NCBI GenBank assembly: GCA_030068145.1
Contig: JAPJBO010000114.1
Location: 1 to 64,000, forward strand
DNA: 64,000 bases
Reading direction: 5' to 3'
Origin: Diplonema papillatum
Taxonomy: Eukaryota > Euglenozoa > Diplonemea > Diplonemida > Diplonemidae
Every line of letters begins with the position of its first letter. The stretch's first letter is position 1. The notes under the pieces are model-generated. The model searched no databases, was not told where the DNA came from, and saw only the letters and a program-made list of their open reading frames with translations. Shown here one piece after another: positions 1 through 64,000 of the stretch. The position numbers and the translations under genes were made by a program.

Positions 1-300
1 GCAGCGATAGAACGACTGCAATGGGCAGAGAGCAGCGATAGAACGACTGCAAATGACCGGAGACAGTGCCAAGAATACCAGCCAATGACCAACGAGCGGC
101 GCCAGCGATCGCCCAAAGGATGAAAGCAAATGACCAACGCGCGGCGCAGGGACGACTACCAATGTTCAAAGAACGGAGCTAGACTGAGTGCCAATGGTCA
201 AAGAATGGCGCAGAACGACTGCAAATGGCCAGAGAACGGCGCAAGAAAGACTACAAGAGCGGCGCTGAATTACTGCAAATGTTCATAGATTGGTTGCCAA
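1..300. repeat. Degenerate minisatellite
   Basis: The first 300 bases are imperfect repeats of about 37-40 bp, sharing blocks such as GAACGACTGCAAATG and CAAAGAACGGCGC. The repeats start at the window edge, so the array probably continues to the left. No gene is visible in it. Confidence 0.7.
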
Positions 301-516
301 CGAATGAACAGTTTCGTTTGCCCAAACAGGAAGTCAGAAAACAAAGCTGTCGAAGATTTGTGCTTGATCATCAGTCAAAGACAGGTCTTCGGTGACAGAA
401 TACAATTGGAGAAACAACAACAATGTGTCAGGAACAGGCAACTATCCATCTCCTGGGTGGGGGCTTGCAATTTTGTGATCTCTACAGGGAGATATTTTGT
501 GTGTGTCTCTTGATTG

Positions 517-1075
517 GATGCATCGGTCAAGAATTCATCCAAAGAAAATGAATATCTTTCTTAGAACCTCTTCAACGGCACGCAGCTTCACGTACCTTGC
601 TAAAGAAACACGATAGGCGACCTTCCCCCGACTTCAGAAATGGGGGCTTGTCCTCCGACTTTCCGACTCTCGAAATCCCTTTCGTATTCTGAGCTTCTGT
701 TACAGTTTATTTCGATGCATCGGTCAAAGGCTCACTAAAATGAGTACCCACAGCTTTTTCAGAACCTCTTCAAGTAACCGCAAATTCGCATACCTTGATT
801 CTTTCCGCACAAGACGGCCACATCCACCAATCGAGAACCCCAGGCCCTCTGAAGCCCCGTTTCCTGCACTTATGAAAAGGCAGTAGGAGACCTGATGTCG
901 AAATGGGGGTCTTGTTCTCCCGAAGTTCGGACCCTCGTAACACTGTCGTTCGTCTCAGCTTCGGGTTCCTGTCAGGTTTCTTTGAATGCATCGGTCAAAA
1001 TCTTACCAAAATGAGTACCGTACATCTCCCAGAACCTCTACAATGACTCGTAAATTAACATACCTTGATTGCTTC
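517..1075 (+). repeat. Three copies of a 'gatgcatcggtcaa...cataccttg' unit
   Basis: Units start near 517, 713 and 985. Each carries GATGCATCGGTCAA, then a CAGAACCTCTTCAA-like block, then a block ending CATACCTTG or CGTACCTTG. Further copies sit near 6274 and 9358 in the large tandem block. I see no coding sequence here. Confidence 0.65.
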
Positions 1076-1189
1076 CCTGCGAAATCCTAAAGACGTCGTC
1101 GGACACCATCTTGTGCAATTTTCTTGTTCGTTACTTCTTGGTTGGTTCTTCTTCCTCCTGTTCGGTGTTCTCTTTCGAGTCGCACTCCA

Positions 1190-1312
1190 TCACAGGGGGG
1201 TGTGGGGGGGGGCACGCAATCCCGCCGCCAGGCGGGATTGCGTGTGCGGGTTTGCGGGTTTGCGGGTTTTCGGGTTTGCGGGCGGGTTTGCGGGTTTGCG
1301 GGTGGGGGGGGG
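1190..1312 (+). repeat. G-rich GGGTTTGC array
   Basis: Short tandem units GGGTTTGC / GGGTTTTC are bounded by runs of seven or more G. The G-run spacing would allow G-quadruplexes. A shorter related stretch lies at 9658-9690. It is not a recognised telomere repeat and lies inside other repeats. Confidence 0.7.
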
Positions 1313-1318
1313 GTCATT

Positions 1319-4300
1319 GTGCTCCCCTCTATCTCTTGCAATCAGGCTTGGCAACACAGGACCCCGCGCAGAATGGGAAGCAAAAGGATGAGTGGTGGGA
1401 GTCCTGTGTGTCTAGGGGCTTGTCTCTCACTCAAGGCTTTTTGTTGGCTGGCTTGCTGGTGCTGACTTGCTGGTGCTGACTTCCTGGTGCTGACTTGCTG
1501 GGTGCTGGCCTGGGTGTCTCCTGGTACTGCGCTGCCTGCTATGTGCTTCCTGCTGGTGCTGCCTGCGTGTGCTGCCTGCTGTTGGTGCTGTCTGCCGTTG
1601 GTGCTGCCTGCTGCTGGTGCTGGCTGGTGTGTGCCTCCTGCTGGTGCTGCCTGGTGCTCATAATATTTTTTCCAAAACTTGAAAATTCGAAAAATATACC
1701 CAAGTATCAAAGTCCCCGTGCCAAAGATTGTTGCTATGTGTGTGCTTTGTCTGTCTCTAATCTGCCCAAAACTTCCACCGATTAGGGATCATCAGAACTA
1801 TGAACACGCAGACCTCGAAAGGTTTGCTTCCTCCTGTTTCGTTTCCACTGCGGTTAGCCACATACAATGTCGTGAGACAAAGTTTTTTCGGCCAGTTGCG
1901 AGGAACTGCCTGCAGGAGTTGCTCAAAGCATGAACGTCAAGGACGCTCAACAAAGCCTATGGAGGGGCTCGCATCTGATCCAAAATGCTGGCATAGTGAC
2001 ACGGGTTGATCTTGCTGACTGGCTCGACAGGTACTCCCGCGTTGCAAAGTGCAGCTTCCTTTCAACCCTTCAAAGATAGGACAAAGCACGCACACAAGAG
2101 ACAACCAATAGCCATTTTCCCCTCCCATCCTTCCTCCCAAGGTTTTGGGTTCCTGGTTTGGTTCTGCTGATGCTGTGATTGTTACTTCTGCTAAAGCTGT
2201 GCTGCTTCTGCTGCTACTTCTGCTGCTGCTGCTGCTGCTGCTTCTGCTGCTTCTGCTGCTTCTGCTGCTTCTGCTCTGCTCCTGCTCCCTGCTGGTGCTT
2301 CAGTCTTGCTGATGTTGCTGCTGCTGCAAAAAAGGTGAATGAGTGAAAATCCCATGTGCTGACAACGGTGGCTACCTGTTTTTGGGCCAAAAGGGGCCTG
2401 CCATGCCAGAACTGGGACATCTTTTTATTTCTTTACAATAAGAAGAAAAGTGTGGACAAAAGGCTTAAAGCAACCTTCTCTTGACTTCGATGGGGTTTTT
2501 GCTGCCTTGCTGCTGATCCTCTTGCTGCTCCTCTTGTTCCTGTGTTTGGTTTTGCTGCCTTGCCACTCTTGCTCCTGCTGCTGTTGCTGATTTCCCTGAA
2601 GCTGCGACAATCCCGCCAACAACACAGTAACTGTTTACTTCCTGCTGATTTGCTGCTCACTGCTGTTTGTGCTGCTGGGCTTCTCTTGTTGCCTTTCATC
2701 GAAGCTGTGAAACTCTCTCAAAACCAAACACTGCAGTAAACGACCTTCCCCCCCTTCGAAATGGAAAGGCTTGCATTTTTCATCGAAGCCCAGATTCGCA
2801 AACTTCGTCTGTGTTTTGATTACCTGTTTAGGTTTCTTTGAACTGAAAGTTGCTGTCTGCCTTGCTGCTGCCTTGCTCCTGCTCTTGCTGCTGTTCTTGC
2901 TGCTACTCTTGCTCCTGCTGCTCCTGCTGCCTTTCTCCGAAGCTGTGGAATTCTCGGAAAACCAAACACTGCAGTCAACGACCTTCCCCACTTCGAAATG
3001 GAAAGGCTTGCAAAGACTGATGTTCATTGCAAGCTTCGATTTCCACCTTAAGCGCTTCAAACAAACTTCGTCTGTGTTTTGATTTTCTGTTTATGTTTCT
3101 TTAAATTGAAAGCTCCTATTCTGTCTGCTGCCTTCTGTTGGTGCTCTTCCTGCTGCTGCCTTACCGCTGCTCCCTTGCCGCTGCTGCCTTGCTGCTGCTG
3201 CCTTGCTGCTGCTGCCTTGCTTGCCCCTGCTGCCTTGCTGCTGCTGCCTTGCCGCTGTTGCCTTGCCGCTCCTGTCTTCTTGCTGCTGCTGCCTTGCTGA
3301 TGCTGCCTTGCTACTGCTGCTTTGCTTTGCTGCTGTCTTGCTTCTGCCGCTGCCTTGCCGCTGCTGTCTTGCTGCTGCTGTCTTGCTGCTGCTACTCTTG
3401 CTGTTGCTGCTCCTGCTGCTCTGCTGCCTTTCTCCAAAGCTGTGGAATTCTCGCAAAACCAAACACTGTGGTCAACGACCTTCCCCACTTCGAAATGGAA
3501 AGGCTTGCAAAGACTGATGTTCATCGCAAGCTTCGTTTTCCAACTTAAGCGCTTCAAACAAACTTCGTCTGTTGTTGCTGCTGCTGCCTTGCCGCTGCTA
3601 TGATGCTGCTGCTGCTGCCGCTGCCGCTGCCTTGCCGCTGCTGCCTTGCTGCTACTGCCTTGTTGCTGCTCCTGCCTTGCTGCAGCTGCTGCTGCTGCTG
3701 CCTTGTTGCTGCTGCCTTGGCGCTGCTGTGTTGCTGCTCCTGCTTCCCTGCCGCTGCTGCCTTGCTGCTGCTGCTGCCTCTTGCTGCTGCTGCTGCCTTG
3801 TTGCTGCTGCTGCTGCTGCTGCTGCTGCCTTGTTGCTGCTGCCGTGCCGCTGCTGTGTTGCTGCTCCTGCTTCCCTGCCGCTGCTGCCTTGCTGCTGCAG
3901 TCTTGCTTCTGCTGCTGCCTTGCTGCTCCTGCTGCCTTGCAGCTGCTGCCTTGCCGCGGCTGCCTTGCTGCTGCTGCTGCCTTGCTGCTGCTGCCTTACC
4001 GCGGCTGCCTTGCTGATGCCGCCTTGCCGCTGCTATCGAACTGCTGCCGCCTTGCCGCTGTTGCCTTGCCGATGCTGTCTTGCTGCCGGTGTCTTGCCGC
4101 TGCTGTCTTGCTTCTGCTGCTGCCTTGCCGCCGCTGCCTTGTTGCTGCTGTCTTGCTTCTGCTCCTGCCTTGCTGCTGCTGCCTTGCCGCGGCTGCCTTG
4201 CTGCTACTGCTGCCTTGCCGTTGCTGCCTTGCTGCTGCTGCCTTGCTGCTGCTGCCTTGCTGCTCCTGCTGCCTTGCTGCTGATGCCTTACCGCGGCTGC

Positions 4301-6570
4301 CTTGTTGCTGCCTTGCGGATGCCGCCTTGCCGCTGCTATCGTGCTGCTGCTGCCTTGCCGCTGCTGCCTTGTTGCTGGTGGCTTGCTTCTGCTGCTGCCT
4401 TGCTGGTGCTGCCTTGCCGCGGCTGCCTTGCTGCTGCTGCTACCTTGCTGCTGCTGCTGCCTTGCTGATGCCGCCTTGCCGCTGCCATCGCGATGCTGCC
4501 GCCTTGCCGCTGTGCCGCTGCTATCGTGCTGCTGCTGCCTTGCCGCTGCTGCCTTGTTGCTGGTGGCTTGCTTCTGCTGCTGCCTTGCTGGTGCTGCCTT
4601 GCTGCGGCTGCCTTGCTGCTGCTGCTGCCTTGCTGCTGCTGCTGCCTTGCTGATGCCGCCTTGCTGCTGCCATCGCGATGCTGCCGCCTTGCTGCTGTGC
4701 AGCTGCTGCCTTGCTGCTGCTGCCTTGCTGCTGCCTTGCTGCTGCTGCCTTGCTGTGGCTGCCTTGCTGCGGCTGCCTTGCTGTGGCTGCCTTGCTGCTG
4801 CTGCTGCCTTGCTGCTGCTGCTGCCTTGCTGATGCCGCCTTGCCGCTGCCATCGCGATGCTGCCGCCTTGCCGCTGTGCAGCTGCTGCCTTGCTGCTGCT
4901 GCCTTGCTGCTGCCTTGCTGCTGCTGCCTTGCTGCGGCTGCCTTACTGCGGCTGCCTTGCTGTGGCTGCCTTGCTGCGGCTGCTGCCTTGCTGCTGCTGC
5001 CTTGCCGCGGCTGCCTTCCGGATGCCGCCTTGCCGCTGCTGTCGTGCTGCTGCTGCCTTGCCGCTGTTGCCTTGCCGCAGCTGCCTTACTGCTCGTGTCT
5101 TCCCGCAGCTGTCTTGCTTCTGCTGCTGCCTTGCTGCTGCTGCCTTGCTGTGGCTGCCTTGCTGCTGCTGCTGCCTTGCTGCTGCTGCTGCCTTGCTGAT
5201 GCCGCCTTGCCGCTGCCATCGCGATGCTGCCGCCTTGCCGCTGTGCAGCTGCTGCCTTGCTGCTGCTGCCTTGCTGCTGCCTTGCTGCTGCTGCCTTGCT
5301 GCGGCTGCCTTACTGCGGCTGCCTTGCTGTGGCTGCCTTGCTGCGGCTGCTGCCTTGCTGCTGCTGCCTTGCCGCGGCTGCCTTCCGGATGCCGCCTTGC
5401 CGCTGCTGTCGTGCTGCTGCTGCCTTGCCGCTGTTGCCTTGCCGCAGCTGCCTTACTGCTCGTGTCTTCCCGCAGCTGTCTTGCTTCTGCTGCTGCCTTG
5501 CTGCTGCTGCCTTGCTGTGGCTGCCTTGCTGCTGCTGCTGCCTTGCTGCTGCTGCTGCCTTGCTGATGCCGCCTTGCCGCTGCCATCGCGATGCTGCCGC
5601 CTTGCCGCTGTGCAGCTGCTGCCTTGCTGCTGCTGCCTTGCTGCTGCCTTGCTGCTGCTGCCTTGCTGCGGCTGCCTTACTGCGGCTGCCTTGCTGTGGC
5701 TGCCTTGCTGCGGCTGCTGCCTTGCTGCTGCTGCCTTGCCGCGGCTGCCTTCCGGATGCCGCCTTGCCGCTGCTGTCGTGCTGCTGCTGCCTTGCCGCTG
5801 TTGCCTTGCCGCAGCTGCCTTACTGCTCGTGTCTTCCCGCAGCTGTCTTGCTTCTGCTGCTGCCTTGCTGCTGCTGCCTTGCGGGGCTGCCTTGCTGCTG
5901 CTGCTGCTTTCTTGCCGACCTTTTTTACGCCTGGGAAGGGTAGGTGCGCAGCTCGGAGGCCAGATACGAAGTTAGGGGCTTTCACCCACAGCAAAGGAAC
6001 TGCTTGCCTTGGCCGCGTTTCGAAAAACACGTTTCCAGGGGACACCGCGAGGAGGTGGCAAGTCAGATTTTGTCCCCCAACCCCAAGACCACCCAGGGGC
6101 CTTTGATGGCCAGCTTCTTGGACTTCACGACCTCTCAGGACCACTTTGCTGAAGGAACACCGAAAACGTGATAGGCAACTGTTGCATGTCGAAATGGGGA
6201 GGGCACGTTCTCCCGAAGTTGCGACCGAAAGAACGTCGTTCGTAGGAGCTTCGAATTCCTGTGACGGTTTCGTTGGATGCATCGGTCAAAATATCAACAA
6301 AATATGCACCCATAGCTCTGACAGAACCTTTTTGCTGACTCGGAACTTCACATACCTTGACTGCTTGCACACGAACTCTCGAACACCAGATTTTTCAAGC
6401 ACAACTCCGACCCGAACCATCTTGTGAATTTCTTTTCTTCTTCTAGTTCCTGTTTGCGTTGTGTGTGCTGATCCCTGTTTTCTTTCGAGTCGGCCTCTTC
6501 ACACAAGAGGCCGAACCTGGACAAGAAGGCCCACATCAAAGCGCTGAGAACCCATCAAATGCACGAGGGG
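1319..6570. repeat. Large tandem duplication, copy A
   Basis: This block and 6884-9640 share the same ordered landmarks at high identity: a lead sequence CTCTATCTCTTGCAATCAGG; TGCTGGTGCTGAC repeats; a stretch ending GACACGGGTTGATC; a CTG-rich region; TTTTTTACGCCTGGGAAG; and an end near CCATCAAATGCACGAGGGG. Copy A is about twice as long, mainly because of the CTG array at 3127-5925. The many open frames come from low-complexity triplets and I do not support any as a gene. Confidence 0.8.
3127..5925. repeat. CTG/CTTGC-rich array with 367-bp higher-order period
   Basis: The array is built of CTTGCTGCTGCTGC-like units (mostly 12-15 bp). Above that is a longer period: CATCGCGATGCTGCCGCC occurs at 4850, 5217 and 5584, exactly 367 bp apart, and earlier at 4486 and 4671 (185 and 179 bp apart). 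Stops are rare in several frames on both strands, giving Leu/Ala/Cys-rich frames on + and Ala/Arg/Gln/Ser-rich frames on -. There is no conserved domain, so I read it as satellite-like DNA. Confidence 0.85.
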
Positions 6571-6883
6571 CTAGGGGTGTGTTGGGCTAGTTCCTTTTCA
6601 ATTTTCTCGTGGGATACGAGAAGAACCCTCTTCCTCCGCGTCCACCCGCGGGGAAGATCTTACACCCAAAGAGAAGTTCCTTCACCAAGCGGCCATGTCA
6701 TTTTGCGAATCGGCGCTTGGAGTGAAGGAAAGTCTCTTGGGAGCAAGTCTCCTGGGAATAAAAATGCACCGCCGTACTGTTTCCAGACGTGTACCTGGTG
6801 CCTGGTCGGTGTGACCCGCAAACCAGCCATTTTTTGGCAGCATCCAATTCCACAGGTCAGGTTTGCCCGGGTTTGCTGGAGGT
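6571..6883. other. Spacer between the two large copies
   Basis: This sequence separates the two copies and has no counterpart at the start of copy A. I see no gene in it. Confidence 0.5.
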
Positions 6884-9640
6884 GTGCCCCCCTCTATCTC
6901 TTCCAATCAGGCTTGGCAACACAGGACCCCAAAGAACGCGCAGAATGGGAAGCAAAAGGATGAGTGGTGGGAGTCCTGTGTGTCTAGGGGCTTGTCTCTC
7001 ACTCAAGGCTTTTTGTTGGCTGGCTTGCTGGCTGCTGACTTGCTGGTGCTGCCTTGCTGGTGCTGACTTGCTGGTGCTGACTTGCTGGTGCTGACTTGCT
7101 GGTGCTGACTTGCTGGTGCTGACTTGCTGGTGCTGACTTGCTGGTGCTGACTTGCTGGGTGCTGGCCTGGGTGGGTGTCTGCTGGTACTGCGCTGCCTGC
7201 TATGTGCTTCCTGCTGGTGCCTGCGTGTGCTGCCTGCCGTTGGTGCTGCCTGCCGTTGGTGCTGCCTGCTGCTGGTGTGTGCCTCCTGCTGGTGCTGCCT
7301 GGTGCTCATAATATTTTTTTCCAAAACTTGAAAATTCGAAAAATATACCCAAGTATCACAGTCCCCGTGCCAAAGATTGTTGCTATGCGTGTGCTTTGTC
7401 TGTCTCTAATCTGCCCAAAACTTCCACCGATTAGGGATCATCAGAACTATGAACACGCAGACCTCGAAAGGTTTGCTTCCTCCTGTTTTGTTTCCACTGC
7501 GGTTAGCCACATACAATGTCGTGAGACAAAGTTTTTTCGGCCAGTTGCGAGGAACTGCCTGCAGGAGTTGCTCAAAGCATGAACGTCAAGGACGCTCAAC
7601 AAAGCCTATGGAGGGGCTCGCATCTGATCCAAAATGCTGGCATAGTGACACGGGTTGATCTTGCTGACTGGCTCGACAGGTACTCCCGCGTTGCAAAGTG
7701 CAGCTTCCTTTCAACCCTTCAAAGATAGGACAAAGCACGCACACAAGAGACAACCAATAGCCATTTTCCCCTCCCCCATCCTTCCTCCCAATGTTTTGGG
7801 TTCCTGGTTTGGTTCTGCTGATGCTGTGCTGCTTCTGCTGCTACTTCTGCTGCTGCTGCTTCTGCTGCTGCTGCTGCTGCTGCTTCTGCTCCTTCTCCCC
7901 CTGCTGGTGCTTCAGTCTTGCTGATGTTTCTGCTGCTACAAAAAAAAATGCGAATGAGTGGAAACCCCATGTGCTGACAACGGTGGCTACCTGTTCTTTG
8001 GGCCAAAAGGGGCCTGCCATGCCAGCACTGGGACATCTTTTCATTTCTTTACATTCATTTCTTTAAAATAAGAAGAAAAGTGTGGACAAAAGGCTTAAAG
8101 CAACCTTCTCTTGACTTCGATGGGGTTTTTGCTGCCTTGCTGCTGCTCATCTAGCTGCTCCTGTTGTTCCTGTGTTTGGTGCTGGTGCTGCTCTTGCTCC
8201 TGCTTCTCTTGTTGCCTTTCATCGAAGCTGTGAAACTCTCTCAAAACCAAACGCTGCAGTAAACGACCCTCCCCCTTCGAAATGGAAAGGCTTGCATTTT
8301 TCATCGAAGCCCCGATTCGCAAACTTCGTCTGTGTTTTAATTTCCTGTTTAGGTTTCTTTGAAACGAAAGTTGCTGTCTGCCTTGCTGCTGCCTTGCTCC
8401 TCCTCTTGCTGCTCTTCTTGCTGCTACTCTTGCTCCTGCTGCTCTGCTGCCTTTCTCCGAAGCTGTGGAATTCTCGCAAAACCAAACACTGCAGTCAAGG
8501 ACCTTCGCTTGCAAAGACTGCTTTCATTGCAAGCTCCGATTTCCTTCTTAAGCGCTTCAAACAAACTTCGTCTGTGTTTTGATTTTCTGTTTATGTTTAT
8601 TTGAATTCAAAGCTCCTATCCTGTCTGCTGCCTTCTGTTGGTGCTCTTCCTCCTGCTGATTAACCGCTGCTGTCTTGCTCTGGCTGCCTTGCTGCTGCTG
8701 CCTTGCCGCTGCTGCCTTGCTGCTGCTGCCTTGCTGCTGCTGCCTTGCTGCTGCTGCCTTGCTGCTGCTGCCTTGCCGCTGCTGCCTTGCTGCTGCTGCC
8801 TTGCTGCTGCTGCCTTGCTGCTGCTGCTGCTGCCGCTGCTGCTTGCTGCTGCTGCCTTGCCGCTGCTGTCTTGCTGCTGCTTGCTGCTGCATTGCCGTTG
8901 CTGCCTTGCCGCGGCTGCCTTGCCGTGGCTGCCTTGCTGCTGCTGCCTTGCTGCTGCTGCCTTGCTGCTGCTGCTGCTTTCTTGCCGACCTTTTTTACGC
9001 CTGGGAAGAGTAGGTGCACAGCTCGGAGGCCAGATACGAAGTTAGGGGCTTTCACCCACAGCAAAGGAACTGCTTGCCTTGGCCGCGTTTCGAAAAACAC
9101 GTTTCCAGGGGACACCGCGAGGAGGTGGCAAGTCAGATTTTGTCCCCCAACCCCAAGACCACCCATTGAGAATTCCGGGGCCTTTGATGGCCAGCTTCTT
9201 GGACTTCACGACCTCTCAGGAGCACTTTGCTGAAGGAACACCGAAAACGTGATAGGCAACTGTTGCATGTCGAAATGGGGGGGCACGTTCTCCCGAAGTT
9301 GCGACCCTTGAAAGAACGTCGTTCGTAGGAGCTTCGAATTCCTGTGACGGTTTCGTTGGATGCATCGGTCAAAATATCAACAAAAATATGTACCCATAGC
9401 TCTGTCAGAACCTTTTCGCTGACTCGGAACTTCACATACCTTGACTGCTTCCACACCAGATTTTTCAAGCACAACTCCGACCCGAACCATCTTGTGAATT
9501 TCTTTTCTTCTTCTAGTTCCTGTTTGCGTTGTGTGTGCTGAATCCTGTTTTCTTTCGAGTCGGCCTCTTCACACAAGAGGCCGAACCTGGACAAGAAGGC
9601 CCACATCGAAGCACTAAGAATCCATCAAATGCACGAGGGG
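6884..9640. repeat. Large tandem duplication, copy B
   Basis: Second copy of the block described for 1319-6570, same orientation. TGCTGGTGCTGACT repeats are expanded at its start (7035-7155). The CTG-rich region is reduced to about 8620-8985. The flanks either side of that array match copy A closely, so the length difference is inside the array. Confidence 0.8.
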
Positions 9641-9743
9641 GCCCGCAGGGCCACCGAGTGCGGGTTTGCGGGGTTTGCGGGGACAGAGTCACCTCCCACA
9701 AGGCAATTCCTTACCCCAGCCTGAGCAAGAGCGCCCAATTGTG

Positions 9744-10160
9744 AGCCAGCTTTTCTGGAGGGACTGGTCTTTAGAAGGGGTGACATTTCTGAAGGAACCT
9801 GGCCTTTCGAAGCCTTGATGTGAGCCAACGTTTCTGCAGGGAGTGGCCTTTAGAAGCCTTGATGTGGGCCAACGTTTCTGCAGGGAGTGGCCTTTAGAAG
9901 CCTTGATGTGGGCCAACGTTTCTGCAGAGAGTGGCCTTTAGAAGCCTTGATGTGGGCCAAGTTTTCTGAAGGGACAGGCCTTTAGAAGCCGACTTTTCTG
10001 AAGGAACTGGCCTAGAAGCCTTGATGTGGGGTGACTTTGCTGAAGGGACTGGCCTTTAGAAGCCTTGATGGGAGCCAACGTTTCTGCAGGGAGTGGCCTT
10101 TAGAAGCCGTGATGTGGGTCAACATTTCTCAAGGGACTGGCCATTAGAAGCCTTGTCCCA
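9744..10160 (+). repeat. 44-bp tandem repeat
   Basis: About nine units run from 9744. The block AGCCTTGATGTG recurs at 9811, 9855, 9899 and 9943, an exact 44-bp period; other units are truncated or diverged. Each unit includes CCAACGTTTCTGCAGGGAGT. It is non-coding. Confidence 0.8.
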
Positions 10161-11056
10161 CAGGGAACCCAGAAACACTCAGAAACTCCCGAAAGGTTTG
10201 ACACATGTCAGTGTTGGTTACTTAAACGCCCGAAAGTCGTGTGGTGGGGATAAAGACCCCATAAAGGTAGGTGTGTGGTCACAGAAGGCCACCAAAGGAC
10301 CACGATCCCAGAGGTTCCCAGATGAGCCCATAATTGCAAACCCACAATCACAATGAATCTTTTGCTTGGGTGAGCTGGGGTGGGTGGGGGCTGTGAGAGA
10401 GCAGAAGTCGGGTGACTGGGCAACTCCTTTCTTGAGAGAATGTTTAAATGTGAAGAAAGTAGATGAGAGCGAACTGAAGGTACAGTTTCCAGAATGAGTG
10501 TTGTGTACTTCCCCATCCTGACTCAACATGAACATTTTAAGCTGACGATCAGAGCGGAACTGCAAGGACGTTGCACAGGTGACAGTGAAATAGGTGAACT
10601 TCACTTTTCAGCTGGACAGTCGAGGGGGGACCAGGAGTGTTTCACTGGTGACCCCAAGTTGGCGCAGCAACTGTCATTTTGCTCGAAGGTCTAACGTCAC
10701 GAAGAAGTATCTCTATCTGTGCCACTGAGCAATGTGTTTCTTGCACATCTCGTTGCAATGATGGTTTGCTCAAGTAAAATCTGTAACGGGCCGCCCCTGT
10801 ATTGGTCAGTTTTGGTCCAGTTTTGTCCAATTCTGGTGTGATTCTGGTCGAATTAGTTGCAGCTTCGGTTGTTCCGCATAGTTTCGATCTGCACGGCAGC
10901 ACAGTTTCCAGGATGTGAACTTCGCTTGTCAGATTGCTTGAGAATAGATGTTGCTTTCTGACGAAAAATGCCAAAGACGTTGATGGGGAACGTGCAGAGG
11001 GAAAAGCTTATTTGTCAAGAAGTTATCAGGGCGACAGGTTGTTGTCCTGTACGAAC
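10161..11056. other. No gene seen; 3' flank of the peroxiredoxin-like gene
   Basis: Nothing coding was recognised. This is where a 3' UTR and SECIS element of the minus-strand peroxiredoxin-like gene should lie. Reading the minus strand from 11056 to about 10440, I found no hairpin with a convincing ATGA...AA...GA core. The nearest candidates, ATGA at about 10677 and GTGA at about 10700, do not form a good stem by eye. Confidence 0.4.
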
Positions 11057-11686
11057 TCATTTGGAAGGTCCATCATCATTTTCGGGGGTGGCCCCACAAC
11101 AGCCGCAACAGCAACAGAAAAGTTGCAGGACGTTCATGGTTCTCACACGCGATGGTGCAATAGTCCCAGGTCGACCCTTCTGCAGATGGTGCCTAACCTG
11201 GTTCCATGTGTCGATGAAGTCGATGCGCTTTGAGCTACCGCCCAATGTCCAGATACTCGGCACTACACTCCATGCGAACAAGACCTCGCCGCCCCGTCTC
11301 ATGAACACGACCCCTGGCTGTACACAGCCATGCGGGTAGTAGCTTCGGCGACCAATTTTCGGGTGTATTGGCTGATCCTCCGGCATTATGATGGCAAGCC
11401 CAGGCAGTGCCTCTGTCTGCATCTTCTTAGCTACAAGATTCTCGGGGTCTCCGAGCATTTGCACCTCAGCGGGATTGATCTTCCAGCTCTGTGCTGTTTT
11501 ATCGACAATGCTTTGCGACTCTGAACACACACCGAAGGTGGTTACACCAGCTCGTTTCATCTGGTCTGACACTTTGTTCACACCTTGATAAAAGGTGTGA
11601 CACCCAGGTCACCAGCCCCCACGGTAGAACGTTATGCAGACAATGTCCGCATTGTTAAGAGCCTCCTGCACTCGAGACAGTGCCAT
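11057..11686 (-). CDS. Peroxiredoxin-like protein with in-frame TGA at the catalytic Cys (putative selenoprotein)
   Basis: The visible frame reads ATG at 11686 to TGA at 11057-11059, 209 residues if the internal TGA (11609-11611) is decoded. Around it the protein reads CITFYRGGW-U-PGCHTFYQG. Peroxiredoxin-like AhpC/TSA relatives have FYRGxWCPxC at this point, so TGA falls exactly on the first active-site Cys, giving UxxC. After it the fold continues: a GVCSES strand/turn, a LGDPENLVAKK segment, a QPGVVFMRRGGEVLFAW beta-hairpin and a C-terminal helix. The frame shows no other break, which argues against a pseudogene. The final Cys-rich tail (CCCCGCC) is odd. A good donor-like GTGAGA lies just before it, after APSR, so the true C-terminus may be in another exon. 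CTCAG shortly before the ATG could be an acceptor, so the 5' end is also open. Likely a thiol/selenol oxidoreductase. Confidence 0.7.
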
Positions 11687-14002
11687 GGAATCTGAGTTTT
11701 CGCTTTGACTGCTTTTGTAGATTGCGAGAAGCAAGAATGGGTGTTTTATTTTCGATCCTGTTGGGTTGTTGGCTGAATGTCCATGCACGGTTTTGTTTGA
11801 AGTTGATTAAAAGTTTCTTCTGGTGCTCTATTCCCGGTTTTTGCCAGCTCTCTGTCAACTCTTTCTCATGCTCGTGGTGTGTTCTTGAGAGCTTTGAGGT
11901 CTCCGAAAGCCGCAGATTTAAGCTGTGTTTGGACTGCTGCCTGCCTGCGATGACCTCCGGGATGCCACCTACAGTGTCGGCAGTCTCAGTGCTGTCCCCT
12001 ATTTTCTTTTCCAAACCCGGTTTTAGGTCTAAACCGGCCATTGAATTGTCTAAGCGAAATCCTGCTTTGCACAGGTTGGCTGTGTTGGAGCTTGTGTTTC
12101 CGCTACTATCAGCACTTGTCTGGGTTGCCTTTGATCTAGCGGTTGTCGACCACACGCTTCCCCTTTTTGACTGTTAACAAATGTTTCTTTTTCGTTTCCG
12201 TGTTTTCGTTTTCGTGCAGAAGAAGAATTGTTGATCTGCGCGCCTGCCGATGTACTTTGCTTCGTTTCTGCCTTTTCCGGGTGGAAGCACAGCAACAGTT
12301 GCAACCGACAACGAAAGCACGGAAAAAGTGACCCTTCTGGAATCACATAGCGAAAAGCTGGCATAGTTCGGTACTCATTTGCTTTGTACAGCTGTAAGAG
12401 GCATACGAAAAAGGGAACTTGGAGTCTCATATCACTTTCTTCCTTCAGACTTTCTCGTCTCGGTAGGTCGTGCTGGTTTGAACCTCTTGTTGTGGGTTGA
12501 TTTGTTCTCTGGAAGTAGTGACGGTCTGGTTTTGGGCACTGATTGCAATTGCAGCTTTGTTGTTAGTATCTTTGTTATAAGGATCTTTGTTGTGGTAACT
12601 GTCTGTGAGATTTTCGGTGTTTTGTAGCCTTAACTGCATCGTGGTTTGTGGGGCACTTCATTATGGTGGTGATGTTGAAATCGTCCGCTGTACTTCTGGC
12701 CTGTTAGCAGTTATCGCTCGAAAGAAAAGAACCATTTACTTTTTGAGGGATAGAACGGCAACCAGCAGGTGGGGTTGATGGCAAGTAACTCCAAAAAAGC
12801 AAAAGACAAGTTGGGGAATGAGGAGGGTGGTGGCAGAGATATTCGTACAAAAGAAAAAGAAGAAGAAAAGAGGCATGTGCTGGTTCTCTTCTTTGGAACA
12901 GAGCAAACTTCTCGTTGGGCCAGCGAGGGTGTCTCCCTCAGCAAAGCTTGACCCTGCCTCGAGAGTTTGACAACGAGTGAGTGTTGTCTGAGGCCGACAG
13001 CTAACCGAAACCTCACTCCCTTGGGAGCACTTCCATAAATTAAAAGCTGGCGAGAACCGGCAAAAACGCCTATAAAATTCAGAAAGGAAACTGAAAACAC
13101 AAAAAGAAAACTGCAAGTGTGCACTAGGGGAGACACAAAAGAAGAGGAAACCAAAGGAAAAATGCATAAGAACAGAGAGAGAAAGAGCTCGGAAAAGAAA
13201 TTGGACAAGGTTTCGGCTTTAGGGAGACCGGGGCACACGAGCAAGGACAGAAATAGAAAAAGAAGGCAAGTGCTGTTTTCAAGTCTGCAGAAACAGGCTG
13301 CCACCTACTTAGACATACGGGTTGCCTGGCTCAACAGGCAGGAAGCACTTCGAACCTGAATAAAGTAGCATCCCCATTTGGCACAACAAATGCCCCAAAC
13401 TAAGCCTGCCTTTCAACAACACTGTCACAGGTTGCGGCGGGACAGCACATCTTTGAAAAAACTGTTGTGCTACCACCGAAGCAACGACTACTAGTGGTTT
13501 GGACTTGATTCACCAATCTGTGACAATAGACTGCACAAGTCATCACCGACTGTTATGGGAATAGTGGTAATCTACCAATCATCAAGCTCCGAAAGAGCAG
13601 AACACTTCTAATTCTGATGCCCCTACTCGGATCAATGCCTTGCGCTTACGTGTAACGGTCAACCAAAGGACACGCCACAAGGCAGTGATAAGCTGGTATG
13701 ACATTAAGATCAGTGCAAGGGCTATCACGGAAAGAGCCGCTCGTCGCAAGGTGGAGGGGAAAGCCAATGGCACATAAAGGAGGGAGAATGGTGTGGGTGG
13801 ATGTGGGGCCTTGATTTCTCCTAAGATTCATCGGCAGAGTAAACATGGTTGCAATATTTTTTTTTAGTTGGGCTCGATTGGATCTGTGAACCGAAGCTTT
13901 TTTAGCGTTTATTGTGGTTTAGAGGTTCGGTGTGTTAGGGTCTCCGGTTGACCATTGAGGCTGTGAGGCGGGTGGTATGAGGGTAGTAGGTATGCTTATA
14001 TT
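11687..14002. other. No supported gene
   Basis: There are several open frames (for example minus strand 11655-12155 and 12711-13304), but their composition follows local purine or pyrimidine bias and no family was recognised. The 5' exon(s) of the peroxiredoxin-like gene could lie at the left edge. Confidence 0.4.
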
Positions 14003-14675
14003 CACGGTTGTGAAACGAATGGATTATTGTACATTATTGTATTTCCCCCGCCGACCAAGAATTATTGTATTTCTATTGTACATTATTGTACATTATTGTA
14101 TATTATTGTGTATTATTGTACATTATTTGTACATTATTGTACAGTTATTGTATATTATTGTACGATTATTGTACATTATTGTACACGCAGTGGTGCAGGG
14201 GGTAAGGCGTGTGGAAGGTTTACGACAGGTTTTACACGGAATGACCCGATGAACTCGACAGACTTCCGAACATGGTGTCTTTGTCAGGGGTGCTCGAGCG
14301 CAAAAAGACAGCGTTGCAGTTCAAGCGGAGGGTGAAGATGCAGCAGGTGCCATATCACGGGCTACCAGAAAGAGCGACAAGCATTCGGAAAGGCAGTTGT
14401 CACGACAGGTGTCTTGGCGAGGAGGACGTCTTGGTGGATCTTCACTTCGACAATCTTCACTTCGGACTCAGTTCAGTCCGGAAATTGAAGTGAAGGTTTC
14501 CCGAGGTGAAGACCCTTGATACAGACGTTTGCGTCAAAACGACATTTTCAGGGTCGAACGCAGCAGGGAAGTGAAATACATCGTATTTCGTTCTTTCTCG
14601 TTTCCCCGACCGAGCATGCTCTCCAGGGCGTGAACGGAAATACTGCCCCTTTCATTCAGATATCTGCTGCAATTG
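14003..14675 (+). repeat. Dispersed repeat, left copy of an inverted pair
   Basis: Matches the reverse complement of 30576-31227 in the same order: CACGGTTGTGAAACGAATGG, an ATTATTGTAC satellite tract, a block encoding GAACTCGACAGACTTCCGAAC, and the terminal TATCTGCTGCAATTG. The two copies are about 16 kb apart in opposite orientation. Any protein-like frames in it are shared only because the DNA is repeated. Confidence 0.8.
14029..14190 (+). repeat. ATTATTGTAC decanucleotide satellite
   Basis: Tandem ATTATTGTAC units with small variants. The same motif recurs at 15104-15130, 17474-17595 and, inverted, 31076-31206. Confidence 0.85.
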
Positions 14676-15354
14676 GGCGCAGCGAGATAGCTGTCAGAAG
14701 CTTCCCGCACCGGACTATACATCTCTGCCAACTAACTTTCGAATTGGGTGGCAAATCCAGGTGCGCCTGATGCGCCTAAAGGGGTTATGGAGTACGCGCA
14801 TTTTTTGGTAAATGCTCGGACTGTGTATTCAACATCTGGAAAAGCCTTTTTCGAGTTTGCTGTTCTGCTCAATCCTTTCTCGATCTCGCAGTTGTTTAAG
14901 TGCACTGGGCAGTTTCTTGTTGCGGCCCAGTTTGTTCGTTCATCTTTTCGTGGAGCTTCTTCCCTTCTGCAGGAGTTTGGCCCTAAGAGCCGTGGGCCAT
15001 GTGTTCTATTTGCAGAAAAGGGAGGCCGTTCCCGTCATTTCTAAGATATCAGAAGAGTGCCTGATTGCTGCTGGAGCATCAGGATCGCTGGGACTGCAGT
15101 CGTACAATAATGTATTGTATATTATTGTAAATTACCGTAAACGGAAATAAGTTGGACCGGAAATATGTTGGACCGGAAATATGTTGGACCGGACGAAAGT
15201 TGGACCGCGCGACGACCAAAACAGTTGGACCATTTTGTCCGGTCCAACATATTTCCGCCCAGGCACGTTTTCACTCAGGCGCAGAGAAGTAGCTTCATAT
15301 ACCCAATGTTAACCCCATACAACATCCAAAAAAAAAAAAAACCTATAGTTATAG

Positions 15355-15500
15355 CCAGCGGCCGGTGGTGTCGTGGGGGGGCGGCGGTAGTGGGTGGTCA
15401 TGTGGTGGGAGGTCGTGGAGGTAGTGCAGTGGGTGGGTGGTGCGGTGGGCAGTGGTGGTGGTGGGTGTGTTGTAGGCAGTGCAGTGGGTGGGGATGATGC
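15355..15500 (+). repeat. GGT/GTG-rich low-complexity tract
   Basis: Simple GTGGTGG/GGTGGTG sequence inside the DNA transposon. Non-coding. Confidence 0.6.
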
Positions 15501-16024
15501 TACAGTACGACCTCTGGATCATGGGTCTAGCAACGTACACCCTCAATTTTGGGCAATATGTAGTAGTAATTTTTCCGCGCCTGCGGCGCTGGTCTTGACG
15601 TGTGTAGTGTTAGCCGCCCTGCTGTCGCAGAAAACCGCTAAGCGGCACTCGCCTTCTTCGCATGGTTCTTTTGCTTCCCGAAGGACAGCCTCTGTGGTGG
15701 ACAGTAGCGACAACTATAAGTTAGCTCACATCAAAGTTGCCACAGTCTCTGTGGGCTACAAAGCGGTTAGCAATTCTTGCTGTGTTGCTACCTTCCATGA
15801 GCAAAACCCACCTGCACGCGCCGCATTTTGTCCGAACACCCCCCAACACAGTGTCAGTCTGAGCTCCACACACACAAAGTGCCCCGAGGACCCTGAAAAG
15901 CGCTCTGTACAACATTTGGTAGGATTTTACGTGGGGCCCAGAGCCCAAGCTACTTCCCTGCTTAGGCGGGGTTGAAAAAAAAAAATCCATGTCAAACGGT
16001 CCGGAGGACGACAGGTAAGCACAG

Positions 16025-16498
16025 ATGGAAGAATCCGGGCGCTTCATTCGGCGCTGTGCCGAGCGTTTACGCGACCACGAGGTGCGGAAACGTCTATCAG
16101 AAGTAACGCCACCGAGCTGTATGCGCGCACAGACTTTCACAAAACTACGAAAGTTACATGGCACAACTGACTTGTTGCAGGCCATCGTACGCCGAGGCAT
16201 CATGCCCTACGGTACGAAGGTCAAATGTAGAGTGCCCGGGTGTGACGAAACAGCTACATCAGACCACGTCCTGACGATAAACGACGACACCCACCTCCGC
16301 CACTATCCTGACTCAGCCGACCTACGCAACATAAGCAGCTCCACCCTCACGCGTTGGCAAATACTCGACGGCTTCGCCGCCTGCGACCCCAATATCATGC
16401 GGGCCGTAAGCGAACGCGTACGCTATCAAGAGCCAGGAGGCAAAGCAGCTGAATGGGCAACCTGGCTTATTCATGAACTCAAGACGCGCTCCGGATAG
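16025..16498 (+). CDS. Unrecognised 157-residue ORF inside the transposon
   Basis: An ATG-initiated frame runs to TAG. It is basic in its N-terminal half, then carries KCRVPGCDETATSDHVL, a Cys-x4-Cys...His cluster reminiscent of the zinc-binding tail of some reverse transcriptases and other transposon proteins. The C-terminal third is helix-like and charged. It lies between the left terminal repeat and the HTH frame, so it is most likely an element passenger or a remnant. I cannot assign a function. Confidence 0.4.
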   Translation: MEESGRFIRRCAERLRDHEVRKRLSEVTPPSCMRAQTFTKLRKLHGTTDLLQAIVRRGIMPYGTKVKCRVPGCDETATSDHVLTINDDTHLRHYPDSADLRNISSSTLTRWQILDGFAACDPNIMRAVSERVRYQEPGGKAAEWATWLIHELKTRSG

Positions 16499-16647
16499 AC
16501 AGGAGGAAGACAGGACGACGACGACTACTCACTCCCACCGCCACCCTTTTTTTCACCCCCAAAACTCCCCGAGCAGAACAAAACCAAACAAAAAGAAAGG
16601 TCGCAAGACACCAATCTGAACGTCATTTGATCGTCGGAAACACAAAA

Positions 16648-17433
16648 ATGTCCCTTGACAAATGGGTGGTCAAGCGCGAGAAGTGCGAAGCACTTGAACA
16701 AGCCGTGGCGGGAAACGGTGCGGTGACAAAGAAGCAGGCGCTGGCGATCCAAGCAGAAGTGCGCGACAAGAACAAAGCAAAGGATGCAGCACTTCGCCAC
16801 GGCAAGAAGGGGGTGGAGTGGTGCGAAACCGACAGGGAAAAGATCGCGGACTATGTAAGGGTGTACGGCTTGAACGGTGCCATCAGGCAATGGTCAGCGG
16901 ACGGGAACGAGAGAACACTGTCCAAAGGAAGCGCAAAGCGGTTTTATGACGGTTCTGTCAAACTCGACGAGAAGCCAGTGGCGGGGAAAAGGGGCCGTCC
17001 GGCCCTGTTGTCAGAAGACGAGGAAAAACAGCTGTTCAGGCTTCTTACTGTTGCCCGGGTGACTGGCACTGCTGTGACTACGAACTTCGTCAGCAACTCA
17101 GCACGAGGATTAGTAAAGGCGTCTGCTGAACCGGAGCGCTTGGAGAGTGCAAACACTCTGTCGGCAGACTGGGCACGGAAGCTACTCAACCGCCGGAATT
17201 ACTACATTTTTGCGTTTGCACTCTACCAAAGCAAAGGGGCAGACGGATGGGACACTGCGGGTTGTGCCGCGCAGTGTTCTAGAACTCCTGGCGGCGGGCT
17301 CATGCGCGACTTGCAAACTAAGGAAGTGAAGCCAGTGTTGGTCAGTGGTCAGCCGCGAAATTTCACTAAGTGCACAGGACCCCCCGAAAATAGTTGGACC
17401 GGACAAAAGTTGGACCGCGAGAGCCCGAAATAG
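16648..17433 (+). pseudogene. Truncated transposase N-terminal region (HTH, pogo/Tc-like)
   Basis: The first ATG of the frame is at 16648, giving 261 residues. Residues ~1-190 look like the DNA-binding part of a CENP-B/pogo-type transposase: a helical N-terminus, a segment reading YVRVYGLNGAIRQW, the linker KRGRPALLSEDEEKQL, then a second HTH-like segment ending SADWARKLLNRRNY. After that the sequence changes character and no DDE triad follows. The frame runs to the right terminal repeat. I read it as a transposase that lost its catalytic domain, possibly now only a DNA-binding remnant. Confidence 0.55.
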
Positions 17434-17473
17434 GTGAGTTGGACCATTTTGTTCAACTTATTTCCGTTTACGG

Positions 17474-17595
17474 TATTGTACATTCTTGTACATTATTGTA
17501 AATTATTGTAAATTATTGTATTATTGTACAGTATTGTATACAATAATATACGAAAATCTGTACAATAAAAATACAATAAAATACAATAAACGATT
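17474..17595 (+). repeat. ATTATTGTAC satellite, right of the transposon
   Basis: Continuation of the satellite also found at 14029 and 15104, here degenerating into TACAATAAAA units. Confidence 0.75.
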
Positions 17596-18044
17596 CGTAT
17601 CACAACCGTGTTATATACTTTAACTACGGCGAGCCATGTTTGTAAGTGTTGCGACCGACACCAAGAAGAACTTTTTTATGGGACTTTATATTTTCGTGTA
17701 ATCCCGACTATTTTTGGTCATTTGATCCCGTGTGTACAAGCCTGTGCACGAGTCCAGGGTGTACGACCATGACTGCATGTATGCATCTTGTCAATGAACC
17801 ATCATTTCTACAAACCCGTAATGTCCGTTGAGTACGTGATTTGTTATTCATCGCATTCCAGCTGGCATCCTTCGATCGATGTTGTTGAAAATGTCATGCA
17901 GACCAGTCAACTTACAAGAGCGGAGTTTTGATGATGAGAAGACCCCAAGTGTATTGCATTGACTCTGAGTGCCCAGGTTTTCTGGACTCAGTCACAAGGA
18001 GTTGCCTAACAAAACTTCAAAAGAAACATGAAAGTAGGGGTATT
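17596..18044. other. No gene seen
   Basis: No repeat or coding sequence was recognised here. Confidence 0.4.
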
Positions 18045-19030
18045 TCCCTTCGAGCCATCAAAACAAACTTAATTCCCTAACAGCCAGCAAAAACAAATTT
18101 ATTTCCCTTCGAGCCAGCAAAACAAATTTAATTCCCTAACATGGTGTGATCCACCCTGGAGTTTTTCCGGGTTTGTGCCGGGTTTGTGCCGGGTTTGCAC
18201 CGGGCATATGGATCACACCATAACAGCCAGCAAAAAAAAACTTAATTCCCTAACAGCCAGCGAAAACAATTGCATTCCCTTACAGCCAGCAAAACAAATT
18301 TAATTCCCTTATAGCACTTGACCAGAACAGTCCACCAGCCTGGACAGCTTGACCACACCAGTCCCACCAGTCTGGACGCCTGGACCGGATGACCAGTTCT
18401 ACCAGCCTGAGTGGGGAACATTAGAGCAGGACCTGTCTGCTGTAGGAAGGAGTGGCGATGAAAGGACAAGATTGTTAAAAGTCACACGAGAACATAATTC
18501 ATGGCATTAAGTTTGAAAGTACGAATCACAGGACGTGGAACATGATTCGTAGGACCGCTGAGCACAAAGTTCCCTAGTTTTCAAAACACCGCAACGGAGC
18601 AGGCGCCCGGCAGGCAATAGGCTCGGTCAGGACTGATCCCTCACACCGAAGTGATCACGGGTTGCCTTGTGAGCGTAGATGCGCGGGGCTGAACTCAGGC
18701 TGCATGAGTGGGTTTGTCAGGTAACGATGGCCCTCCACACCGGATCTCAAGAGTACTCTTCGTTTCCAAAAGTCGTGATCAAGTCTGTATACCCACAGAA
18801 GGCGCGAACTTAACGCAAGGACCCTTCAGGCGTGGAACGCATTGGTCAGAAAAGCAAACACCGCAACGGAGCAGGCGCCCGGCAGGCATTAGGCTGGCTC
18901 GAAGGGAAAAAGATTTGTTTTTGCTGGCTCGAAGGGAAGAGATTTTGTTTTGCTGGCTCGAAGGGAAATAAATTTGTTTTTGCTGGCAGTTAGGGAATTT
19001 CAATTGTACCTGCTGGCTATAAGGTAAATT
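18045..19030. mobile_element. Element bounded by inverted arrays of ~30-bp units
   Basis: The left side (18045-18320) carries repeated TTCCCTAACAGCCAGCAAAA / TTCCCTTCGAGCCAGCAAAA units. The right side (18893-19030) carries the same units inverted (TTTTGCTGGCTCGAAGGGAA). The middle holds a direct repeat of about 40 bp (18584-18623 and 18856-18895, including CGCAACGGAGCAGGCGCCCG) and no gene. Foldback-type non-autonomous elements look like this. Confidence 0.6.
18140..18222. mobile_element. 83-bp mini-element with ATGGTGTGATCCA terminal inverted repeats
   Basis: Begins ATGGTGTGATCCA and ends TGGATCACACCAT. Between them is a short tandem array of TGCCGGGTTTG. It is nested in the left array of the larger element. 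Related sequences lie at 35436-35538 and 37998-38103. Confidence 0.7.
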
Positions 19031-19453
19031 GCTCATAAAAGTAAGACAGGTTTAGAACTAAAACAAGTCACCTTTCTCGCTCTTTCTTTTCCTCTTTTGC
19101 TTTTTCCTGTGAGTGGAAACGTTCCGCTGCTTCCGTATTCCTGAAAGGTGTATGCAGTCATGCGGAAACGCTGTGCATCGGATGAACACGGGTTCGTTTA
19201 TCTTCTTTGCGCAAAAGATGCGCATCAAACCCAAGCTGTGGTTTGAAAGGCGAATCCGTCTAACCACCCCTCCCTCTCCCGTTTCTTTCTCTTCCGCGCT
19301 CTGTCTGCATTATATTTCTCTACATCTGCATTTCTGCGCAGCCGGCGACCGCGGGCTCTGTCAGAGCGGGGACCCGGTCTCTTCGTTGTTGCAATTCTCG
19401 CTTGACAACGGCACACAAGCCGAGCAGGCGGTGCATCACAGGAAGGCTGAGCA

Positions 19454-20827
19454 CTACTTCTTCGCGTGCTTTGTGAGCCAGTCCACAACCTCCGTTATGT
19501 TCGTCCGTTGCGTCGCACTGTTGAGAGAAGGAAATTTTGGCTTGTATCGGACAGTCCCGTATGGGTGTACCGATGTCCCCCACGAGCCCGGAGTCTTTGA
19601 CCGTCCTGGTGCTGGTTCTTATGATGAGGCAATGAGCCTCCGAATCTAAAAAACATCCGTCAGGAATGCAGCCCCACAGCAGACCGTTTCTTCACACGAT
19701 GGAGGCGTCCTCAATTCTGAATTTCCGCTGACAGGTGACTCTGTTTTCATTGAAAACTTCTTCTTCTGAAAGCGAAAACTCTTTGGAGCATACCTGATCT
19801 GAGTAATCATCCAGGTGTTTTCGGAGATGTAGTCGAGATTCATTTCCTTGATGACCTGTGTGCGTGAGAACGAAAACAAATGCGTTTTTTTTCATATAGA
19901 AGCTACACTAGAGAAATGATCGGGCACAGATTGACTACCCTCGCCTCCCTGTGTGCTGCAAACTGTTCGGTGCTGCAAACTGTTCGAGCTTCGGTGTCAA
20001 GCCTGTTAACAAGTAAGCTAAAAGCAGGACATACATCTTCCTTGACCATATGCGGATCGAGATCAATTTTGTTTAGGACGATGAGGAGTGGTAGGCCGTG
20101 CAAGTGCCGATCTTCGAGCAGTTTATGCAACTCTTTTTTAGCGATGTGGATTCGTTCGAACTGTGTGGGTGTAAGCGTAAGTTTCGGGCCTCGTTGGGCC
20201 CGACCAGTGGTTGTTCAAATGCAGACAATGCCCAACCTCTTTGCAGCCAGTCGACCCATAAGCCTCTGCAGATGTAGTACTGCAAACACATGACGCCGCA
20301 GGCATTCCCCGGCGCCTGTGCTCGCTATGGAGGGTGCTGCCGCTCATCTGCCGGAGCCGTCCTAAAGTGACCCCAGCCGGATTCAGCTGCTGTCCAAGTC
20401 GTACGGAGACGAAAACACTCGGAGGGGCCGCCTGTTCTTTCGAGGGGGAGAAACAAGACAACTCACAAACGCTTACACCGTGATTTACCTACGTTTTGTG
20501 TGGGCAACAGCGCATCACAAGAAGAGAAAAGAACCATACATCATTGCTAGCGACCACAAACACTATCACGTCGCATCCTTGAGTGTATCGAGGCCACTCG
20601 CCTCGAAACCGTTCTTGCCCCCCGAGATCCCATACTTTCATCATTACGCCTTCTTTCTTGACGGCTTTCACGTTCAGCCCCACCGTGGGCATCGTCTCAG
20701 CAGGATAGCCGGAGGACAGGATGTTGAGAAGTGTGGTTTTTCCGCTGTTTTCGAGACCGACTAAGCAGAGTTCGATTCGCTTGTTTCCTCCAAAGAGGTC
20801 CTTTAGCTTCGCTTGCAAAGGACCCAT
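19454..20827 (-). CDS. Arl8-like small GTPase, copy 1 (4 exons)
   Basis: Exons 20540-20827, 20035-20160, 19794-19855 and 19454-19517 join to 179 residues (ATG at 20827, TAG at 19454). Introns are GT-AG (donors GTATGG, GTATGT, GTATGC) of 379, 179 and 276 bp. G-motifs: GLENSGKT (24-31), DLGGQ (67-71), NKID (126-129) and SAT (159-161). The length, the ELCLVGLENSGKTT opening and the end VVDWLTKHAKK match Arl8 (about 186 aa) better than Arf1 or Arl2. Arl8 GTPases act on lysosome/endosome positioning and fusion through kinesin adaptors and HOPS. The N-terminus is MGPLQAKLK: Gly2 is present, but Pro3 and Ala6 make myristoylation unlikely. A second copy with the same intron positions is at 32452. Confidence 0.88.
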
Positions 20828-22508
20828 CGTGCCACGGACTGCAGCAACCGCGGGCGGAGCGGGGGGTACGAGGAGCCGGCTTCTTGCAGCGGAGGAACGA
20901 GTAGATGATTGGGGAGGAGGGGTCTGCTCCTCGTGCGTGTATTTCTGTTTCAACTTCTTCTTTCCTTCGTTTTTTTAGAGTAACTTTGTGTTGTATACAG
21001 AACGGCATCCAGGTTGACTTGGTGTTGTTGCCCTTGCAGGTGCCAATCTCTACCTTCACAGAAGTGGCCGATCGAAGTCAAGTATCAGAGCTCAAAAGGA
21101 AACGGGGCCGGTGCACTGCGACGGGCTAGGTCAGCAAAAAAAAATAGAATGTCGACAACATATCAGCTAGCTTCCTGCCTGTAGAACGGGGGGGGGTGGT
21201 GTTCGTGCGGAAAGGCGCAGGAATTGTCAGGCTGCGACCTGTGTGGTGTTCGCGTGACTGCTTGTGTCTTTGGAAAGATGGAGGAAACGGGAAAAGAACA
21301 GGACAGGCTCTGGACTGTATTTGTGGGAACTACATATTTTTCGTAAAGCAAGTTAAGAACCGTGGAGGTAATGTGGGACGTGATGACGGTCCAGGATTTC
21401 AACAGTCTAGCCCATTTGTGTGGGCTTCGCAAAAGGACAAAAGCAAGGTCGTAGCCGCTGGTTGTCTTCATGCGGTGTTTCGTTTCCTGATTCATTTGGA
21501 TAGATCAGGTGTCTTTGTTGCGAGAGGAGCAATGTTCACAGCCGAGCATTACCCTGCAGCTTGGCTAAGCGGAAGTGGGGTGCGATAGAAGCGCAAGGTG
21601 TACAACAAAGTGAGCTTGAGCAGCGACAAAAAGCCGAGTCTTGAACCAGTGGCAGGTCAGGACTATGAGACTGCTACGAAGCCAACGATGACAAGCGACC
21701 AGCTGATCAAAGCCTTACTCAGGGCCACACCCTTGACTTGTTTTGATGTGTTCTCGGGAAAGGTCAGCGCGGTAGCGATGACGACGAGAACACGTACAGG
21801 TGGGTGGGGAGAGGGCCCTGGGACTGCTCTGTCCTACTAGGGAGCCGCCCCGAATCTAGTCTGGCCACCTGACGGTGGGGCTCACACCCTTAAGGCTGAA
21901 GGGAGCCTACGTAAGTAACGAGCTTGCCTGAGTTTCGGGTCAACCCCTCGTCACAACCGCCAATCAGTCACAACACGTGCTACACCACCAAACGCACCAG
22001 GGTCGCCACTCTTGGAGCTCAACTTTGACTGCTGCAAAAAAAACATGTGCCGAGTTCTTACCCGGTGTGCGGTTGCTGAGGTCTTGCCCGGTTTTATGAA
22101 AGGGCGCTGATCACACGACCACCTGCCAGGCACGTTCATCATCTGGTAGTCTACTTTTTAGACGTTTCGTGTGTTTTTGGCGCGCAGTGCTTGTGTTACC
22201 AGCTAACTTGATTGAATGTGTCGCTAAGGCCAGACAATAAACGATCAGAGAATGGCAAGACGGGAAGACGACCGCCGACAGAGCTTTGCCGGTCCCTTTT
22301 TCTCACAGAGGTCGGTCCTGTCTGTAGATTCCAAATGCCCGACACCCGGTGCGGCCGCCGGTTTGCATCTCTAGATCTTGTTCTTCGCGTGTACAGGGTA
22401 TAAACCTGGGGTTTCCTGTATTTGCACTTTTTCGTTGGCTTCGTTTTCTCTTTCATGTGCAACCGTTGTTAGATGTACTATTTAAAAAAAAAACGGAAAA
22501 CCCATATC
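20828..22508. other. No gene seen
   Basis: 5' flank of the first Arl8-like gene followed by unrecognised sequence. Short open frames show no family resemblance. No tandem repeats were noticed. Confidence 0.4.
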
Positions 22509-22540
22509 GGACACACTTAAGTCGGGAAATTATTTATCGG
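22509..22540 (+). repeat. Terminal-type inverted repeat, left
   Basis: GGACACACTTAAGTCGGGAA continues into AATTATTTATCGG. The reverse complement of the same sequence is at 31517-31549, about 9 kb away, with a single T/C difference inside. Between them lies a nest of repeats and the YR retrotransposon. The pair may mark one composite element or two copies of a small family. Confidence 0.65.
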
Positions 22541-22596
22541 AAACTGTTCCCGATAAGTAATTTTTTGTTACCGATAAGCCACCTGGTCCAGACGAA

Positions 22597-22681
22597 AATA
22601 TCGGGGAGTTTCGGGGAATTTCGGGGAGTTTCGGGGAGTTTCGGGGAGTTTCGGGGAAATTCGGGGAGTTTCGGGGTATTT
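22597..22681 (+). repeat. TCGGGGAGTT decanucleotide repeat
   Basis: About eight units of TTTCGGGGAGTT-like sequence. A second array lies at 24524-24603, just before the SINE-like repeat. Confidence 0.8.
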
Positions 22682-22699
22682 CCTTTGTGGCGACCACTT

Positions 22700-24360
22700 T
22701 CCCTGCAGCCGGCCTTGGCGAAGGCGGGGAGGGGGCTACGCTTTTATGGCCCTACCTTGCGCAGAGCGGTCCCGTGTTTGGCTATGCCCCGAAGACGAAG
22801 ATAGAGGCTGAGAAGGAAGGGCAGACTGGGAGGTGCAGGTTGGCACGGTTTGACACAGGTAGCGACAGGAACCGCTGCGGCAAGGAGAGCAGGAACTGTT
22901 CCACCAGAGGTCGTGCGGGTACAGAGACAATGCTCGTGCTCGAGTCGCAGCTGGGGACGAACAGGCACGCCTTCAATGATGAGGTCTGGGGGATGGACGT
23001 ATTTTCCACGTATGGGCGAACGTGCGATCGCGGAATGCTGCAGGAACTCACACCGCGGATGCCTGCCTGCAGCACGATATGCCGATGTGCGGAGTCGGCG
23101 GCAAAGAGACGGAAGCGCGGGCCTTCGCCCCTGGGGACGCCCGAAGCGACACCGAAGTCGAGACGCAGGCTGCGACCATCGGCCCAAAGCGCCACAAGGG
23201 AAGCGGCGGATGCCGGCGCCAACACCGCCATCGAGAACGCCGAAGACAAGGCGACGACACTAGGACGGCCGCTGCAACGAAGCGGCGGTGTAAGGACTCG
23301 CCATCATCGAAGACCGGGACGTGCACTCCGCGGCGGGCAGAGGTCAAGACAAGGTACCAGTGACGGAGAGAGGTAGCACGAAGAGGTAGTCACGAAAGAG
23401 AGCAGATGCAGATTATCGCCACAGGCTCTTTGCATGCTAACCCTAACCACCAGGACCAGGGGCAGCTACGGTCGAAGACGGCAATTCGAGCGAGGAGTAA
23501 GGTTGATAACCAAAATGAGAGGCACGATGACCATCCGAAAGCAGGGTTGCAGGATGATGCTTGGCCAAGGATACGGTTGCTATGGCGACTGGGACAGAGA
23601 GATAACGCAAGATAGAGAGTCCTCCTTATGGGGTGGTCACACCTTCGCAGTCCCAGGGCCTCCACCCACCTGCATACGGTCGTCGACTGACCATTCCCGA
23701 GACGAGTTGGAATGCGGGTACCATCTTTCCGGAGATTTCCGGTTCCTCCCGTACTCTACAACTCCCCACATAAGTGAACGTGGACTCCGAAGTGGACACT
23801 CCTTTCAACCGGGTGCACGAATTCAGAATTCCGGGATGGGTTGACCCACTGTTTCCGATGCGGCTTCCAATCATCGAAGGCTAAACTCGGGTGCAGGAGC
23901 GGTGCTCGTCGTTCGGGACCAGATGGGGGACGACTGGGTCTGCCCGGTTTACACGTGACTGCTGCAGCGTGGTCAGAAGTGGGAAGGTCATCGGGAGATG
24001 GCGGGCGCGAATACTTTTTGCCCAAACCAAAACCCAAGAGGGGATTGGAGAGTTTGACATAAGAATGGCAAACTCGTGGTACCGAAGGTTGCAACCGCAA
24101 ACAGAAGAGTCAGATGATGGTTGAACCTACACGACGCGTCCTGTTCAGACGCCTCCACTCAAAGGCAGGTCCTGCAGGTTTTCCAGCAACTGCTGGTTCG
24201 CCTTGAGGCCCTCCGAATCCGCAGGCTGAAGGGTGTGCCTCAAACTGCCCAGGAGTCCAAGCTACATTTGGTAGATGCATCCGGTTAGTAGAGGAAGAGG
24301 ATCGGAGGAAGAGGAACACGGACGGCTCAAGAGAGCCGCGTCCGAAGCACACTAGCACAC
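22700..24360. other. GC-rich stretch without a supported gene
   Basis: Open frames occur in several registers on both strands (22687-23376 + and 22744-23249 - among them), as expected from high GC. Overlapping frames have similar composition and none shows a known motif. I do not call a gene. Confidence 0.4.
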
Positions 24361-24500
24361 CTACCTGCACACCTCACCCACTTGCCCGCACCCGTCTACC
24401 CACCTACCCACCTGTTCACCCATCCACCGACCTGCCCACCACCATACCCATCTGTCCACTCAACTACCAACCTGTACACCTGCCCACCCACAGGCAGCCC
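24361..24500 (+). repeat. CCACCTACC-type low-complexity tract
   Basis: Imperfect repeats of CCCACCTGxxxACCC / CCCACCTACCCA. Simple sequence. Confidence 0.6.
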
Positions 24501-24523
24501 CACTTTTTCCCAAAGAATCGGGC

Positions 24524-24603
24524 TGAGTATCGGGGAGTTTCGGGGAGTTTCGGGGAGTTGCGGGGAGTTTCGGGGAAGTGTCGGGGAGTTTCGGGGAACT
24601 TAC
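24524..24603 (+). repeat. TCGGGGAGTT repeat, second array
   Basis: Same decanucleotide as at 22597, about seven units with one TCGGGGAAGTG variant. Confidence 0.8.
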
Positions 24604-24654
24604 CAGGAGCCTGGACCAGGTGGATAAGCAATTATTTTGTTACCGGTATATAAG

Positions 24655-25100
24655 TACGTGCGCTCGGCTAAGGCCGGCGCGTGGCGAGACTGGAGGCAGC
24701 AGGTAAAGTTCGGGGCGAAGCTAAGTTCGGGCAATGCTAAGTTCTGGTGAAGCTAAGTTCGGGCGTTGCCAAGTTCTGGTGCTAAGCGCTCAGGGCAGTC
24801 AGGCTGCGCTGGTACTAAAAAAAGTTCGGGCACGAAGCGAAGTTCGGCCAGGGTGGTAAAGTCCGGGTGAAGTCAAGGTCGGTGCTCGTGCCCGAGAGGG
24901 GACACCCCTCGGACCCACCGAGCACGGGTAAAGTTTGGCGCTCGTACCCGGGTGGCCCCGCCGCCCCCCTGGGGCAGCCTTTTCCCGCCCGTCCCCCCCC
25001 CGCCGGCCCTCTCCCGGGGCGACGGGGTGACCCAAATACCGCGAGATACTGAGAAACTCCGCAAAAAACGCAAATTTCGGGCACATTAGACTCCGGAACG
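24655..25100 (-). mobile_element. SINE-like dispersed repeat body
   Basis: The body contains many AAGTTCGGGCGAAGCTAAG-like units and the block ACCCAAATACCGCGAGATACTGAG. The same blocks in the same order occur inverted at 34720-35010. A tRNA-like segment lies just beyond 25100 (25137-25204, minus), so read on the minus strand this looks like a tRNA-headed SINE with its body at 25100-24655. Confidence 0.5.
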
Positions 25101-25136
25101 CAACAAACCTCGAAAACAATCCCCGACCGGAAAAAT

Positions 25137-25204
25137 GTCACGGGCGGGGTTCGAACCCGGGCCGACCGGCCTGAAGGCCGGCGCCCGCTCACTCTGCCAC
25201 CCCT
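25137..25204 (-). ncRNA. tRNA-like segment with Pol III A and B boxes
   Basis: On the minus strand, a box A-like TGGCAGAGTGAGCGG is followed by a GC-rich stem around CTTCAGG and a perfect box B-like GGTTCGAACCC. The D-, anticodon- and T-like parts are in the right order. However, the acceptor ends pair poorly, the anticodon loop is not a clean seven bases, and the segment is ~68 nt. I read it as a degenerate tRNA or SINE head rather than a functional tRNA. Confidence 0.5.
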
Positions 25205-25356
25205 GTGCATTTTCCCAGAAGGGAAAAAAGCTTGCTCTGAACTATTATCCAGTCCAAAAACAATACGGTTTCATAATTGTTGCAAGAAAAGCCGGGTTGG
25301 CTCGAATAGAGGCTATTCACATTGCATGTTCATAGGACCTCCAGTCTCGAATTACT

Positions 25357-25418
25357 TTGTTACCGATAAATAATTTCATGTTAGGGCTGACTATTTTTTA
25401 TTTTTGGCTCGCGCTCGG
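25357..25418 (+). repeat. Inverted repeat flanking the YR retrotransposon, left
   Basis: TTGTTACCGATAAATAATTT followed by a GTTAGGGCTGACTATTTTTT block and GGCTCGCGCTCG. The reverse complement is at 31369-31431 with only a few differences. Confidence 0.7.
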
Positions 25419-25617
25419 GCACCTCAAAAAATCTGGGCGCGCGCGCTAAAAAAGAAATAATAGGGCAGAAAGTTACAAAAAAATACTCGACGTAGCTGCT
25501 TCGATTCCGAATGGAAGGGGGGAAATATAGAGGTAAGGGGCAAATACAATACAAACACAATCTGATTTGTTCTTCGCTTACACCATCCAGGACCCCCAGG
25601 GACCACGCAGTGGCTTT

Positions 25618-27423
25618 TCAAGTAGTCAGATCCGGAGGAGGCGAGAGATCTTCCTCCTTCGGTAACCACCCTCCAGGCGTCGCGTTCTCTTTCGCCTGGG
25701 TACCCCGGGTGTACTCGTCCGCCCTCTGTTCGTGGGTCGGCACCCACGTAGCCGTGAGCTCAAGTCCGTACTCTCGGGCCAGATCAAAAATGCGCGACAG
25801 TAATATGTTCGCCGCGTAATTCTTCGAGTGGCCCTTGTTCAGGCAATGAACCGCCGGTAGGTTGTCTACCATCAGCTCTACGGACACTCCACGGTGTGTT
25901 CTAACGGCTAGCTCGAGGCCTTTCAACACTGCGAAAAGCTCTTTCAAAAAAATGTGCTTTTCTGCGAAGTGACCAAAGAAAATGCCCTGTGACACCCGTT
26001 CGGGCTCACCCTCGAGCAGCGCCGCCCATTCTTTTGAGGAGGCGTCGGACCATAGTCGGATCGACTGCCCCCCGCGCGTGCCCACTCGCGTGACCCACCG
26101 GTTCTCCCCGATGGTCGCCGTGAGGCTTTCAACTTCGCGGGCTGTCGACGCCGGAACGTTCACCGGCACGTCCCATGCCTGCAGACCTCCCACCGACAGT
26201 CGTGAGGAGAGTCTCTGCACGAACGAAAGAGCGCACCGGGCGTACGCCAAGGGAAAACGCGTTGTGTACGCGAACCACACCAGAGCGCCGAACAGCCTGT
26301 AGAACGCCCGGGGAGAAACGGCTCCGCCCCGGAAAACGGCGAGTTCGGAAGACCGCAGCAGCTTTTCAACCCAAGCAGTGGCCATACTGTACCGAGGTGG
26401 GCTGCTGGCCAGATCGAACCGCAGCCCCAAAAGGTCGAACTGCGTGAGGGGGATCCCGTACTGGCCTTCGTCGTCGTTGAGGACGCAGTTCACCTCACGA
26501 CATCGCCGGGCGAAACGTGTGAACTTCTCTTCCGCCTCGGCCAAAGAATCGCCCACGATGATGAAATTGTCAACCCACGGGAGACCGTCAGTCTCCGGCA
26601 GGATGACGCGAGAAGCTCTCTGTGCTATCGCCGGAGCCCAGCTCCAGCCCATGCACATCGCCCTTAAACGGGCTCTGACGAAACTCCCACGTGGGCCCGC
26701 AAGGTTCATGCCGAAATACCCGCGGACGCCCTCATCCAGTTCGAACTGGTAGAAGTAGCTCTTCGCATCCGCCAGGTAGACGACCGCCGAGCTTAGCACC
26801 CGATCGATCACGTCGGGCATGGAGGGCAGGAGCATCGGAGGCGGTCGGGGCATGACAGCGTTCAGCTTTCGTCCATCGCACACGAACCTCTCCCCCCCGC
26901 TCTTCTTGGGAACCGTGAATGCGGGGAGCACGACTCTCGGATGCTCGTGTGCCACCTCCGCGACCCGTACTTCAGCAGGTCCGGAAGGTGGTGTAGCATC
27001 CGCCTCGAGGTCCCGCGCGCTATGGCCTCTGAGTGCCAAGAGGAGGCGTCGCGGACTCTCACGCGACCTGATAACGTCCAACACGCCTCCGAGTAGGCCG
27101 TGTGTATCCATGGCAAGGAGCCTGTCGAGATCCATGAAGGAGGACGTGATGGGCGCTAAATACCCCTCCGAGCTGCGCTGCGCCGGAGGAGCGGCAAGCT
27201 CGTTGACGATGAGGTCGCCCCCGTAGGCGACGGTGACGAAAGGCGTAAAATCCGACGGCGGGGCATCGCCCCCATGGTGCCGGATCGCTTCCAAAAACGC
27301 CGGGGGGGGTACATCCTGCGACAAAGCATCGGGTCCAGGATAGCACTTGGACAGGGGGTTACGAGGAGCTCTCTTCGGCGGCCTGTATGGGAAAACCGGT
27401 TCCAAAGGGAGGCTCACAGGAGG
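25618..27423 (-). CDS. Reverse transcriptase-RNase H of the YR retrotransposon
   Basis: This part follows the recombinase stop. The same frame is open further upstream (to 28848), but there it only shadows ORF B and the recombinase. RT core: VVLPAFTVPKKSGGERFVCD, then YLADAKSYFYQFELD, RAMCMGWSWAPAIAQ and LPWVDNFIIVGDS. The usual YxDD box is WVDN here, so the second catalytic Asp is Asn. RNase H follows with LWSDASSKEW, KELFAV, MVDNLPAV and HEQRADEYTRG, supplying the D-E-D-D set. The entry point overlaps the recombinase stop as GTGA at 27414-27417. It would copy element RNA through a YR-type circular intermediate. Whether WVDN is active cannot be judged from sequence alone. Confidence 0.8.
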   Translation of the reverse strand, partial: PPVSLPLEPVFPYRPPKRAPRNPLSKCYPGPDALSQDVPPPAFLEAIRHHGGDAPPSDFTPFVTVAYGGDLIVNELAAPPAQRSSEGYLAPITSSFMDLDRLLAMDTHGLLGGVLDVIRSRESPRRLLLALRGHSARDLEADATPPSGPAEVRVAEVAHEHPRVVLPAFTVPKKSGGERFVCDGRKLNAVMPRPPPMLLPSMPDVIDRVLSSAVVYLADAKSYFYQFELDEGVRGYFGMNLAGPRGSFVRARLRAMCMGWSWAPAIAQRASRVILPETDGLPWVDNFIIVGDSLAEAEEKFTRFARRCREVNCVLNDDEGQYGIPLTQFDLLGLRFDLASSPPRYSMATAWVEKLLRSSELAVFRGGAVSPRAFYRLFGALVWFAYTTRFPLAYARCALSFVQRLSSRLSVGGLQAWDVPVNVPASTAREVESLTATIGENRWVTRVGTRGGQSIRLWSDASSKEWAALLEGEPERVSQGIFFGHFAEKHIFLKELFAVLKGLELAVRTHRGVSVELMVDNLPAVHCLNKGHSKNYAANILLSRIFDLAREYGLELTATWVPTHEQRADEYTRGTQAKENATPGGWLPKEEDLSPPPDLTT

Positions 27424-28367
27424 GTTGCCGACGCGCCTGCCGTCTCCCGGACGAGGGGTACCTCCGCCTCCGGGAGGTAGCGCACAAGGGCATCCTGGGT
27501 CGAGTGGCGGGACACTCTCCGGAGCGTGTCGAGGTCGACGCCCATCCTCAGGAGGCGAAACAGCGCCCCCCGGCGCAGGGAATGCCCCGTCAGAGCCTGG
27601 TTGGCCCTCTTCAGCGCCGCCACGACGCGGCGGAACGTGACGCCCGCGAAAATACGTTGACCCGGGCGCGTGGAGCGGAGGAGGGATCGGAGAGTCTGAT
27701 CCTGCGGGGGTGGAAGGACCACGCCGGTCACCTGTCCCAAACGGAAAGGGTCCGATTTCGAGCCGACCCAGTTCACCGACCAGAAATCGGAGCTCTCGGT
27801 CACGTTTCGGGCCTCTCTGGTAAGGACATCGTCCACCCGGGCTGCCCCCTGCCACGCGAGGGTGATGGCCAGACGCATCACGGGATCTGATTCGAGGCGC
27901 ACGGCGCGCTCCACATCCTCCTTTGTGGCCGGAACTGCCTGCTTGGTCGGCCGCAAAGCACCCGCCCTCTTCAGGGACCTGACGAAGTCTCGAACCAGCT
28001 GACTCTCGATCGGTCGACCGAGACGCTTCTCCGCGGATTGTACGTTGACCACGTACTGTATCGCGGTGGACGGAGAGATGGGGTTCAGTTCGCGCGACAG
28101 GAGACGCGTCACAAACAGAACGACCGCCGTCGGAACGTCCAACGGCGTACCGAATCGCGTCTCCCAGTGATGGCGGAACTCTAGGAAGCGCCGGTACACC
28201 GAGTGAACGCCGCGTCGCGTCGACAACGCCAGCGCGTCGCCGATGTACGAGTTGGCCTTGCCAACAAGTCTCTCCCGCTCGCCGTTCGACAGCGGAGGCT
28301 CCAACAAAAGCGCCCGACCACCGGATGTCGCGCGCGGAGGTGGGGGGAAGCGGTCCAGGACGCTCAC
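27414..28367 (-). CDS. Tyrosine recombinase of the YR retrotransposon
   Basis: The frame becomes meaningful after the ORF B stop (28364-28366) and ends with TGA at 27414-27416. An N-terminal SAM-like helical part (ALSTRRGVHSVYRRFLEFRH onward) is followed by the catalytic domain. This has a first Arg region (AWQGAARVDDVL), the HSLRRG box (HxxR), and RHSTQDALVRYL carrying the final His and nucleophilic Tyr. These are the R-H-x-x-R-H-Y residues of tyrosine recombinases. It would insert the element's circular DNA without target duplication. No ATG lies at the frame entry; a GTG overlaps the previous stop. Confidence 0.82.
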   Translation of the reverse strand: MSVLDRFPPPPRATSGGRALLLEPPLSNGERERLVGKANSYIGDALALSTRRGVHSVYRRFLEFRHHWETRFGTPLDVPTAVVLFVTRLLSRELNPISPSTAIQYVVNVQSAEKRLGRPIESQLVRDFVRSLKRAGALRPTKQAVPATKEDVERAVRLESDPVMRLAITLAWQGAARVDDVLTREARNVTESSDFWSVNWVGSKSDPFRLGQVTGVVLPPPQDQTLRSLLRSTRPGQRIFAGVTFRRVVAALKRANQALTGHSLRRGALFRLLRMGVDLDTLRRVSRHSTQDALVRYLPEAEVPLVRETAGASATLL

Positions 28368-28855
28368 CGAGACCCCTTCCTCCTGTTGCCGGTGCGCGCC
28401 CCGTCCGCCTGCGGAAGGGGGGCTGCGCTGTGGGGAGGGGCAGCGCGCCTCGTCTGTGGTAACCCCCGAGACCGGGCGGGCTTCGTTGGCTGCTCGTCCG
28501 CCTTCCGCATCGCCTGGTACCCCCGGCGGAGAAAGGCGGGCACCACGTCCTCCTCGTGGTACGCCTTTTCTGGAGGTCCGCCGCAACGGACCAGCCCGCC
28601 TTGAACGGGAGCCGGCGGCTGGGGGGCAGAGAAGGGCGCCGGAACATGGCCTGCCCCCGCGTGATGTGACCCGAACGGGACGCGAGAGGCATCGACGAGG
28701 GGAGGCGGGGGCAGCACTTCCATGCTGCGCTGGACAGATGGGCGCTGAGGGGCTGGGGGCGAGGAGCGTTCCACGAGCTCCAGCACCATCGCGGTGAGGC
28801 GCTCCACCTGGCCCTCCAGGCGCCGGATGTCGTCCGGGCGTTCCGCAAACGTCAC
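28364..28855 (-). CDS. ORF B of the retrotransposon (coiled-coil, Pro-rich; Gag-like position)
   Basis: Up to 163 residues. The N-terminal part RRLEGQVERLTAMVLELVER is a short amphipathic coiled coil. A Pro/Ser-rich segment follows, then a basic C-terminus rich in Arg, Lys and Gln. No zinc knuckle is present. By position it corresponds to Gag, but similarity is only general. There is no ATG at the frame entry: GTG at 28853-28855 overlaps the ORF A stop. Confidence 0.5.
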   Translation of the reverse strand: MTFAERPDDIRRLEGQVERLTAMVLELVERSSPPAPQRPSVQRSMEVLPPPPLVDASRVPFGSHHAGAGHVPAPFSAPQPPAPVQGGLVRCGGPPEKAYHEEDVVPAFLRRGYQAMRKADEQPTKPARSRGLPQTRRAAPPHSAAPLPQADGARTGNRRKGSR

Positions 28856-29187
28856 CCGCCTCGCGGTGGCAGTCGAGGGGAGGGGCCTTCGCGGTCCGGC
28901 GACACCGACCGGACCAGTTCCTCGAAGTCAGCACGGGTGGCCGTGGGCGCGGACGCGCATGCCAACCAAGCCAACACCCACTGCGCCGTCCCGCTCGGCG
29001 GCTGCTCGCCCCCCAGGGCCCCTAGCAGAGACCTCAGGTACGCGTCCGCGGAAGCGCCGGCCTCCCCCGCCAACCGGATAATCGGCCGCAGTCGACCATT
29101 GTCCGGACGAAAATGGAAAGCGGACGGAACTTGGAGCCCCGTAGCCTGCTTCACCCACTCCACCGCGGCCTCCCTGCTCCACTTCAT
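28852..29187 (-). CDS. ORF A of the retrotransposon (111 aa)
   Basis: Starts at ATG 29187, immediately inside the 20-bp repeat, and ends with TGA at 28852. The protein begins MKWSREAAVEWVKQATG and is helical with a conserved-looking ADAYLRSLLGALGG stretch. It resembles no family I can name. Its stop overlaps the entry of ORF B, so the two may form one Gag-like product by a -1 event. Confidence 0.55.
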   Translation of the reverse strand: MKWSREAAVEWVKQATGLQVPSAFHFRPDNGRLRPIIRLAGEAGASADAYLRSLLGALGGEQPPSGTAQWVLAWLACASAPTATRADFEELVRSVSPDREGPSPRLPPRGG

Positions 29188-29212
29188 CCCTTTTTGTTCT
29201 TCGCTTACACCA

Positions 29213-30545
29213 CCGTGTGTTGTTTTCTCACTCAGGACTTTTGACCTGTTGTGTTTGTGTGATTTGTCGTGTAGGGGTAGACCCGCATGACCTCACGTCC
29301 GTTCAACACGTGGTTCGGTAGTTACAGCACTTTGGATCCCTTCTGTTCTTTGTCGGGCAGCATCGTCGAGCATTTCCTTTCAAGCTGGCGCTTATGTAAA
29401 AAAAATAGTTTGACGGACACCTGGCCGCAGTGCCATTCGAGCCCTGAGTCCAATCTTGGGTTGGCATTCACCCTTCTCGGATGCATTTTAAGTTCAACCC
29501 CTCAAAATAATCCGAAAACATATCGACAACGCCAACACGAGTTCACAAAGTATCTAAAAGACAAGACCAGCAGGCACATGGTACACCGTTGCTGGGGATT
29601 TGCTGATGAACAGCGAGTCCACATGGACTTCCCGTGGTTCCCATGAAGCCAACGAGATACGTAGAAGCGGACGAGAGATCATAGATGTGAAGTTGGCGTC
29701 GATGGATCCAGTTTGTGTCTTTTGGCACATGCTCGAGGTTGGCTGCTTGCTTTGGACCTCTCGATTGCTGAGGGACCTCGCACAGATGCATCCCCAGGGG
29801 AAGTGCTCGGGTTTGAAGAAGAGTCCGAGCATGGTTGGGCAACCACCATGGCCACCGGTGGTTGCCATCCTAGTGGCTGTCGGTGGTTATTCCTCTCCTA
29901 CGCTGTCGGTAGGGATCCCGCTTTCGCAACAGGGAGAAGAGTACTCCACTGAAACCTGCGGCATGAAGCTGTGCTACGAGTGTCGACGCTCCCGGCTTCG
30001 TGAAGTTCATTGCAGATGCCAGGAAACTGGAAGGAAACAATGCGAATAAGCAGTTCCACAGCCTAGAAGGTGCCCACAATGTGGCAGATGTTCCAAAAGG
30101 ATGGGCAAGCTCACGAGCCCAGTGCCAGCAGTAGTAGGGCCCATCGTCCCATGACCCCAGATTCCGGGCCAGGTACAGTCTCACAACACAAGGGGTTCTT
30201 CTTCGCCCCTCAGCCTCAGTCAATCGCAGTTAGATGGCTTTCCACACAAACAGAGCACAGGCTCATCCGACTCGCTTGCAAGCAGTTCTCGTTTTCATAC
30301 CTTCCTTCCTATGTAGCAGTGTTGCGCCTGTGCAGCCGTAGTACTGCACAGGTGCTCCAATGGGCGTCGTCTGCACCACAGAATTGAAAGTCTTGTGACT
30401 TTTTTTGAAGAGTTCTCATTTTCTTGCACGACTGTGTATCGTTCAAGGCATATTTTCTTGCCATGCCAAAAACAGCCAGCCCTGGGGCTGCCCCAACTAT
30501 GGTTGAGATCCCTTTTGGCTGGGCACTTGGTATTGACCGCCATTG
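29213..30545. other. No gene seen
   Basis: Between the retrotransposon and the inverted dispersed repeat. Only short frames without family resemblance. Confidence 0.4.
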
Positions 30546-30576
30546 GAGTCGTGTCTGCAGTTTGCAGACACGACTC
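30546..30576. repeat. Perfect 14-bp-arm hairpin
   Basis: GAGTCGTGTCTGCA, three bases GTT, then its exact complement. It sits at the edge of the dispersed repeat that begins at 30576. Confidence 0.85.
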
Positions 30577-31227
30577 AATTGCAGCAGATATCTGAATGAA
30601 AGGGGCAGTATTTCCGTTCACGCCCTGGAGAGCATGCTCGGTCGGGGAAACGAGAAAGAACAAAATGCGATGTATTTCACTTCCCTGCTGCGTTCGACCC
30701 TGAAAACGTCGTTTTGAAGCAAACGTCTGTATCAAGGGTCTTCACCTCGGGAAACCTTCACTTCAATTTCCGGACTGAACTGAGTCCGAAGTGAAGAATG
30801 CCGAAGTGAAGATTGTCGAAGTGAAGATCCACCAAGACGTTCTCTCGCCAAGACACCTGTCGTGGCAACTGCCTTTCGAATGTTTGTCGCTCTTTCTGGT
30901 AGCCCATGATATGACACCTGCTGCATGTTCACCCTCTTGAACTGCAACGCTGTCTTTTTGCGCTCGAACACCCATGACAAAGACACCATGTTCGGAAGTC
31001 TGTCGAGTTCATCGGGTCATTCCGTGTAAAACCTGTCGTGAACCTTCCACACGCCTTACCTCCTGCACCACTGCGTGTACAATAATGTACAATAATCGTA
31101 CAATAATATACAATAACTGTACAATAATGTACAATAATGTACAATAATGTACAATAAAAATACAATAATTCTTGGTCGGCGGGGGAAATACAATAATGTA
31201 CAATAATCCATTCGTTTCACAACCGTG
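30576..31227 (-). repeat. Dispersed repeat, right copy of the inverted pair
   Basis: Reverse-oriented counterpart of 14003-14675, including an ATTATTGTAC tract at 31076-31206. It differs from the left copy by small indels and substitutions. Confidence 0.8.
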
Positions 31228-31368
31228 GTGATAACTCAAAAATTTCCCGAAGTGGTCCAGGTGACCAGAAGTGGCGGAGTCGTCCGAGTTGTCATGTCGA
31301 CCCTGCACAAACTATTTTTTTTTCCCAACTATTTTTTTATCGAGGTTTCGCAAAAATTCGGGCGCGCG

Positions 31369-31549
31369 CGAGCGCGAGCCAAAAATAAAAAATAGTCAGC
31401 CCTAACACGAGAAATTATTTATCGGTAACAACAAAATTATTTATCGGTAACAAGAATTGTTTATCGGTAACAGGAAATTGTTTATCGGTAACAAAAAATT
31501 ACTTATCGGTAACGTTCCGATAAGTAATTTCCCGACTTAAGTGTGTCCC
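31369..31549 (-). repeat. Right-hand inverted repeats and 22-bp TTATCGGTAACAA array
   Basis: 31369-31431 mirrors 25357-25418. From 31410 to 31515 about five copies of an AAATTATTTATCGGTAACAA-type unit of roughly 20-22 bp follow. 31517-31549 then mirrors 22509-22540 (ending GTGTGTCC). These motifs belong to one repeat family present at 22.5, 25.36 and 31.4 kb. Confidence 0.7.
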
Positions 31550-32451
31550 GTACGGCTAGTCCTCTAAAAAAAAAGATAGTACAACGTTTGAAAAGTGTGC
31601 GCTTGAAGATACAAGTCAAAGATTGCACTCGTTTCAACAACAGTAGTTGGTTCGGTGTGGTCGGCATAGTATACTGTCGGCCAGCGAATCTGAACTTTCC
31701 CATTTTCTGGTTCTGTTTGCTCGGTTGATGCCGGTAGAGATCCCACGAGAAGACTCCTAATACAGAGACCAAACAATCCTGCCCGACCGGATTTGAGGCA
31801 GTGCACAGCAACCACCCCCACACAACATTCGACCCTCCACACGGTTTTTGGAGTTTATTGTGCGGTTTTTGGTGAGTTGCTCACCAACCGCCTCGATGCC
31901 GATGTTTGGCTCCTTGATGACATTGTTTGTTTCATGATATTTTGGGTAATTTCGAGGCTCAGGGTCCAAATTGCCACCCGGTAATGAGAACGCCAAAAAT
32001 GCCACAGGAACGCAAACCCGCTGCAACTGCGGGACAGGTATTCTTCAAAGTGCGTACTAACATGGTGCAAGAGGTCAGCGAATCTGTGCCATTTGCTCAG
32101 AGGAAAACTACTGTCTAATTAAGTACACGTTGAGATGGAATACTTTTTTTGGACAACACCGACCGTACTTGTGGTGGGCGGATGAGTGGGGGCGGGAGGG
32201 AAGTCACCTCCACCGACAGACCATTGGATCTGGTCGTTGGTGTAGGCAATAGTGTCAGTCTTGAGGGAGATGCTTGTAGAAGCCTGCTAAGGCTGGCCGC
32301 CTCGTTTCAGGCTTGTCTGCTGTTTCGAACAATTCTGGCAGTAGTCCTGACCGAAGTCTGCACATGGTGAAATTGCAGAGCAGGGTTAGACTGTATTTGG
32401 CAGCTTGTCCTTCTGCAAGCCCGGTCGTGTCTGCAGTCCACAGAACAAATG
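31550..32451. other. No gene seen; 3' flank of Arl8-like copy 2
   Basis: Unrecognised sequence up to the 3' end of the second Arl8-like gene. Confidence 0.4.
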
Positions 32452-34441
32452 CTACCCCGCGTGCTGCGAAAGCCAGTCGATAACCTCGACGATGTTCGTT
32501 TGCTTCGTTGCGCTGAGTATTGTTTCGGGGTTACTTCTTTGATGCTTACAAAGACCGAGTTGAGGCCCTCGGTTTGGATAAAGAAAAGGAAGAACGTATT
32601 TCATGATACAAAGTTCTTGCGACTGCTCTCCATCTATTGGTACCTGAATGTCTGCGACATTTTAACAGGAGGTCCATCGGTGAAATGAGAAAGTAGATAC
32701 CTAATGTGTGTGACCATCCACTTGTTGTTGTCGATGGAGTCGAGATTCAACTCCTTGATGACCTGTGATTTGAGTGGGTGGCTTGCAGTTGTAGGTTGAC
32801 GTTCCCGACACAGGGGCGCCGGGACTGATGAGTATTGCAAAAACCCCTGCGGGCAACGGGGGGCAGGTAATTTACTCTGCCAGAAACCCGACTCAACGCA
32901 ACAGCGTACACACATCTAGTTAGTCAAAGGCCAGGTTCACAAACCTGTTTCAAGATGCATGATTAGTTTAGTTACTACCTACGAATGCCGACCGTGAATT
33001 TTGGACTTCAACTGTGCAAAACGTTCTTGTGCTGCGACCACCCTTTGCAAGAGGAACATGTTGCTCAGAAGATCTGCAGAAAGTTCCGAAATAGTGGTCC
33101 GCAGCAATTGAGGCGGAGTTAAAGGCTGGTTTTCGTCCCGACTGACTTGCTTGCGTGCCTATCGGGAGGTTGGAGGTACGAACCTCGAGAAAATATGCTC
33201 GTTCGCGCGGCTGGTTCTGAGCATTTCCTGTGCAGTTGCAAGATCGGTATGGTCCGCAGTAGCCTTTGTAAGAGCAAATGGTAACCGAAAGAGAGGTACA
33301 CCGAGTGCATTGTGGAAGATACCCTGGTGTTGAGCGCCGGGTGGCACCTTTTTAGTGCATGAGGTAGAGCCGAGTACCTAGAACAGGCACTGAAGAAACT
33401 AGCTGCAACCTCGAATTTACAGCCTCTCATCACATTCCAGCTACGGCTGCTTCGTTGTTGGGTGTGTCGTCGGGGATGCTCCTTATTTCGTTTCCCGGGT
33501 AAGATTTCTGATCAGCTCACAGCACGCCGCCCATGGTAAGCAAGGTTCGCAAGACTGTAAGTGGTAGAGCAGTTCGGGTTCCACCGTTGCTGAGCTGTAC
33601 TTGCCCAAAGGTCTACGGACTTAGGCCGAGGAGCTTCTTAAAAGAAAACATACATCTTCCTTCGCCATGTGCGGATCTAGGTCGCACTTGTTCAGAACTA
33701 TCAGGAGCGGGAGGCCGTGCAAGTTTCGGTCTTCTAACAACTTGTGCATCTCCTTTTTAGCGATGTGAATACGCTCGAACTGTATGTGATGTGATGGTAT
33801 GCACAACAAAAACGTGCAAGACTTCGATTCGGTTCTCGACATTTGCACCCACCACAGACCGCGTCCTCCCACCGACTCAACTTGACCCATCCATGCTGTT
33901 TCACTGGAAACTCTTTGGCTGCCCCAGCTCCCCGACCTTTCCCCTCCGAAACCTGTTGAAATTCCAGCAAACCCCGGAATCACACAAGGCTGTGTCACAA
34001 GCATAATATTATTCCTTTTTGCAAATTGAGTGTAGAGCAAGAGCTTTTGGTTGACCTGTGTGCTGGCATTCCTTACTGTGCATCATGCTCTCGGAAGCAC
34101 ATACTGGATGTCGCAGTGAACACCAGAAGTGAAGGAAGAAAGAGAATGCATACATCGCTGCTATCCACCACATACAGGATCACATCACAGCCCTCTGTGT
34201 ACCGAGGCCACTCCGATCGGAAACGCTCCTGTCCGCCAAGATCCCACATTTTCATCATGACACCGCCCTTTTTGACCGACTTCACATCGACTCCTGGTGT
34301 GGGCTTCGTCTCAACTGAGGTGCCCGAGCTTAACACATTCAAAAGCGTCGTTTTTCCGCTATTCTCCAGCCCTACTAGGCAAAGCTCGATGTGCTTTGTT
34401 CCCCCAAAAAGGTCCTTCATCTTCGTCATCAAAGCCCCCAT
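32452..34441 (-). CDS. Arl8-like small GTPase, copy 2 (4 exons)
   Basis: Exons 34154-34441, 33654-33779, 32701-32762 and 32452-32512 join to 178 residues (ATG at 34441, TAG at 32452). GT-AG introns are 374, 891 and 188 bp at the same positions and phases as in the copy at 19454. Exons 1, 2 and 3 have identical lengths (288, 126, 62) in both. Motifs: GLENSGKT, WDLGGQ, NKCD and SAT; it ends EVIDWLSQHAG. Differences from copy 1: switch I reads PTPGVDV instead of PTVGLNV, and the N-terminus MGALMTKMK has Gly2 and Thr6, so N-myristoylation is possible here. Expected role: GTPase on late endosomes/lysosome-related membranes. Both copies look intact. Confidence 0.88.
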
Positions 34442-34719
34442 TGTCCCTTACTTGCGAAGAGGACGAGGGGCAGGCCCCCGCACACGTGTCCGTCTGAGTG
34501 TGTTGTCTTCTTTTGCCACGCTTGTTTCTTTATGCAAGGCAACTGGATATCACGTGTAGTATGAGCAGGGCGAATCGCCTGTCTTTTTCTGTGATCTTTG
34601 CCTGAGTGAAATGAGTGCACACTTTTATTCTTGTGCTTGTGTTTGCGTTTTGTAGTTGTGTTGTGACAGTGTCTGCCTATTTCGTGTTTGGTTTTGTGTT
34701 GTGCTTCGAGACTGGAGGT
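34442..34719. other. 5' flank of Arl8-like copy 2
   Basis: No gene or repeat was recognised. Confidence 0.4.
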
Positions 34720-35010
34720 CCTATGACCAGAATGTGCCCGGTTTTTTTGCGTTTCTCAGCATCTCGCTGTATTTGGGTCTCTTTCCCGGGAACTGGCGCC
34801 GAACTTGCCATCACAGGCCAAACTTGCTACCACACACCGAACTCAGCATCACTAGAACCCGAACTTTGCTTCGCCCGAACTTAGCGTCGCCCGATCTTTG
34901 CTTCACCAGAAGTTAGCTTCGCCCGATAGCTTCGCCCAAACTTTACTGTTTCCCGAACTTTAACTGCTGCTTCCAGTCTCGCCTCGCACCGGTCCTACCG
35001 CGCGCACGTA
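34720..35010 (+). mobile_element. SINE-like dispersed repeat body, second copy (inverted)
   Basis: Reverse complement of the family at 24655-25100: TTTCTCAGCATCTCGCTGTA, then GCTTCGCCCGAACTTAGC-like units, then CTTCCAGTCTCGCCTCGC. No tRNA-like head is visible at its left edge, so this copy looks truncated. Confidence 0.6.
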
Positions 35011-35435
35011 ATTTTGTTGCGGCGGTAGTTGATATGTGTGTTCGTGTTCGGTCTGCATTTGTGTTTTTGTTGGACTTCAGTAACAACTTGCGTGTCGGTG
35101 AAACGTGAAGGGAGAGGCTGTCAGGACTAGTAGCTGAAAACGAAGACAGAATTGCGGTCGCGCAGAACTCAAGGGAGCCTCGGGAAGGGAGGGAAGGGCG
35201 CTGGGTTGGGTGAGTTCGGCATTCGCGATGATCCGACTGCTTCTGGGGGTGCAAGAGTGACTTCTTCAGTTCCCACCAGGGAGCACTACAGCTCCACCTT
35301 TGGTGGAGGACCAAAAAAGTCACTCAACAGCGAGCGGGGTGGTAGCTTTGAATGGAGTCCGCGTATGTGAGTTGAAGACGGGAAACGGGGCTCCGGTTGG
35401 GCGTATTGAGCAACTAAAAGTGTGGAGTGGCATGT

Positions 35436-35538
35436 GGTGTGATCCTAACCAAGTTCTGCCGGGTTCCTGCCGGGTTCTTGCCGGGTTCCTGCCGGGTTCT
35501 TACCGGGGGGGGTGTCCATTTTTTATTTTTGAGAGTAT
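35436..35538. mobile_element. GGTGTGATCC mini-element, second copy
   Basis: Starts GGTGTGATCC, has four to five TGCCGGGTTCYT units, and ends GTGTCCATTTTTTATTTT. Related to 18140-18222 and 37998-38103. Confidence 0.6.
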
Positions 35539-36194
35539 GCCAATACTGCAGGGAATAGTTGAGTAGACCTCTTGAGTTTGTGCTGACCACGAATTGGGGA
35601 GTCAGGAGAACCTACAAAGCCAAAAGCAGGACCGACCCCCCCGTTCGTGAGAAAAGCGAAGAATAAAGACACCTTCTTTTTTCCATCTATCTTTGTCAAG
35701 AGCTGCAACTCAACTATTCTTGGCGGCTCCCATCGAGTCGCTTCTAGCTCTTTCAGGCATTTGTCGACGCTTCACGCAGTACCTGCCGCGATAGGGCAAC
35801 AGAATAGTCTTCAAACTCCCTGGATATGCAGTGTTGAGGTCGGGTGTCAATCACCGAGAAAAGGAGAGCCGTGAGGGTTAAGTAGTGTATAGAAGCCTCC
35901 ATAGATGCCCCCTGGTGGGTATATTGGGTAGTATACCAGGTACCCCTCCCATCCCTTAAATCCCTCATGGGGGCATTTCTTAGGCCGGCGTGCTATGCTG
36001 GAGGTATCTGCAGAACCTCAACTGAAATGTGAACCGCATCCAGCAGCTACAGGCATGACAGAGTTGGCTTCCGTTCGGACGTCGTGAGCCAGTGACCTGG
36101 AGAACTTTGATATGGTTGCATGACATGCTATCACACGGTTTTCGGGAGATTTCATGTCGGAGCTTGCAAAAATCTGCAGCATAGTGGTTCTGGC
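35539..36194. other. No gene seen
   Basis: Unrecognised sequence. Confidence 0.4.
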
Positions 36195-36196
36195 TC

Positions 36197-36445
36197 ACAC
36201 GCACCTGATGCTCCAGGATGCGGGTGCATCCACTTTTGCGCCTTCGTCGTGTTTGTGCCCACAGCTTGTGTCGGGTCGTGTCGCATCAGAATTGCCAGAG
36301 TCGTCACTAATGTCTGCAGTCACGCGCCTGATGCTCCGGAATGCGGGTGCATCTCACTTTTGGCACCTTCGTCGTGTTTGTGCCCACAGCTTGTGTCAAG
36401 TCCATGTCGCATCAGAATTGCCAGAGTCATCACTAATGTCTCAAC
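36197..36445 (+). repeat. Tandem duplication of ~124 bp
   Basis: Two head-to-tail units, each from CCTGATGCTCC to GTCACTAATGTCT or ATCACTAATGTCT. They share CGTCGTGTTTGTGCCCACAG, with scattered substitutions. Non-coding as far as I can tell. Confidence 0.8.
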
Positions 36446-37997
36446 AACAGTTCAACGCAAAACCTCGCTTGGAGTGTCCGCTTTACTGTCGTGTGTGTGT
36501 GTGGTCTGCCAATTATTCAGAAGCCTAGTAGAAACACCTCGCACATGTTGCTTCTCAGCGTGCTGCTTCAGCTCATCCAATCAGCCTTTTGTCTGATTCT
36601 TCAGTGGTCGCCACTAACTTTGACTTCGGCCAAGATGGACATGATGTCAAGCCTGGCGAAAGGGCCTGCTCCGCCAGAAGCGGTTTTGCCCAAGTTGCAG
36701 TGCAATCAACCTCTGCAAGCAAGGCAGTCCGTCGTTCTTTTTTTCGCTCTTTCGCCTTCGCTGCCCAGGGACTGCAACCTAAGCGGCAAGTCGCATTTTC
36801 CGTGCTTGCAAATCCACGGTTCAGAGGTGAACTCGTTTACAGAGTCTCCTCAAGAACCGGTAGATGCTAGTCGTAAGCAGAGCTTGGCCCGCAAGCATCT
36901 CTCACTCACACTCATCGAAAGTCACCCGGAGACGTTAAAACCCCGGATTTTCAAGCTAACTTTCATGAAAACAGGCGCAACTCGCCTCTCTCACTTTATT
37001 CTGTACCTGTGTCGTTTTTCTTCTTTCCTTTTTTCTTCTTCTTATAATTGCGCGGGGGCTATCCACCCTCCTTCCTCCGTTATTTTCAGTGCTTCCCCCG
37101 TCCTTCCCTGACTGACCCTTGTTCGGGTACTTGTCGCCGAATTCGAAACTACACGTGGCTGGGACTGCCCCCGCTGGACAGCTTCTAGAACAGGATCGGT
37201 GCCGCCCCGCGTTTTCTCGAGTGGCGGTGAACGCGCTCATCACACGAGCGCTCTTCCTTGCCACATCGACATCATCGGTCGTCATCTCCGTCAGCTTCTC
37301 AAACGGCGAGCACACTCCTGAAACATCGTCGCAGTCTCGGGTGTCTCGTCCTCTCGCGCCCACTGCAACCGGAGTGGACCGAATGGGGCCCTCTTCGCAG
37401 CTTTCGGGGTCCCTTTAGAGCTGCTGGCCCGCAGGTCAACAGAATCCACGTGACACGGAATGCGTTTCGTCGAAACATCGGCTGAGGCTGACAATAGAGT
37501 CAGTTGCGGCCACACCTCGCCCGTTCACAGAAAGTCTTCTGTGTCGCTGACGTCGCCGACGATCTGACCCAAAAACGTCCGAATCCATTCTCCACAAAGT
37601 CAGAAATAGTGTCTCATTCAAACATTTGTCGACAAATACTGGGTTCGGGTATAGTGACACAAATTGTCAACGCTGCGGGATATTGTGATGCTATACCCTC
37701 AGAACCCCGTATTCTGAGGCTGAGTGGGGGGCCCGTATCCCTTCTTCTGAGCATAGAACCCGGTTTCGCTTCAGAGGTCGCACACCCCACATGCACAGCA
37801 TCGTACTTGCCGGAATATTTCTGCCCAAACCCCTGCCATCGTCTCATATTCCTCTCTTTTGGTGGAATCGGGGGTCCGAAATCCCACCTTTTTGCCTTGG
37901 GCCCGGGGAGAGGAGCAAATAAATGCGCAGGATACAAGCCACCCTGGGATGCTCCTCAAAACCCGGAGAAGTTCTGAGGCTTCCTGCAGGAAAGGTA
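36446..37997. other. No gene seen
   Basis: Several frames on both strands, none with recognised similarity. Confidence 0.4.
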
Positions 37998-38103
37998 AAA
38001 ATAAAAAATGGACCCCACCCTGAGTTCTGCCGGGTTTCTGCCGGGTTCTTGCCGGGTTCTTGGCGACTTCTTACCGACTTTCTACCGGGGTCTGGATCAC
38101 ACC
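37998..38103. mobile_element. GGTGTGATCC mini-element, third copy (ends inverted)
   Basis: Begins AAAATAAAAAATGGACCCC and ends GGATCACACC, the reverse of the 35436 copy, with the internal TGCCGGGTTCTT array kept. It lies just downstream of the NFKBIL1-like gene's 3' end. Confidence 0.6.
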
Positions 38104-38313
38104 AGCATGGTTGTTGGTTTTGCTTTTCACGTGTTCTTCTTTTTGCATGAGTGCGCTGTCGGCTTCTTTCAATGACAACTGCGCTTACAATAAAAAAGCG
38201 GCGCACAGGTGGCACTGGTCACCTTAGACTGGTCACCTTAGAAAAGACACGAACACGTGTTGAAATTGAGCTTGAGGAACGGCTATCCCGTATCCCGTGC
38301 ATTATTAAGTAGT

Positions 38314-39111
38314 TCAACCCTTCAGCACGCCAGTCAGCAGCTTCGTAGTTTCCATGCTCTTCGCCCGTATGGCGTCTCTGTCGACGTCGGGCACACGGTC
38401 AAAGAACTGTACCATCTTGTCAGGGTGATACCGCAAAAGCAGGCTTTTCACAGCGGACCTCCTTTCGTCCGGCTGCGCCCTGTGCAGCAGTAACACAAGA
38501 TCACTTGGTGGCCACGGGACGGAGTGGACGGTGACTTGAGACGTGGCGATCAAAAAGGCGTCCCATTGTCGGGTGCACGAGACGAGCGTGTCAGTAAGAG
38601 ATCGCTGCTTTTCGATTGGCGGTGCAGGAGGTTTCGCAGGCTGCTTGGGTGGTGGTTGCGGTGGTGGGGAGGAGTTCGTGTATGGAAAGGAGGACCGTGT
38701 GTACGAAGATGACGATGAGTACCGGGTCCCAGCTTGCGGTTTTCGAGCGAACGGAGTCGAGCTCTGCCGCTGCTTACCTGATTGGTAATGGGTCGAAGAC
38801 GCAAACGGTGCACTCCTGCGCTGGGCGCGGAAGAAAGGGAGCGGGTCCGTGCGAAAGCCGCCGGAAGACGACGTAGAAAAAAGTGGCGGTTCACCTTCGC
38901 TGTCCGAGTCACTGAAGGAGGGGATGTCTGCGCGGCACTCCACCGCGTGGTCGGCGAGGCTGCCTTTGAACCGGCCTCCGCACGTGGCGCACTGGGTCCA
39001 GCCGTTGTCCCAGCGGTAGTTCCAGCTGCTCTGCAGCTCGGCGAGCTCCTCTTCGGCAGTCCGTTGCGGGGCGCGCCCGCGGGGGTACCGCCGTAGGAGG
39101 CGGGCCGCCAT
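38314..39111 (-). CDS. NFKBIL1-like protein (265 aa)
   Basis: Single exon, ATG at 39111, stop at 38314. Residues ~38-58 form a C2HC zinc finger (CATC...H-AVEC) near the N-terminus. The middle is Ser/Pro-rich and disordered. The C-terminal ~75 residues are the diagnostic part: VPWPPSDLVLLL, then KSLLLRYHPDKMVQFF, then KSMETTKLLTGVL. This arrangement (a Trp-Pro-Pro lead, a J-domain-like HPD turn, a Thr-rich final helix) is typical of the conserved C-terminus of NF-kappa-B inhibitor-like protein 1, a nuclear protein linked to RNA processing in animals and plants. Ankyrin repeats of animal NFKBIL1 are absent. The zinc finger is not part of the animal protein as I know it. Confidence 0.75.
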   Translation of the reverse strand: MAARLLRRYPRGRAPQRTAEEELAELQSSWNYRWDNGWTQCATCGGRFKGSLADHAVECRADIPSFSDSDSEGEPPLFSTSSSGGFRTDPLPFFRAQRRSAPFASSTHYQSGKQRQSSTPFARKPQAGTRYSSSSSYTRSSFPYTNSSPPPQPPPKQPAKPPAPPIEKQRSLTDTLVSCTRQWDAFLIATSQVTVHSVPWPPSDLVLLLHRAQPDERRSAVKSLLLRYHPDKMVQFFDRVPDVDRDAIRAKSMETTKLLTGVLKG

Positions 39112-42092
39112 GGTCACGCTTGCATTGCAAGGGGTGTGTAATGAGAATGGGATATGTGTCAAGCGAGCCTGCGTTGTACAGGGGGCCGGTAAGGGGAGTG
39201 GTACGTGAGTGACTTATAAGAAGACGTAGTCCTTTGCAGGCTTCGACGTTGGAACGACATTTGGACATCCACCGCACCTTCGGCAGTCCAGATGCAGAGC
39301 GAGATCTAAGGGCTCACCGTTTCAACAGAATGCAAATGCGCCGCGAGATCCTTGCGGTCGGGCAATGGCAGGCCCAGAATGAGGGTGCCTCTGGGTGAAT
39401 GCTAATCCAGAGTCTGGTTTGCTTCCGTGGATGACGAAGGAAAGCGGCGAAGGAGAAGATCGGGTTTGGAACACACAATAAAACCAGCAAGGTTTTCGAA
39501 TCGTGATTGGGGGGGAGACGGAACGCGGGAGTCCGCTCGATTGTGAGCTTTGAAAGGCCGGCAAAGAGGACGGTCTGTCTGGCCCGTTCGACCATGACCA
39601 TGAGCCAGACTTGTAGAACAGAGATGCGTACTTTTGTCTTATTCTTCAAAAGAGGCGGTGCACGAGAGTATCATTAAGGAGGAAAGACCAGTGAACAACT
39701 CGATGTTGAAGAGAGAACACTTCGTAAGGTTTGTGTCGCTTGGCTTCGGGCCAAGGAACTTTGTACGCATTAGTTTCGTGTTTGCACGTGTCTACATCCC
39801 TAGCCGCCTGATACTTCTTCGTCGCGAGAACGTGTCTTCTCCATTTAAAAAAAACGGGTTCCTTCTGCATTGCTAGCTATACGGAAGCGGTCAGTAGGAT
39901 CGTGTCGCGGTGAGGAGCAGGCTACCATAAGACTACTAACGCTTAATCCCTTCCAAAAAGTGGCAGCGTGCGGCTGCCACATTAATTTACTTGCTGCACG
40001 CCTGTGTCAATAGCTGCTCACACCGGATTGTGCACTCGGCCTCGGATAGTTCATCAAGAGTAAGAGGGCCGACAAATGCGGGCTGCAATTCTTTGATTTT
40101 TTGCCGCCCATTGTCGATGTCACTCAGAAGCGTGCGCTTTGCAATCAAACCAAATACGATTTCCTCCTGATTCGTTGCGAATGGGACTGCTTCGAGGAAT
40201 TGGAACTCGAGGGGCTGACCCTTTGACGATATCAGTCGGACTTCAGGCTGACTGTATCTGACTTCAGTCTGGCTCGATTCTGCCTTTTGTCTGAATTATT
40301 AGTTTTTCTCTGACTTTACGTCGGATTTCAAGCTGGCTTTGTGTAACGTAGCGGGCTTGTGCCTGCCTTTAGCCTGATTCATCAGCCCAATTTCAGTTAG
40401 TCTCCGTCTACTCTGACTTACCAGCCACACTTGGGCGGGCAGTGAAGAGAACACACATCCATAGAGCAATGTTGCCTCTTCTTGCGCGGCGATTCCTGTT
40501 CACAGAACACACAATATGTCGGCGCCGGCAAATCCTTTGAAGCTTTCTGCAGACGGCTCACTAAATCGGCGGCCATCTACGCGGGGAAGGTGCCTTCTGG
40601 GCCCAGTTGAATAACAATGGTAACTCCATTGCTAATACATGTCCGAAGAATCCAACTCGATTCAACTCTGTGGCCTTAAAACCGCAGTTTGTGGAACTTG
40701 TGAACGCACTTCGATGCGAAAGACATTCCAGAACCGGCAGAAACGGTGCAGTACCCGTGTCTCGGGTGAAAAAAATAGATACAAAGTGACTAGCCAGATT
40801 AGCAGCCAGCTATACTGGCCACCAAACGCACACATGAAAACTTGACAAAAAGCAGAGAAAAAGAATCAGCGGCACGAAGAACCGAGAACCCAGGCGGGTG
40901 GGAGGGCAAGGGAAAGACAGACGGACATCAAATATCTATTACACAGGGACGGCACCAGCAATGGAGTGGCTTCCGCCCCCCTACCCCCTGGGGTTCCAAT
41001 TGTTCGTTATTTCTTTCTTGTGTGAGACGCAACTCGTGGCGTTAACCTTTGTCATAAGGAGACCCCAGGGGGGTCTATTCAACAAGAACACTTGCCCGAA
41101 AGTCACATGTCAGCTGTACCAATGGTGCAGTGAGAGTATCTGATAGCCTTCGGGGCAAAGGTCCCTGCCAGAACGAACCAAACGTTTTCCGCACGCGTAT
41201 GTGCGCTACATTTTTCTACGACACGTGTAGATCTGTGCGGGTACCTGAATTTCTCAATGTCGGCGTACACGGTGGATCTGCGTTGAAAGAAAAACTCTAA
41301 AAGCAGTTAAAGTTGGGCCGGGTGATGCGATACGTCGGTTGATAGGAAGCCAGAAGTATGGAGGGGGCCGGCTCGGCACCCCCCCAAATGAAATAAAGAA
41401 ACAAACGGGTAGCGGTCTCTGCCAGCGCTTGTCAGCAATGACGGTAAGAGCGTAAACTAGTGGGCCCCGCAAAACCTCATCCTACTTTCGTTCTTGTCTC
41501 TCTTTCCCTCGCTCTCACTTGTTATCTTTCTCACTCTACACCTCGTTAGTGTCAGCGAGTAGCAATTGAGAACAAGCAGGCGAGTGGGAAGAGGTTCGTA
41601 AGACTGCCATGTGCGACAACCTCTTTTCTGGACTGTTCTCACCTTTTTCTTCCTTTATCCCTCTCTCTTTCTTTCTCGTTATCTCTCTCTCTCGCTTCAT
41701 TTTGCCGCTTATTTACGTTTAACTTTTCGAGCGTTATTTGTGGATTAGAAGGTCGGTATTTTAAAGTCTCCGGTTGACCGTTTTCGGTTAGGTTTCTTCG
41801 TGGCGGTGTTGGTTCTGGAATATTTCTTTCTTGTCTGATTGAATCTACGTGGTAATCGATGCAGGGCGCGTTCTGGTCTATACTGATCCCAGCGGTGGTG
41901 GACCTACGAAAACACGTCAAAAGGAGACACTACGTGAAGTATCACTGGGTTCGTGAGGCACTGCATGAGGCGCTGTAGGAGGCCGGGCTCCCCGTTGAAA
42001 GGTTGGTACAGAAAACAGACACGCCCGCCCGTACATGAAGTTAGGCGGGTGCCTGTTGGCGCCGCGCACCAACAACAGTGAACGCGCAAATA
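39112..42092. other. Gene-less stretch of ~3 kb
   Basis: No coding sequence recognised. Around 40,200-40,420 there are loose TCTGACTTCAGTCTGG-like repeats. Confidence 0.45.
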
Positions 42093-42961
42093 TTTTTATT
42101 TCTGGACGGCACTTTTCATACTGGCCTCACAAGCAAAAATCCGTTCTATAAAAAAGCCTTTATTTCCTGCCAGGACTATAAATTTTATTTTTCCTAGGAA
42201 TAATAAGCATTTATTCGGCAAGATAATTTCCGTTTATTTTCCTGGACATTCTAATGCACTAAACTGGCAAAGGTGATACACCCAGTGCACCCATGATGGT
42301 ACTGGACCCCTACAAAAACATGTTATGATGCCGTTGCACTACTCAAAAATCGTCGGAAACACCTCAATGGCTCGCATTTGCTGTAAGACTCCTCAAAAAC
42401 GTCGACAGAAATCAAACATATTACCAGGTTGCAGAGACTATTAAACCGGCCTCATTGCTAAGTCACCACCGCCGCCCACACCGACAGTTGCTGCTCTGGT
42501 CGCATCCGCTGCAACTCAGACAGTAGCTGTGCCGGCAGCACCTATGCAACACAACCATTTGCTGCACCGGTCACATTCTCTGCACTCAGACAGTTGCTTT
42601 GCCGGTTACACCTTGTGCAACACACAGTTGCTGACCTGGTCGCATCCTCTGCAACTCAGGAGTTACCGTGTAGGTTGTACCCTGTGCAACACAGACATTT
42701 GCTGCACCAGTCGCCTACCATGCAGCTCAGGCAGCTGCTACACACCAGTCACTCACCACACTACGTCAACATCAAGATGGAGTAGAAAAAATACCCATTC
42801 TGCACGTTAGCTTGTGAATCTGACCCCTTTACTAGATTATACCTTGAAAGTTTGTGCTCAGAAGTGCAAAAGGTCTAATTTCCCTCTCACTTCGGCTCAC
42901 GGTGTGTTTTTGCCTCGTCCCTCGGCTGCGCCTCGGGGCTCGGCACCGTCCAGAAATAAAA
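42093..42961. mobile_element. ~0.87-kb element with TTTTATTTCTGGACGG inverted ends
   Basis: The left end TTTTATTTCTGGACGG (42094-42109) and the right end CCGTCCAGAAATAAAA (42946-42961) are exact inverted repeats. The inside has TTTATTTCCT-type repeats at the left and a 70-bp minisatellite (42489-42775). No transposase; a non-autonomous element is the simplest reading. Confidence 0.5.
42489..42775 (+). repeat. ~70-bp minisatellite, about four units
   Basis: TGCTG(C/A)CCTGGTCGCATCC-like starts recur at 42489, 42560, 42629 and 42700 (71, 69, 71 bp). Each unit has a CTGCAACTCAG block and a TGTGCAACACA block. Confidence 0.75.
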
Positions 42962-42970
42962 TTACGTATT

Positions 42971-43130
42971 ACTAGGTAAAAAAGCCTTTTACAGTCCCTC
43001 GGAAGGGTTTATTGTCCCTCGGAAGTTTTTTTTGCCCTCGGGACCCCCTTCGGGGGCCCCTCGGGCAAAAGAAACTTCCTCGGGACAATAAACCCTTCCT
43101 CGGGACTAAAAGGCTTTTTTTAGTCCTAGT
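42971..43130. repeat. 160-bp foldback (long hairpin) sequence
   Basis: Two arms of about 75 bases are complementary almost throughout, from ACTAGGTAAAAAAGCC on the left to GGCTTTTTTTAGTCCTAGT on the right. They meet in CCCCC-TTC-GGGGG near 43048. The arms contain GGGTTTATTGTCCC. The only interruptions are small symmetric CCTCGG blocks. Confidence 0.85.
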
Positions 43131-43296
43131 TATAAATAGTTATTATGTGGCACTTGCGTCGTGGCATGCCGTGGCATGCTCTGAGCAACGAATTTCTGGC
43201 TAGCATTCTCGGCACTGGCGAGAAAGGCAGCGCAGTGGTGTGTGAGTGAACGGAGATCGGTTCATCGTCCCCGTTGCGTTTCCGCACAAAGACGCT

Positions 43297-44460
43297 TCAC
43301 GCCTTCCCAAAGACGGTGTCGACAGGTTTGTAGCCGGGCAGCTTCTGCAACTGCGCCACCAGGTACAGGTCGCCGGGGTCCGTTTCTTTTTCGAGGGGCA
43401 CCACAACGCCGACACCGGCAGCCTCTGTGCTTATGATCATCGAGGCTCGCACGGCTTCGGCGCGAGTGCCTCTGATGAAGCGGAGCAGCATGTCGTGCTC
43501 GGGAGGCTCACAGGAGACGAGGATCTGTGGCACACCGGACAGATCTTCCTGCACGCGCAGCCGCTTGATTTTGTCGAACGGCACCTTTCTTTTGACGATG
43601 TGGGCCCCGCCGATGGTGACCAGCTGCAAGCATGCCCAAGGGCGGCGGGAGACGATCATCGCGCGGATCTGCGTCTTGTTTTTGTGGTCGACTTTGTCAA
43701 CGACACGCACGTACCGGGTCCCTACATGCGCGGCCCATGATATATGCTGCGGCATGGGCGTGTTCCCGCGGGTGTAGCACCGCCAGCCGCCGTCGGGGAC
43801 CATCGAAGCGCTGTCTTTAAAGCGTATGAGCGCCCGGCCATCGGGGTGGACCTCCTCCGTGCTGAACGTGAAAGCGCAGCATTGCGGACACGCGTCCGCC
43901 ACCAGGCGCGCTTCTTCGATGGTCAGCCACTTCGGCCCGCCAAGTATGTCGCGGCCATCTGGTAGACAACCGTGGAACACGGTTTGAAAGGCTGTGCTGA
44001 CCCCGAGGTACCCTTCCATGTCGTCGTATGTCGGGGAAAGCATGCCGTTGTCCCGTGAATAGCTCAGCCACTTGCCGTCGGGCGTCGGCCGGTACTCGCC
44101 GCTGGTCTTGAACCAAACGTCGACCCGGCCGTCGCTGCCGACTTGCGACGCGTCAAGGGAGAATCCGTTGCATTCCGGGGTCTTTTCCGCGAGTTGGCGC
44201 GCTGCTGAAAGAGTCATCCGCTTCGGGCCGGGGCCGAGTAGTTGCTCGCCGGCCGCTATGTAGCCGCCGAGGGGGACGCGGAACGGCGCGAGCTCGGCTA
44301 CGGTTGCGCGGAGCTCATCGACGAACTTGAAGGGGCCCGCGTACTTGATCCCCGTGCGTGTCGTGCTCATCTTGCGCGGAGACACCGACTGGACGACAGG
44401 GATCCCGGTTACCACAGGCAGCACCACACCAAACTCGATTGCCTCATCGCCGTTGCTCAT
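43297..44460 (-). CDS. Unrecognised protein with two Cys-rich ~55-aa repeats and a PH-like C-terminus (387 aa)
   Basis: Single exon, ATG at 44460, stop at 43297. Two related units (about residues 81-136 and 177-231) follow the pattern 'LT-x-EEAR-x6-C-x2-C-x-F-[ST]-x9-DGR-x4-FK-x7-PDG-x-W-x2-Y-[ST]-R'. One begins RMTLSAARQLAEKTPECNGF, the other WLTIEEARLVADACPQCCAF. I associate such modules with large algal and protist protein families but know no accepted function. The last ~100 residues (YVRVVDKVDHK to ASMII) are beta-strands then a helix, resembling PH or myosin-TH1 lipid-binding folds. No signal peptide or membrane segment. I cannot name it. Confidence 0.65.
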   Translation of the reverse strand: MSNGDEAIEFGVVLPVVTGIPVVQSVSPRKMSTTRTGIKYAGPFKFVDELRATVAELAPFRVPLGGYIAAGEQLLGPGPKRMTLSAARQLAEKTPECNGFSLDASQVGSDGRVDVWFKTSGEYRPTPDGKWLSYSRDNGMLSPTYDDMEGYLGVSTAFQTVFHGCLPDGRDILGGPKWLTIEEARLVADACPQCCAFTFSTEEVHPDGRALIRFKDSASMVPDGGWRCYTRGNTPMPQHISWAAHVGTRYVRVVDKVDHKNKTQIRAMIVSRRPWACLQLVTIGGAHIVKRKVPFDKIKRLRVQEDLSGVPQILVSCEPPEHDMLLRFIRGTRAEAVRASMIISTEAAGVGVVVPLEKETDPGDLYLVAQLQKLPGYKPVDTVFGKA

Positions 44461-45531
44461 CGGGACGCAAACCACGAGGAAGAGGTGCCCGACCGCTCAA
44501 CTGCGGGGTTCGTAGAGGACCTTTTCGGTCAGTGTTGGTAATGCAGGGGTATAACCCCCACTCGCCTGCCAGCCGCAGGGTTTTTTCTATGGAAAGGTGA
44601 GGTGGCGAGGACTCAGGTCGAAAAGCCTCGTAACGACGGCCTCAGGCTTCGCTAGTCGCACGAGTCGCCCCGTTTATTTTGATAACTGCACTGCTGTTCT
44701 CTATCTATGTAATTTGGTGTTTCTGGTTCGTGTTTTCTCTGCCCCCAGAATTCCTTCTGACAGTAATTGATGATCAATAAACTTGTATTTCTAAACAAGA
44801 ACCCCGCCTACCATACAACGAAGAATAGAAGACTAAGGAGCAACGCAATCGCGGGAGGCTACGGAGGTAACTCGATGGCGCGCCCATCCTGGGTAGCCCA
44901 CGAGTAGTGTACCATTTACCTGGGTGGCGTGCACTCAAAACTCGACTTTTTCCAGAGCCATCTCTGCGGCATTGTGTTGTTCAGCGGAAGCGCTCCGTTG
45001 CTTCTGCTTGAGTAGTGTCGTCATCATCAGGTTTATCCAGACCACACTCAGGTGCCGCCCCGGGTTTGCGGGCTTCAGGCATGAGTCGTCTTGATCAAAC
45101 CTCTGCTGAAGCCATCTGAGAGCACCTGCAGTTGACTGCATCGCACGGCACCGTGCACCTCGACTGATTCGGCTGCGGACCTGTGCAACACAAAAAGAAA
45201 TGCAAAGACAGGGATAGAGAACAGCATTTGGGTTGCGATGGACGAAAGCCGGGCCCGCTGGAAGTCGAGGCATGTGAGGAATAATGAGGTGGGGCGGGCA
45301 TCAAGGCCAAGGAAACGATTCAACCTATCAGCAGACTGCATTGTGTACCACAGGCTCTATCGGCGGCGCCTCTATCGGGCGAGTTTCAGTCATTATGACG
45401 TAACCAATACAGCGTGTCTGCATCAGACCAAGATTCGTTCAGCAGCCGACAGTAGAGTCACTATGGCGCATACTCTAGTAGAGGAGCTGTGCCATGAAGG
45501 CTCTCTGAACGACTGCAGCACCTGTCGGCTT
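44461..45531. other. No gene seen
   Basis: Intergenic sequence between two minus-strand genes: 5' flank of the 387-aa protein gene and 3' flank of the next. Confidence 0.45.
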
Positions 45532-47628
45532 TTACGCTGCCCGGTCTCCCCTGTCGAGAAGCTTCGACATGTGACTTTCCATGGCAGCCAGGCGCAACTC
45601 TATCGGGGCGAGTTTGCGGGTCAGGATGTCGTCGATGGCTGATGTTATCGACCGGTGGAACGCGTCCATGAAAGCAGAAGAGCTATCCGGGATGGCCGCC
45701 GACGGATGGGAAGCAGGCAGCAAGGTCCGATGGATGTCAAAAGACGAAAGGGTCAACGACGTGTACAAGGGTGCTTCCGAGGGAGACGCAGAGGAGCCCG
45801 AGGACGGGATGCTGCACAAGTGGAACAAATCCCGCTTCGAACCCTGCCCTTGTCGCGAAGCCGGATAGCCACGAAGTAGCGTAACCCGTCGGTCAGCAGA
45901 GCGCGCAGCGCTCAGGACGAAGGCACGCTTGCTGTCGTCACTCCCCGGGATTGGGACGCTGCAGGGTATGTCGCACGCCGTGCGCCGTGGTTCGGGGGGC
46001 CACGGGACCCCAGCTGTGAACTGCGTGTTGTCCTTGAACATGACGTGCACCTCCAATACTGCTGCGTCGGTTTCGCAAGCTTCTACCGCCGAAAACACGA
46101 CCTCGGCGGCTTTGCTCGAAGGCATTCGGACCAGCGGCCGCAGCAGAGCCTGTGGCTGGGACAAATCGACGATGGACAGGGCCAAATCCCGGTGCACGAC
46201 GGACGTCAGAACGGCGGGCAACAAGGAAAAAGGCACCGTCGCACCTCCGGTGACCTGGTTCAGGGGCGCCGTGCGGAGGCGGGCCTCCTGAACCAAAGGA
46301 GACGTTCCCGAAAGCAAACTCGCCACTGGTGGCAGCTCGTTCTGTTCGTCAACGACCGGCCTACCTTTGGTCAAGTCCTCAGCCGGCCGGCCGCCCTGGC
46401 TCTCGTCAACGACTGGTCTACAGCGGGAGCCGGGTCCCCCGCTTGGTTCCGGTACAGACATGTCCTCGACCACTGGCACCGCTGGCTTGCCGCCGCGAAG
46501 GAGGTCCTGAATACTCATGGTCGCAATCGCGGAGTACTCGCCCGCAGTCTCGTCGGCCTCCTGGTCTCGTGGCGCACCAGTTGCCGGGCCTTGCGCTTTG
46601 CCGCTCCTTTCGGACGAAGCAGGGAACGGACAATCCACTGTAGCAGGCCCCAGGTCCCGCTTTTCGTGTGTTGGAGCACGCGCCGAGTCTTCTGACTGGG
46701 CGGGGATGATAAGCGAAGGATCACGGCCAACTCGCGCATCTCCACGAGAGCAGAAATCCAGTTCCGGCAGTTTTGCTGCGGACGGCGCAGTGCTGACAAC
46801 GACCGGACATCTTGTCGACAACAACGACCGGTTATCATCGAACCGTGGATGTCCAGAAGTGCAAGGAGCCACCTCTAGCAGTTGTGCAGACAGCTTGCCG
46901 TCAGTTTCGGCCAGGCTGCTTGGCAGCTGGACGGGACTTGGCATCGAGACGAGGAGGGCCAGGGTGCCTGTTGCCCCGTTACCATGGGGGGAAATGGGGG
47001 TCTCCACAATGAATTCAACTCGGTGGGCAGATGGGAATTCGACCTCTATCCGTGGAGGCGGATCTGCTGTATCAGTCGGTTCGCTCCATGCTAAGATGGT
47101 TGGATTCCAAGACGCGTATGTGACCACGACTCCGCGGCCTGCCCACGTGGACACAACAAGGCCGGATGCCAGGAACTTGACGGAAGTAGCTTTGAACGTC
47201 GAATACGGCGCAACCTCCAGCGGTTGGTCAACCCACCGAGTGCCGCTGTCACTGGTGGCGTAAAAAACACGCCGGTCCCGCGTTACCCAGGCGACACCGC
47301 ACCGCGATCCGTGCAGCTTGGCTGCGGGTGAATTATACCGGGCGACTACTTCTCTCGTGTTCTTCCACACCACAATAGTGCTCTCGTGGCAAACGGCCGC
47401 GTACTCGTTGCCGTCCGCTACCCATGCCGTCAAGCACGCGACGCTGCCGACCACAGCTCCAGCGCCCAGCAGCGGTGCCACGTCCCAATCGGATTCAACC
47501 CCACTAATCGGCTTCCTCTTCATTGACACCACAGGGGCTCCGTCCCCGGCGGCAGCGACGACGTGATGCTCGCCGCAGCACTGCACGAACCCGTCGCGGG
47601 CATCGCAGGGCACGCCTTCTCTTTGCAT
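45532..47628 (-). CDS. Unrecognised 698-aa protein, beta-propeller-like N-terminus and helical C-terminus
   Basis: Single uninterrupted exon, ATG at 47628 (preceded in frame by TTG), stop at 45532. Residues ~25-250 are beta-strand rich, with recurrent small-residue and W motifs (ACLTAWVADGNEYAAV, TIVVWKN, VAWVTRDRRVFYA), as in divergent WD40 propellers. Residues ~270-560 are Ser/Pro/Ala-rich, with RPVVDE repeated twice. The last ~45 residues (SSAFMDAFHRSITSAIDDIL to SHMSKLLDRG) form an amphipathic helix or coiled coil. A propeller, a disordered linker and a C-terminal helix recall EDC4-type decapping scaffolds, but I see no specific motif, so this is only a guess. Confidence 0.6.
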   Translation of the reverse strand: MQREGVPCDARDGFVQCCGEHHVVAAAGDGAPVVSMKRKPISGVESDWDVAPLLGAGAVVGSVACLTAWVADGNEYAAVCHESTIVVWKNTREVVARYNSPAAKLHGSRCGVAWVTRDRRVFYATSDSGTRWVDQPLEVAPYSTFKATSVKFLASGLVVSTWAGRGVVVTYASWNPTILAWSEPTDTADPPPRIEVEFPSAHRVEFIVETPISPHGNGATGTLALLVSMPSPVQLPSSLAETDGKLSAQLLEVAPCTSGHPRFDDNRSLLSTRCPVVVSTAPSAAKLPELDFCSRGDARVGRDPSLIIPAQSEDSARAPTHEKRDLGPATVDCPFPASSERSGKAQGPATGAPRDQEADETAGEYSAIATMSIQDLLRGGKPAVPVVEDMSVPEPSGGPGSRCRPVVDESQGGRPAEDLTKGRPVVDEQNELPPVASLLSGTSPLVQEARLRTAPLNQVTGGATVPFSLLPAVLTSVVHRDLALSIVDLSQPQALLRPLVRMPSSKAAEVVFSAVEACETDAAVLEVHVMFKDNTQFTAGVPWPPEPRRTACDIPCSVPIPGSDDSKRAFVLSAARSADRRVTLLRGYPASRQGQGSKRDLFHLCSIPSSGSSASPSEAPLYTSLTLSSFDIHRTLLPASHPSAAIPDSSSAFMDAFHRSITSAIDDILTRKLAPIELRLAAMESHMSKLLDRGDRAA

Positions 47629-49570
47629 GATGGCAGGCAAAAAGCAAAACTGGCAGGACGAGCGGGGGGGGTCAGGTGATGCCCCCGGTCTTGCGCTCTA
47701 AGTCTTGCCAACGCAGACGTCGTTTCTTTTCCCTGGCCGGGGCCTGTTTTGCAATGTCCTCACTACTCGGCACGATGCGTCGTAGCTTCGCGATGTGGGG
47801 GGTGGGCAGTACGGGTACGTTCTTTCATGCCACGTGGTGCTCCGATCAAATAGCCGAGTGTCGCCATTGACGACCCACGCTTGGGTCGTCAAAACGGGTT
47901 CGTTTTGACGTACCAATGCATTTCTGCGAGAGATCAATGAAACAACTTCACGGATGGCACTGATCGCAAGACACACTCTCCCTTGAAACGAGCTTTCCCC
48001 TGTGACCCCATGAGGTTGCCCTCAAAAAAGTGAAAAGCATCCGAAGCCAGTGTCAGTACCACGTTTGGGACCACTTTGATCAGCAAAATGCAACTTTGTC
48101 ACAATGATTAGGATGCAACATCAGGACCCACACCAAGCAGCCTGCCACTCGGATCAGATGGAGAGTGAGGACGCGTCATTTCCTACGAGCGCTGACGAGA
48201 GAGAACTTATCCCTGCGCGCCATCAGTAGGATCATCTTCTTACGTAGCGGTGGTCGACCGCAGTATGTCTGACCTGCTAAAAATTCAGTCGCGCAAATTC
48301 AGTTTACACGAAGAAGGGGGAAAAGAGAGCCTCTGCCGTTAACCGTACCTTTCGTCACTTTCGAGCCCGCTAAAAATGAAGCAGATGCTAAGATTCGGCG
48401 CAAGAACAGGAAGAAAGACAGATTAAAACCGAACGAGGGGGTGCATCGTGAGACGGCGTGCCACACTTTCCAGAGATAATTTCTTGAAGAGGTGGGCCTA
48501 TCTACCGTACCTACGCATCGAGCTGCCAGATGGACCGACAGTCCATGTGACCGCTGCAGGGAGGAGGCCGCCCATGCCCACACGAAGGTTGGCCTACATC
48601 AGGCCAATGGAGGTTCGCCGGCTAAACGGTCATGCCGCCTCCATCAAGTTTCAAAACTTTTCGAGGGGTCAACTTGTGCACTTGACGCCTCGTGGTTTGC
48701 GTGGGTGGTGGGTGGCGATGAGTCAAGGCGAAATGCAGCCCATTCTCATTTCCGCGGGTTTGCGTCGTCTCTCAGCAAATCGCATTTGACGGCTCGATTG
48801 CGGACCACTGATCGGCGAATGCGAAACGAGTTTGTCAGAAGGTGCATGTCCGACGCACCGACGAATTGTGGTTCATGTAACGAATGCACCAAACCTTGCG
48901 CGTATTCATGAGTCGTTCGTCAGTGTAAGAATTTATCATCCGTCCGGTAAATTGTACAAGCGGGTGGCATATTGGTCGCTGATTGGCGAAGGTTCGAGGC
49001 GGGCATGCGTTGCCTGTCACATCCGCAGCAAAACGTAGCCCTGTCGAGTGTTTGTTGCGTTGGCGCGTACGAAGCATGCAATAATGAGGATTGATTAAGA
49101 GCGGTTAAGTTGGACTCAAGTCTAAAGCCAGACTGAAGCCAACCTCATACCTCCGGGTCAGTGTTGTTTCTGGGCCCTGATCCTCAATGGCACAGTAATT
49201 TACTAGTCTTTTCAGAAAAAGATCGGAGTATTCTAGCTTAGGTGTTGCTGCTCCAACCGTGCGTCTCATCCATCTCTTCCCAGTATTTTGTCAATTCGTG
49301 TCCTCTCCTGCACATACAAACAAAATCACTTCCTTTTTTTTGCCACCATCTGAGAAATCGGTCCACTTTTGTCTTCTCCTCGTCTGGCTTTTAGAGTTTA
49401 CTTCGTCAGTAGCTGTGCGAGTCAGGCCAGCCAGATACCAGGATTTTCTGGTATTTCCTAGCGAAGTCTGTGACAACATATGGACTAGCCCTTCCCCTCA
49501 AAACACGCTGCCTGCTTTCTTGAGTGTACAACTCGTTGGTCAAAATCCCGGATTCTCAAGCGAACTATAA
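47629..49570. other. No supported gene
   Basis: A plus-strand frame at 48492-48911 includes PCDRCREEAAHAHTKV, vaguely like the zinc-binding tail of non-LTR reverse transcriptases. The rest of the frame does not support it, so I leave it as possible relic sequence. Confidence 0.35.
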
Positions 49571-50227
49571 CTAATCTAAAAAACGTGTGCACACCATGAT
49601 GGCACAGAGAAGCACCAAAAGCAGCATGCCGACGGAGTCCGCGGCAGACAGCGAGCCGGGCTGCCGATCGCTGGGGGCGGCCGATGCGGTGCTGCTGCCG
49701 GGGGTGAGCTTTTTCTGACTCTCGATACGGGCCAGCCGCTCCTTGCACTCATCTGCCTGCTCCGGGAACAGCGACACCCACGTGGGGTTTCGCAGGTTGT
49801 ACGCTAGCGACTCCCTCGCCAGCGCTCGCTTCTCGTCGTCGGTTGTCAACACGGATCCGTGTGTAATCGTGTCGTCCACCATGAACGACAGCAACCCCGT
49901 CAGAATGCTGCTGACCGTCCACATGGGGTTCCATTCCTTCGGGTGAAAGTCACTCATGCTCAAGCACAACCGCTCTCCGGTGCGGAACCGGCCGTTCGGA
50001 GTGCACATGTACACACTCGGTGGATTGTACGGGAAATCTTCTGGGAACACCAGTTTCCCGTGGAATAGGCCGCCTTCATACGGACTCCCGGGGGGGCCTT
50101 CCACGGTGTAGTGCCATGTCAGCAAATTCGTTTCTTCCGGGTGTGCTGTGATGTATGGCGAAGGGTCTTTTCGCATAGCCCGGTAGTCCTTTGTGAGTCT
50201 GCGGATGCAGCCAGCACTGCCCACCAT
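49571..50227 (-). CDS. Ubc6/UBE2J-type ubiquitin-conjugating enzyme, tail-anchored (218 aa)
   Basis: Single exon, ATG at 50227, stop at 49571. The catalytic domain fills residues 1-160: TWHYTVEGPPGSPYEGGLFH, then FPEDFPYNPPSVYMCTPNGR, then the active site GERLCLSMSDFHPKEWNP with Cys88. The divergent LCLSMSDFHP (instead of HPN-x-CLDIL) and WNP are hallmarks of the Ubc6/UBE2J group. A polar linker follows, then a single membrane segment at ~198-214 (SVGMLLLVLLCAIMVCTRFLD) that ends the protein. Enzymes of this group sit on the ER facing the cytosol and charge ubiquitin for ER-associated degradation. UBE2J2 is the closest animal type. Complete. Confidence 0.93.
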   Translation of the reverse strand: MVGSAGCIRRLTKDYRAMRKDPSPYITAHPEETNLLTWHYTVEGPPGSPYEGGLFHGKLVFPEDFPYNPPSVYMCTPNGRFRTGERLCLSMSDFHPKEWNPMWTVSSILTGLLSFMVDDTITHGSVLTTDDEKRALARESLAYNLRNPTWVSLFPEQADECKERLARIESQKKLTPGSSTASAAPSDRQPGSLSAADSVGMLLLVLLCAIMVCTRFLD

Positions 50228-52556
50228 CGGAGGCGGGGGTTAAACCAGGGGGTGGCGACGAGCCCGGATATTCTTGTGTTTTCTTTTTCGGCTTTTGCTC
50301 GGCTGGGGGCGTCCCCCGCCCTGGTCGATGTTTTGTGTTCTTTTCCGTTTCGTGTTTCTTTTGGCCCTTTTCGTAGATTGAAATCGCTTGAAACTGTGGT
50401 AGGTGACTTTCGGGAAACTTGATTGTTCCTTACCCACTTGTGTGTCTGGGGTTTGAAGCCCGAGGAGAGGCATCGTTGAACAGTCGTTCGATTGTAACTT
50501 TAGCCAACGCTCAGTGAGGAGCCTTAGTGGTGACGGCAACCCTTTAGTGCTGGTAAGCCGGAAGTTCGACAGCAGGCAACTTTTTCGACACATTTACTGC
50601 ATGCTGCCTAGCGAGGTGTCAGAGCTAGAGCGAGCCAAGCACTGATCTGCTCAAAGATCGTACATTTACTTTATCCGCACCTTCTGACGGCAGCACAAGA
50701 AAGGGAAAGTTGGCAGAAGAACAGAATGGATGGCACGCAGCAAGAGACGTACCTTGGCTCTTGTTGGACAAGCAGGAGAAATGCAGAGAAGTGCCTCCCA
50801 TCGTTTCTTCGACCTCATTAACCCATAAATTGATGCACACCCAAAACCGAGTCAATAGCTCCACGTCTTGACTATTGCACTTTTTCGCCCATAACTAGAG
50901 TTGTGGTCGGAAATAGTTTGTATCTGACACAGTTTCTCATAAGGGAAGGTACTGAATGTCGAAAAGAGAACTTCTCCAGCCCTCAGGGTGTGGTAGGTGA
51001 AAGGGTGGACGGACCTTCTCGCCGAAAGCTCGAATGACTGCTTTAACTAGGCAGTCCCTGACCATTCCCTCAGTACCATCGCCATACTAACTACCCACAG
51101 CTTGGCTAGTTTTGTCAGACAAAAAGCACAGCAGAAATTCCCGTCAACCACCCAACGTCCGGGGAATGTTGAAGCTTAAAAACATCAGTTTTGCTCAAGT
51201 CCATTGGTACATGGTCTTCGGGACAGTAGGCATGAGTCTAGAGACAAGAATCGTTCAATAGCACGATCTGCCGCACCTAAAGCAACATATCTTCGTTCCT
51301 ACTACTTTGGATTGTACTTCTTCGGTTGTGTGTGTCACCAGGGGACTTTATAAGTTTGGGTGCCTAAATCCCGGTTTTCTGCCACGAGTCCGGCTTGGGC
51401 ATGTTGGCGCTGTGCGGAACCTTTGGGAGTGCGCAAACTCAAGGTTCTCGTCTGCTTCTTGCTTGCTACCACACAAAAAAAATATCTTGCAGACACGAAC
51501 AGACAACAACCTCCGCAGCAGAAAAAACTCAGGACTTTCTGAAATCCTTCATCTTTTCGGTTTGGAGGAAAACAGGGCTTGTAGAGTCCCCTGATGACCT
51601 GGTTTGTCGTTGGGGACGCTTGCTCGCGCAACGGACTACGGCTGATCCTGATGCCGTTGAAAGAAACGGAAAAAAGAACATGACGTAGCGCTTATGATGA
51701 GCCCTCGAAGGAGGACCAGGGAGGGGAGGGAACCGGAAAGCAACGGGACTACTGCTGCCGGTAATGATGGTCCGGACTGGGTGCCTACACGTGATAAAAG
51801 CGCCCCAGAGAGGTTGTTTCCCACTACTACCACACGAAGAACAATATTCTCAATGATACGATTGTTGGAAGATCGATTGTTGCTGGACCCGTTGTTTCGG
51901 TATCAGGCCAGGACCACTCCGGAGGTTTTCACCTGTGCTTTCATTTTCGTCAAAGCGCAGTCCGGAGGTCAGGACAACGGGCCAGCGTTGATTGTTCTGC
52001 TTTGTGTTTTCGCTGAAGATACGAAAAGGAGAAACCAACCCGCTGTTACCTGCTACTGTAACCTCATTCGGTAGTTTTGCATCGCGGGAAGGTGCTTCAG
52101 ACAAGGGCAACCCTGCTGTAGCCATGCCTGCAGCGAACGTGGATTCCCCTTGTTTGTGACTCTGTTTCACAAAAGAAAAGACATGCGCTTCTTTTTGTTA
52201 GTGCATGCCGGTTAATCGATTTCAGATCCACTTGCACAGTTCCCCCTAGTTTCCCAATGGAACTACCAAACCACTGCACCAACGCCTTCTTCTGCGTTCG
52301 CAGATCATTCGCAGGGCGACCCGCAAGATGATGCGTACTGAAAAAACGGTGCGCGCTCGCTGGCCGCCAAGACGAGTTCTCAGGTGGCCATTCGTCTCGC
52401 GTTTGACACAAGTAGCCGGTTGCTGATAGTTACACGAAAAGCTCGTCTCCAGACGGCGGTGCTGCCATCAATAGTCGTTTTTCTTTTCCTCGGAGTGAAA
52501 AGGAACTGACGGAAGGCGTGGACCGACCACGTGGTGACCCGCTATCGAAAACAGCA
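50228..52556. other. Gene-less stretch of ~2.3 kb
   Basis: Nothing recognised. Upstream flank of the UBE2J-type gene and downstream flank of the Pol I subunit gene. Confidence 0.45.
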
Positions 52557-55500
52557 TCATTGCGGGTTGTTGGCCACAGTGCGGAGCGTGATGCCCATGG
52601 TGCGCAGCTGCGCGTTCATGAAGTCGAGCGCTTTCGGCGCGAAGCGGAACTGCTCGTCGCCTCCGTCTTCACACGTGCACGGCGTCGACCCGCACGCCCC
52701 GCAGGTGCGCATGATACCCAAGTCGGATGAGCGCAGCAACCGGTCCTGCCCGACGTGCACAGTACCATGGGCAATCAAAGCATCACGCTCCATCTCACCG
52801 ACTCGAATACCACCACCCTTCTTCCTACCCTTCACGGGCTGCCCCGTCAACGGGTCGACTCCCGCCGTCGCCCTGTCCGCCCGCTCTCTGGCCTGGTACT
52901 TGTCGTCGACCATATGCCGCAGCCTCTGGTAGTAGCAGATGCCCGTGTAAATGTCGCACTGCATCTTTTCGCCTGTCGCGCCGTGAGTCATCGTTGACGC
53001 GCCGGTCCGCGAGTACCCGAGACCGGCGAGCAGGTCTCCAACTTTCGTTGCGTGCACCGGACGATCGGCAACCTGCAGGACGTGCATTTTACGAAAGGTA
53101 TACGCGCCACCATCAGTGGTGTCTGGGTTGAAGCAGTGCACAATGTGCTCAGTTCTGTCGATTCATCGTGGGAATGCTAAGCGCGTAACGAACCACTCAC
53201 TGGGAAGGTGTTGGGCACCGGATTCAAAGGAATCGGACAACAAAAGTTCCCACCCACCCACACCGGTTTGCTTGTGTTGTTTTTCGTGTCCGCGTTCAGC
53301 GCGAGGTCCAGGGGACCTGGGTTCCCGCTCCCCCGTGACCTGGTTCAGCGCGAGGTCCAGGGGACCTGGGTTCCCCCTCCGTCCCCCGTGACCTCCTGGG
53401 CTAGCCTGTTTCTCTCACCATTCAGCGGCTATCTCGGGGGGTTACCCCATCGTAAGTGCAATTCGTTTAGTTTTCTTCCTTTCGCGTTCATTTTCATTGA
53501 ACTGATCATGGTCACCGAGTGAAGCGCACAAAGCATTCCCACCAATGCTTGTGCGATGGTAAAAGACAGTTGGGGCTAGGAACTAGGAACCTGCTTGAGG
53601 TGAAAGGTCGTTGTTCTTTCGATGCGTGGACCTGTGGGCGTCAACATGAAGGGCGTGATCCAACACTGTCCAATTCCACGTTTGTGCCCCGATCGCGAGG
53701 AGTGCCCAGCCTCTTCCACACATCGCAGCTGCAACACAGGGTGGAGGCAGTACTTCGGTGTGCAGCTCCAGACGCGGGCTGATCCGTAAGCTCCCCGATA
53801 GGGATGGTGGCGCCGCTCACCTTATATCTGCCTGCTGCCTCAAGTTGGCCTGCCTGCTTTGAACATCAGAAAAGGCACACCTCACTCCATGCGGTTCCGT
53901 CCGGGTACGTGCCCTTCATGGCCCCATATCGCGCAGTGATCATCTCAATCAACATTCCGACTGTCATTCTGGACGGGAAAGCGTGCGGGTTGATAACCAC
54001 ATCCGGCACAACCCCGTCATTATCGAAGGGCATTTCATGCTGCATGGTGTATTCATTATAGACTGTTTCGTGTTCGAAGGAGGGTTGAAAGAAAGTGGTA
54101 GTTTTGGACTGGTAGTTTGAGAGAGAGCAGCCGGGTGGGCAATTTCTAATCGAACTGTGTAGTAAGCTTGGACCAGACCGAGGCAGCATGCGGTGTGTGC
54201 GCGTGCAACTTGCACCGGTTTGAAACAGAGCACATGAAACACACCTGCTCCACCAATATGGGGAGGGTACCCTTCTGTCCGTGACGCGCCGCGAATTTGT
54301 CACCAATGACTGGGGTACGCGGAACGCGGAAGATGATCCGAACCTTGATCGGTGCGTCGCAAGTGTCCTCGATCTCCAGCACTTCGATGCTGTGCACGGT
54401 GCCAAGCTCAGGCTTCGACCAGACCTCTTTCTTCCCTTCAGAGGTCGTCGCGTACGGCTGACCTTTTTTGAAGGTGTCCCCCTCCCGCGGGAGTTCCGAG
54501 TAGTAGATGCTCCGCTTCCGTTTTGACGGACCGGAGGTGTCGGGCATCGGTTCTATAATCAGGCCCATGTAAATGTACCCAAGGAACAACCCGCGTTCGA
54601 CGGATGATTTGTTGATCAGGAGGGCATCTTCCATATCGAACCCGGTATACGCTGCGACAGCGAGGACGACATTGATGCCGTTGGGGTAATCGTCCATCTG
54701 GAAAAGGTGCTGGTTGTCGGTCCGGAGCAACGCGGCCTGGCACGCGAATGTGTGATACAGCTTGTTGTCGTTCCGCATGGCGAGTGAATGGAAACTCGAA
54801 CCCATCGTTTGCTTCGCCATTCCGCACTGGAAGAGGTTTCTCGGACTGCAGTTCATCTCGAAAAACGGGATCAACGAAGCGGTCAGACTCAACGACGACG
54901 TCGTGTACAGCTCTACGTAACGGAACGCCTCTCCTAGGTCCGTGCGAGCCTCGCCCAGATCCTTATGCAGGGCGGCAATGTCTAAAAAGATCTGCTCCTG
55001 CGTGCCCACCCAGGAAAGCGCGTTCGCTTCGAACTTCGACCGGCCGAGCTTCTTCACAGGCCGAGACAGCCTGCCGGGACCCGAAAACAGATACAGCCCG
55101 GGGTACATCCTCTGGACGCGGGACGACCCCGCGGAAAGTGCGTCGGAGGTGACGCCGGCGAGCCCGTGGGCGGATCGGACCCATTTGGGGTCGATGGACA
55201 CGATTTCGACGGAGCTTGGCAGCGAGCCGTGCGCTCGCGCGTCGCGCAGCCGGTCGCCGGCTCCGTTGTTGGCGAGGTGGAGGGCGTCGCCGTGGATGTA
55301 GCCGAGGATCTCACCATCCAGCGCGACGGGGAACCACTGCCGCATGCCCCAGGCCGCGCCAGGCGCCGGGCGGGCGAACTTTTTGCTCGCGGCGAACGGC
55401 TGCAGCGTGTCGTAGACCTTCGCCTTCACGGCATCCCGCTCGCGGCACGTCAGCCCGAGGCACACCTTCGTGGGGAAGGTCAAGTGGTTCAGCACCCCGC

Positions 55501-58500
55501 ACGGACCGCCGTCGGGGGTGTGCACGATGCACAAGAAGCCCCACCCGTCCATTTGGTACCGACGGGGCGTCGTCGTACGCATCTCTTGGATCGTCTTCCC
55601 GCGGTGCGTGGCCCGGAACTGCTCCAAAAATCGGAACTGGTTGATCCGCTCGACGACGACACTCCACCCCGAGGTCTGCGGCAAAGAAGACCCGTTCGCC
55701 AGCAGCGGCTCCTGTGTGCATCGGAGGGTTGCCATTGCTTCGTGATCTTTCTAACCGCATGTATACGCGACGAACACCCTTTCCCCTCTGACCTTTCACG
55801 AACGGGCGCTTTTTGACGTCTTGGAAAATCTATCCAAGACCCGAGAGCGGGTTCTCCCCCCATTCACCCCTTTACATTGTTACGCGTAATATTACTGTTG
55901 TGAAAACGTAATCATCGTCCAAATTTCAGGACAAGTGCAGTGAACCCAGTGCAAAAAGCGGATAAAGCAGCGTGCCATGAATATTGGCCTTTTCGGCCGA
56001 GGCGGACATAGGTGGAAACGCAAACGTGTTCGGGGGCGCATAAGAATCTTACAGAGGTCTAGTGGTTCAAGAAACAAACAACTGCGTACCTGCGTGTAGT
56101 TTCCGGTGCTGACGAGGAAGCGGACGGGGTAGGTGGGCTCGACCATGACACGCTGGCGGTTTCCTTTCTGCCGCTCGTTTTCTTCGCCCTGCTCGGGCTC
56201 TATGGAGTGTCCGTACCGCATTTTGTACGGCTGCTTCGCAACCAGTCCTGCCGACGCCGTCAGCACAAACTGCGGGCCCCGCGCGGAGGTCGCCTCGCCG
56301 CCGGCCGCGTCCGGCAGCCTTTCGATCGACGTCAGCTTCTCTTTCTCCTTCGCCTTCGCGACGCGCGCGTTTTCCTGCGCGAGCCTGTCTTTGCGGCTTC
56401 CCGTTTTTTGCCAGAAGTAGCACCACATGACCTCGCGGAGCTTCTCCCGCCCGGCTGCGGTCACGGCCACCGATTTGAACTCGTCAAGGGTCGGCGGACG
56501 GAGCAGCTCCCAGCCTTCCCTCGGTTGGTTATCCGCGAGTCCGAGCATGCTCAGCGACGACCTGAGCCCTCGGGACACGGAAAGCACGGCATCCGACACC
56601 GCGTTGAGCCAAAGCTGACCGGGGGTCACGATTTCTTGGTTCATGAGCCCGTCCTCTCCCTCTTCCCTCAGCTTGTTCGACTGGAACACCGCCAGCTTCC
56701 GCACCATTTCGACCAGCATGTCCAGCTTCCGGGCCCGCTCGCACTTCGCCGAGCCCAAAGGGACGCCGTTCGTGTTCAAATGCGGGAGAACGTGCTCACG
56801 CACAGCCCAAAGCCCTACCAGCCTGTTGACCTCCGAGTCCATCGCCCCCGCGCCGAGCTGCGCCCTGCACTTAGCGAGGATGTCGCGTACCCACGGCTTC
56901 TTGTGTGCCGTCAAGTATCCGCCGAGGAGGAACTGCCAGTGCTCAGCGCAAGACGGAAACCCGACGGGCGCCGGAGCGTCAGCGTCGGGGGGCGCGTCGC
57001 CGGCGGGGGAGGGGGAAGGCGGCGGGATGCCGACGTAGTGCCGGGCGAGTTGCACTTGGCTGAAGACGTCGCTCATGAACGCGGCGATCCACCGGTCGGT
57101 TTCGGTGTAGTCTTCGTGGTCCCCTTGCGATTTGGCGGTTTTCGCCGAGATTGAGTCGGGCGAGGATTCGCCGGCGCGCTCGCAGGAAAGCCGGTTGGCG
57201 AGTTGCAAGGGCGTGACCTCGTCCATCAGGGACAGGACCACGAGCGAAAGCGGGACTTGCCACGTGCTGCCCCGGGAGAAGCTGAGGATGATTTTCCCGG
57301 AGGAGAGCATGTAGAGGTAGTTCGGCACGGATATGCCGGACGGTCTCACGGACCGCACAAAGACGCACTTCGACGTAAAAGACGGGCCTTTATTCGCGAA
57401 AGAAGCTCGTTCCAACGCAATAGGGTGGTTCCCTCTGGCGATCAACACCATCCGAAGAACGCGCTCGTTACCTTTGCTGATGAAGTAGCCGCCGGGTTCT
57501 CTCTCCTCTTCGTGGAAAACCGATGAAAGCTCTCCTTTCGTTTTCCCCCGAAGGACGCACGCTCTGCTTCTTAGCATGACAGGCACCTCGCCGGCGTAAA
57601 TCCAGTCTTCGCATGAAAAAAACGAAACTCCGTTGGAACCCGCGCCGTAGCCGTATCGCACCTTCACGAACAGCGGCACCGTGTAATCCGACTTCCTCAA
57701 CCGGTGGCCCTGCGGCTGCAGAGGCGACCCTTCCGTCTCGAAAAGGGTCGACCAAAGCTTCCGCAGGCCGGCGATGCCGCCCGGGGGCAGCCCTGGGTCC
57801 TGGATTAGCCCCGAAGTTTGGGGCGGCTTCGGAGGTGGCGTCGGCTTCGTGGGCACGGTGCGGAGCAGGGGTTTGACGGCGGCGTACTCGCGGGCTCGCG
57901 CGTTGCGGCGGGCGTCGGGGTACAGAGGTTTGAGGTGGTGCCGGATTTCGGGCTTCCGCTCGATTTTGACGACCTTCCCGGAGATCGGCGTCGGCGGCGG
58001 GGCGAGCACGCCCGACGGCAGGGGGCGCCGGGTCTTCGCGAGCTTGCGCGACTCCCGCGCGGTGACCGCCGCGTTCAGCCGGCTGCTGCACCGCTTCCCG
58101 ATCGACGGCGCGAGGTCGTGCGCGTCGGGCGTCCGCAGCAGCCCGAAGTTGCCGTACGACTCGGCGCGGAGCCGCGCCTGCAGATCCCGGAGGCTCAACG
58201 CCGGGCCGGCGGTGGTTGGGTTCCCCACGTAAAACGGCGCGGTTTCGTCCGCGGGCGCAGCGGGGGTGGTTTGGCCGCCTTGCGCGGGCTTCGCCGCTTC
58301 GCCGGCGAGCCACGGCTGGTACGGCAGGATCGACGCCCGGCGCGCGTTCCTAACGGCTCCGCTGGGCGCGTAGTGCACGTAGTCGTCGGCCCACTTCTGG
58401 AAGATCCTCTGCAGCGCGCAGCGGCCCAGCGGCGAGCTTGCCGGCCCGTCGTGCTGCGGCGCCGGCGGCGCGGGGGCCGCCGGCGCGTCCGCTTTGGGGC

Positions 58501-59713
58501 CGCTGCGTTTTTTCCCCGCCTTCTTCGCGGGCTCGGCGGCGGCGGCGTCGCCCTTCCGGTCCCAGCCGACGAGGAGGTCCTGCACTTCGGCCTTGGCGTA
58601 CACTTTCAGCACGCTCACTTCGCACGGCGCGCCGGCGGCGGCGTCAACCGCCGTCTGCAGGGCTTCCAGCAGCTTCCGGACGCCGCCCGCCTCCCGCTCC
58701 TCGACGCTCCGCTGGCCCGCGAGCTGCTGCATCCGCTTTTTTTTCGAAGCGGAAACGGGCGGCTGCTTCGGTTGTTCAGCCGGCGCGGAGTCGTGGTGCT
58801 CAGCCTCCGCGGCCGCCGGTGCGGCCGCATGCGGGACGGGCTGCGGCTTCTGCCGCTCGAGCGAGATAAGCCAGCTGTTAAGCGGGTCGGGCGTGCGGGT
58901 GAACTTCACGAGCATCTCCCCGGGGGGCTTGAGGAAAACCGCTTCGACGGTGCCTGCGATCTCGGCGAATCTCAGCGGCTGAGCGGACTTTTTCGCGTTT
59001 TCGCGTTTTTCGGCCAGGGTGACTAAGAAGAACCTGGGCACGGCCTGGACGGCGTGGGTGTCGAGGCCTGATTTGAACTCCGCAAGAAGCTCTTCGAAGC
59101 CGGATGTGATGGCTCGGTCGAAGGACTCGACGTGGGGGGCGGTCACGTCGGTGAAGTCGCGTTGGAGCTCCGGGTACATCGCGTGCACGCCTCCGTTGAG
59201 GCGGATGTCGTCCCGTGAGGACAGGGCCTCCGTCATCTTCAACGCGGTGCCCAGGTTGTGCTGGATTTCGGCGAGCAGAGCGCCTTTTTCGGTCCTTGCC
59301 CACTCCACCGGGATCTTCTCCGTCCGCACCTTTTGCGCGGTTGCGCTCGTCTTGATCCACAAGTCTTCGACGGAGGTCGACTGCAGCTCTTCCAACAACT
59401 GGCCCCATCGCGTGTTCTCTGCGGAGCTGTGCCCGGTGGTCTCTCGTTCCGGCTCGCAGTCGGCGACGTGTCTGCACGCGCGGTGCACTTGCTCGAGGAC
59501 GGCGCGCCGCAAGCCGCGGATCTGGACTTCTTGGTCGTACAGCTGCGCCTCCGCCCGGGGCGCTGCCGCCGGCGGCTTCGCGGGGGGCAGCTGCGCGTCG
59601 AACGACGCGCCCGCCGGTGCCCGCACGGACGTCGTCCCCATCAGCCGCACGTTCGAGCTCACGGGGTACATAGCGTCGCGCCGCAGCTCCAGCTGCTCGC
59701 CTTGCTTCGCCAT
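52557..59713 (-). CDS. DNA-directed RNA polymerase I second-largest subunit (Rpa2/Rpa135-like), 4 exons, ~1,921 aa
   Basis: Exons 56090-59713, 54245-55711, 53881-54039 and 52557-53072; all introns phase 0 (378, 205 and 808 bp; donors GTACGC, GTGTGT, GTGTGC). The ATG is at 59713. Family identity: EEREPGGYFISKGNERVLRM; GLMNQEIVTPGQL; FLVSTGNY; HRGKTIQEMRTTTPRRYQ; GWGFLCIVHTPDGGPCGVLN; GFDMEDALLINKSS; VPRTPVIGDKFAARHGQKG; INPHAFPSRMTVGM; YYQRLRHMVDDKYQAR; GGGIRVGEMERDALIAHG. The MRTTT box and HTPDG context favour Pol I over Pol II/III. It is the large beta-like core subunit of rRNA synthesis in the nucleolus. The usual length is ~1,130-1,200; here ~650 residues precede the conserved core. The early APHVESFDRAITSGFEELLA still resembles the family N-terminus, so an Ala/Pro/Lys-rich insertion of roughly 300-400 residues follows it. 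The C-terminal zinc site is compact: CGACGSTPCTC. Confidence 0.92.
53280..53400 (+). repeat. Direct repeat in the third intron of the Pol I gene
   Basis: CAGCGCGAGGTCCAGGGGAC...CTGGGTTCCC followed by CCCCGTGACCT occurs twice, about 58 bp apart, inside the 808-bp intron. Confidence 0.8.
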
Positions 59714-61198
59714 CTTTTTATTTTTCCCTCTCGGCCAGAGGCCCAGCGCCCCCCCTTCTCTGCTGGATGGGTTCGGTGTTCGTTTTGTTAAACTTGAAGT
59801 TCTCAAAGCTCCGCTCGCTGCGAGCTACCCCGCTTTTATGGGGAAGGCCATCCCCCCTATCCAGCACATTTCTCTCTCGTTTTTGGGGGGTGTGGTTTTA
59901 AGCCTGTTCACCGATGGTGTTTTCGGTTTTCCTTGGCTCCGCGTCACCCACCTCTGCGACGATTGCTACGTCCTTGCTGATGACATCCGTCCTCAGTAAG
60001 GGCGGCCTTTTTATTTCTTCTTTTCTTTGGCTCCGCGTGACGTGGCGGAGTCGTCAGGACGTTCCCGACCCAGGGTTCGTATCCCGCCAGGTGAAGTTTT
60101 TGGAAAATGCACCAAGCTAGGCAAGAGCGCGGCGACGTTCAACAGTTCCCGCTGGACGAGTACGTATTCTCGTCGTCGTAGACTCGTTTTTGTATTTCAT
60201 CTTCCGTGTCGGTGGCTCGTATCGCTCAAAAATGCCGACGTGTTAGGCCTGAACGCCTGTCATTACGCAACCGCTTGTGGAGGCCCTCGTGGGTTGCCAT
60301 TGGTCCTGGCACCTCGCGTGAGGAGTGCTCGGGCAGACTAGTGTACGTTTTGGACCGATGCAAGCGCGCCGACATCGAGATCAACACCAGCAACAGCGCC
60401 ATCACTCCGCAACGGCCATCGAGTTGGATTCCAGACGGCGCTGCCGTGTACCAAAGCGGTTTCCACCATTGCCCCTTTTTTTGGACTCCCCCTTCGAATC
60501 TCTTCGTTCTGTCTCTGTCTCTGACGGCCCTCTTGCTCTGATGAAGAAACAACAGCTGGGAAATAGCGGACAGCAAAACACGGAGCTACGGGCGTGCGCC
60601 ATTCAAGGAATAGCGAAGAAGGGAAAGGATTCCACGCATACACAGGGGGGAAAGGTCGGACAGCCGTCCGGATGTCAGAATCCCAGTTTTCGGAGTTGAG
60701 CACATTGCGTATGCCGTCTCATCAAGTTCACGAGACAAATGCTTGTTTTGTGTCTCTGGCGGCAAGCTTCGTGACGCCATACACAGCGCCCTTTAGTCAG
60801 GACTAAGCCAAGACCGACAGTCCTGCGTCGGCATGCAAAGAAGAAGCCTCGCAAAACCACGCTCCACCGAATCCTCTACGCATGAAAGTCTTCACGTTGT
60901 CCAGGACTGAGGCATGAAGTCTACAGCGCAATTCTGGCTGCCTGTCAAAAATACACTGCGCACAATATAGTAGATGTGTCGGAAAGTGGGAATAGGAGTG
61001 CTGGAAACAGCCTTGAGGCCTTGACCGAGACGTATCTTTCCGTCCCGTCCTTTGAATGTCGGAAACTCCGCTTGTGTGAAGTGTAGGCTTTGGTCTGCCT
61101 GATGAGTCCAGGTGACGCTCTGTCGTCTCTGATTGATGCACGGACAGCCGCCTGAGCTGCGGGTGTGCATCAGTCAACTGCGGGTCCCACTCGATCGG
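59714..61198. other. 5' flank of the Pol I subunit gene
   Basis: No gene recognised. GGCTCCGCGT(C/G)AC occurs at 59935 and again at 60030, two short similar blocks upstream of the start codon. No promoter element identified. Confidence 0.4.
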
Positions 61199-61300
61199 TG
61201 TGATAGGCGTAAAGGACACGCACGTTGCATGGACCAAGTCCGCATCAGCGGTAACTTTACAGACAAGGTCTACCAACGACTTCGACGGCAAGACAGCTAC
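61199..61300 (-). pseudogene. Decayed copy of the PPR gene's 3' end
   Basis: The minus-strand frame reads SLVDLVCKVTADADLVHAT then SFTPITPI. This parallels SLVNLIRKATTDADLANT then FLTPITPGI at the end of the intact gene about 80-190 bp away. Only about 100 bp is alike, at roughly 60% by eye. A local tandem duplication that decayed, or an unused alternative last exon. Confidence 0.55.
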
Positions 61301-61380
61301 ACAGGAGCGCCGTGATGGCATGAACGGAAGGATGCGATACTTGCATTGGTGCGAGTGCGACAACGGTCCACCCGGTAGCT

Positions 61381-63369
61381 CTAGATCCCTGGAGTTATGG
61401 GCGTGAGGAAAGGCATGAACCTGGTGTTGGCCAAATCAGCATCCGTGGTCGCCTTCCGAATGAGGTTTACCAATGATTGCGGCGGCGAGACACCCGAACG
61501 CCGGATGTGGAGGAGTGCGAGCTCTGCAGCATCGGTCAACCCTGTTGCACAGAAAAGCTTGGTGAAGTGGATGAGAACGGTGCTCGAAGCTCCGGCGCTG
61601 TGTTTGGCCCACAGGTCCGACCCCATCTGCGCAGCCTCCAGCTTCACACCGCCGCCTTGCTCAGCTGCTGTTGTTAAGCCTGTCAACGCTGCGAGCATGA
61701 TGTCGTCGTTCACAGCCTCGTCCCTCTCAATGACCCTCAGCGTCATCGATATGCCCATCGGGTCACCGCAGACCGCGTGCACACGCAAAAGCTCAAGCAA
61801 GACGTCCAAGCCCACCGGCAGCCGGTCCTCTCTCATCATCATCACCACACCTTCCGCATCGACCCCCGACCGGTGCCTCACGCACGCGCGGAGCAACGCC
61901 ACGTAGGCTGACTTGTCCATCACCAAGCCGCTGTCCTTCATCGCTATAAAAGAACGCAACGCGAGCTTCAGCACACGCCGTCGAGGCGCTGCCTCAGGCA
62001 AGGGAGGAGGAGAGGAAGATGAGGCGTCCCATGCCATCGGAGCCGACGGCCCGGGTTCACCTCGAAGGGAAGGTGGGGGAGGAGGCACGCGTTTCAGCAG
62101 CGATGCACCTGCACCACCCGCGTGAGCAGGCGAGGGCTCGCGCTGAGGTGCGCGTCTGCTGCCTGCTTCACCACTCAGGTTCGGAACGAACGATTCGATT
62201 TCTCGTGGTGGTGGTGGTAGTCGTGGTGGTGATGGGGGTGCCCTCGCGTGGCGCACGTCATTTACAGACGAGAGCCGCGAAGGACGAGGAGCTCGTTCTC
62301 GTCCACCGTCGGCATCCTTCGCACGCCGAACGAACGACTCCCCCACTGGTGGGTGTTCCTGCGACGGCGAACTTGTGTGACGAAGAACGTTGTCTGTCAA
62401 CGAGAGCTGTGAAACACGCTGAGCTCTACCCCCTTCCGCAGCCTCGGCCTTGACGCTCGGAACGATGGACCCGCCCGGCGGCCCCTGCGGCGGCGGCGGC
62501 GAGGCGCGCTCTGCCCGCTGCGAAGGGAACAAGCCCCGCTCCGCGTCCAGAACGACGGCCTGCGCCACCGCCCGGGCCGTGGCCCGCTGGGTCGACGCGC
62601 GGACGCCGTCTGCCTGCTTCTTCTGCTCTTCCTGGACGCCCCTAGCGCGGCCGGCTGCGACCCAAGCCTTGCCCTGCGAGCCGAGGGCCTCGATTAAGAT
62701 GTCGTCGACGGTCTCTTTTTCGGCGTGGTCCGCGCCCGGCTCGCTTTGGATGCCCGCCCGCTTCATTTCGGAAACGACTTCTTTAAGGCGGATGACGTGC
62801 TGCACAGTTGCCAGGGCCTTGACGACGGCGGTGTAGGTCAAGGCCGTGGGCTCCAGGCCACCGTGTTTCATTTCTTTGAAGTATGCATCGGCGAGGCTGG
62901 CGGACCCGCAGTTTGCGAAGCAAACAATCAGCTGAGTGTACGACAAGGGTCCCGTTGTCACTCCTTTGTGCTTTTTTGCCCGTTCGAAGATTTCCCTCGC
63001 AGCGTAGGACAGCCGGCGTTGCTCTGCAAGAACGGACGCGCCTTCAGAAGCTGCGGCTGCCCGTTGCTGTCGAAGAGTGAGCTCTCGGATCATCTCCGCG
63101 AGGTCTGCGTCCGAAAGCTGCTGCCAGGCGTGCAATAGGCGTGCCAGCACCGTGAGTGGGTTGCCGGGTGCGTCTATGGCACGCATTGCCGCGGCCACAG
63201 ACCGACGGTCGGTGTCTGGTATGCCTCTAGTCAGGGTTGCTGCGAACCCAGCATCCTCGCCCGCCATGGCTCGATGCTGTAAAACAGAGAGCACCACTGC
63301 ACGGGGTATCCACGTGAGCCTTATCCACGGCACAGCCACTGGGCACCGTGCGACCGCCAGTAGGACCAT
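61381..63369 (-). CDS. PPR-type protein (~662 aa)
   Basis: ATG at 63369 assumed (the next possible ATG is 63267); stop at 61381. Residues ~143-215 carry PPR-like helical pairs: LSYTQLIVCFANCGSASLAD, YFKEMKHGGLEPTALTYTAV, KEVVSEMKRAGIQ. The middle (~270-470) is Pro/Arg/Ser-rich and disordered. The C-terminal ~190 residues return to helical repeats (FIAMKDSGLVMDKSAYVALL, ALLHIRRSGVSPPQSLVNLI). PPR proteins bind RNA in mitochondria or plastids. The start MVLLAVARCPVAVPWIRLTW is hydrophobic and Arg-containing, compatible with organelle import but not decisive. The 5' end may be further upstream in another exon. Confidence 0.7.
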   Translation of the reverse strand: MVLLAVARCPVAVPWIRLTWIPRAVVLSVLQHRAMAGEDAGFAATLTRGIPDTDRRSVAAAMRAIDAPGNPLTVLARLLHAWQQLSDADLAEMIRELTLRQQRAAAASEGASVLAEQRRLSYAAREIFERAKKHKGVTTGPLSYTQLIVCFANCGSASLADAYFKEMKHGGLEPTALTYTAVVKALATVQHVIRLKEVVSEMKRAGIQSEPGADHAEKETVDDILIEALGSQGKAWVAAGRARGVQEEQKKQADGVRASTQRATARAVAQAVVLDAERGLFPSQRAERASPPPPQGPPGGSIVPSVKAEAAEGGRAQRVSQLSLTDNVLRHTSSPSQEHPPVGESFVRRAKDADGGRERAPRPSRLSSVNDVRHARAPPSPPRLPPPPREIESFVPNLSGEAGSRRAPQREPSPAHAGGAGASLLKRVPPPPPSLRGEPGPSAPMAWDASSSSPPPLPEAAPRRRVLKLALRSFIAMKDSGLVMDKSAYVALLRACVRHRSGVDAEGVVMMMREDRLPVGLDVLLELLRVHAVCGDPMGISMTLRVIERDEAVNDDIMLAALTGLTTAAEQGGGVKLEAAQMGSDLWAKHSAGASSTVLIHFTKLFCATGLTDAAELALLHIRRSGVSPPQSLVNLIRKATTDADLANTRFMPFLTPITPGI

Positions 63370-64000
63370 CGCAGTATCATGGGCCCCCTCGTGTGAGCAC
63401 ACACCCACTCCTGTGAGCAGGTGCTGGTTGCTTGGGTGCTTTCGGAATAGAAATAGAGATGTTAGGCATCAGTCGTGCTCTCTCCGGTACAAAATGAGTT
63501 TTGCGCTGCTCTGCGAGAACTAGTAGTTCTAGTTTCGTCGAGTGACGGCTTAGTCGTTACGCGTGACGAACCGATCAGGCTGGGCAGAGCGGGCGGACGA
63601 TGGGTTCCTGATGCTGTCGTTCAAAGATGAAAAACATCTTCAGCCAAAAGGTTAACTTGCACCATGTTTAAGTAAAAAAGACCCGAAAACACGAAACCTT
63701 TAAAACACCCACGCTGAAAACCCTGTCGAGACTGCAAGAACTTGTTGCAAGGTAGTTCGCCACCCTGCAAGACCTTGTCGCAAGGCGATTTCTTGTCGGC
63801 ACCTCCGAGCTCTGCCCCTGTGGCAAGGTGCTCCCAACGGTCGTGCGTGCCTGCTGGTGCGGTTGGGCAAACGCTGCTCGAGCTGCGGGGACTCGAAGGT
63901 CCGTTGGGAGACCTTTTGGTCAACGTGCAATTCTTGCACGGAGGACCATGTGCTGGAGAAAGAACGGAACCGGGAGGTAATCTGACCTGAATGTGCCGAT
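63370..64000. other. No gene seen
   Basis: Upstream flank of the PPR gene and window end. A short TGCAAGACCTTGTCG-like direct repeat near 63725-63790. Confidence 0.4.

Follow-up and report, generated by a model that had tools for sequence, protein, structure and literature searches.

The window, a 64-kb stretch that forms part of a 372-kb contig in a 271-Mb genome, carries on its minus strand a reading frame predicted to code for a peroxiredoxin-like (Prx-like) selenoprotein. The features of this locus are the following:

11057..11686, minus strand: predicted Prx-like (AhpC/TSA, thioredoxin-fold) selenoprotein ORF, from the ATG at 11686 to the terminal TGA at 11059-11057, 209 residues with Sec26
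11609..11611, minus strand: in-frame TGA, the proposed Sec codon, at the first position of UxxC (U26-P-G-C29)
11171..11671, minus strand: segment in common with the bacterial Sec clade, spanning residues 6-172 of the window protein and containing the motifs GDP, YPHGxxQPGV, and GGxxxR
11578..11600, minus strand: perfect 9-bp hairpin TCACACCTT-TTATC-AAGGTGTGA, a candidate recoding aid (SRE-like)
11025..11060, minus strand: weak SECIS-like candidate with an ATGA...AA...TGAT core that overlaps the terminal stop, the best-looking core only
11692..11720, minus strand: possible spliced-leader acceptor region, picked by eye, with AG sites just upstream of the ATG and a pyrimidine tract farther up

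Translation of 11686-11057 yields 209 codons and a stop, with one internal TGA at codon 26 (11611-11609) surrounded by the residues FYRGGW-U-PGCH. This confirms the preliminary description of a minus-strand frame that reads YRGGW-U-PGC and is open on both sides of a single TGA, and homology is found on either side of that codon. The reading frame is also open upstream of the ATG, the whole open frame spanning 249 aa with one TGA inside. Since the ATG lies in the context CCATGGC and the structural model of the protein starts with a helix and a strand, an upstream exon is probably unneeded and the gene probably consists of a single exon; moreover, when 11.5-20 kb was compared with the N-terminal part of the bacterial family that is missing here, only the gene's own frame matched. 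The Prx-like protein has one match in the 271-Mb genome, namely its own locus, and terminates in a Cys-rich tail (CCCCGCC) that could, as a guess, be lipidated.

The host lineage and the surroundings of the gene

The other genes of the window are eukaryotic and include an Arf-family GTPase, UBE2J2, and an RNA polymerase subunit, which makes bacterial contamination an unlikely origin of the Prx-like frame. The UBE2J2 frame has a 99% match to a EukProt protein over 88% of its length, and the next best matches include the transcripts labelled Sspe and Rhum, which we take to be those of the diplonemids Sulcionema and Rhynchopus. The spliced leader known as 'Euglenozoa 14' is presumably that of Diplonema. 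With up to three mismatches allowed, the spliced-leader 22-mer CTACAGTTTCTGTACTTTATTG has 398 + 359 matches in the genome, compared with 0 + 1 for the reversed control, and it sits inside AACCAACGATTTAAAAGCTACAGTTTCTGTACTTTATTG at two loci, in full at one of them (L017) and with the first two bases different at the other (L018). A published spliced-leader table lists AACCAACGATTTAAAAGCTACAGTTTCTGTACTTTATTG as 'Euglenozoa 14' (PMC3795323), and the genome of Diplonema papillatum has been published as about 280 Mb in size (PMC10161547). The host is a euglenozoan, almost certainly the marine flagellate D. papillatum or a species very close to it; the spliced leader and the UBE2J2 match identify a diplonemid and not one of the algae, in which such selenoproteins are common according to the preliminary description.

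Some further elements of the genome and of the window were recorded along the way. The two leader-bearing loci, L017 and L018, carry different sequences after the leader around 1486-1522, as though copies of mRNAs with the leader had been reinserted into the genome, in which the 22-mer has 757 dispersed matches. Within the window, the regions at about 3000-6000 and 8600-9000 are made of long CTG/CAG-type arrays with several frames open on both strands, and their Gln/Ala-rich or Leu/Cys-rich ORFs look non-coding. Near these arrays, two HDV-ribozyme-like copies lie 3 kb apart on the minus strand (6000-6078 and 9070-9148) with identical scores, both below the Rfam cut-offs (RF02682, 32.6 bits with a cut-off of 44; RF01787, 28.9 bits with a cut-off of 37), and the copy at 9072-9148 reached E 0.0014 in a narrower scan.

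An AhpC/TSA protein and its bacterial relatives

The Prx-like protein matches the Pfam family AhpC-TSA (PF00578) at E 1.3e-9, with 38.5 bits against a gathering cut-off of 26, and AhpC-TSA_2 is absent from its six Pfam matches. Taken alone, the 183 codons that follow the TGA still match AhpC-TSA (E 9e-4, profile positions 39-118) and give no match at E <= 5 with a profile of 24 Cys homologs; the part that precedes the TGA gives weak matches of its own (E 0.003 and 0.022), and no Pfam match was found for these 25 codons. When the window protein was used as the sole query against 5.8 billion proteins, including the EukProt sets, none of the 50 candidates reached E <= 0.001 and no homolog was retrieved. 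Weak matches to genes of the 'peroxiredoxin-like family' were obtained by tblastn against plasmids (best E 7e-4), and five of them seeded a profile search that returned 7,989 matches. From the 120 listed among these, 24 homologs were chosen and aligned, the named ones being bacterial and many of them labelled 'peroxiredoxin-like family'. In this alignment, the TGA column is Cys in all 24 homologs, and W25, P27, and C29 are invariant as well.

The AlphaFold2 model of the protein has a thioredoxin-like fold (mean pLDDT 68, pTM 0.67) that opens with helix 2-12 and strand 15-21, and its best Foldseek matches are peroxiredoxin Q (PrxQ) and AhpC. Alignment and model together place the UxxC between the first strand and the active-site helix. 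In a weak ungapped alignment with an AhpC (E 0.23), U26 stands opposite the Ser of SxxC and C29 opposite the Cys, and the protein has FYRGGWUPGC in place of the canonical peroxiredoxin motif PxxxTxxC/U. This weak alignment suggests that Sec would occupy the first position of a thioredoxin-like CxxC and not the position of the peroxidatic Cys of true peroxiredoxins, and the protein is therefore not to be called a canonical peroxiredoxin. The preliminary description had presented the gene as peroxiredoxin-like with TGA at the catalytic Cys: the family assignment is borne out by the AhpC/TSA match and by the Cys column, and the term 'catalytic Cys' applies, on the weak AhpC alignment, only in the thioredoxin sense.

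Relatives that carry TGA at the same codon are found in prokaryotes. The pattern TTYTAYMGNGGNNNNTGGTGACCNNNNTGY, which spells FYRGxW-TGA-CPxxC and, by demanding TGA, under-samples the Cys relatives, occurs in at least 120 stretches of prokaryotic species genomes, compared with a chance expectation of about two according to a hand estimate from base frequencies. In 113 of the 120 listed stretches, the open frame extends over 30 codons or more before the TGA and over 60 or more after it, and the other 7 are cut by the end of the locus. For nine of the 120 listed, the alignment to the window protein covers 151-191 residues, with 60-85 bits and 25-28% identity; these nine come from Myxococcota, Deltaproteobacteria, Gammaproteobacteria (including Pseudomonadales), and Acidimicrobiia, and share with it the stretches SEPQ/SESQ, GDP, YPxG..QPGV-like, LxxW, and GGAxxR-like. 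In the window protein and all eight of the relatives that were aligned (L113 of the nine was left out), 27 columns are identical. A profile of the nine scores the window protein at 87.6 bits over residues 6-172, and the two Cys-form profiles, built from 24 and 5 sequences, score it at 35.3 and 39.3 bits over residues 6-90. Relatives with Cys and relatives with TGA at this site, which the preliminary description had named as a check, thus both exist: the former are the 24 of 24 aligned homologs, the latter the at least 120 prokaryotic stretches, nine of them in the clade of the window protein.

This clade was delimited with trees of 119 of the 120 listed TGA sequences (the masked L065 was left out) and the 24 Cys forms, to which a further Cys form, L156, was added later. 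The group of the window protein and the nine TGA forms has a support of 0.998 (FastTree, 144 sequences), and the clade enlarged by L156 has a support of 0.998 (FastTree, 145 sequences) and of 99.9/100 (IQ-TREE, 25 sequences); the readable part of L065 looks like a tenth member. Inside the clade the order varies with the method, FastTree pairing the window protein with L156 (0.909) and IQ-TREE grouping it with the nine TGA forms (80.8/91), and its immediate ancestor may have carried either Sec or Cys. A search with a profile that did not demand TGA, made from the window protein and eight of the nine relatives, found 10 matches across the nine source genomes; each has a single TGA, and the tenth comes from a second gene in the genome G005. 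A profile search of 369 gammaproteobacterial genomes at E <= 1e-20 gave two matches, in the source genome of the relative L080 and in the genome of L156, a short Cys form inside the clade and the single new genome to emerge from profile searching without the demand for TGA. A tRNA-Sec above the cut-off is present in 7 of the 9 TGA-form genomes, in 0 of 1 Cys-form genome, and in 5 of 14 control genomes. L156, a Cys form in a genome with no tRNA-Sec over the cut-off, offers a natural Sec/Cys pair for comparison.

The distribution of TGA among the relatives also bears on the quality of the sequence. Codon 26 was read in the assembled contig, and an assembly or base-calling error that turned a true TGC or TGT into TGA would account for the interruption of the frame; such an error would need to fall by chance on codon 26, the very codon that is TGA in the bacterial relatives, and is very improbable.

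Probable selenocysteine decoding and its candidate signals

The genome contains two tRNA-Sec(TCA) genes that score 76.4 and 70.2 bits against an Rfam cut-off of 47, and eight further matches lie below this cut-off. It also contains a SelW gene, MSNGPVQLQIQYCGG-TGA-GYGRF, with CGG-TGA-G at the Sec site and a frame that ends in TAG, and a SelT exon, KYCVS-TGA-GHKKLF, with TGA at the Sec site. Judged by its tRNA-Sec genes and by the TGA in SelW and SelT, this is a genome that decodes Sec. The best MsrA match in the genome has Cys at the corresponding site (GCFW), and the second and third SELENOF matches are weak (E 0.08 and 0.38). Eight of the nine MsrA and SelF matches are without an internal stop, and in the ninth a TGA and a TAA occur among the first 15 codons, ahead of the conserved part; TGA therefore does not look like a general sense codon.

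The same observations weigh against the idea that UGA is decoded in the Prx-like gene as Cys or Trp, by readthrough or by reassignment of the code. This idea has a precedent in some euglenozoans (Blastocrithidia), which are reported to read UGA as Trp (PMC12153298). It is at odds with the eight of nine MsrA/SelF matches that lack internal stops, the two stops of the ninth preceding the conserved part, and with the internal TGAs of the Prx-like gene, SelW, and SelT, which all fall on Sec/Cys sites, and it deserves hardly any credence.

As for the neighborhood of SelT and SelW, the sequence of the first SelT exon (MKRLLLLAAAAFAVACG...) recurs upstream of SelT at the locus L022, which is reminiscent of the partial 5' repeats that genes of D. 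papillatum are described to carry (PMC10161547). A fragment of eukaryotic LSU rRNA (277 bits, model positions 667-1453) lies near the SelT exon on the plus strand of L021, at 403-954, and a weak 5.8S rRNA-like match (24.2 bits, cut-off 42) lies downstream of SelW on the minus strand of L025, at 3695-3864.

A eukaryotic selenoprotein gene is expected to carry a 3' SECIS, and the limit stated in the preliminary description, that none is convincing after the stop, stands. Rfam SECIS models gave no match in the whole 64-kb window or, with lax filters, over 9000-11700, and our own pattern-plus-fold scans downstream of the gene gave no canonical element and nothing that beat the shuffles where these were run (three scans). 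The SECIS-like core at 11060-11025 scored 21.2, compared with 16.9-30.7 for 15 shuffle maxima; it is poorly paired beside the quartet, and the fold of the region retains only its apical 5-bp stem. The same methods gave nothing convincing behind SelW, which served as a positive control, and the 3' end of SelT, behind long introns, was not found, so that SelT was dropped as a SECIS control. The 3' UTRs of D. papillatum are reported to have a median of about 800 bp and to reach several kb (PMC10161547). Because the SelW control failed too and the 3' UTRs of this species are long, the absence of a recognized SECIS carries little weight against Sec.

It is nonetheless one of the points that fit a unitary pseudogene or a dead transferred gene, in which the TGA would be a plain stop, arisen by nonsense mutation or inherited as an undecoded bacterial Sec codon, recently enough for the frame to have stayed open. 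The single match in the genome, the lack of an ortholog among 5.8 billion proteins, and the existence of a Cys form in the same clade (L156) are also compatible with such a fate. On the other hand, the lone lesion would sit on the codon at which nine bacterial members of the clade have TGA, a random nonsense substitution on codon 26 represents 1 of 77 single-step routes to a stop, and Sec is decoded elsewhere in the genome; in addition, 27 columns are kept in all the aligned sequences at an identity of about 25% to the relatives, a divergence that may in part predate a recent transfer. A dead gene is improbable on this evidence.

The best reading is that UGA codon 26 is read as Sec and that the gene codes for a bacterial-type Prx-like selenoprotein, and we regard it as very probable. 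The TGA relatives in the same clade, the tRNA-Sec genes, and the TGA in SelW and SelT all support the earlier proposal that this TGA encodes Sec. The product would belong to the bacterial 'peroxiredoxin-like' kind, as a small oxidoreductase with a thioredoxin fold and the redox motif U-P-G-C, and in its mRNA the tRNA-Sec of the cell would read UGA codon 26 as selenocysteine, with the help of a 3' SECIS that may be present and have escaped recognition. By analogy with thioredoxin-like UxxC enzymes, the selenol of U26 would attack an oxidized substrate and Cys29 would then close a selenenylsulfide. The gene or its ancestor probably came from bacteria, where the clade has both Sec and Cys forms; Sec may have been brought along with the gene or gained later.

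A local signal may take part in decoding. The hairpin at 11600-11578 begins at the 9th nt after the UGA, and nt 18-22 make up its loop. In eight of the nine bacterial relatives, folding gives a stem of 6 bp or more whose apical loop, AGTTG or AGTTA, occupies nt 17-21, one nt nearer to the UGA; the ninth, L114, has a similar sequence and folds with the loop GAGTT at nt 16-20. These post-UGA hairpins are presumably the bacterial SECIS of the relatives, and the hairpin of the window gene differs from them in sequence and nearly coincides with them in position. Bacterial SECIS have a G among the first two bases of the apical loop, and the loop of the window hairpin, UUAUC, has no G in these two bases and in this respect is not of the bacterial type.

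The energy of the hairpin was matched in 47 of 5000 synonymous draws, and nine Watson-Crick pairs arose at the hairpin position in 28 of 3000 synonymous permutations and anywhere in the ORF in 62 of 3000. With G-U pairs allowed, the corresponding counts were 116 of 2000 at the hairpin position and 1097 of 2000 anywhere. Of 195 stretches of this kind in the ORF, the six most stable do not include the 42 nt that follow the UGA; an 82-nt fold has a z of -2.0 and was equalled or exceeded in stability by 5 of 200 shuffles. The evidence for selection on the 9-bp hairpin is modest, because the controls that allow G-U pairs match it often, and the hairpin is possibly an SRE-like aid or a remnant. As a more far-reaching scenario, which we consider doubtful, a bacterial Sec gene entered the diplonemid with its UGA intact, and its SECIS hairpin was remodelled on the spot into a longer one with another sequence, which now aids or replaces the host 3' SECIS. 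If this were true, Sec would have survived a transfer between domains despite their differing insertion signals.

Relation to known selenoproteins

Diplonemids reportedly rank among the most abundant microeukaryotes of the sea (PMC10161547), and the gene provides a concrete case for studying how a eukaryote comes to decode a Sec gene of bacterial origin. The literature searched yielded no description of a diplonemid selenoprotein, and the main text of the paper on the Diplonema genome has no instance of 'seleno' (PMC10161547). Nothing similar to the Prx-like protein was found among the 5.8 billion proteins, although they include a 99% match to UBE2J2 of the window, which suggests that annotation skips such genes.

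Several known proteins are close to the predicted product. The canonical Sec and Cys peroxiredoxins (TxxU/TxxC) and AhpC_a (TGGUT) are alike in fold, PrxQ and AhpC being the best Foldseek matches, and differ in the redox motif, which is UxxC in the diplonemid protein. Among eukaryotes, the published description of AhpC_b of the diatom Thalassiosira oceanica is that of an AhpC_TSA selenoprotein with UxxC, prokaryotic homologs, a SECIS, and a proposed horizontal origin (PMC7539508). By this description, the diplonemid protein resembles AhpC_b as a eukaryotic UxxC AhpC_TSA protein with prokaryotic homologs; the two differ in their hosts, a diatom and a diplonemid, and in the SECIS, which AhpC_b has and which was not recognized behind the diplonemid gene.

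Among prokaryotes, Prx-like UxxC selenoproteins are represented by the Prx-like protein of the Sargasso Sea set (PMC1088965) and by Prx-like 1, pfam00578, of the GOS set (PMC2398784), and the reports on these marine metagenomes define them by UxxC, unlike the TxxU of Sec peroxiredoxins (PMC1088965, PMC2398784). The diplonemid protein is like them, as described there, in combining an AhpC-TSA domain with a thioredoxin-like UxxC. Compared with the nine bacterial TGA forms, it is without an N-terminal part of roughly 100 residues and without their C-terminal part, and ends in CCCCGCC; compared with the prokaryotic Prx-like proteins, it is encoded on a nuclear contig of a eukaryote. The kind of selenoprotein is thus a known one, as Prx-like UxxC in prokaryotes and as AhpC_b in one diatom, and its occurrence in the diplonemid lineage appears to be new.
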